From the IMG/VR virus record IMGVR_UViG_3300024257_000039, positions 1 to 31,424 of that record: a stretch of 31,424 bases of DNA; one strand, written 5' to 3'. Under the pieces are notes generated by a model. The model saw only the letters and a program-made list of their open reading frames with translations, searched no databases and was not told the origin of the DNA. Made by a program: the position numbers and the translations under genes. Below are positions 1 through 31,424 of the stretch, piece by piece. The DNA is from a virus. How positions within the stretch are numbered: the first letter of the stretch is position 1; each line of letters starts with the position of its first letter.

Positions 1-775
1 GGAATACATCTAAGTGTACCATCTCATCACGAGCAATTAACTTAAATACATTACTACTACCTGCCATTAACTTCTCAGGTTGCTCAGAGAATGACCAGTT
101 AGTTACAAATGTACAGAAGAATCTAATGCCTTCAAACATATTAAGAATTACTGCTGATTTGTAGACTGCCTCTTTGACCATACGTTCATCAACTTCTGGG
201 AAAGGTTTGACAGCCCCAGGCTTAAGAGATAAGACAGTAGAATTAGCATCCATCCTATCAAAAACACTGGTAGCCCAATCAAAGCCAGCAAGAATAGAAG
301 TAGCCCGTCTCTGTACGTACTCATCATCTATGATTCCTCCTATGAATTCATCTACATTATTGTATAGAGCTCTCACCATCTCAGTGTATGACTCTGAATG
401 CAGTAGCTCGTTGTTCTGATGGTTAGTTATATACAATTCCCACTCAGGGTTATTAGATATACCACCATTATTAAACAACTGAAGAGGAGCACGCCCAGCA
501 CAACTATCGAGAGTGATAGCAAACTTAAGCCCTGATTCATAGATGTGTTTACCTGCTTCATCCAGTGATTCAAAGTCTCTCTTCTCCTTTGATAGGTCAA
601 TTTCATTCTTACTCCAGTTACCAATAGCCCTCATCTCTTCTGCGAAGTCTAGTATCCAAGGGTACTTAGGGTCGTGGTACGTCTGTATGTTTCTATTACA
701 GCTGTCCTCACCCAGGAATAACCTGGTGTTCTTACTTACTACTGTCTCACCTAATTTAAAAATCTTACAACTCAT
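1..775 (-). CDS. nrdB: Class Ia ribonucleotide reductase small subunit NrdB (partial, 3' end outside window)
   Basis: This is the radical-generating R2 subunit, which partners NrdA to make dNTPs for phage replication. The first 258 residues are visible and the rest lies left of the window. Di-iron ligands can be aligned with E. coli NrdB: D90 in TLDSCAGRAP, E123 and H126 in NELLHSESY, E215 in FEGIRFF, and E251 and H254 in ARDEMVH. The radical tyrosine is present as Y130, four residues after H126, so this is the Tyr-radical type. The ATG at 775 overlaps the NrdA stop codon in an ATGA, which implies translational coupling. It is the most distal visible gene of the leftward replication block. 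No frameshift is seen. Confidence 0.95.
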   Translation of the reverse strand, partial: MSCKIFKLGETVVSKNTRLFLGEDSCNRNIQTYHDPKYPWILDFAEEMRAIGNWSKNEIDLSKEKRDFESLDEAGKHIYESGLKFAITLDSCAGRAPLQLFNNGGISNNPEWELYITNHQNNELLHSESYTEMVRALYNNVDEFIGGIIDDEYVQRRATSILAGFDWATSVFDRMDANSTVLSLKPGAVKPFPEVDERMVKEAVYKSAVILNMFEGIRFFCTFVTNWSFSEQPEKLMAGSSNVFKLIARDEMVHLDVF

Positions 776-3060
776 ATGCTACACGCTCCTGATTCACATC
801 CTGTTACAATTTCCTCACTCTTGTTCTCTCTGTCCTTACTACGGATGTAGTATAAAGACTTAAGCCCATACTTATAGGCGGTGAGGATATCCCTCTTAAC
901 TCTATTGCTATCTAGTATCTTACCATCAATCTTAGTTAGGTCATACCACTGATTGACTGACATACCTTGGTCTATGAACTTCTGTATCACAGCCATCAAC
1001 TTAATATATTCACTACTGTTGTTGTCTGGCATATCCCAAGCCTTCATATAATAGTTAGCCTTATCTACATCAGGTACTAATGACTTGACTGTATAAGCAG
1101 CTGACTCATATGTATCTGTTAGAGATTGAATAGGGTCAATACCTTGTGTACTATTACTGACTAAAGAACTACTGGCTGTTGGTGGTACAGCAGACAGGGC
1201 TGTGTTTCTCATACCCCATATCTGTACCTGTTCTCTCAACCAATCCCAATCACAGTGTAAATCATTGTCTACTAACTGGTCTACGTTCTTATTGTATGTA
1301 TCGATAGGCATCGTACCATCAGCATACTGTGACTTCTCTAGGAAATACTTACAAGCACCCTTCTCCTTAGCTAACTCCATACTCGCTTTGATTAATCCAT
1401 ACTGGAATCTCTCAGCCCAAGTATGTGTCAACTCATACGCCTTCTTAGTACCTAGTCTAGCTTCATTCTTAGCAAGGAAGTGAGCGAAGTCACTGATACC
1501 AATACCTAGGAATCTGTAACCCTTAGTAGCCCACTCAGCTGCATCCATAGGATACTCTTGCTTATCAATAAGGTTGTCTAAGAACCTAACCATTAGAGCA
1601 GTCAGCTTATCCATACGTGTGATGTTATCTAGCTTACCAAAGTTAATACAACCTAGGATACATAAGCTAATCATACCATCATCTAAGTTGTACGTATCAG
1701 CAGTAGCTACCTTCTTAAGACCATCGAACTTCATAGGTTTAGTAGGTAGGAATATTTCTGAACACAAGTTAGTCTGTGTTACTGGTTCTTTGAACATCCC
1801 TTGTTTATTGATGTTGTCAATGAAGTGCAGATAAATCCGTCCAGTCCCAACACGTTCCTTGATGAGCTTGTTGAAGACTTCCGTTGCTGGAACTCTAGTC
1901 TTTCTAATGAATGGTTGTTGTTCATAATGTTTATACACCTCGTCAAAGTCTGCTTGTCCATAGGATTCAAATAGTTTTGGCACGTCCTCTGAGGAGAATA
2001 AAGTCCACTCTCCTTTGCTAAGGACACGCTCAATAAAGATTGAAGGGATGCCGATAGCGTAATCAATAAACCTAGCCCTAGTAGTATTACTACCTTGATT
2101 GTTTTTGTATTCCAAGACATCCATTATCTCCCAATTAAATACAGGATAGTTAACTACAGTAGCACCACTACGTAATGCATTCTGTGTGAACTGTTTACTT
2201 GCAGCCTCTACTGTCTTAAGTAGTGGTAGTGCACCTGTGTGTTTAACAGTATTGTTCTTGACTGGTGCTAGGATACCTCTGACTAGACCCATATCAATAC
2301 CAATACCTGCTCTCTGTGCTGTCATCATAGACAACGCATACTCAGTGCTGAGGATAGACTCAGACGAATCACCCATCTTAATCTTACAACAACTAGAGAA
2401 CATCTTAAGTCTAGTACGTACACCTGAGATAACAGGAGTAGGTAAACTAATCTCATCGTTCTTTAATGCTTGATAGAAGTCCAACACATAGCCTAGCTTG
2501 GCATCTCCTTCATCAGCAAAGATAACCATAGGGATAATCATAAACGTCTCTTGAATCATCTCTAAGGCTTTATCAGTCTTGACATCCTTAATCAGGTACT
2601 TACTTTCTAGTTGTGTGACACTTGAGTGTACTCGTTCTAAATCATTCTCATAATCTAAGTAGCTACCTAGGTATTCAATCTCTTCCTCTGTGTACTTCTC
2701 CAGTATCTCAGGGCTATACAACTTAGACTTAACATTCTTCTTAATGTAGTCTAAGAAGTTGATAGGTTCAAAGCTACCATACACTTCCTTACGCATATTA
2801 GTCACGAGTAATCTACCCGCTAGTACACCATAGTCAGGATGTTCAGGTGTTAACTTCTCACTCGCACTCTTAATAAGTGTCTGTTGAATAGCAACTGATG
2901 ACATCTTATTAGCAATCTTTAGATGTGCATTAAGTGCTACATCAGATACAGATACGTTTAAACCTTCAGCACACTGGGATAACATCATATGAATCTTATC
3001 ATAGTCTAGTAACTCTAGTGTACCATCTCTTTTCTTTACGTATACTTCTTTAGCTTTCAT
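772..3060 (-). CDS. nrdA: Class Ia ribonucleotide reductase large subunit NrdA
   Basis: This is the catalytic R1 subunit, reducing ribonucleotides to deoxyribonucleotides. It has 762 aa, the usual full length. Residues 1 to about 90 look like an ATP-cone allosteric domain (KKRDGTLELLDYDKI). The catalytic core has C224 in FSSC, C433 in the TNLCSE radical-site motif and C467 in ISLC. The PPTASSS loop and a Tyr pair in SLYYIRS follow. The tail ends CESGACSI, giving the re-reducing pair C755/C760, almost identical to E. coli. I chose the ATG at 3060 because GGAGG lies 9 nt upstream; a longer in-frame start at 3081 lacks this. The start overlaps the preceding 66-aa gene, and the stop overlaps nrdB. 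Confidence 0.97.
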   Translation of the reverse strand: MKAKEVYVKKRDGTLELLDYDKIHMMLSQCAEGLNVSVSDVALNAHLKIANKMSSVAIQQTLIKSASEKLTPEHPDYGVLAGRLLVTNMRKEVYGSFEPINFLDYIKKNVKSKLYSPEILEKYTEEEIEYLGSYLDYENDLERVHSSVTQLESKYLIKDVKTDKALEMIQETFMIIPMVIFADEGDAKLGYVLDFYQALKNDEISLPTPVISGVRTRLKMFSSCCKIKMGDSSESILSTEYALSMMTAQRAGIGIDMGLVRGILAPVKNNTVKHTGALPLLKTVEAASKQFTQNALRSGATVVNYPVFNWEIMDVLEYKNNQGSNTTRARFIDYAIGIPSIFIERVLSKGEWTLFSSEDVPKLFESYGQADFDEVYKHYEQQPFIRKTRVPATEVFNKLIKERVGTGRIYLHFIDNINKQGMFKEPVTQTNLCSEIFLPTKPMKFDGLKKVATADTYNLDDGMISLCILGCINFGKLDNITRMDKLTALMVRFLDNLIDKQEYPMDAAEWATKGYRFLGIGISDFAHFLAKNEARLGTKKAYELTHTWAERFQYGLIKASMELAKEKGACKYFLEKSQYADGTMPIDTYNKNVDQLVDNDLHCDWDWLREQVQIWGMRNTALSAVPPTASSSLVSNSTQGIDPIQSLTDTYESAAYTVKSLVPDVDKANYYMKAWDMPDNNSSEYIKLMAVIQKFIDQGMSVNQWYDLTKIDGKILDSNRVKRDILTAYKYGLKSLYYIRSKDRENKSEEIVTGCESGACSI

Positions 3061-3250
3061 CAGGACGTACCTCCATCTCAATCATCCTATCGCCATTCTC
3101 ATTCTCATAGACTGCATAGGTTAACTGTCCTTTGTTGTGCATAATAATAGCATCCATAAGACCCTCGTTGTATGCTCTCTTATCCACCCAGTACATAACC
3201 AAAGCACCTAGGCCCATCCATATACTACTGATAATCAATATCTCATTCAT
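3050..3250 (-). CDS. Small single-pass membrane protein, unknown function
   Basis: The 66-aa product has one hydrophobic segment at about residues 4-22 (ILIISSIWMGLGALVMYWV), followed by a charged cytosolic-type tail. It is not recognised. The start is coupled to the upstream 54-aa gene through TAATG, and GAGGAG lies 8 nt before the ATG. The 3' end overlaps the nrdA start. Its position between the nuclease and RNR genes says nothing firm about its job. A membrane anchor for replication or nucleotide enzymes is possible but is only a guess. Confidence 0.75.
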   Translation of the reverse strand: MNEILIISSIWMGLGALVMYWVDKRAYNEGLMDAIIMHNKGQLTYAVYENENGDRMIEMEVRPDES

Positions 3251-3414
3251 TAAAAATACTCCTCATTAAATTCCTCAAACCTTTCACGTTTAGCCCATAG
3301 ATTTTTCTCAAAGGCATCAAGTATATCCTCAGGCTCTAGCTCTAGCTCATCACATATGAGACACACATCATAATTCTGTGCTACTCTTTCCTTAAGTTCT
3401 CTGAGAGTTATCAT
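3250..3414 (-). CDS. 54-aa acidic hypothetical protein
   Basis: This small gene fills the gap between the nuclease and the 66-aa membrane protein. The product begins MITLRELKERVAQNYDVC and is rich in Glu, Asp and Leu, probably helical. There is a Cys pair in VCLICDE. An AGGA Shine-Dalgarno lies 8 nt upstream. The start overlaps the nuclease stop (TAATG) and the stop overlaps the next start (TAATG), so it sits inside a tightly coupled operon. Its function is not recognised. Confidence 0.75.
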   Translation of the reverse strand: MITLRELKERVAQNYDVCLICDELELEPEDILDAFEKNLWAKRERFEEFNEEYF

Positions 3415-4214
3415 TAGAAACTTCCTGCTACCTGGTCAACATAATAAGATGTGAATGCACCTTTTGTTGTAGATGTTAATGCACCGTAACAACTTTCTTT
3501 ATGTCCGCAGAATGCACAGTTCATATTCAATCTCTCTCTACCGTCCTTACCTACTGTTGAACCCTTAGCTAATCTCATAGGTGGTGTATCAGAATCCATC
3601 TTATCTTTCAATTGAATAATGTGCTGGTCAATATCAGTCTCTAGTTGCTGCTCACATAGTTTAAGTGTTGACTTGTTCTTATTGAATGCTAAGAAGTAAC
3701 CTACCTCTCTACCCTCTGTCTTACCATACCCTGATAACTGTTTGATATATCCGAAGGCATCATCTTTAATACCAGTCTCAGTAAACTTATTCTTGTATGA
3801 CCAGTCACTGGCTGTCTTAACGTCTACTAATTCATCATCAATATAACAATCTTGTGAACCATTAACACCCTCAACTGTGTGCTTCTTCTGTTGTCCTGTT
3901 ACCTTATGACCTGACAATTCAATCAGCCCCAGTAGCACAGCCTCTAGGATATGCCCTTGTAAAAAGGTTAGGTATACACTACCTTCAATAGGTTCCTGTT
4001 CATATCCTTTAACGGAGTACCATTGTGCTCTCTCACATCTACCAATACCTGACATACGTAGACCGTCTGACTTCTGTCTCTCTTTAAAAGATTCAACCAA
4101 GGCATCAGCTACTTCTGTACCCACTTTATCCGCAATCTTCTGAAGGTCTCCTGTGTATTTCTTACCTTCCATTAGTTTATATACATCTGTTACTACTGTG
4201 TTAATTGTTTTCAT
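3414..4214 (-). CDS. PD-(D/E)XK exonuclease with Cas4/AddB-like four-cysteine signature
   Basis: The 266-aa product is a predicted RecB/Cas4-family nuclease for recombination or host DNA breakdown. Core motifs appear in order: H88 in LQGHILE, D122 in NGSQD, D131-V-K133 in LVDVKTAS, and QLSGY (Q159, Y163). Four cysteines match the iron-sulphur layout of Cas4 and AddB: one N-terminal (C60 in GRCERAQWY) and three C-terminal (C233, C236, C242 in NCAFCGHKESC). The spacing suggests a 4Fe-4S cluster; this is an inference from the pattern. AGGAG lies 8 nt before the ATG. It follows the DUF3310 gene and overlaps it by 14 bp. In T7 the equivalent slot is held by gp6, which is a different fold. Confidence 0.85.
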   Translation of the reverse strand: MKTINTVVTDVYKLMEGKKYTGDLQKIADKVGTEVADALVESFKERQKSDGLRMSGIGRCERAQWYSVKGYEQEPIEGSVYLTFLQGHILEAVLLGLIELSGHKVTGQQKKHTVEGVNGSQDCYIDDELVDVKTASDWSYKNKFTETGIKDDAFGYIKQLSGYGKTEGREVGYFLAFNKNKSTLKLCEQQLETDIDQHIIQLKDKMDSDTPPMRLAKGSTVGKDGRERLNMNCAFCGHKESCYGALTSTTKGAFTSYYVDQVAGSF

Positions 4215-4416
4215 TACTGTACTCCTCAGTTAATAAATCAAGATACCATCTTGCTTTGTTTAAATCTTCTATACCATTCTTATATTTATATCTTGATATA
4301 TATTTTATCACATTCCCTTCTAGGTAGTTTAGTTTCTGGTCTAAAATAAAATCAATTACTTCTATGTTACCCTGCTTGTAATGGCTTGGGTTAATGTTAT
4401 CTTTAATGTGTGTCAT
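4201..4416 (-). CDS. DUF3310 family protein (nucleotide-kinase-associated domain)
   Basis: This 71-aa protein consists of one DUF3310 domain: INPSHYKQGNIEVIDFI near the N terminus, then YLEGNVIKYISRYKYKNG and EDLNKARWYLDLL. The same domain forms part of T7 gp1.7, a phage nucleotide kinase, so a role in nucleotide metabolism is plausible, but this short version may have only a binding function. It overlaps the polymerase 3' end by 14 bp and the nuclease start by 14 bp, so it belongs to the replication operon. A GGGAG motif sits 9 nt before the start codon. Confidence 0.88.
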   Translation of the reverse strand: MTHIKDNINPSHYKQGNIEVIDFILDQKLNYLEGNVIKYISRYKYKNGIEDLNKARWYLDLLTEEYSNENN

Positions 4417-6124
4417 TCCAACTGCTCCCTATTTGATACTCTCCATCTATTGGACAGTTTAAATTATAGTATTGTGTTGTCTCTCTCATTGCTTCTACTA
4501 CCTGTTGACCAATAGCTTCAGCATATTCAGGCAGACATTCAATCTGAATCTCATCGTGTATCACACCCAGTTGTTTGTATGGTAGCTTACACTTCTCGTG
4601 AAAGATAACCCAAGACCTCTTAGCTATTATACTACCTGCTGATTGCAGTAGAAAGTTTAATGCTGAATGAGATGAACGTATCCTGATATGTCTACCATCA
4701 AGGGCTTTGATGTACCCTCTCTCTGATGCTTGTTCAACCAGCCTGCGTAACTTCTTAAGGGCAGGTGTGTTGTCTAGGAATTTCTTCTTAATCTTTCTAC
4801 CTTCCTTCTTACCACCACCTACAATCTTACCAATCAACTGGTCACCCCCACCATATAAGTAGGCGTAGATAAAAGTCTTTGCCTCACCTCTGGTACGTAG
4901 CCCTGCTGACTGTTGGTTCTTAGTATGGATATCACCTGTCAGTATCTCCTTTGTGTATGCAGGGTCATTCATATAATGAGCCAGACATCTCAACTCCAGT
5001 CCAGATAGGTCAGCACCTACTATTACTTTGCCCTTAGGTACTGTGAATAAGGAACGCATCTCTTGGCCATACTCTTTATCACTAGCTACTACCTGTTGTA
5101 GATTAGGATTACTACTGGACATACGATTAGTCACTGTGCCTAGAGTGTGTACCCTACTGTGAATTGAGTGTGTGTCCTCGTTCAATGCATCAAGCCAACT
5201 GTTTAACATACTGATACGTTTCTGCAGCATTAAATATCTTGCAATAAGTTTAGCTTCAGGTATGTCCACATCCTCAAGCACAGCTTCATCTACCTTAACA
5301 CTGCCTTTATCTGTTAATACCGTTGGCTCCCATCCAAAGTTAATTAGATACTTTGCTATTTGTTTACGACTTCCTAGATTAAACTCATCATAAGTATTGT
5401 AACCCCACTTACCATTAGGGTGCCAACAACAACCCTTAGCCAATTGGTTCTGATAACGTACACTTCTACTCCCTGATGCGTTGAACTTATCAGCCTTCTT
5501 GACTTCATTAAAGACTGCCAAGGGTTTGAAGACTGAGCGTACCTCTGACTCAACCTCTGTAATATCACTACTAATTTGTTGTAACAATCTAACAGCATTG
5601 TCTTCATCAAAGTACCACCCATTCTTTTCTTGTACACTACAGTGCTCCTTTGTTTTGTATTCTAATTCAATAGCATCCTTAGGCATACCACAAGACATCA
5701 TCTTATGATACAGCTTGGTTGTTATCTCCACATCTCTAACACAATAGGTTAACATCTCTTCTGAATAACAAGACCAGTCCTCGTGGTCTCCCTTAGGGTA
5801 CCCAAACCTATCACCCCAACTCTTGAGACCATTACCTCCCTCTCTTCTAGGGTCATCCAACTGACTGAGTACCAGTGTATCCTCAACCTTTGTATTGGTG
5901 AAGTCTGTACCTAATAACTTCTTCATCACAGGTACATCATACCCAATACCATTATGAAATATTAAGGTGTCAGCTTCTACCATCCAAGCATTGAATGTAC
6001 CTACTGTGTCAGGTGTGAAAGTAATAACTTCTTTTGTGTCTACATTCTGTACTACAATACACCACACCACTGTAGGGTCTAGCCCATCAGTCTCAATATC
6101 ACAAGACCATTTAGAATTTCCCAT
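4403..6124 (-). CDS. T7-type family A DNA polymerase with 3'-5' exonuclease
   Basis: This is the replicative polymerase, about 573 aa. The exonuclease domain shows D9-I-E11 (DIETDGL), IFHNGIGYDVPV with D63, and YCVRDVEIT with D131. The polymerase domain has motif A GADLSGLELR (D372), motif B R412-K416-Y420 followed by YG, and motif C IHDEIQ (D524, E525). Motifs A and B closely resemble T7 gp5. It is shorter than T7 gp5 (704 aa), mostly outside the catalytic motifs; no obvious thioredoxin-binding insertion is seen. The residue equivalent to E. coli Phe762 is Tyr. The ATG at 6124 lies 9 nt after AGGAGG; an in-frame ATG at 6130 is too close to it. It overlaps the helicase gene. Confidence 0.96.
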   Translation of the reverse strand: MGNSKWSCDIETDGLDPTVVWCIVVQNVDTKEVITFTPDTVGTFNAWMVEADTLIFHNGIGYDVPVMKKLLGTDFTNTKVEDTLVLSQLDDPRREGGNGLKSWGDRFGYPKGDHEDWSCYSEEMLTYCVRDVEITTKLYHKMMSCGMPKDAIELEYKTKEHCSVQEKNGWYFDEDNAVRLLQQISSDITEVESEVRSVFKPLAVFNEVKKADKFNASGSRSVRYQNQLAKGCCWHPNGKWGYNTYDEFNLGSRKQIAKYLINFGWEPTVLTDKGSVKVDEAVLEDVDIPEAKLIARYLMLQKRISMLNSWLDALNEDTHSIHSRVHTLGTVTNRMSSSNPNLQQVVASDKEYGQEMRSLFTVPKGKVIVGADLSGLELRCLAHYMNDPAYTKEILTGDIHTKNQQSAGLRTRGEAKTFIYAYLYGGGDQLIGKIVGGGKKEGRKIKKKFLDNTPALKKLRRLVEQASERGYIKALDGRHIRIRSSHSALNFLLQSAGSIIAKRSWVIFHEKCKLPYKQLGVIHDEIQIECLPEYAEAIGQQVVEAMRETTQYYNLNCPIDGEYQIGSSWNDTH

Positions 6125-7763
6125 AGTCATCTACCTCCTTAAGCTGTGGGCTTGTGCCCTTCTCCAACCTACCAGTAATAGGATTGTAGCTTGTCCAGCC
6201 TGCTTCACCAGTCTGCCCAGTCCTACGTAGTTTAGGTACTCTAATGCGAGTGGAGTTTCTTTCATACTCATCCTCTGCCAGTTTATCCCTACTGAATAGA
6301 ATATTATTATGACAAGACTGAGGGATTGCACCACTACCTTTCACGTCATACTCACTGATTTTATGTGGGTGACTACCATCATCAGGCTTACGTGTATGTG
6401 TACTCAAAATAACACAAGCCTTAGTTTCTTTACACAGCTTAATGAATCTATCCATCACATCCTCAATGTTCTCATTGCTCAGGTTCTTAATGGCAGTGTG
6501 TAGAGGGTCAACTAATATCACACTACAACCCAAGCCTTTAACAAAGTATCTAATCTTAGCAAACATCTCATCAATATCAATTGAACCACCACCATCATCG
6601 TGTATCTGTACCTTACTACCTAACCCTACTGTCTTAGCATCCGCCATAATATCATCAACATCTAACTCCCTAGGGTTTACCAAGGATAGGTTGACTCCTT
6701 TATGTACTGATACTACCTTACGTACTGTCTCATCAAGACTATCCTCTACCATAAAGCAACCAATCTTTTCATTAGTAGCAGTAGCGAAGTGATAGATGAG
6801 CTCATTAAGAATAGTTGTCTTACCAATAGAGGTATGTGCAATGATAGATGTTAGCTCACCTCTAGCTAATCCACCCCTTGTCATATCATTTAGATTACCA
6901 AATGAATTGGGCAAGGGAATGAGCTCAGTGTCCCTGTAATTAAGGAGGGCATCATACATATCTGATACTGTTGCCACGCCTGATACTACATAGGGCTTAG
7001 CATCCCACCAAGCATCAACAAATGCCTTGGATTGTTTGTTACTTAGATAATCTGATGCATCCTTATAGTCAGGTAACGTCACAGTCTGTACCTTATTAGG
7101 TCCAAGCAGTGGTGAGATAGCCTCAGTTGCTTTCCTTCCTGCCTCATCATTATCAAAGCACAGTACCACCGTCTCAAAGGAATCAAGCCATTCAAGATTA
7201 GCCTTGATGTTCTCTACACAATTAGCACCGTTGTTAACTGATACCACAGGGTACCTACTACCAAGCATCTCATATGCAGCTAATGCATCCAGCTCTCCCT
7301 CTGTTACTGTTACAAACCTACGCCCTTTCTTGAACAGGTGTTGACCAAACAAAGGATTACTTGCATTAGTATCACCAACCCCAAAGAATTGCTTGGTCTT
7401 CACAACTCTGGTCTTGAGACCTACCATCATACCCTTATTATAGTAAGGGTAATGATGCTTTGTTACCTCACCTGCTGTGTTTACTTCTACCTTAACACCA
7501 TACTTCTCTAATGTCTCAGCTCTCAGGTTTCTATCAACAAGAAAGAGAGACTCTCCCTTGTAACTATCCTGCACCTTACCTGCAGAGACAGATATATTAC
7601 TTATGGTACCATCACCTCTTACGTTATACCCACAAGAGAAACAATTCTTCCCTCCGTTGTCATACAATACTAAGTTGTCTTGCGACTTATCCTTACCATT
7701 CTTTGCACACTCAGGGCACTGGGTGTTACCTATCTTTTTACTGTTGTCTGTATTGTTATTCAT
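6111..7763 (-). CDS. T7 gp4-like primase-helicase
   Basis: This 550-aa bifunctional enzyme unwinds DNA and lays down primers. The N-terminal zinc motif uses C16, C19, C41 and C44 (CPECAKNGK and CFSCGY). A TOPRIM fold follows, with E155 in VTEGELDA and D204/D206 in CFDNDEAG. The RecA-like helicase domain has Walker A AHTSIGKT at 309-316, Walker B VILVDP with D419, and an STHTRKP motif downstream. The start has GGAGG 7 nt upstream. The 3' end overlaps the polymerase gene, so the two products are likely made in step. A predicted terminator separates this gene from the upstream SSB gene. Confidence 0.95.
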   Translation of the reverse strand: MNNNTDNSKKIGNTQCPECAKNGKDKSQDNLVLYDNGGKNCFSCGYNVRGDGTISNISVSAGKVQDSYKGESLFLVDRNLRAETLEKYGVKVEVNTAGEVTKHHYPYYNKGMMVGLKTRVVKTKQFFGVGDTNASNPLFGQHLFKKGRRFVTVTEGELDALAAYEMLGSRYPVVSVNNGANCVENIKANLEWLDSFETVVLCFDNDEAGRKATEAISPLLGPNKVQTVTLPDYKDASDYLSNKQSKAFVDAWWDAKPYVVSGVATVSDMYDALLNYRDTELIPLPNSFGNLNDMTRGGLARGELTSIIAHTSIGKTTILNELIYHFATATNEKIGCFMVEDSLDETVRKVVSVHKGVNLSLVNPRELDVDDIMADAKTVGLGSKVQIHDDGGGSIDIDEMFAKIRYFVKGLGCSVILVDPLHTAIKNLSNENIEDVMDRFIKLCKETKACVILSTHTRKPDDGSHPHKISEYDVKGSGAIPQSCHNNILFSRDKLAEDEYERNSTRIRVPKLRRTGQTGEAGWTSYNPITGRLEKGTSPQLKEVDDYGKF

Positions 7764-7788
7764 TTAATAACCTCCATATCTCTTAGAT

Positions 7789-7814
7789 TAAAAGAGCCAC
7801 CCTAAGGTAGCTCT
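7789..7814 (-). terminator. Stem-loop terminator after the SSB gene
   Basis: Read leftward, a 9-bp stem (AGAGCTACC pairing GGTGGCTCT, one G-T pair) closes a TTAG loop and runs into TTTT. It lies 24 bp past the SSB stop and 26 bp before the helicase start. It would lower transcription from the SSB gene into the replisome genes, giving more SSB than helicase. Confidence 0.7.
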
Positions 7815-7837
7815 AGTTTATTAATTAAATCATATGG

Positions 7838-8236
7838 TTAGAAGGCTCCACCAGCAATAGCATCACCAGCTTCCTCATTCTTCTGTAATAATTTAATCTT
7901 ATCCACATATGCATACTGTGAATAGTCTCCCTTACCTGCCTTAGCTACCACTCGTACCAAGTCTCCAAAGCGTGATAGTTCATCAGCAGAGATGCGTTCA
8001 CCTTCAGCATCATACACAGGTGGTTGACCAAAGTCTGTCTTACGGCTCATACTTACTTGTGGTTCACCGTTGTACTCCTTTAGTTTAATACCTGCCTTCT
8101 TGAATACCTCTGCATTCTTCTTGTCCAAGGTTAAAGTAATCTTATACTTTTCTGAACCTTTAAAATTGTCAGGTTGTGCTACGTGTACAAATCCTGATAC
8201 ACCTTCTGCTACTATCTCATTGCTTACTGTTGTCAT
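7838..8236 (-). CDS. Single-stranded DNA-binding protein, T7 gp2.5-like
   Basis: The 132-aa product is probably the phage SSB that coats unwound strands and partners the helicase and polymerase just downstream. It has an OB-fold-like, Lys-rich beta pattern (KYKITLTLDKKNAEVF, VRVVAKAGKGDYSQYAYVDKIKLL). The C terminus is mildly acidic and ends in Phe, as gp2.5-type proteins end in an aromatic residue, but it is less acidic than in T7. GGAG sits 7 nt before the ATG at 8236, which is a better start than the in-frame ATG at 8248. The family call rests on pattern and position. Confidence 0.8.
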   Translation of the reverse strand: MTTVSNEIVAEGVSGFVHVAQPDNFKGSEKYKITLTLDKKNAEVFKKAGIKLKEYNGEPQVSMSRKTDFGQPPVYDAEGERISADELSRFGDLVRVVAKAGKGDYSQYAYVDKIKLLQKNEEAGDAIAGGAF

Positions 8237-8400
8237 ATATAACTCCATATCTCACCAGTTTTAAAAGATATATTAATGGTACTGGTACCCATCAATACAT
8301 TACTAAGTAGTCTAAGTATACCTTCTTGAATGTTAATCAAATCAACAGTCTATCTAGTATTATTAGTTGTTACTTAGGTTTTCTTATTACTTCTAGTTCT

Positions 8401-8409
8401 ATTGTACCA
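8401..8409 (-). promoter_or_regulatory. Possible extended -10 promoter before the SSB gene
   Basis: Read leftward the site is TGGTACAAT, an extended -10 (TGN) with hexamer TACAAT. No convincing -35 is seen. It sits in the 201-bp gap between the 66-aa gene (8438) and SSB (8236), the longest gap in the left arm before 12.7 kb. The resulting leader would be about 155 nt. Confidence 0.25.
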
Positions 8410-8437
8410 TACTTATTATTAACTGGGGTACTTAATG

Positions 8438-8638
8438 TCATACTCTTTTATTAATCTCATTCTTCAGTGTACTCCAATTAGTCAGGGCTAGGTCTAACTC
8501 AAACTCTGCACGTTCAAACCTGTCAAAGATGTCTTCACTCTGATTATTGTTTTGGTTGCGAGGTACATATTGTGTACCATTAAATACAATCTCACCTTTA
8601 GCCTCTTGTTCCAGTACCCAATCTGTTGTTCTACTCAT
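8438..8638 (-). CDS. 66-aa hypothetical protein
   Basis: The product starts MSRTTDWVLEQEAKGEIVF and ends with an acidic helical stretch (FERAEFELDLALTNW). It is not recognised. I chose the ATG at 8638, 7 nt after AGGAG; longer in-frame starts lie inside the preceding gene. It overlaps the 53-aa gene by 8 bp. It is the last gene of the small-gene cluster before a 201-bp gap. Confidence 0.65.
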   Translation of the reverse strand: MSRTTDWVLEQEAKGEIVFNGTQYVPRNQNNNQSEDIFDRFERAEFELDLALTNWSTLKNEINKRV

Positions 8639-8792
8639 CATCTGACTCCTGTCGTAGTATATTAGCTGTGATATTATCCCTCTCAACATACAAATCTTGC
8701 AGTTGTTGAATGGATTCTTTTGTTTTCTTGTGTTGAATGTTAATTTTATAGTTAATCTCTTTCAGTTTGTTCTCTAAATTATCTAACCACAT
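8631..8792 (-). CDS. 53-aa coiled-coil-like hypothetical protein
   Basis: This short, highly charged product (begins MWLDNLENKLKEINYKIN) looks like one continuous helix with coiled-coil periodicity. GGAG lies 9 nt before the ATG, and the start overlaps the upstream stop as TAATG. The downstream gene begins within its last codons. Function is unknown. Coupling on both sides and a good ribosome site argue it is real. Confidence 0.65.
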   Translation of the reverse strand: MWLDNLENKLKEINYKINIQHKKTKESIQQLQDLYVERDNITANILRQESDDE

Positions 8793-9160
8793 TACATATC
8801 TCCTGTAAGTATTATATTATCTATTTGCTCTTGTCTTTTTCTAGCCACCTCTTGTCTTTCTTGTGCTAATCTTGCTTTCTTTTTCTGATAACTCCTTTGA
8901 GCATACAATTTCCTTGCTGCTAATCTCTCCTCATCAGTGTGATAGAGGATAGGTCTACCTTTATTGACTTGCTTTTGTCCTCCCTCCTTATTAAATCTCT
9001 GTCTTTCCCACTGAAAGTAAGGAATGGTATTACCTCCTTTGCTCTTTACTTTAGGTACCCTATTAACACCATTTAGATTCCTGACTAGTATACCATCCTC
9101 ATATGGTGCGTTCAAGGGCATCCCTAGGTACACCTCTCCATATATCTTATTATCTACCAT
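8792..9160 (-). CDS. 122-aa basic hypothetical protein
   Basis: The N-terminal half contains aromatic and Gly residues (KGGNTIPYFQWERQ). The C-terminal half is a long basic helix rich in Arg, Lys and Gln (YAQRSYQKKKARLAQER), suggesting nucleic-acid contact or a coiled coil. No catalytic motif is recognised. A GAGAG ribosome-site-like stretch lies just upstream, and the start overlaps the previous gene by 11 bp. Confidence 0.7.
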   Translation of the reverse strand: MVDNKIYGEVYLGMPLNAPYEDGILVRNLNGVNRVPKVKSKGGNTIPYFQWERQRFNKEGGQKQVNKGRPILYHTDEERLAARKLYAQRSYQKKKARLAQERQEVARKRQEQIDNIILTGDM

Positions 9161-9329
9161 ATCTATCTCTCTTTAATTGTTTGTTCTCATTCACCAGTGT
9201 CATAATTCTCTCCATATTATCCATAATTGTAGTAGTGTAGAACATATCTTTCAGGTTGTCCATCCGTATGTCCCCCTCAGTGTCCTTAGGATTAGATTCT
9301 AGGGGTTTATTGTACCTACCCTTACTCAT
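9150..9329 (-). CDS. 59-aa hypothetical protein
   Basis: The product begins MSKGRYNKPLESNPKDTEGD and continues into a helical part (MERIMTLVNENKQLKRD). The start is uncertain. The ATG at 9329 follows the upstream TAA by 5 nt with a close AAGG, while an in-frame ATG at 9365 would add 12 residues and overlap the previous gene. Nothing in the sequence identifies a function. Confidence 0.55.
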   Translation of the reverse strand: MSKGRYNKPLESNPKDTEGDIRMDNLKDMFYTTTIMDNMERIMTLVNENKQLKRDRYGR

Positions 9330-9333
9330 CACC

Positions 9334-9504
9334 TTAGTTTCCTTTGTTCTGCTCTTTATGCTCATCCTTGGTCTCCATTAGTTTACCATATTTTTTATAT
9401 AACTCTACATTTTCTGACATATAGCCATCAATCTTAGAGGATATTTCTGAATAGGTTGTATCAGATATACAATACCATTTATCTTTTTCTCTAATACAAT
9501 ACAT
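9334..9504 (-). CDS. 56-aa hypothetical protein
   Basis: The product begins MYCIREKDKWYCISDTTYSE and ends in a Lys/Glu-rich tail. It is translationally coupled to the upstream 45-aa gene by TAATG, with no strong independent ribosome site. The two CxxxxxxxxC cysteines (C3, C12) are notable, but no domain is recognised. It fills an otherwise unexplained gap in a tightly packed cluster. Confidence 0.55.
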   Translation of the reverse strand: MYCIREKDKWYCISDTTYSEISSKIDGYMSENVELYKKYGKLMETKDEHKEQNKGN

Positions 9505-9641
9505 TACAGTACACCATACCAGATATCTACAAACATATCATACTCTTCTACTGGTAGTTTCATCAATCCCTCAAAGAATTCATCAGCAGATAATGTCTCC
9601 TTGGCTAATTCAACTATTTCCTTGGCCGTTTCTTCTGTCAT
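9504..9641 (-). CDS. 45-aa acidic hypothetical protein
   Basis: This very short product (begins MTEETAKEIVELAKETLSAD) is strongly acidic and predicted helical, ending in an aromatic stretch (FVDIWYGVL). AAAGGAG lies 8 nt before the ATG, one of the better ribosome sites in the cluster. The start follows the previous stop by 1 nt. Small acidic phage proteins are often inhibitors or DNA mimics, but here that is only a possibility. Confidence 0.6.
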   Translation of the reverse strand: MTEETAKEIVELAKETLSADEFFEGLMKLPVEEYDMFVDIWYGVL

Positions 9642-9642
9642 T

Positions 9643-9873
9643 TTATCTACTCCTTTGTTCTGCTTCTAAATCAGCAATCGCTTCACTTACCATATCCTGT
9701 ACATAATACATATCAATCATTCCCTCGCTACTGCCCTCCATCATACCGACAGCCCAATTCCACTGCTCCTCGGTATCAACTTCTGCTTGGTACTTGTCTA
9801 TCCAATCAATCATTAGTTCATCAGTTGGCTCATATGTATTTTGTAATAGCTTAATTATGTTATCAACTCTCAT
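9643..9873 (-). CDS. 76-aa acidic hypothetical protein
   Basis: The product begins MRVDNIIKLLQNTYEPTDEL and is rich in Asp, Glu, Met and Trp (EEQWNWAVGMMEGSSEGM). AAGGAG lies 7 nt before the ATG. The gene abuts its neighbours on both sides by 1 nt, fitting one transcript. No family is recognised. Confidence 0.7.
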   Translation of the reverse strand: MRVDNIIKLLQNTYEPTDELMIDWIDKYQAEVDTEEQWNWAVGMMEGSSEGMIDMYYVQDMVSEAIADLEAEQRSR

Positions 9874-9874
9874 T

Positions 9875-10033
9875 TTATTTCTCCTTTAACTCATTAATTA
9901 ATTCAATCGCTTCATCAATTGCTCTCCACATCTCAAAGGATGTACCATCTTTATGCCATCTATCCATCCAATAGTTTTTATTAGCTACTAGATAATGCAG
10001 GTCTGATAATGTATTCTCTTGCTGTTCTGTCAT
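9875..10033 (-). CDS. 52-aa hypothetical protein
   Basis: The product begins MTEQQENTLSDLHYLVANKN and contains YWMDRWHKDG and an acidic helical end. AAAGGAG lies 7 nt before the ATG. A short MTE-type N terminus is shared with the 45-aa gene nearby, but the rest is not alike. Function unknown. Confidence 0.65.
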   Translation of the reverse strand: MTEQQENTLSDLHYLVANKNYWMDRWHKDGTSFEMWRAIDEAIELINELKEK

Positions 10034-10044
10034 TTTATTCTCCT

Positions 10045-10218
10045 TTAATATTCAAATGTATCTAATGGTTGGTTGGCAGCACCATCGAGGTTAGCGTAGA
10101 AATCTTCTTCGCTCTCCCAAACAGTAACTAAACCCTCACCAATAATCAATACTCGTGAGTTATCATCTACTTGTATTAAGTAGTTACCTCCACCCGTTTC
10201 AATTCGTTTAGTGTTCAT
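10045..10218 (-). CDS. 57-aa hypothetical protein
   Basis: The product begins MNTKRIETGGGNYLIQVDDN and looks like a small beta-rich domain (SRVLIIGEGLVTVWESEEDF) with an acidic C terminus. AGGAGG lies 6 nt before the ATG. The start overlaps the upstream 68-aa gene by 11 bp. Not recognised. Confidence 0.65.
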   Translation of the reverse strand: MNTKRIETGGGNYLIQVDDNSRVLIIGEGLVTVWESEEDFYANLDGAANQPLDTFEY

Positions 10219-10414
10219 CTAAATCCTCCTGTGGTGTTGGTGAGTGTCCTGTCCTAGCAACCTCCTTAATTTGTCTTTGACTGTAGCACCAGTCATTACT
10301 TAGGTACTCACTGAAGTTCTTATTCTCATCAGCCAACATATCTCTCTCCTCTATAAGACTAGAGATTTTACGGTATAGTCTATCTATTTGTTCTTGTGTT
10401 GTTTCTTCATACAT
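10208..10414 (-). CDS. 68-aa coiled-coil protein, partial paralogue of the 114-aa protein upstream
   Basis: The product begins MYEETTQEQIDRLYRKISSL. The segment EERDMLADENKNFSEYL matches EERDTLAEENGHFANFL in the 114-aa protein encoded at 10606-10950, so the two probably arose by duplication. GAGGAG lies 7 nt before the ATG at 10414; longer in-frame starts lie inside the previous gene. The leucine spacing suggests a coiled coil. Function unknown. Confidence 0.68.
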   Translation of the reverse strand: MYEETTQEQIDRLYRKISSLIEERDMLADENKNFSEYLSNDWCYSQRQIKEVARTGHSPTPQEDLDEH

Positions 10415-10415
10415 A

Positions 10416-10604
10416 TTATTTCTCCTCATTTGCATAAGGTGACAACTCAGAAAAGTGTACCTCGGCTGTAACAAACGCACCACAACCCTCAGTCCTATTT
10501 TCTACTTCCCGTAGTGCTAATTCTTTTGCTTGTTCCTCGTTCTCAGCATCTATAAAAGTGTAGACTGAACGTGTTATATCTATTCCTACGTGATATTCTT
10601 TCAT
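10416..10604 (-). CDS. 62-aa hypothetical protein
   Basis: The product begins MKEYHVGIDITRSVYTFIDA and has an alternating beta-alpha-beta look (YTFIDAENEEQAKELALREV, then GCGAFVTAEVHF), similar to small ferredoxin-like phage proteins in outline only. AGGAGG lies 6 nt before the ATG at 10604, which fixes the start over a longer frame at 10628. It is tightly placed between two paralogous coiled-coil genes. Confidence 0.68.
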   Translation of the reverse strand: MKEYHVGIDITRSVYTFIDAENEEQAKELALREVENRTEGCGAFVTAEVHFSELSPYANEEK

Positions 10605-10605
10605 A

Positions 10606-10950
10606 TTAATCCTCCTCGTTGGCATCATTAGCCACGTTCATAATTGTCATAAGTTTACGTTCAAGTTCTTTGATACGCTTATCTTTATCCAAATCCGTTG
10701 TTCTATGTGTATACCAACCATTTGAAATGTTATCTATCTCACAAGGGCTGTAATCCATACGCTCAAGGAAGTTAGCAAAATGACCGTTCTCTTCTGCTAG
10801 AGTGTCCCTCTCTTCTTTTAGCCCTTCAATCTCCAGGCCTATATTATATAAGTCACCTGTTAAGTATTCTATAGTCTTTAATAGGTCGTCTATAGTGTCC
10901 TTAAGTGCCAGCTCTGGCCTATCTTTTAGATAGTCTTCAAATTTATACAT
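10606..10950 (-). CDS. 114-aa coiled-coil hypothetical protein
   Basis: The product begins MYKFEDYLKDRPELALKDTI. It has two helical heptad regions, about residues 20-65 and 88-108, around a short non-helical part (SNGWYTHRTTD). Its middle is similar to the 68-aa protein at 10208-10414. AGGAG sits 10 nt before the ATG. The small size and coiled-coil nature fit an accessory binding protein. No enzyme motif is visible. Confidence 0.72.
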   Translation of the reverse strand: MYKFEDYLKDRPELALKDTIDDLLKTIEYLTGDLYNIGLEIEGLKEERDTLAEENGHFANFLERMDYSPCEIDNISNGWYTHRTTDLDKDKRIKELERKLMTIMNVANDANEED

Positions 10951-10966
10951 TTTACTTATCTCCTAG

Positions 10967-11212
10967 TTAAATTGTATTTTTAAAGTCAGAACCTAGCTCT
11001 TCTATAACAACGTCTTCTATATTATCGTTGTAGCAGTCCCATAAAATCTTTATCATATTTTCTCGTACCTGTCCAACATCATCATTAAACTCTTGCTCTC
11101 CGATGTCATCATCAAGGTACATACCTGACCCTCCAAGGTCATATCCTATTTTCTCATCTAATAAATCAGTTAATACTAATTCAAACTGCTCATATTCTTC
11201 TTTCTTATTCAT
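10967..11212 (-). CDS. 81-aa very acidic hypothetical protein
   Basis: The product begins MNKKEEYEQFELVLTDLLDE and is unusually rich in Asp and Glu across its whole length (MYLDDDIGEQEFNDDVGQ). That charge pattern is compatible with a DNA-mimic inhibitor, but no known family is recognised. GGAG lies 6 nt before the ATG, and the start overlaps the previous gene as ATGA. Confidence 0.7.
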   Translation of the reverse strand: MNKKEEYEQFELVLTDLLDEKIGYDLGGSGMYLDDDIGEQEFNDDVGQVRENMIKILWDCYNDNIEDVVIEELGSDFKNTI

Positions 11213-11508
11213 AATATCTCCAAAAATTTAATCTTATCTGCTAAATACCACAGTCCACCTTGTGATACTGGTCTTTTTATTGTTTCATAATCCAAAATCT
11301 CTACCTTTATCCATACTCTGCCTTTAGGTGACAGATGTGGTGCATTAGGTGAAGAGGTACAGTGCCAACCTTGTCGTACCTTAAAGCCCTTGGTAGGGTG
11401 GCATTCAGACTTATACCAAGTGTCAAACTCTATCCCTACGGATTTATTAATAAACAAAGGCGTTAACTTACCCGACTTCAGTTTTCTTACTAGTTTATAT
11501 GCAATCAT
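11209..11508 (-). CDS. 99-aa hypothetical phage protein
   Basis: The product starts MIAYKLVRKLKSGKLTPLFI, with Trp-rich beta-like segments (VRQGWHCTSSPNAPHLS, GRVWIKVEILDYE). I have an impression of similar short proteins in other phages but cannot name a family. GGGAG lies 6 nt before the ATG. The stop overlaps the next start as ATGA. Confidence 0.72.
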   Translation of the reverse strand: MIAYKLVRKLKSGKLTPLFINKSVGIEFDTWYKSECHPTKGFKVRQGWHCTSSPNAPHLSPKGRVWIKVEILDYETIKRPVSQGGLWYLADKIKFLEIL

Positions 11509-11557
11509 ATTTTACTCCCTACCACTATCAGCAGTAGTATTATTAAAATTATATCCA

Positions 11558-11842
11558 TTATTGAATAACAGTATACTCAGCATTATTTGCTCTAACAGAT
11601 ACAATTGTATGTAGATTAATTGTTCTGTATCCCATTACCTGTACATCAAAGGTCGTATCATAGGTGTTATCGTATCTAGTTACCTTATTTACACCTCCCT
11701 TTAGGTATTTTGTTACGCCAAATCTACCATTAGACCGCCTAATTGTACCATCTTTCTTAACAAATTTAACCGAAAAGAATCTACCTCTTTGGTCTGTTAA
11801 TAGTTTGTCTAGTTTCTCTCTAGTTACATTCAACTTTTGCAT
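11558..11842 (-). CDS. Probable SH3-like beta-barrel small phage protein
   Basis: The 94-aa product begins MQKLNVTREKLDKLLTDQRG, then has FFSVKFVKKDGTIRRSNGRF and VTKYLKGG, resembling small phage proteins annotated as SH3-like barrels. Such proteins have no settled function. I chose the ATG at 11842, 8 nt after GGAG; a GTG at 11851 is part of that ribosome site. It lies just downstream of the GP88 gene. Confidence 0.68.
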   Translation of the reverse strand: MQKLNVTREKLDKLLTDQRGRFFSVKFVKKDGTIRRSNGRFGVTKYLKGGVNKVTRYDNTYDTTFDVQVMGYRTINLHTIVSVRANNAEYTVIQ

Positions 11843-11869
11843 ATGTATCACTCCGTCTTATTATTATTA

Positions 11870-12523
11870 TTAATGTGCTAGATAAGAGATATTCTTTATC
11901 CCTTTATCCCAGCACTTCCTACACTCACCACACTCACCATTATTATCGAATGACTTACAAGTTGCCTTGCTTTTATCCGTAACAACGGTGCTTGTGTTGC
12001 TATATAAAGGTGCTTTACCGTCCACCATACTACCACTAAGGCGTATGACAATATTATTAGGTAAATTCCCTTTATAATTCTTTATAATCCTACTTTCTTT
12101 AGTAGGTAACCAATGTTTAATAGTTGGTGTTTGTCTTACTACTGACAATATCTTATCAAAATGTTCTACACTTTGCAAATCACCACTATCGTGCCATCTA
12201 AAAACACCTTTATCCCTTATATCCTTTTTATTAGATATTAGATATACCATAGCACTAACCCATTCAGGCTTATTTATTGACAATAATCTACGTTCTTGTG
12301 CTTCTACAATAGCAGGGTATCGCTTATAATTACCCTTTAAAGCATAACAACTTGAACATACACTATTTTTAATTTGTCTTAATCTACTGCCTTTAATACA
12401 TTTATTAGCAGGTATTGAATAACTACTAGAGGGCATTTTACTTGTGGTAGTTAATCCCTCCACCACTGATAATGCTTGTTTAATTGTATTTATAGGCGTA
12501 AATAAATTGTTTGTTATATCCAT
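11870..12523 (-). CDS. GP88-family protein with seven-cysteine metal-site pattern
   Basis: The 217-aa product resembles the phage 'gene product 88' family, which has no established function. Family hallmarks are KMPSSSYSIPANKCIKG near the N terminus, C56-x2-C59-Y-A-L-K-G-N-Y, and HDSGD at 111-115. Cysteines 42, 56 and 59 and the C-terminal set 189, 198, 201 and 204 (ECGECRKC) are spaced for a metal or iron-sulphur site. I chose the ATG at 12523, 6 nt after GAGGGG; a longer frame to 12598 has no ribosome site and overlaps the upstream gene. It is the largest protein of the accessory cluster and close to its promoter. Confidence 0.8.
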   Translation of the reverse strand: MDITNNLFTPINTIKQALSVVEGLTTTSKMPSSSYSIPANKCIKGSRLRQIKNSVCSSCYALKGNYKRYPAIVEAQERRLLSINKPEWVSAMVYLISNKKDIRDKGVFRWHDSGDLQSVEHFDKILSVVRQTPTIKHWLPTKESRIIKNYKGNLPNNIVIRLSGSMVDGKAPLYSNTSTVVTDKSKATCKSFDNNGECGECRKCWDKGIKNISYLAH

Positions 12524-12524
12524 T

Positions 12525-12716
12525 TTATCCCCTCTTATGTTGTAATAATAAATCACCATAATATCTGTTAGCATCTTGATATAATGTTTCGTAATCATTC
12601 ATACTTTCGAGTGTATCAAAATCACTAGCATCTAATTCATTAAATCTTGAGCCTTTTTTATACCATTTAATTGCTGACTCAATATAAATCTTTTGTTTTT
12701 TATTTAACTTTCTCAT
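12525..12716 (-). CDS. 63-aa hypothetical protein, first gene of the accessory operon
   Basis: The product begins MRKLNKKQKIYIESAIKWYK: a basic N terminus, then an acidic, Tyr-rich middle (YETLYQDANRYYGD). It is the first gene after the predicted promoter at 12899-12927. The stop lies 1 nt before the GP88 start, so the two are coupled. The ribosome site is weak (AGGG about 11 nt upstream). Function unknown. Confidence 0.65.
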   Translation of the reverse strand: MRKLNKKQKIYIESAIKWYKKGSRFNELDASDFDTLESMNDYETLYQDANRYYGDLLLQHKRG

Positions 12717-12722
12717 AATTCT

Positions 12723-12888
12723 TTATCCCTGTTGTTTTTGTAACGTGTTATAAAAAGTTGTTTATCCATATATCTCCAATAATTGTTTATCCAAGTAAAA
12801 ACAGGACAGTGTCTTGGTTATGTAATCAATCCAAAGGTCTTGTTTTCATTTATAAAGATTTGTTTATCCCAATAAAAGGTTATCCCAA
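12723..12888. repeat. Five dispersed TTATCC(A/C) motifs
   Basis: Copies: TTATCCCTG at 12723, TTATCCATA at 12762, TTATCCAAG at 12787, TTATCCCAA at 12864 and TTATCCCAA at 12880. All have the same orientation. Spacing is irregular. They match six to seven of nine positions of TTATCCACA. They could be DnaA-like sites or an unrelated leader element. Confidence 0.45.
12802..12816. promoter_or_regulatory. Operator-like 15-bp palindrome, copy 1
   Basis: The site reads CAGGACAGTGTCTTG. It differs by one base from the perfect palindrome at 13518 and is identical to the copy at 13418. It lies in the leader of the accessory operon, about 75-90 bp downstream of that operon's predicted start site. Confidence 0.55.
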
Positions 12889-12898
12889 TCTTTACTAT

Positions 12899-12927
12899 AT
12901 GTTACCCGAAGGGCAGGGGATTGTCAA
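12899..12927 (-). promoter_or_regulatory. Predicted sigma-70 promoter for the accessory operon
   Basis: Read leftward: TTGACA (12922-12927), a 17-bp spacer, then TAACAT (12899-12904). The -35 is perfect and the -10 matches four of six. It lies just downstream of a terminator, where a new promoter is needed. The start would be near 12892, leaving a leader of about 175 nt. Confidence 0.55.
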
Positions 12928-12950
12928 GTCCACAAAACGAGAAACATATA

Positions 12951-12973
12951 GAAAAAATCGGGGCTTTCGCCCC
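12951..12973 (-). terminator. Intrinsic terminator of the 139-aa gene
   Basis: Read leftward: GGGGC, a GAAA tetraloop, GCCCC, then GA and six T. A classical strong hairpin with a U tract, 6 bp after the stop codon. It makes the 139-aa gene a separate transcript from the accessory operon. Confidence 0.88.
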
Positions 12974-12978
12974 TGTAA

Positions 12979-13398
12979 TTATGCTACCATTCTAGCTATT
13001 TCTTTGTATGCTTTTTCTAGCTCATCGTTTAGTTTCTGTAACTCTTTGACAAATTCCATTCTAGTCTGCAAATCTTTCTCACTGGCTTGTTTGTCAAACC
13101 ATTTTTTAAAGGTTGCATATTTATCGGTACCACCTGTTGACTTATTAGGCTTGCCAATCTTGCATTTTTCGTCTTTCTTGCCTTTATGTAGTGTTAACTT
13201 GTCAATATTTAATGCCTTGCTTGCTCTTTCTATCTGCTTTTTAAGACTGTCTGTTGATGCACCTTGCAGTTTTAAGTCGGTGGCAATTTGTTCCAGGTCA
13301 TCAAAACCAATTGCAAGGCGGTCTGTAACTGCCTGTTGGCGTGATGTGCTGGTGTTACTTTCATTTAAGTAACTTAAATATAATTCTTCGTTTGTCAT
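12979..13398 (-). CDS. 139-aa helical, charged protein; candidate early regulator
   Basis: The product begins MTNEELYLSYLNESNTSTSR. It appears almost wholly helical, with a basic central part (LTLHKGKKDEKCKIGKPNKS), a FKKWFDKQ segment and a C-terminal coiled-coil-like stretch. I do not recognise a family or a clear helix-turn-helix. It is the first leftward gene, transcribed alone from a near-consensus promoter surrounded by palindromes and closed by a strong terminator. GGAG lies 8 nt before the ATG. This setting suits an early-made regulator, perhaps acting on those palindromes, but that is inference from context only. Confidence 0.82.
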   Translation of the reverse strand: MTNEELYLSYLNESNTSTSRQQAVTDRLAIGFDDLEQIATDLKLQGASTDSLKKQIERASKALNIDKLTLHKGKKDEKCKIGKPNKSTGGTDKYATFKKWFDKQASEKDLQTRMEFVKELQKLNDELEKAYKEIARMVA

Positions 13399-13417
13399 TT
13401 TTAACTCCTATGAAAAC

Positions 13418-13432
13418 CAGGACAGTGTCTTG
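13418..13432. promoter_or_regulatory. Operator-like 15-bp palindrome, copy 2
   Basis: CAGGACAGTGTCTTG, identical to the copy at 12802. It lies between the predicted start site (about 13472) and the ATG of the 139-aa gene, and exactly 100 bp from the copy at 13518. Confidence 0.6.
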
Positions 13433-13450
13433 ATTTTCTTGATTTCAATC

Positions 13451-13464
13451 GGACAGGATTGTCC
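13451..13464. promoter_or_regulatory. Variant palindrome GGACA-N4-TGTCC
   Basis: GGACAGGATTGTCC keeps the GGACA/TGTCC arms of the palindrome family with a longer centre. It lies about +8 to +21 from the predicted leftward start site, a place where bound protein could block transcription. Confidence 0.45.
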
Positions 13465-13478
13465 TATTGATACTGCGT

Positions 13479-13507
13479 ATTGTACTCTCTTTTGGTGGGT
13501 CTGTCAA
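13479..13507 (-). promoter_or_regulatory. Near-consensus sigma-70 promoter for the 139-aa gene
   Basis: Read leftward: TTGACA (13502-13507), 17-bp spacer, TACAAT (13479-13484). Eleven of twelve consensus bases match with ideal spacing. The start would be near 13472 with a leader of about 74 nt. It should be used by host RNA polymerase soon after infection. Palindromes lie on both sides. Confidence 0.8.
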
Positions 13508-13517
13508 CACCCTGAAG

Positions 13518-13532
13518 CAGGACAGTGTCCTG
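13518..13532. promoter_or_regulatory. Operator-like 15-bp palindrome, copy 3 (perfect)
   Basis: CAGGACAGTGTCCTG has 7-bp perfect arms around one base. It lies 10 bp upstream of the -35 hexamer. The plus-strand T run after it resembles a terminator, but no rightward transcript is expected here, so an operator is likelier. Confidence 0.6.
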
Positions 13533-13573
13533 TTTTTCATTCACAAATTTATTAATTTGTCAAGCCTGGTATC

Positions 13574-13671
13574 TAAATGCGAATGAAACAGATTTACGTT
13601 TGTTTATTATTCTCAACTGCAAATGATAATGATTATTGTTTACATATACAAGGACAAACGAGAATGATAAT
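13574..13671. repeat. Outlying copies of the 17-bp repeat
   Basis: Three copies lie out of phase with the main array: a degenerate one at 13574 (TAAATGCGAATGAAACA), a near-perfect one at 13620 (CAAATGATAATGATTAT) and one at 13655 (CAAACGAGAATGATAAT). A reverse-orientation partial copy may lie at 13603-13619. Confidence 0.6.
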
Positions 13672-13677
13672 GATTTA

Positions 13678-13813
13678 CAAATGAGAATGATTATCAAGTG
13701 ATACCCAGTATCAAATGAGAATAACTATCAAATGCGAGTGATTATCAAATAAGAATGAGTACCACCTGCGACCCATTCTCACCTGGGAATGACTCCTATA
13801 TGCGAATGATTCT
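13678..13813 (+). repeat. Eight phased 17-bp tandem repeats (iteron-like array)
   Basis: Units begin at 13678, 13695, 13712, 13729, 13746, 13763, 13780 and 13797, with no insertion or deletion between them. The consensus is CAAATGMGAATGATTAT. Units 1, 3 and 4 are closest; units 2, 6 and 7 are the most diverged. Short direct repeats of this length and phase are typical of initiator-binding iterons, but the core also resembles Fur boxes. Confidence 0.85.
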
Positions 13814-13848
13814 CATTATCACCGAGGCACCCCACCCCTTTTTCAAAG

Positions 13849-13857
13849 TTGTCCACA
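13849..13857 (+). promoter_or_regulatory. DnaA-box-like nonamer
   Basis: TTGTCCACA differs by one base from the DnaA box TTATCCACA. It lies 35 bp after the repeat array and before AT-rich DNA. A single site could be chance, but its place beside iteron-like repeats fits an origin. Confidence 0.35.
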
Positions 13858-13969
13858 CACTGAACCCACCTAGACCTAAAATTCTACATTTTTCATTGTA
13901 TATTATAATAACCTAATATGCGGGCCAAGTAAATAATCAGTTATTTAATAGGCAGCTCAGAAATATTTC

Positions 13970-13978
13970 TGGTATAAT
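13970..13978 (+). promoter_or_regulatory. Extended -10 element, rightward promoter candidate
   Basis: TGGTATAAT is a perfect extended -10. No good -35 is seen 16-18 bp upstream. It points toward TerS, 242 bp away. It shares the same nine bases with the site at 14175. Confidence 0.4.
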
Positions 13979-14150
13979 TTGTTATGTAGTTAATACATAC
14001 TTAGTCTCAACTAATTAACACTAGAGACAACATTCTGTCATTCATTAATAATCATAAATGATTGATATCATTTCAGATTAAGAATCAACGAATGTTCACT
14101 GTTGTTATCTAGGTACACTAGGTCTGTCTAAGTTTGTATATATACACTTT

Positions 14151-14184
14151 AATTATACCATTAGGAATACCTTATGGTATAATT
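14151..14184. promoter_or_regulatory. Perfect 11-bp inverted repeat with extended -10 elements on both strands
   Basis: Arms AATTATACCAT (14151-14161) and ATGGTATAATT (14174-14184) flank 12 bp. Each arm contains TGGTATAAT, one on each strand (plus 14175-14183, minus 14152-14160). The rightward element would start transcription near 14190, 30 bp before TerS. The symmetry also suits a dimeric regulator. Confidence 0.55.
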
Positions 14185-14219
14185 GGTACCTATAAATATA
14201 TTTTTTATAAGAATTTCAT

Positions 14220-14804
14220 ATGAGTATTAAATCTACAGGTAAGAATATCAGTACCCTCAAGAGTAAGGACGAGGAGAAACAATTAATTAAAGAATTGAAA
14301 GAGGATGCCAAGTACAAGGCAGCTGCCCTTACAGGTAAGAAACCTTCTGATATTGTTGTTGAGGTAAAGAAGACTAGAGGTGAAGGTTATGGTAAGATAT
14401 CCAGAGGAGCTGGAGGTAAGGCTGCCAGAAGACCTAAGGGTAAGGTGTACAAACCTACAGATGATGATTATGATAAGGTAGAGGAAATGGTAATCATTGG
14501 CTTAGACCAGCATACTATTGCTAAGATTATGGGTGTGTCTAATGCTACACTATTGAAATATTATAGGCATACATTAGAGACAGCTAGAGATAAGCGTACT
14601 GCTAATGTAGCTGGTGTTGCTTATAAGATGGCTATGAGTGGTGAGTCTGCCAGTATGACTACCTTCTGGTTAAAGACACAAGGTGGCTGGACCCCGAAAC
14701 AACATATTATTACTGAGGACCGTAACTTTGATATTAGCTGGTCAGCAGATGAAGAAGATATTGCTGATGCTAATAACAGAATAGAGAATCAGACGGAACA
14801 CTGA
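14220..14804 (+). CDS. terS: Terminase small subunit
   Basis: The 194-aa product should recognise phage DNA for packaging and pass it to TerL, encoded next. A Lys-rich N-terminal part is followed by a helix-turn-helix (DQHTIAKIMGVSNATLLKYY, about residues 96-115). The LETARDKRTANVAGVAYKMA and TTFWLKTQGGW pattern is typical of phage TerS proteins, and the C terminus is acidic. It is the first gene of the rightward block, 30-40 bp after candidate promoters. No clear Shine-Dalgarno precedes the ATG. Confidence 0.85.
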   Translation: MSIKSTGKNISTLKSKDEEKQLIKELKEDAKYKAAALTGKKPSDIVVEVKKTRGEGYGKISRGAGGKAARRPKGKVYKPTDDDYDKVEEMVIIGLDQHTIAKIMGVSNATLLKYYRHTLETARDKRTANVAGVAYKMAMSGESASMTTFWLKTQGGWTPKQHIITEDRNFDISWSADEEDIADANNRIENQTEH

Positions 14805-14808
14805 GAGG

Positions 14809-16104
14809 ATGCAGGTACAGGAGAAGCGTAAAGGGGTTGTGATACCCTATACACCTAGAACATTACAAGCTAAGCTACATAATGAGTTAGGTAGATTTAA
14901 TGTGGTAGTATGTCACAGAAGATTTGGTAAGACTGTATTTGCTATTAATCAAATGATTAAGTCAGCTATACAAGACTTACAGACAGGTAAGAAAGCACCT
15001 AGGTATGCATACTTAGCCCCGCTGTTTAAGCAGGCTAAGACTGTAGCTTGGGACGAATTAAAGAGATTACTGAGGGAGTTTCCTGATGTTAAGTTTAATG
15101 AAGCTGAGCTAAGGGCTGACTTTATGGGGGCTAGGATACAACTATATGGAGCTGATAATCCTGATACACTACGTGGTATCTATCTTGATGGTGTCATCTT
15201 AGATGAGTATGCACAGATGAATCCTAAGATGTACTCTGAGGTTATTCGTCCTGCACTATCAGATAGAAAGGGTTGGGGTATTTTTATTGGTACCCCTAAA
15301 GGTAAGAATGAATTTTATGATATTTATCATTCAGCCAAAGAAAAGAAGGGCTGGAAGAGATTCTTATTCAAAGCCAGTGATACTGGTATTCTGGATGATG
15401 AAGAGCTAGAGATGGCCCAGCAGGATATGGCTGAGACAGAGTATGCTCAAGAGTATGAGTGTAGTTGGTCAGCGGCTCTAAGAGGTGCTTATTATGCCAG
15501 GGAGTTGGAACTTGCCTATGATGAGGAGCGTATTGGTAAGGTACCATATGACCCCTCTAAGCAGGTAATAACAGCCTGGGACTTAGGTGTATCTGACAGT
15601 ACCTCCATATGGTTTGCTCAGTATGATGGTAAGGCTATTAATTTGATAGATTACTATGAGAACTCTGGTGAGGGACTGCCTCATTATATTGATGTCTTAA
15701 ATCAGAAGGGCTATAATTATGGTGCACATATAGCACCACACGATATTGTAGTCAGAGAATTCAGTACAGGCAAGAGTCGTAAAGATTTAGCTTTCTCTTT
15801 AGGTATTGACTTTCAAGTTGCACCTAAGTTAAAGGTAATGGATGGTATTGATACTGTACGTACTACATTAAACAAGTGTTGGTTTGATGAGGATAAATGT
15901 AAAAAGGGTTTAGATGCCCTTTTGCAGTACCGTAGCTCTTATGATGATAAGAAGAAGATATGGAGTCAGAAGCCAGTACACGACTGGACTTCACACGCCA
16001 GTGATAGCTTCAGATACTTATGTAATACAGAGGTAGTGTTCACAGGTAACGACAGTATATGGGGAAAGGAATTACCAAAGCAAGATTTTAGTTGGGTAAT
16101 ATAA
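14809..16104 (+). CDS. terL: Terminase large subunit (packaging ATPase and nuclease)
   Basis: The 431-aa motor pumps DNA into the prohead through the portal. ATPase motifs: Walker A CHRRFGKT at 35-42, Walker B VILDE at 129-133, and motif III FIGTPKG at 159-165. The C-terminal RNase H-like nuclease has candidate acidic residues D258 (TAWDLGVSD), D312 (APHDIV) and D399 (HASDSFRYL). Length is normal for a two-domain TerL. The start is 4 bp after the TerS stop. GAGAGG abuts the ATG, closer than usual, and no other in-frame start exists upstream before a stop. Confidence 0.95.
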   Translation: MQVQEKRKGVVIPYTPRTLQAKLHNELGRFNVVVCHRRFGKTVFAINQMIKSAIQDLQTGKKAPRYAYLAPLFKQAKTVAWDELKRLLREFPDVKFNEAELRADFMGARIQLYGADNPDTLRGIYLDGVILDEYAQMNPKMYSEVIRPALSDRKGWGIFIGTPKGKNEFYDIYHSAKEKKGWKRFLFKASDTGILDDEELEMAQQDMAETEYAQEYECSWSAALRGAYYARELELAYDEERIGKVPYDPSKQVITAWDLGVSDSTSIWFAQYDGKAINLIDYYENSGEGLPHYIDVLNQKGYNYGAHIAPHDIVVREFSTGKSRKDLAFSLGIDFQVAPKLKVMDGIDTVRTTLNKCWFDEDKCKKGLDALLQYRSSYDDKKKIWSQKPVHDWTSHASDSFRYLCNTEVVFTGNDSIWGKELPKQDFSWVI

Positions 16105-16123
16105 CGAACGGGAGTGAGTAGGG

Positions 16124-16237
16124 ATGAATCCAAGATGGCTAGAGAATAAAATTATTGAGATGTCCGAGGACATTAAAGAATTAAAAGAATTACTGAAGGT
16201 TGCAGCACAGACTGTACCTAAAACAAAAGGTAAATAA
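16124..16237 (+). CDS. 37-aa hypothetical protein between TerL and portal
   Basis: The peptide begins MNPRWLENKIIEMSEDIKEL and is a single amphipathic helix ending in a Lys-rich tail. GGGAG lies 10 nt before the ATG and the stop is 3 bp before the portal start. It is short, so it may be a leader-type frame, but its tight fit between two late genes favours a real gene. Function unknown. Confidence 0.55.
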   Translation: MNPRWLENKIIEMSEDIKELKELLKVAAQTVPKTKGK

Positions 16238-16240
16238 TTT

Positions 16241-18295
16241 ATGAGTAAGAGGATGACTAAGAGAGAACTAGCAGCATACGTAGAGCAAGAGATTCAAGGG
16301 TCTCTTGGCTACGGTGATGGTAAGTTAACACAACAGCGTACCGATGCTATGGACCGTTACTACGGTAAGAAGTATGGTAATGAGCAAGAGGGTCGTTCTC
16401 AGATTGTAACACGTGATGTTGCTGATGTAATTGAATGGATTATGCCAAGCTTGATGAAGATATTCACAGGCGGGGATAAGGTAGTACAGTTTGAACCACA
16501 AGGTCCTGAGGATGTAGAGGCTGCTAAGCAAGCTACTGACTATACGAACCACGTTATAATGAAACAGAACCCAGGGTTCAATATTATCTACAGTTGGTTT
16601 AAGGATGCTCTATTACAAAAGAATGGTATTGTCAAACATTATTGGGATGATACCACAGAGATTACTAGAGAGGAATATAAGAACCTCACTGAGGAAGAAT
16701 TCACATCTCTATTGATGGATGATACTGTAGAGGTAGTTGAGCATACAGCCAACGGAGAACTATCAGAAGAAGATATGATGGTAGGGATGCAGCAGCAACC
16801 TCTACTGCACGATGTAGTAATCAAAAGAACAAACGAGAGTGGTCAGGTAAGAATTGAACCTGTGCCGCCTGAAGAATTTTTAATTAATAAATATGCTAAA
16901 AGTGTTGAAGATGCACGCTTTGTTGGTCATAGAGTTAAGAGAACTAAGAGTGATTTAATTGCTCAAGGCTATCCTAAGGCTAAGATTGAGAGAGCATTCT
17001 CTGCAGAAGAAGCTGAATATAAGTCTGAACGTCTAGCACGCTTTGACTTTGATGGTGACTCTACTTATGGTGGAGATGTGGATGAGGGTATTTGGGTAAC
17101 TGAATGTTATATACACGTAGACTTTGATAATGATGGTATTGACGAATTAAGAAAAGTAACGAAGGTTGGAGATGAGATTTTAGATAATGAGGCAGTGGAC
17201 AGTGTTCCCTTCTCCTCCCTTACACCTGTACCAATGCCTCATAAGTTCTACGGTCTGAGTATTTATGACTTAATCTCTGACCTTCAACTAATTAAGACTA
17301 CCTTAATGCGTAACTTGTTGGACAATATGTACCTAACAAATAATGGGCGTTATGAAGTAGTCGAGGGTCAAGTTAATTTAGATGACCTAATGACAAGCAG
17401 ACCTGGTGGTATTGTACGAGTACGTACTCCAGGTGCTGTAAGTCCACTGGCTACGCCACAGTTAGACCAGAACTCTTTCAATATGCTGGGCTATCTTGAT
17501 AGTATCAGAGAAGAAAGAACTGGTGTTAACAAGAACAGTATGGGTATTGGAGATGGTGGCTTAAAGTCACACCAAACCGCTACTGGCGTAGCTCAAGTTA
17601 TGACAGCTGCTCAACAGAAGATTGAACTTATTGCACGTGTATTCGCAGAGACAGGTATGAAGGACCTCGCCACTAGTGTGTACCAATTAGTGCAGAAATA
17701 TGAATCTCCTGAGAAGATTGTCAGACTAAATAATAAGTGGGTTACTCTATACCCTGCTGATTGGAAAGAGAAACTAGACTGTACTGCACAGGTAGGTCTA
17801 GGCTTCGGCAACAAGGATATGAACCTGCTTCATTTGGGTCAACTATCACAGACTATTCAAATGGTTGCTGGTCATCCTGCTGCTGGTATGATGATTAAGC
17901 CTAAGAATGTATATAATCTTATTGCAGAACAAATCAGAGCTATGGGTATGAAGAATGTAGATGACTTCATCACAGACCCTGGTGAGGGTGATTTACCTCA
18001 GCAAGGTCCTGGTCCAGAAGAACAAGCTAAGCAAGCAGAGATGCAACTTAAGGCTGAAGAACTAAAGCTGAAGTTACAGAAGATGCAAACAGAATCAGCT
18101 CTTAAACAGAAAGAGATGGAACTGGAGGCACAGCTAGCTCAACAAGAGTTGGCACTTAAGGCAGAAGAAGCTCAAGTGAATATGCAAATCAAAGCACAGG
18201 AACTAGAGATTAAGAAGGCAGACCTAGCTCTTAAACAACAAGAGTTAATCTTAGAGAGGGAACAAGGAAGACCAGTTGCTATTGGTCCAACATAA
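16241..18295 (+). CDS. Portal protein
   Basis: The 684-aa protein forms the ring at the capsid vertex through which DNA passes. The N-terminal part has the pattern of P22-like/SU10-like podovirus portals (RYYGKKYGNEQEGRSQIVTR, DVIEWIMPSLMKIF). The core contains PHKFYGLSIYDLISDLQ and a MGIGDGGLKSHQTATG segment. From about residue 585 the C terminus is a long Gln/Glu/Lys coiled coil (QKEMELEAQLAQQELALK), suiting a portal barrel. It follows the terminase genes and precedes the scaffold gene, the usual order. AAGG lies about 11 nt before the start. Confidence 0.92.
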   Translation: MSKRMTKRELAAYVEQEIQGSLGYGDGKLTQQRTDAMDRYYGKKYGNEQEGRSQIVTRDVADVIEWIMPSLMKIFTGGDKVVQFEPQGPEDVEAAKQATDYTNHVIMKQNPGFNIIYSWFKDALLQKNGIVKHYWDDTTEITREEYKNLTEEEFTSLLMDDTVEVVEHTANGELSEEDMMVGMQQQPLLHDVVIKRTNESGQVRIEPVPPEEFLINKYAKSVEDARFVGHRVKRTKSDLIAQGYPKAKIERAFSAEEAEYKSERLARFDFDGDSTYGGDVDEGIWVTECYIHVDFDNDGIDELRKVTKVGDEILDNEAVDSVPFSSLTPVPMPHKFYGLSIYDLISDLQLIKTTLMRNLLDNMYLTNNGRYEVVEGQVNLDDLMTSRPGGIVRVRTPGAVSPLATPQLDQNSFNMLGYLDSIREERTGVNKNSMGIGDGGLKSHQTATGVAQVMTAAQQKIELIARVFAETGMKDLATSVYQLVQKYESPEKIVRLNNKWVTLYPADWKEKLDCTAQVGLGFGNKDMNLLHLGQLSQTIQMVAGHPAAGMMIKPKNVYNLIAEQIRAMGMKNVDDFITDPGEGDLPQQGPGPEEQAKQAEMQLKAEELKLKLQKMQTESALKQKEMELEAQLAQQELALKAEEAQVNMQIKAQELEIKKADLALKQQELILEREQGRPVAIGPT

Positions 18296-18303
18296 GGAGT
18301 ATA

Positions 18304-18576
18304 ATGGGAAACAAGGGAAAGGAGAAACAGAGAGGTCAGGATGCTGAGAGATTAGTTAATGACCCCTTATACAAGGAGGCTTTTGTCACAACGAAAGAGC
18401 TGTTGATTGAGATGCTTTTACAGACTGCAATTAGCGAAGAAACGGAGAGAGATAGAATTTACATTACCATCAAGAGTTTAGAGTTGATTGACCAACATAT
18501 CAAGTCTGTACTCGAGACAGGTAAGCTGGCTGAAGGACAGCACAGTGAGTTCTACGAAGATACAAACAACTATTAA
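18304..18576 (+). CDS. 90-aa hypothetical protein between portal and scaffold
   Basis: The product begins MGNKGKEKQRGQDAERLVND and is helical, with an acidic C terminus (IKSLELIDQHIKSVLETG). AAGGAG lies just before the start. Its place among head genes points to a head-assembly role, but no function is known to me. It is followed 18 bp later by the scaffold gene. Confidence 0.72.
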   Translation: MGNKGKEKQRGQDAERLVNDPLYKEAFVTTKELLIEMLLQTAISEETERDRIYITIKSLELIDQHIKSVLETGKLAEGQHSEFYEDTNNY

Positions 18577-18594
18577 AAATAAGGGAGAAACCAA

Positions 18595-19665
18595 ATGGAT
18601 TCAGAAACGAACAACCAAATGGAAGTAGCGTTCGAAAGAGCACAAGAAGGTTCTGCTGAAGAAGCAGCAAACAATATCCTAGGATTGTGGGAATCATCTA
18701 ATGACCAACCTACAGACGAGGTAACAGATACTACTGCAGAAGACGAGGCAGTAGTTGATGAAGGTGATACGCAAGTTGAACCAGGGGAAGATGAAGTCGA
18801 AGGTGAGACTGACTCTGCGGAAGCAGAAGAATCAGACGAGCCAGTAGAGATAGATGAAGAAGGCGGAGAGGAACTAGAGGAAGAAGACACTGAGGCTACT
18901 GAAGACCCAAGCTACTTGATTAAGGTAGATGGTGAAGAGTACGAAGTTAACCTAGAGGAACTTAAAGCTGGATATCAAAGACAATCTGACTATACTCGTA
19001 AGTCTCAAGCACTGGCAGAAGGACGTAAAGAGAATGAAGCAATTCAATCTGAACGTATTAAACTAGAGCAAGAGAGACAAATGTACGCTAACGGTTTGCA
19101 AATGTTAAAAGAACAACAGCAATCCAAACTTCAAGAGTTTAAGAGTGTGGACTGGGAAACCTTAAAAGAGGAAGACCCATATGCATATATGCTTAAGAAG
19201 GACGAGTACCGAGATGCACAGGACAAAGCAAGGAATGCCGTACAACAACAACGGATTGTACAGCAACAACAATCACAACAAGAGTCACAGGCTAGAGCAG
19301 CATTTGTTCAAGGTCAATACTCCCAACTGATTGAGGCTTTACCTGAGTGGAATGATGATAAGTCTACCGTTAAGGAAGACATTAGAAAGTTTGCAATATC
19401 TTCAGGGTATGCACCAGAAGAGGTTGACCAACTAGCAGACCACCGTAGTGTTCTTATTCTTAAGAAAGCTATGGAGTTTGATAAGTTAACCAAGAAGGTA
19501 GCCCCTAAGAAGAAGGCAATTAAGAAAGTTCCAAAGGTACAGAAGTCTGGTAGAGGTAAGGTTAAGTCTGAATCTGCTAATGATTTGTCAAACAAGAAGC
19601 GTACTAGGTTAAGGAAGTCAGGCACTCAAGAAGATGCCGCTTCCATATTTTATGATATGTTATGA
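18595..19665 (+). CDS. Capsid scaffolding protein
   Basis: The 356-aa product is the likely internal scaffold for prohead assembly. Residues about 40-105 are almost all acidic (Glu, Asp, Ser, Thr), the middle is a long Gln/Glu/Lys helix (KENEAIQSERIKLEQERQMY), and residues about 295-340 are strongly basic (KKVAPKKKAIKKVPKVQKSG), a common capsid-binding end. It lies directly before the major capsid gene, with GGGAG 8 nt before the ATG. No protease motif is seen, so removal would need another enzyme or exit without cleavage. Confidence 0.88.
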   Translation: MDSETNNQMEVAFERAQEGSAEEAANNILGLWESSNDQPTDEVTDTTAEDEAVVDEGDTQVEPGEDEVEGETDSAEAEESDEPVEIDEEGGEELEEEDTEATEDPSYLIKVDGEEYEVNLEELKAGYQRQSDYTRKSQALAEGRKENEAIQSERIKLEQERQMYANGLQMLKEQQQSKLQEFKSVDWETLKEEDPYAYMLKKDEYRDAQDKARNAVQQQRIVQQQQSQQESQARAAFVQGQYSQLIEALPEWNDDKSTVKEDIRKFAISSGYAPEEVDQLADHRSVLILKKAMEFDKLTKKVAPKKKAIKKVPKVQKSGRGKVKSESANDLSNKKRTRLRKSGTQEDAASIFYDML

Positions 19666-19697
19666 CAAGGGTTATAACTACAATATAAGGAAATACT

Positions 19698-20600
19698 ATG
19701 GCTACTAATTTTAGTACATATGACGCACAAGCAATCCGTGAGGATTTATCAGATGTAATTTACGACATCTCACCAACAGATACTCCATTCCTATCGGGTA
19801 TCGCTAAGAAAGGTTCTGCAGCAAACACTTACTTTGAGTGGCAGACTGATGCTCTAACAGCAGCTTCTGGCTCTAACAAGCACGTGGAAGGAGCAGCAGT
19901 AGGTGCAGCATCAACTTCAGCTACTACACGTTTAGGTAACTACACACAAATCGCTAAGAAGGTTGTTGAAGTTACTGGTACGCAAGACAAGGTTAACAAC
20001 GCAGGTAAGAAGTCTGAGATGGCATACCAGTTAGCTAAGGCTAGTAAGGAAATCAAACGTGATATGGAAACGTCTCTGTTGGCTGATAACGCAGCTGCAG
20101 CAGGTTCTGCTTCTGTGGCACGTACTACTCGTGGTGCTGCTAACTTTATCACTACTAACGTAACAGATGCAGGTACTTCAGGTACTCACGCTGCTATGGT
20201 AGAAGCTGACGTTACTGCAGTTGCAGAAGACATCTGGACAGCAGGTGGTGAAGCATCAACTATCCTATTAGGTGCAACTAATAGAAAGTTAATCACTGCT
20301 ATGTCAGGTCGTGCGGACCAAACTCAGTCAGTTGTTGATGACAACAAGACTGTGTACAACGCAGTAGATGTATATGTTTCTGACTTCGGTACGTTCAACA
20401 TTCAGTTGGACCGTTACTGTGACCAGGACGTTGTATACTTCCTACAGAACGATATGTGGTCTGTTGACTTCTTACGTGACTTCCAAACAGTAGACATCGC
20501 TAAAGAAGGTGACTCTGATAAGAAGATGCTATTGGTTGAGTACGGCTTACGCTGTGGCAACGAAGCAGCTAACGGTAAGATTAGATACACAACTGGTTAA
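19698..20600 (+). CDS. Major capsid protein, DUF5309/SU10 type
   Basis: The 300-aa product is the main head shell protein, probably HK97 fold. The family signature is visible at the N terminus (EDLSDVIYDISPTDTPFLSG) and around the core (NYTQIAKKVVEVTGTQDKV, RDMETSLLADN). The C terminus has WSVDFLRDFQTVDIAKEGDS and LLVEYGLRCGNEAANGKI. AAGGA precedes the ATG. A terminator follows the stop, which fits a need for high expression of this gene. Confidence 0.9.
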   Translation: MATNFSTYDAQAIREDLSDVIYDISPTDTPFLSGIAKKGSAANTYFEWQTDALTAASGSNKHVEGAAVGAASTSATTRLGNYTQIAKKVVEVTGTQDKVNNAGKKSEMAYQLAKASKEIKRDMETSLLADNAAAAGSASVARTTRGAANFITTNVTDAGTSGTHAAMVEADVTAVAEDIWTAGGEASTILLGATNRKLITAMSGRADQTQSVVDDNKTVYNAVDVYVSDFGTFNIQLDRYCDQDVVYFLQNDMWSVDFLRDFQTVDIAKEGDSDKKMLLVEYGLRCGNEAANGKIRYTTG

Positions 20601-20616
20601 GAGCTAGTTTAAATCT

Positions 20617-20644
20617 GCCCCTCGGCTAACGCTTGGGGGTTTTC
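20617..20644 (+). terminator. Terminator after the major capsid gene
   Basis: CCCC (20618-20621) pairs with the GGGGG run (20635-20639), with an imperfect inner stem and a TAAC loop, and is followed by TTTTC. It lies 17 bp past the capsid stop. Partial termination here would raise capsid levels over tail genes, as T7's terminator after gene 10 does. Confidence 0.75.
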
Positions 20645-20666
20645 TTAAACTAATTAAGGGACAGTT

Positions 20667-20969
20667 ATGGCATTACAAAATAAAATTATTGAGAACTTAG
20701 ATGGGTCGATGACCAGTGTATCTTTTCAAGATAATAATGAAATTAAAGATATTGTTAAGTTAAACACCAAGGAGAAGTTTGAAGGGGCACGTAGTGGACG
20801 TGCACAGTACCGAGGTGATTCAACGATGGGACACCACGTAGCTCGCATACCTATGTTAGCAGTGGAGCAGATGATGAGGGATGGTATCTGGGGCAACCAA
20901 GAGAGAATGAAAGAATGGTTGAATGACCCAATTAATGAACCATTCAGAACAACTAAAGGAAAACTTTAA
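20667..20969 (+). CDS. 100-aa hypothetical virion-region protein
   Basis: The product begins MALQNKIIENLDGSMTSVSF and has a conserved-looking C terminus (HHVARIPMLAVEQMMRDGIW and MKEWLNDPINEPFRTT). I recall similar C-terminal patterns in other phage genomes near the capsid gene, but no role is established. AAGGG lies 6 nt before the ATG. The next gene begins directly after the stop. Confidence 0.72.
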   Translation: MALQNKIIENLDGSMTSVSFQDNNEIKDIVKLNTKEKFEGARSGRAQYRGDSTMGHHVARIPMLAVEQMMRDGIWGNQERMKEWLNDPINEPFRTTKGKL

Positions 20970-21614
20970 ATGGCACTAAGCACATATACAGAACTCAAGA
21001 CAGCAATTGCAGATTGGTTAGATAGAGGAGACCTCACTGCTAATATACCTGACTTCATTACATTAGCGGAAGCCAGGGTCAATAGAGAGTTACGTATTAG
21101 ACCACAAGAGGTACGCTCTACTATGACTACCACTGCAGGTAATAGATACCACGCACTTCCTGGTGGATACCTCAGTATGCGTAACATTCAAATTAATAAT
21201 GACCCTACAGTACCATTAGAGTTTATATCTCTTGAGATGCTGGATAGGTTATATGGTTCAAATACCTCAGGTGTACCTTCAGCTTATTCTATCGTTGGAG
21301 ATGAATTTCAATTAGCACCTATTCCAGACTCGGCATATGAGGTAGAGGTTGCATACTATAAGAAGTTTGATTCTCTAGGGGATGGTACTGGTGGTACTGT
21401 CACTAGTAATTGGCTTACAGCAAATGCACCTGATGTGTTACTATATGCTGCACTACTTGAGGCTGAGCCCTTCCTAAAGAATGATGAAAGACTTCAGGTG
21501 TGGCTCGGTGCATATAAAAATGCAGTTGAGAGTTTACAGAAAGCAGACAGTGCAGACAGGCATTCAGGCTCAACAATGAGGGTACGTAACATCTACTCAG
21601 GTGTTGAAGGTTAA
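20970..21614 (+). CDS. Head-to-tail adaptor protein (SU10-like)
   Basis: The 214-aa product is a predicted adaptor that joins the portal to the tail. The pattern matches podovirus adaptors: TYTELKTAIADWLDRGDL, IPDFITLAEARVNRELRIR near the N terminus, LPGGYLSMRNIQI, YSIVGDEFQLAPIPDSAYEV, and then a helical C terminus (LLYAALLEAEPFLKNDERL). Position after the capsid gene and length agree. The stop overlaps the next gene's start as TAATG. Confidence 0.85.
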   Translation: MALSTYTELKTAIADWLDRGDLTANIPDFITLAEARVNRELRIRPQEVRSTMTTTAGNRYHALPGGYLSMRNIQINNDPTVPLEFISLEMLDRLYGSNTSGVPSAYSIVGDEFQLAPIPDSAYEVEVAYYKKFDSLGDGTGGTVTSNWLTANAPDVLLYAALLEAEPFLKNDERLQVWLGAYKNAVESLQKADSADRHSGSTMRVRNIYSGVEG

Positions 21615-22315
21615 TGCAAAGTACCTGGGCAGCCAGTTCAGAAACTTGGGGCACAGCACACGTATGGGCTAATGACACCTACAGTCACAGCATAATAGCC
21701 AATAGTAGCTTAGGCACATCAGATGTTGCTAATGTTACTATGCCAGTTAGTGCTGATATTACACAGATATTATTGTCAGAGTTACACGATGAAGACAGGG
21801 TTAGTTTACTGAATGGCACGTTAGCTTCAGCACTAGGACTTACTACAAGTTGTGTGCTTGTGTTACCTGTATCAGGTAGTATGAGTATAACAACTGCAGG
21901 GACAGGTTCTTCAGTTATGTTAGCTACAGGTTTAGCTACACTATCTAGTGGTCACACAACTACCAGCAATAACAATACAGTTTACCCAGCAACAGCAACG
22001 TTCTCTTCAGTCTTAGAGAATGTAAATGATGAAGATAAAGTTACATTAATTAACACTGCATTAGAAGCAACTTATGGTATAATATCAGTATCAGTTTTGA
22101 AAGCAGTTGGTAATGCCACACTGCCTATTAGCACTGGTGTTGTTAACAATATCAATTATCCAGAATCATTAACTATACAGGCTTCAGTGTCTACCTCTTC
22201 AGCATCCAGCTTCTTATGGAACTCAGAGACAGAAAGTACAGATGCTTGGACAGCAATAACAGAAGAGACAACAGACTGGACAGAACAAACAGAGGATGAT
22301 ACAACGTGGACATAA
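21614..22315 (+). CDS. 233-aa virion-region protein with internal duplication
   Basis: The protein is rich in Ser, Thr, Val and Ala with few charges, as in fibre or decoration proteins. It contains two related segments: DEDRVSLLNGTLASALGLTT (about residues 60-80) and NDEDKVTLINTALEATYGII (about 139-159). Both ends carry Trp repeats (TWAASSETWGT; then TDAWT, TDWTEQ and TTWT). No known fold is recognised. Start is coupled to the adaptor gene. Confidence 0.7.
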   Translation: MQSTWAASSETWGTAHVWANDTYSHSIIANSSLGTSDVANVTMPVSADITQILLSELHDEDRVSLLNGTLASALGLTTSCVLVLPVSGSMSITTAGTGSSVMLATGLATLSSGHTTTSNNNTVYPATATFSSVLENVNDEDKVTLINTALEATYGIISVSVLKAVGNATLPISTGVVNNINYPESLTIQASVSTSSASSFLWNSETESTDAWTAITEETTDWTEQTEDDTTWT

Positions 22316-22353
22316 ATAATAACACTAATTTAATAGCAATAGGAAGTAATAAA

Positions 22354-22848
22354 ATGAATAACAATACAACAGCAGACTTATCATTAACTAACATCTGGAC
22401 AGTAACTTGTTTAGATGCAGATGGCAACACTAAGTGGTCAGAGACAAAGAAGAACTTAATTACTACTGAAGGTCTTAACCACATCTTAGATACACAGTTC
22501 CACGCAGGCACAGCAGTTACTACTTGGTACATTGGACTTAAAGGAACAGGTACACCAGTAGCTGGTGATACATTAGCTTCACACGCTAGTTGGTCAGAAG
22601 TAACAGACTACTCAGGAACACGTAAAGAATGGACAGAGGGTGCAGCAGCATCAGGTAGTATGACTAATGCTTCAGCCGTTGACTTCGCAGTCACAGGTAC
22701 AGCAACAGTAGCTGGTGCTTTCCTAGGTTCTGCAACATCAGGTACTACTGGTACTTTATATGGTGTTGTAGACTTTGCATCCAGCCGTTCAGTTATCTCA
22801 GGTGACACACTACAGGTAACAGTTACAGTAACAGCAGCATCATCTTAA
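22354..22848 (+). CDS. 164-aa structural protein, fibre-associated
   Basis: The product begins MNNNTTADLSLTNIWTVTCL. The segment GLNHILDTQFHAGTAVTTWY followed by IGLKGTG and GDTLASHASW is a pattern I associate with small phage tail-region proteins. The C terminus is Thr/Ser/Ala/Val-rich beta structure. AGGAAG lies 8 nt before the ATG at 22354. A GTG frame from 22306 lacks a good site and overlaps the previous gene. The exact role is unknown. Confidence 0.72.
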   Translation: MNNNTTADLSLTNIWTVTCLDADGNTKWSETKKNLITTEGLNHILDTQFHAGTAVTTWYIGLKGTGTPVAGDTLASHASWSEVTDYSGTRKEWTEGAAASGSMTNASAVDFAVTGTATVAGAFLGSATSGTTGTLYGVVDFASSRSVISGDTLQVTVTVTAASS

Positions 22849-22861
22849 GAGGTAACATACT

Positions 22862-24157
22862 ATGAGTTTAGAAAGCTTTAATTTTATTGACTCACTTAAT
22901 GCGTCAAACCCAACAACAACAGATAACGTATCAGAAGGTGATGACCATATACGTGGTATTAAGTCAACACTAAAAACTACATTCCCCAGTATCAACGCAG
23001 CAATCACAGCAACTGATGAAGAGATTAACTTACTAGATGGTGTTACAGCTACAACAGCTGAACTAAACTACGTTGATGGTGTTACTTCAAACATCCAAAC
23101 ACAGTTAGGCACTAAGTTACCTCTAGCTGGTGGTACTATGACTGGTACTATCGCAGGCTTTACCTCAACAGGTATTGATGATAACGCTACGAGTACAAAG
23201 CTAACAGTAGCTAATACTGGTATTGATGTTACTGGTAGTGTTACTTGTGATGGGCTGACTGTATCGGCGACTGGTTCAAGTTACCCTACTATTTCACATT
23301 CAAATGGCAATCTTATACAGCTTCAACCAAGTTATAACTATTACAACGCTTTTGAACACGTATTTAAAAGTTTAAATGGAACATCTGAACACCTACGAAT
23401 AGCTAGCTCAGGCAACGTAGGTATTGGTACTACTAGTCCAGATGCGCGACTTCAATCATCTATAAGTGATGCTGATGCTACACCAGTCAATGGTACAGAC
23501 AATCATAAAGCAAGAAGCGGTCACTCTTTAGAAGTATTTAATGAGTCAGCTTCAGCAAGTTATTCTGGCATTCATTTAAGAACAAGAAATAGTGGTGCTT
23601 CTGCTTGGTCTATGAATAATGTATGGAAGTCTACGTATGTTGGTGATTTAACTTTTGTATCAAGGACTGCTGGTTCTACAACTACTGAAAATGTAAGATT
23701 CCTTAACGAGGGCGGTATCACATTCAACGGTGACACAGCAGCAGCTAATGCCTTAGATGACTATGAGACTGGTACTTTTGATGTTACTTTATTATGTGAT
23801 GGAAATTCAGTAACCCACTCTTGCTCCTATACTAAGATTGGGAATATGGTAACTGTTGATTTTGCGTACACAGGTACAAGTAGCACCTACTGGAGTATAT
23901 TTGGAGCTTCGGGAGATGCCGTCACAATAACGAGTAACCTACCCTTCACCCCTACAGTAAATGGTGGTTTTGCGTGTAATGTAACTCGTTCCTTGGCAAA
24001 TGGTAATGATTTATGTGTGGGTTGGAGAGCGGGAAGTGCGGGGCTATATTTAGGAACTGCTGACCAGAACAACTACCAACCCACCAACAACGCTACAAAG
24101 GATACTACCCAATCCAACATTACTATACAAGGAAGTGGGTCATATGTAATAGCATAA
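22862..24157 (+). CDS. Tail fibre-like protein
   Basis: The 431-aa product is probably a fibre for host binding. The N terminus has the common fibre pattern SEGDDHIRGIKSTLKTTFPS, followed by INLLDGVTATTAELNYVDGV repeats and LPLAGGTMTGTI. GNVGIGTTSPDA in the middle is also common in fibres and adhesins. The last 130 residues look like a beta-rich binding end (NNATKDTTQSNITIQGSGSY). No peptidase S74 chaperone domain is seen at the C terminus. GAGG lies before the ATG, 13 bp after the previous gene. Confidence 0.85.
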   Translation: MSLESFNFIDSLNASNPTTTDNVSEGDDHIRGIKSTLKTTFPSINAAITATDEEINLLDGVTATTAELNYVDGVTSNIQTQLGTKLPLAGGTMTGTIAGFTSTGIDDNATSTKLTVANTGIDVTGSVTCDGLTVSATGSSYPTISHSNGNLIQLQPSYNYYNAFEHVFKSLNGTSEHLRIASSGNVGIGTTSPDARLQSSISDADATPVNGTDNHKARSGHSLEVFNESASASYSGIHLRTRNSGASAWSMNNVWKSTYVGDLTFVSRTAGSTTTENVRFLNEGGITFNGDTAAANALDDYETGTFDVTLLCDGNSVTHSCSYTKIGNMVTVDFAYTGTSSTYWSIFGASGDAVTITSNLPFTPTVNGGFACNVTRSLANGNDLCVGWRAGSAGLYLGTADQNNYQPTNNATKDTTQSNITIQGSGSYVIA

Positions 24158-24210
24158 TTAACCTAAATGGATTTTAGGCAGAACAATTTAATAACAACAG
24201 GAGAGTCAAA

Positions 24211-24483
24211 ATGGCTTTAGTAAAGAAAACAGTAGTAGATAAAGTAGAAGTAGTTGGTGAACACAGGATGGTACAGTGTCGTGAAGCTACTTGGGTAGAA
24301 GATAACGGTGTAATGATTGGTGGTAAGAACTTCCACAGACACGTAATCGCACCAGGTGATGACACAACAGGTGAACCTGCTGAAACCATTGCTATCTGCA
24401 ATGCGGTACACACACCAGCAGTAATAGCAGCTTATGAAGCTATGTTAGCTGCTCAAGAAGCAGAAATGAATCCAGCTGAGTAA
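24211..24483 (+). CDS. 90-aa hypothetical protein after the fibre gene
   Basis: The product begins MALVKKTVVDKVEVVGEHRM and contains VQCREATWVEDNGVMIGGKN and FHRHVIAPGDDTTGE, ending in an Ala/Glu helix. It resembles short proteins of marine phages found near tail genes, with no settled function. AGGAG lies 8 nt before the ATG. A hairpin without a T run follows at 24507-24521. Confidence 0.72.
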   Translation: MALVKKTVVDKVEVVGEHRMVQCREATWVEDNGVMIGGKNFHRHVIAPGDDTTGEPAETIAICNAVHTPAVIAAYEAMLAAQEAEMNPAE

Positions 24484-24546
24484 GAACAGATAGATAAAAA
24501 CAAGTAGGGGTGAAATGCCCCACACTCATTAAATACAAGGACGCTT

Positions 24547-24774
24547 ATGGAAATGTCAGACATCTTTCTAACGCTAGTGGGCGTTATCATAGCTATGCTA
24601 GGTTGGTTTATGAGCAGACTAGCTGACACAGTAAACAAGCTAGAGCATAACATTACTAACTGTCAGACTAATATGCCTATTAACTACGTACTTAAAACTG
24701 ATTACAAGACTGATATGGCTGAGATTAAGAAGATGTTAGGTGACATATATAGAATCATTAGGGAGAAGAAGTGA
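24547..24774 (+). CDS. 75-aa membrane protein, lysis-cassette candidate
   Basis: The product has one transmembrane segment at about residues 6-25 (IFLTLVGVIIAMLGWFMSRL), then a coiled-coil-like tail (LADTVNKLEHNITNCQTN) with a basic C terminus. One membrane span plus coiled coil does not match a classic two- or three-span holin, but a holin-like role is possible because the next larger gene is a spanin-like lipoprotein. ACAAGGA precedes the start. Confidence in the gene is good, in the role low. Confidence 0.75.
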   Translation: MEMSDIFLTLVGVIIAMLGWFMSRLADTVNKLEHNITNCQTNMPINYVLKTDYKTDMAEIKKMLGDIYRIIREKK

Positions 24775-24857
24775 TATGGGTAGAGCTTGCTGATAACACT
24801 GCACGGTTCTTCCTCTTTGACCCTTGGACTCTTCCAATCAATTGGTTGCTTATATGA
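24771..24857 (+). CDS. Possible 28-aa GTG-started hydrophobic peptide
   Basis: A short frame with a GTG start overlaps the last codons of the 75-aa gene. GGGAG lies 5 nt upstream. The peptide begins MIWVELADNTARFF and ends hydrophobic (DPWTLPINWLLI). It fills most of a 101-bp gap between two lysis-type genes. Too short to judge by composition; it may be chance. Confidence 0.3.
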   Translation: MIWVELADNTARFFLFDPWTLPINWLLI

Positions 24858-24875
24858 TACGATTAGGAGGTACAA

Positions 24876-25238
24876 ATGATACGATTACTAATACTATTCA
24901 TAGCACTGTCACTTAGTAGCTGTAGTTCATTAGAACTTAGAAACCTAGGTAAGTCAGGGGTTTCTGCAGGTGTCGCTTATGCTATTAATCCTATTGCTGG
25001 TGTAGCTACTTTAGCAACTGCTATGGCATATGATGAACTAGTGCCTGATAGTCCCGAGGTTGCCGATATAGAGACGAAAGAACAAGCAGTGGCATTCGTG
25101 GCTCAGTCTTGGGGAACAGACATACTGTATGCCTTTATAGCGTTCCTATTAATAACTAATATAATTGTACCTTGGATGACTAAGAGACGTGGATACAATC
25201 AAGCTAAAGGTAAGTACAAAGAATCAAATGTTAAATAA
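24876..25238 (+). CDS. Unimolecular spanin-like lipoprotein
   Basis: The 120-aa product has a lipoprotein signal with lipobox LSSC (modified Cys at 16) and a C-terminal transmembrane segment at about 82-100 (DILYAFIAFLLITNIIVPW) followed by a basic tail (MTKRRGYNQAKGKYK). Outer-membrane lipid at one end and inner-membrane anchor at the other is the design of u-spanins such as T1 gp11 (131 aa), which disrupt the outer membrane at lysis. The middle is short, with a Gly/Ala-rich patch at 28-52. AGGAGG lies 6 nt before the ATG. A simple membrane lipoprotein is the alternative. Confidence 0.7.
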   Translation: MIRLLILFIALSLSSCSSLELRNLGKSGVSAGVAYAINPIAGVATLATAMAYDELVPDSPEVADIETKEQAVAFVAQSWGTDILYAFIAFLLITNIIVPWMTKRRGYNQAKGKYKESNVK

Positions 25239-25246
25239 AGGAATAA

Positions 25247-26797
25247 ATGCCTAGTCAAATAACACAACTTAATATGAACGGTATCAATAAGGACATTAGT
25301 TCTTATGAGCTACCGCCCACTGTATGGTCAGATGGTAATAATGTACAGTTTGATAATGATAAGACTAGTAAGGTATTAGGTCACGAACAGATATTTGGTA
25401 CACCACTAGGTGCTCCTTACTGGCTACTATATCACGATACAATTGCCAGTGACTACTGGTTATATCCTACCCTTACTAAGATTAATAAAGTAAATAAGGC
25501 AGGCTCTACCTCTACACATACAGACGTAACTAGAACTTCTGGTGGTGACTATTCAGCTACTGCACAAGGTGGGTGGAACGGTGGTGTCTTAGGTGGTGTT
25601 GCTATTCTTAATAATGGTGTAGATGTACCACAGATGTTAGGTGAGAGTCCTACTTATTGTCAAGACTTAAGTAACTGGACTAGTGGTCATACAGCACAAG
25701 TTGTTAGACCATTCAAGAGATTCCTGGTGGCGTTGGATAAGACTGAGTCGGGTACTAGATACCCGTTCAGGGTACACTGGTCACATCCAGCAGAAGGTGG
25801 TACAGTACCAGTAACTTGGGACTCAAGTGATGCTACTAAGGATGCTGGCTATGTAGACCTATCACAAACTAATGGTTGGGTTAAAGACTGTTTACCTCTT
25901 AAAGATACAAACATCATATACAAAGAAGATTCAGTATGGGCTATGGATTATTCAGGTGGACAATCTATCTTCTCATTCCGTCAGATATTTAATGATGCTG
26001 GTATCCTAGGTAGAGAGTGTGCTAAGTCATTTGAAGGTGGTCACTTTGTGGTTGGTCTTGATGATGTGTATACTCACGATGGGCAGTCAAGACAATCAAT
26101 TGTAGATACACAAATTAGAGATGAGTTATTTAATTCACTACACCCTGTTTATAAAGAGCGTACTTTTGTAGCACCAGACTATAAGAATAATGAGATGTGG
26201 ATATGTTTTGTATCTCAAGACAATAACACAGATGCTTTTGCAGATAAGGCTTTTGTGTGGAATTGGAGAAACAATACCTGGTCCAAGAGAGATTTACCTA
26301 ATGTTAGTTATGCTGCTTGGGGTACTGTAGATACTACAGACTCTGCAGCGTGGACTAACGGTACTACTTGGGCTGCTACAACTGTAGCCTGGAACAAACC
26401 TATTAGACAACAGATGTTATTTGCAGATGTTAACAACTCTAAGATATACCTACAAGGCAGTACTAATCAGTTTGATGGCACTAGCTTTAAGTCTTGGGTG
26501 GCTAAAGAGGATATGGCACTAGGCACTTCATCTAATAAATCAGTAGATAAGATTGTACCTATTATTGAAGGTACTGGTAGTGTTGACTTTTATATTGGTT
26601 ATAAACAAATACCCAAACAAGCAACTACTTGGAAAGGTCCTTATACATTCACACCAGGTATACATTCAGATATTCCTGTCAGAGCTACAGGAAAGTATAT
26701 TGGTATTAAGGTAGAGACAGAAGACTCTAATGGCTGGTCATTAGATAGCTTAGAAATTCATTGGAAACCTTCAGGTAACAGAGGTTCAGGTGTCTAA
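25247..26797 (+). CDS. Tail nozzle/stabilisation-like structural protein
   Basis: The 516-aa product is probably a main tail component below the adaptor. The N terminus has the pattern GINKDISSYELPPTVWSDGN and VQFDNDKTSKVLGHEQIFGT, shared with phage proteins annotated as stabilisation or nozzle proteins. The body is Trp/Gly-rich beta structure with repeated blade-like segments (NEMWICFVSQDNN, WNWRNNTWSKRDLPNVSYAA). AAGGA lies 6 nt before the ATG. The name rests on recalled patterns and position. Confidence 0.75.
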   Translation: MPSQITQLNMNGINKDISSYELPPTVWSDGNNVQFDNDKTSKVLGHEQIFGTPLGAPYWLLYHDTIASDYWLYPTLTKINKVNKAGSTSTHTDVTRTSGGDYSATAQGGWNGGVLGGVAILNNGVDVPQMLGESPTYCQDLSNWTSGHTAQVVRPFKRFLVALDKTESGTRYPFRVHWSHPAEGGTVPVTWDSSDATKDAGYVDLSQTNGWVKDCLPLKDTNIIYKEDSVWAMDYSGGQSIFSFRQIFNDAGILGRECAKSFEGGHFVVGLDDVYTHDGQSRQSIVDTQIRDELFNSLHPVYKERTFVAPDYKNNEMWICFVSQDNNTDAFADKAFVWNWRNNTWSKRDLPNVSYAAWGTVDTTDSAAWTNGTTWAATTVAWNKPIRQQMLFADVNNSKIYLQGSTNQFDGTSFKSWVAKEDMALGTSSNKSVDKIVPIIEGTGSVDFYIGYKQIPKQATTWKGPYTFTPGIHSDIPVRATGKYIGIKVETEDSNGWSLDSLEIHWKPSGNRGSGV

Positions 26798-27506
26798 TAG
26801 ATATGTACCCTCACCAGTACCTAACAATACTGAAAACTTAGCTAGTTACTTACAAGAAGAACTGAAGAGAATATCAGAGGCTACTAATAATATATCTGAT
26901 GGACACTTGGATAAAGCACACGTAGAACCACCGAGACCTAGAGCAGGTGATATTAGATATGCTGATGGTTCTGATTGGAATCCTGGACAAGGTGGTAACT
27001 TATATTATTATAATGGTACAGAGTGGAGAGCTTACACAGGTGGTTCAGGTGCTGGTGACTTTGCACAGATAGATGATACGACTATACATACAGCAAGCTC
27101 AGTAGATACACCAACAGCAATTACTTGGAATACTGTGCCATATTCACAAGGCATAAGTGTTAACTCAACAGATACATCTAAGATAGAGTTTACAAATAGT
27201 GGTAAATATTATATGCACTTCTCTTGCTTGTTGGAATCTAACAGCAGTAGCAATAAAGAGATATGGATATTCCCTAGGATTAATGGTACAGATGTTGATG
27301 GTTCTACTATATATCATACACTAGCAGCTAACGGTCATAAACGTACTTTATCTAAAGGTGGTATATTTGATGTAACCGCAGGTGATTATTTACAGGCTAT
27401 GTTTGCAGTGGATGATACAAACTTAAGATTAACGACACAAGCAGCAACATCCTTTGCCCCTTCTGCGCCTAGTACATCTATAGAGATTATACAACTAAGC
27501 CAATGA
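26790..27506 (+). CDS. Trimeric fibre-like protein with jelly-roll-type C terminus
   Basis: The 238-aa product starts at GTG (MSNRYVPSPVPNNTENLASY) and has a helical N-terminal anchor (LQEELKRISEATNN), a Gly-rich linker (WNPGQGGNLYYYNGTEWRAY), then about 130 residues of beta-strand pattern (IEFTNSGKYYMHFSCLLE, DYLQAMFAVDD). The C terminus looks like a C1q/TNF-type trimer, as in head or tail fibres. The start overlaps the nozzle gene by 8 bp and the stop overlaps the next start. Confidence 0.75.
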   Translation: MSNRYVPSPVPNNTENLASYLQEELKRISEATNNISDGHLDKAHVEPPRPRAGDIRYADGSDWNPGQGGNLYYYNGTEWRAYTGGSGAGDFAQIDDTTIHTASSVDTPTAITWNTVPYSQGISVNSTDTSKIEFTNSGKYYMHFSCLLESNSSSNKEIWIFPRINGTDVDGSTIYHTLAANGHKRTLSKGGIFDVTAGDYLQAMFAVDDTNLRLTTQAATSFAPSAPSTSIEIIQLSQ

Positions 27507-27913
27507 TACAAGGGATAACATCTAAGTTTGTAGAACCTGCTTGGGAATATGCAGAAGAATATATAGTTGATGCACTCAAGCACGGCATAGGTGAGTACCT
27601 TCCAGAAGATATTAAGCAGGCGTGTAAAGAACAAAGGATGCAGCTTTGGATTAAATATGAAGATGAAGAAGTTAAAGGTGCATTCGTAACACAGATATTA
27701 AACTACCCTCAGATGAAGATACTATTAGTATTACTGTTAGGTGGAAATGATTTTATAAAATGGAGAGATGAAGTAGATGAAGTATTACTTAAATTTGGTA
27801 AAGAACACAATTGTAAATTTGTGGAATTCTTTGGGCGTAAGGGATGGACTAAATTCCTTAAAGACATTAATTATAAAGAGCAAGTGAGAATGCTCTCAAA
27901 GGAGATAGTATGA
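27503..27913 (+). CDS. 136-aa protein, possible GNAT-like internal protein
   Basis: The product begins MIQGITSKFVEPAWEYAEEY and ends with EFFGRKGWTKFLKDINYKEQ. A C-terminal 'person, same position, change of mind' pattern of this kind occurs in small GNAT-fold phage proteins such as T7 gp13, but the acetyl-CoA motif is not clear and the call is tentative. ATGA overlaps link it to both neighbours, so it is co-translated with virion genes. Confidence 0.65.
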   Translation: MIQGITSKFVEPAWEYAEEYIVDALKHGIGEYLPEDIKQACKEQRMQLWIKYEDEEVKGAFVTQILNYPQMKILLVLLLGGNDFIKWRDEVDEVLLKFGKEHNCKFVEFFGRKGWTKFLKDINYKEQVRMLSKEIV

Positions 27914-28704
27914 GTAAAGGTGGTGGTGGTTCAGAGACTACAGTAGCAGAACCTTGGGCTGGAGCACAGCCATATATTAAGAAAGGTTACGAAGAGGCAT
28001 CAGGTATTTATGATAAGTTTAGTCCACAATTTTATGGTGGTCAAACACAGGCATCATTCAGTCCTGACCAATTAACTGCACAAGCAGGTGTGAGAGACTG
28101 GGCAACTAAAGGTGCACCTAATGTAATGAACCCTGCATTATCTGCATACAAGTATGGTACTGGTGGTCAGGTATTGGATGTGGCTAACAATCCTTACGTA
28201 AGAGGTATGGCTAGTCAAGCAGCTAAGGATGCTTATGGTCAATTAACCCCACAGCTTGCAGGTATCCGTAGTGGTGCTATTCAATCAGGTGGTTATGGTG
28301 GTGGTAGACAAGGTATTGCAGAAGGATTAGCTATTGGTGGTGCAGCAGATGCAGCAACTAAGGCAGCTGCTAATATCTATGGTCAAGCATATGGTCAAGG
28401 CCTAGGGCATCAAGCACAGACACTAGGTCAAACAGGTGCTCTTATTGGTGCAGGCTTCGACCCATACAAAGCATTAGGTTCTTCTGGTGGACAACAACAA
28501 GCTAGAGAACAGGCACTTATTGCAGATGCACAAGCTAAGCACCAGTTCCAACAGAACTTACCTTATGAGAGACTTAAGCAGTACACTGGTTCTATTGGTG
28601 GTACCTCGGGTCTACTAAAAGGTGCTGGTACAAGCACGGCTCCTGGTCAATCTACACTTGGGCAGTTGGGCGAGGTAGCTAAAATATACTCAATCTTTAA
28701 ATAA
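27910..28704 (+). CDS. Gly/Ala/Gln-rich internal virion (ejection-type) protein
   Basis: The 264-aa product begins MSKGGGGSETTVAEPWAGAQ and is rich in Gly, Ala and Gln (KDAYGQLTPQLAGIRSGA; AAANIYGQAYGQGLGHQAQT). Such composition and location, before another large virion protein, are typical of proteins that leave the head with DNA. No enzyme motif is seen. The start overlaps the previous stop as ATGA. Confidence 0.7.
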   Translation: MSKGGGGSETTVAEPWAGAQPYIKKGYEEASGIYDKFSPQFYGGQTQASFSPDQLTAQAGVRDWATKGAPNVMNPALSAYKYGTGGQVLDVANNPYVRGMASQAAKDAYGQLTPQLAGIRSGAIQSGGYGGGRQGIAEGLAIGGAADAATKAAANIYGQAYGQGLGHQAQTLGQTGALIGAGFDPYKALGSSGGQQQAREQALIADAQAKHQFQQNLPYERLKQYTGSIGGTSGLLKGAGTSTAPGQSTLGQLGEVAKIYSIFK

Positions 28705-28712
28705 GGAATAGT

Positions 28713-31292
28713 ATGGCAGAGAACACACAATCACCCGTCACTATTGATAGTGCTCAGTCACTTATAAACCTTGCTAATAATACACAGCCTATACAACAAC
28801 CATATCAGTATGGTAACTTAGGTCTAACAACCTCTGACTACAGTCTATGGGGTAGTAAAGGTAATCCTTATATGACAGGTGGTCCTGGATATAACCCAGG
28901 TACTAGATGGGGTACTCCTATTAACCCACAACCAATAGCACCAATTGCTCCTCCATCTAATGGTGGTGGTGATAGCAGTCCTATTCCTGATTGGGTAGAC
29001 CCTAGCACTCCTATATATAATGAGGATGGCTCTGAGTATGACCCTAAGTTTGATGACTACCCTTGGCAAAACTCTAAGGTTTTAGGTGATTTAGCACCAG
29101 GTGCTGGGCTAGCATATGGCTTAATTAATGGCAGAATAGATAACCCTTATGGTGAGGGATATGCAAGACTACCGTGGTACGAAGGTTCAGCAGGTGGTGG
29201 TTATGGCTATACTGAAGAAGGTTATGACCAGTATGCTCCTGGGGATGTAGACAGGGGAATCTACTCTAACTACTATGATGCTAATGGTAATTTAGTATCT
29301 GAGCGTGGTTGGGATGATTCGTTCGATGACTACAATACTGGTGACAACTGGGCTAATACTGGCTTCTGGGAAGGTATGGGTAATATTATTGGTGGGCGTA
29401 CTTGGGATGGTTTAGAAGAGCCTGCTACATTTGGAGACCCTGCCAGTGACTTAGCTAAGCAGTCAGATGCAGCTATTACACAGGCAGAAGCAGCTAAGCA
29501 AGCAGAGAAACAGGCAGTGGCACAGGCTAAACTTGATGAGATATCTAAGTATACTGGAATGCTTCAAGGAGAGTTTGATGCTCAGATGGCAGCACAGGAA
29601 GACTTAAATGCTGGGCAGATTGAGTTAATGACTCAGATTAAAGGCGATATGCAACGAGACTTTGGTGACTTCACTACACAGAACAGTCAACAAATGGCAC
29701 AAATGGCAGCTGAGAATGCCAGTATGTTTGACTCTATTGAAGAGTACAGGGCCTGGCAATTAGATACGGATGCTCATCAACAATCTTGGATGGAGAACCA
29801 GTTCAAAGACCAAGCAGCTACACAGAATGATTTAAATAGTACACAGACTGACTTAATGAATCAAATTGCTATGGATATGCAAGGTACTTATGGTGAGTTC
29901 TCAGGACAGATGGGTGAACAGTTAGCTAATATGGCAGCTGAGAATGCGTCTATGTTTGACAACTTTGCTGAGTATAAGCAATGGATGGGCGAGTCATTTA
30001 CTACACTAGAGAGTGGTCTTAATGAACAACTAGCACAACAGGCAGCTGTTAATGAAGGTCTTAATAGTAATCAGATTGACCTTATGAATTCTATTGCAGA
30101 AGATATGCGTAATGATTATGGTGACTTTGAGAGTGGTATTAATGGTCAGTTAGAGCAGATGGCAGCTGAGAATGCCAGTATGTTTGATAGCTTAGAGGAG
30201 TACCAACAGTGGATGTCTGATAACAACGCTACAGCTCCTGCAACCCCTAGTAATCCTCCTCCTTCTACTGTAGCTGATGCTGTTAAAGCAGGTAAGCCTT
30301 TCGGTAAAGAGGGTGATGATACTTGGTCTCCTGATGGTAAGAATGTATATCACGGACCAGGACATAACTGGAATACCCCAGACTCTGAGAACAAAGCCCC
30401 TCCAGGCACAGTGACTCCTCCCCCTTCCTCAGGTGGTGATGATGGTTATGGTGATAGTTCTGGTGGTGGCGGAGGCTGGGAAGGCTCAGATGCTCACTCA
30501 GATATGGATGAAGACTCTGGTTGGTCAGGTGCAGACAGTGACTTTGATGACAGCGATTCAGGTGGTGGTGACTCTGGTGGCGGAGGTGGTGGTTGTTTCA
30601 TAGCAGACACTTTAGTTACAGACTCCACTGGTAAAGATAAAGCCATATCTGAATATAAGATAGGTGATAGTGTTATGTCTATAGATGGCAAGACAGCCAA
30701 CAAAGTTAAATATATTGAAGTTATGTCTTGGGATGATGAATATGAACTGTATTCTCCAACAACAAAACTCAAGCCATTCATTACTAAGAATCATCCTATT
30801 AAGGTTGAAGGTAAATGGGTCAGTGCTGATTTAGATTATACAGAAAGAAACCACCCTTGGATTGATGCTGTAGATATTGATACACCTGTCATTAAGAAAG
30901 GTAAAGGTATTGTAGTTTACAACTTATGGGTTGATGGTGACAATACATATACTGTAAATGGCTATGACACAGAGACATTAATAGGTGATGGTGGTGTTGT
31001 CAGACAAGGACTAGAGTATGGTAATATTAATATGGAAGATTTTAAGAACATTATAAAAAGCTCATTGTCTTCCACACCTGAAGTTACATATGGTATGCAC
31101 ATTCTTAATATGGCTCTTGCCTTCATTACAAATAAAAAGGCTAATGGGTTTATACTAGATGTAGTATTAGGTAAAAGGAAATTTATACCACTTGATTTAT
31201 TAATATACTCGGTAGGTAAAACAGCTATACTACTTAAAAACAAAGATACACAAATGAACCTAACTAACAAACTAATACCTCAAAGGAGATAA
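28713..31292 (+). CDS. Large virion protein with three 76-aa repeats and C-terminal Hint domain
   Basis: The 859-aa product has four parts. Residues 1 to about 250 are Pro/Gly/Tyr/Asp-rich. Three repeats of exactly 76 residues follow, each with MAAENASMFD (starting at 331, 407 and 483). Then comes a Ser/Gly/Asp-rich linker ending in a glycine run. From C628 a Hint domain begins: CFIADTLV, then KIGDSVMSIDGK, ITKNHPI (His) and YNLWVDGDNTYTVNGY. The His-Asn pair that ends inteins is absent, so cleavage rather than splicing is expected. About 105 residues with hydrophobic patches follow. AAGGA lies 7 nt before the ATG. Confidence 0.88.
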   Translation: MAENTQSPVTIDSAQSLINLANNTQPIQQPYQYGNLGLTTSDYSLWGSKGNPYMTGGPGYNPGTRWGTPINPQPIAPIAPPSNGGGDSSPIPDWVDPSTPIYNEDGSEYDPKFDDYPWQNSKVLGDLAPGAGLAYGLINGRIDNPYGEGYARLPWYEGSAGGGYGYTEEGYDQYAPGDVDRGIYSNYYDANGNLVSERGWDDSFDDYNTGDNWANTGFWEGMGNIIGGRTWDGLEEPATFGDPASDLAKQSDAAITQAEAAKQAEKQAVAQAKLDEISKYTGMLQGEFDAQMAAQEDLNAGQIELMTQIKGDMQRDFGDFTTQNSQQMAQMAAENASMFDSIEEYRAWQLDTDAHQQSWMENQFKDQAATQNDLNSTQTDLMNQIAMDMQGTYGEFSGQMGEQLANMAAENASMFDNFAEYKQWMGESFTTLESGLNEQLAQQAAVNEGLNSNQIDLMNSIAEDMRNDYGDFESGINGQLEQMAAENASMFDSLEEYQQWMSDNNATAPATPSNPPPSTVADAVKAGKPFGKEGDDTWSPDGKNVYHGPGHNWNTPDSENKAPPGTVTPPPSSGGDDGYGDSSGGGGGWEGSDAHSDMDEDSGWSGADSDFDDSDSGGGDSGGGGGGCFIADTLVTDSTGKDKAISEYKIGDSVMSIDGKTANKVKYIEVMSWDDEYELYSPTTKLKPFITKNHPIKVEGKWVSADLDYTERNHPWIDAVDIDTPVIKKGKGIVVYNLWVDGDNTYTVNGYDTETLIGDGGVVRQGLEYGNINMEDFKNIIKSSLSSTPEVTYGMHILNMALAFITNKKANGFILDVVLGKRKFIPLDLLIYSVGKTAILLKNKDTQMNLTNKLIPQRR
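29582..30230 (+). repeat. Three tandem 228-bp coding repeats
   Basis: The marker ATGGCAGCTG recurs at 29703, 29931 and 30159, each 228 bp apart, and encodes the same point of a 76-residue unit. Each unit runs from a Leu-Asn-x-x-Gln segment through AENASMFD to an EYxxW motif. Protein similarity is higher than DNA identity. Outer edges are approximate. Confidence 0.8.
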
Positions 31293-31297
31293 GTAAT

Positions 31298-31424
31298 ATG
31301 TTAACAGAAGAACAATTGAGAATGGTAGCCCAGATAATGAATCAGAACCCAGGCATATCAGAACAACAGGCTATTCAGGCTGTTATGGGTATGCCCCCTG
31401 GGGCTATGACAGGTGAGGGTACAC
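31298..31424 (+). CDS. Start of a further virion-region gene (partial, 5' end only)
   Basis: The first 42 codons are visible, beginning MLTEEQLRMVAQIMNQNPGI, then a Gln/Ala/Met-rich stretch (SEQQAIQAVMGMPPG). AAAGGAG lies 9 nt before the ATG. It is likely another internal virion protein by position, but too little is visible to say. Confidence 0.75.
   Translation, partial: MLTEEQLRMVAQIMNQNPGISEQQAIQAVMGMPPGAMTGEGT

Follow-up and report, generated by a model that had tools for sequence, protein, structure and literature searches.

The window analyzed here is the whole 31.4-kb stretch of an IMG/VR virus record, which also encodes terminase, portal, and scaffold genes and belongs to a LUZ24-like podovirus with a Hint-domain gene beside its DNA-ejection genes. 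This gene (28713..31292; plus strand, as for its two neighboring genes and the protein features located below) is an open reading frame with an ATG start and without an internal stop, and its 859-aa product consists of a carrier part (residues 1-627) followed by a Hint-containing module (residues 628-859). Immediately upstream lies a DNA-ejection-protein homologue (27910..28704; PHROG 4287, E 6e-19), and a virion structural protein encoded at 25247..26797 (PHROG 3287, E 3e-126) is 37-40% identical to its counterparts in LUZ24-like Pseudomonas phages. On the related contig L002, the product of the second gene past the Hint-gene orthologue is homologous to internal virion proteins (PHROG 6958/342); together with the ejection-gene neighbor in the window, this places the Hint protein within an internal/ejection cassette, and the gene neighborhood suggests that it is a virion protein. 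A 17-bp tandem repeat (AATGAGAATGATTATCA, 5.6 copies) occupies window positions 13663-13758, in the gap between leftward and rightward gene blocks.

The carrier part contains a conserved motif, YQYGNL..TTSDYSLWGSKGNPY (residues 31-53; 28803..28871), that is common to orthologues downstream of the ejection gene and is retained at the loci nearest to the window as the short form YGxxL..Y.LWG...NPY. The three 76-aa repeats that the initial annotation had reported upstream of the Hint domain are present at residues 275-350 (29535..29762), 351-426 (29763..29990), and 427-502 (29991..30218), with pairwise identities of 45-49% and a self-similarity score of 363, whereas 200 shuffles reached 58 at most. 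An acidic, glycine-rich linker follows (residues 572-627; 30426..30593), ending in six glycines, and the predicted scissile bond would lie after G627. Across 53 viral loci, the gene next to the ejection-gene relative varied greatly in length and content, and the window carrier is a hypervariable protein; the Hint module was found at none of these 53 loci in the DNA examined there. The closest orthologue of the window gene, present on two contigs (L002:12949-14598 and L101:7795-9444; BLASTP E 3e-19, N-terminal part), has a poly-Gly run and behind it, instead of Hint, a CFI-box-like domain that begins with Ser rather than Cys and matches NF041770 below its cut-off (E 1.5e-4). The slot behind the glycine run is exchangeable.

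In the window protein, this slot holds a Hint domain at residues 628-755 (module positions 1-128; 30594..30977), as delimited by Pfam, an AlphaFold model, and structure matches. Its first residue, Cys628 (Cys1; 30594..30596), is the predicted nucleophile; it is the sole Cys of the protein and stands directly behind GGGGGG. Pfam PF01079 (Hint) matched from residue 626 (E=2.3e-5) and Vint also matched (E 0.0021), both below the Pfam cut-off. The block-B TxxH motif is T691-K-N-H694 (30783..30794), and the Hint fold ends in NGYDTETLIGDGG, where T753-E754-T755 (30969..30977) align with the x-His-Asn of inteins and type-A BILs. The two observations from which the initial annotation had started, a Hint domain at Cys628 behind a glycine run and the lack of a terminal His-Asn pair, are thus borne out.

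The initial annotation had further proposed structure prediction of residues 628-760 as a check on the fold. Since conservation within the module extends through the last ~100 residues, the true unit is 628-859 rather than 628-760, and prediction for this longer unit (29-sequence alignment; mean pLDDT 88.8, pTM 0.80) yielded a beta-rich Hint fold over approximately positions 1-130, with helices from position 134 onward. In VIA-align, residues 1-131 of the model corresponded to Hint structures, with BIL2 6y75 ranking first (Z 15.3; 2.1 A, 122 residues), and the model also matched BIL 2lwy (Z 12.6), Vint 8r2c (Z 11.8), and hedgehog 1at0 (Z 11.3; 113 residues at an rmsd of 2.7); all 50 structural matches listed for the model were Hint proteins. 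A GDGG motif and the helical C-terminal extension (residues 758-859; 30984..31289) are conserved in the module family. Modeled alone, the extension reached moderate values only (pLDDT 70, pTM 0.49), and a structure search with it gave no convincing match, the 23 chains returned reaching Z 5.9 at most; this result does not show a new fold.

Relatives of the module were reached through patterns and profiles. A tblastn search of phage records with the whole window protein gave no match, and pattern scans of IMG/VR with the single sequence gave no relatives; the first relative, L057, came from a poly-Gly-Cys pattern scan of IMG/VR (GGG-C-F-x-A-x-T) that returned 93 stretches, of which 80 loci were read. 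Most of these loci had Hint domains in phage ORFs, with a VHN ending in some poly-Gly-Cys-Hint groups and not in others. Phage contigs in IMG/VR commonly contain such fusions, many with HN and many without, and the rarity that the initial annotation had attributed to the arrangement is not supported. One further HN-less poly-Gly-Cys-Hint family, of ~480 aa (TAAGFG...GGGCFIAGT...NILNA), occurred at L010, L014, L017, L022-L024, and ~25 similar loci, and had no tblastn match among cultured phages. L057 is 38% identical to the window protein from Gly-Cys on, with similarity continuing past the end of the Hint fold. A profile of these two sequences recovered 39 loci, and a second scan with an enlarged alignment recovered 80, overlapping the first set. 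Cys1 lies outside the search patterns (VYNLWVD and GD[GNH]T[YF]xVNG), so that its conservation does not stem from the search itself.

The loci are environmental contigs with near-duplicates among them; about 70 copies were distinct, almost all of them from viral contigs, and 71 were aligned. Every one (71/71) has Cys1, Phe2, and the block-B His, 70/71 have the block-B Thr, and Cys1 is the only invariant Cys of the module. Position 42 is nearly always acidic (E in 65 and D in 3 of the 71). A His occupies the penultimate position in 19/71 copies, whereas His-Asn occurs in just three, the weakest matches (L267-L269), which we regard as ordinary Hint domains rather than as family members. At position -1, only 38/71 copies have Gly and most of the rest have D, E, R, or S, which makes the poly-Gly run dispensable. 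In all 28 complete distinct copies, the module lies at the protein C terminus and measures 210-233 residues, and the Hint domain and helical extension together form one defined module of ~220 aa. As judged from sequence comparison, the module is under purifying selection, with dN/dS of about 0.05-0.39 between relatives and 0.17 between the window and L154 copies, the latter with dS near saturation. No PHROG family corresponds to the module, neither it nor the other poly-Gly Hint group tried gave cultured-phage matches of use, and no description of it was found in the open-access PMC literature.

The proteins that carry the module are diverse. DUF4815/PHROG 358 tail-region proteins account for 42 copies, baseplate-hub-like proteins for 8, and two further carrier groups for 7 and 5; the rest comprise an MSGGGKGG podovirus protein, the window protein, and singletons that include one Burkholderiales contig. 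Two unrelated podovirus ejection-cassette proteins are among the carriers, and no homology was detectable between carrier groups. L158, L177, L173, and L175 were found to be homologous to the DUF4815 proteins and were merged with them; the first carrier count was therefore too high, and the number of carrier switches on the module tree was not used. In L184, L185, and L186, the C-terminal ~550 aa of a DUF4815-like ORF hold two or three tandem Hint domains, HN-ending copies preceding the HN-less module, and at the end of a Burkholderiales MAG contig (L193:1-1026) the module terminates a poly-Pro/poly-Gly stalk, and the ORFs nearby look plasmid-like.

Homology across carriers mostly starts at the module edge. 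Of 172 cross-carrier alignments, 76% begin within 3 residues of Cys1, and the remainder begin further upstream, in linkers. L154/L155 holds the nearest copy, with 64% identity to that of the window, the window and L154 pair in the module tree with support 100/100, and BLASTP homology of L154 runs from C628 onward only. Contig L155 has the same cassette as the window: a PHROG 3287 protein, a homologue of the window ORF at 26790-27506, a PHROG 22172/7642 protein, the Hint protein, and an ejection-protein homologue. Nevertheless, the PHROG 3287 proteins of L155 and the window share only 20% identity. Identity of 64% that starts exactly at Cys628, compared with 20% in a neighboring virion gene, indicates that the module moved between phages, more recently than the window and L155 phages diverged, and the module edge coincides with the predicted cut site. 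Because it ends many unrelated phage proteins, the module looks like a mobile self-processing tail.

In Hint chemistry, the first N-S acyl shift requires Cys1 and the block-B residues, and C-terminal cleavage requires HN (PMC4031507, PMC7664689). The module family has kept the residues of the first shift and lacks HN. We consider it likely, on the strength of sequence and predicted fold, that this mobile Hint module with its extension is cleavage-competent and undergoes N-terminal autocleavage between G627 and C628 by hydrolysis or by transfer to a nucleophile. The initial annotation had predicted the same junction, which gains support from the near-total conservation of Cys1, Thr, and His in ~70 relatives and from homology that begins exactly at Cys628. 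The 232-residue module has been joined, at or beside the cleavage junction, to a hypervariable ejection-cassette protein. In the mechanism we propose, C628 would attack the carbonyl of G627 in an N-S acyl shift to form a thioester, which would then be resolved by water or another nucleophile, releasing the carrier (residues 1-627, with its acidic, glycine-rich tail) from the module. Water would be the simplest acceptor and a recruited molecule a possible one, and the extension may orient the nucleophile that resolves the thioester, or it may serve in docking. A Hint fold and conserved residues are not proof of activity, and cleavage itself, like its timing, its role, and the virion location, is an inference.

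Conservation of Cys1, Thr, and His could in part serve folding, and the Hint fold might be catalytically idle and remain uncut as a structural cap, chaperone, or docking domain. Such a function would suit a C-terminal position on long virion-type proteins, where assembly or trimerization caps are common, and it would agree with the CFI-box-like domain that takes the module's slot in the closest orthologue. We nevertheless regard this explanation as unlikely, since it accounts neither for a Cys1 without exception in the family and the accompanying block-B Thr and His nor for the stop of homology at the junction, with Cys1 as the sole invariant Cys. Far less probable still is a degenerate remnant of a once-splicing intein or BIL under neutral drift. 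The absence of a terminal HN from a Hint fold and the penultimate His of some copies would be expected of such a remnant, but it is hard to reconcile with purifying selection, with the conservation of catalytic residues and of an extension foreign to inteins, and with the many carriers reached.

A special case of autocleavage would be a conjugase resembling hedgehog Hog, in which a recruited lipid, amine, or virion protein resolves the thioester; the carrier C terminus would then be covalently modified, and the helical extension would be the region that recognizes the adduct. In outline only, the module matches the Hog layout of a Hint domain followed by a recognition region (PMC2362128), and its G-C-F junction, lack of HN, and conserved extension of ~80-100 aa are in keeping with this idea, as is the nearly invariant acidic residue at position 42 (Glu669 in the window protein), a candidate counterpart in the strand region of hedgehog D46, which activates the sterol. 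However, the register of Glu42 and D46 is not fixed by alignment, the extension has no detected homology to the sterol-recognition region, and plain hydrolysis is simpler. We hold conjugation to be a tentative and rather unlikely elaboration of the autocleavage reading.

The most familiar Hint domains are those of inteins, hedgehog proteins, and secreted bacterial toxins. A splice-dead, cleavage-ready Hint domain with its own extension, swapped among unrelated phage structural proteins and joined to them at the predicted cut site, suggests a modular route to the maturation or chemical modification of virion-protein ends in phages. An unlikely reading is that podoviruses and T4-like myoviruses share a counterpart of hedgehog processing, in which the mobile module, with its extension as recognition region, would cut between Gly and Cys and join the freed C terminus of a virion or ejection protein to a lipid, a cell envelope component, or a second protein. 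Detection of an adduct would change the view of how hedgehog-type protein conjugation arose.

With its Hint fold (from the model and structure search), Cys1, and block-B TxxH, the module belongs to the HINT superfamily. It is not an intein, as there is no C-terminal His-Asn (T-E-T instead) and no C-extein with a +1 nucleophile, the carrier ending with the module, and it is not a BIL of type A, as the C-terminal His-Asn is missing. By motif content it resembles type B BILs, with a Hint fold, an N-terminal Cys, blocks A and B, and no C-terminal intein motif; it differs in its conserved helical extension and its C-terminal position on phage virion-type proteins. BILs occur in hypervariable regions of nonconserved proteins (PMC7765530, PMC4031507). 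The best structural match, BIL2 of Tetrahymena BUBL1 (6y75, 6tmm), differs in being eukaryotic, in ending on an Asn (N143, which the structure carries in mutated form), and in the absence of a comparable extension from the solved chain. Vint (8r2c) is likewise of Hint type without an intein ending, and its structural alignment reaches model residue 162. Vint domains are fused to VWA domains in eukaryotes (PMC2362128), and the window protein has no such domain upstream of the module (no Pfam VWA match at E up to 1). CFI-box-CTERM (NF041770) is also a C-terminal module behind a glycine run, and takes the same slot in L002/L101, but is an unrelated domain of ~69 aa. The hedgehog comparison drawn in the initial annotation stands as a fair analogy, by which the released end could also be linked to another molecule. 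Sequence alignment of the module to hedgehog fixes only residues 1-30, and the module is structurally nearer to BIL2 and is not a secreted animal or protist protein. Hog consists of a Hint domain and then a recognition region (PMC2362128), and the phage module likewise has a Gly-Cys-Phe start, TxxH, no HN, and a conserved C-terminal region behind the Hint domain.
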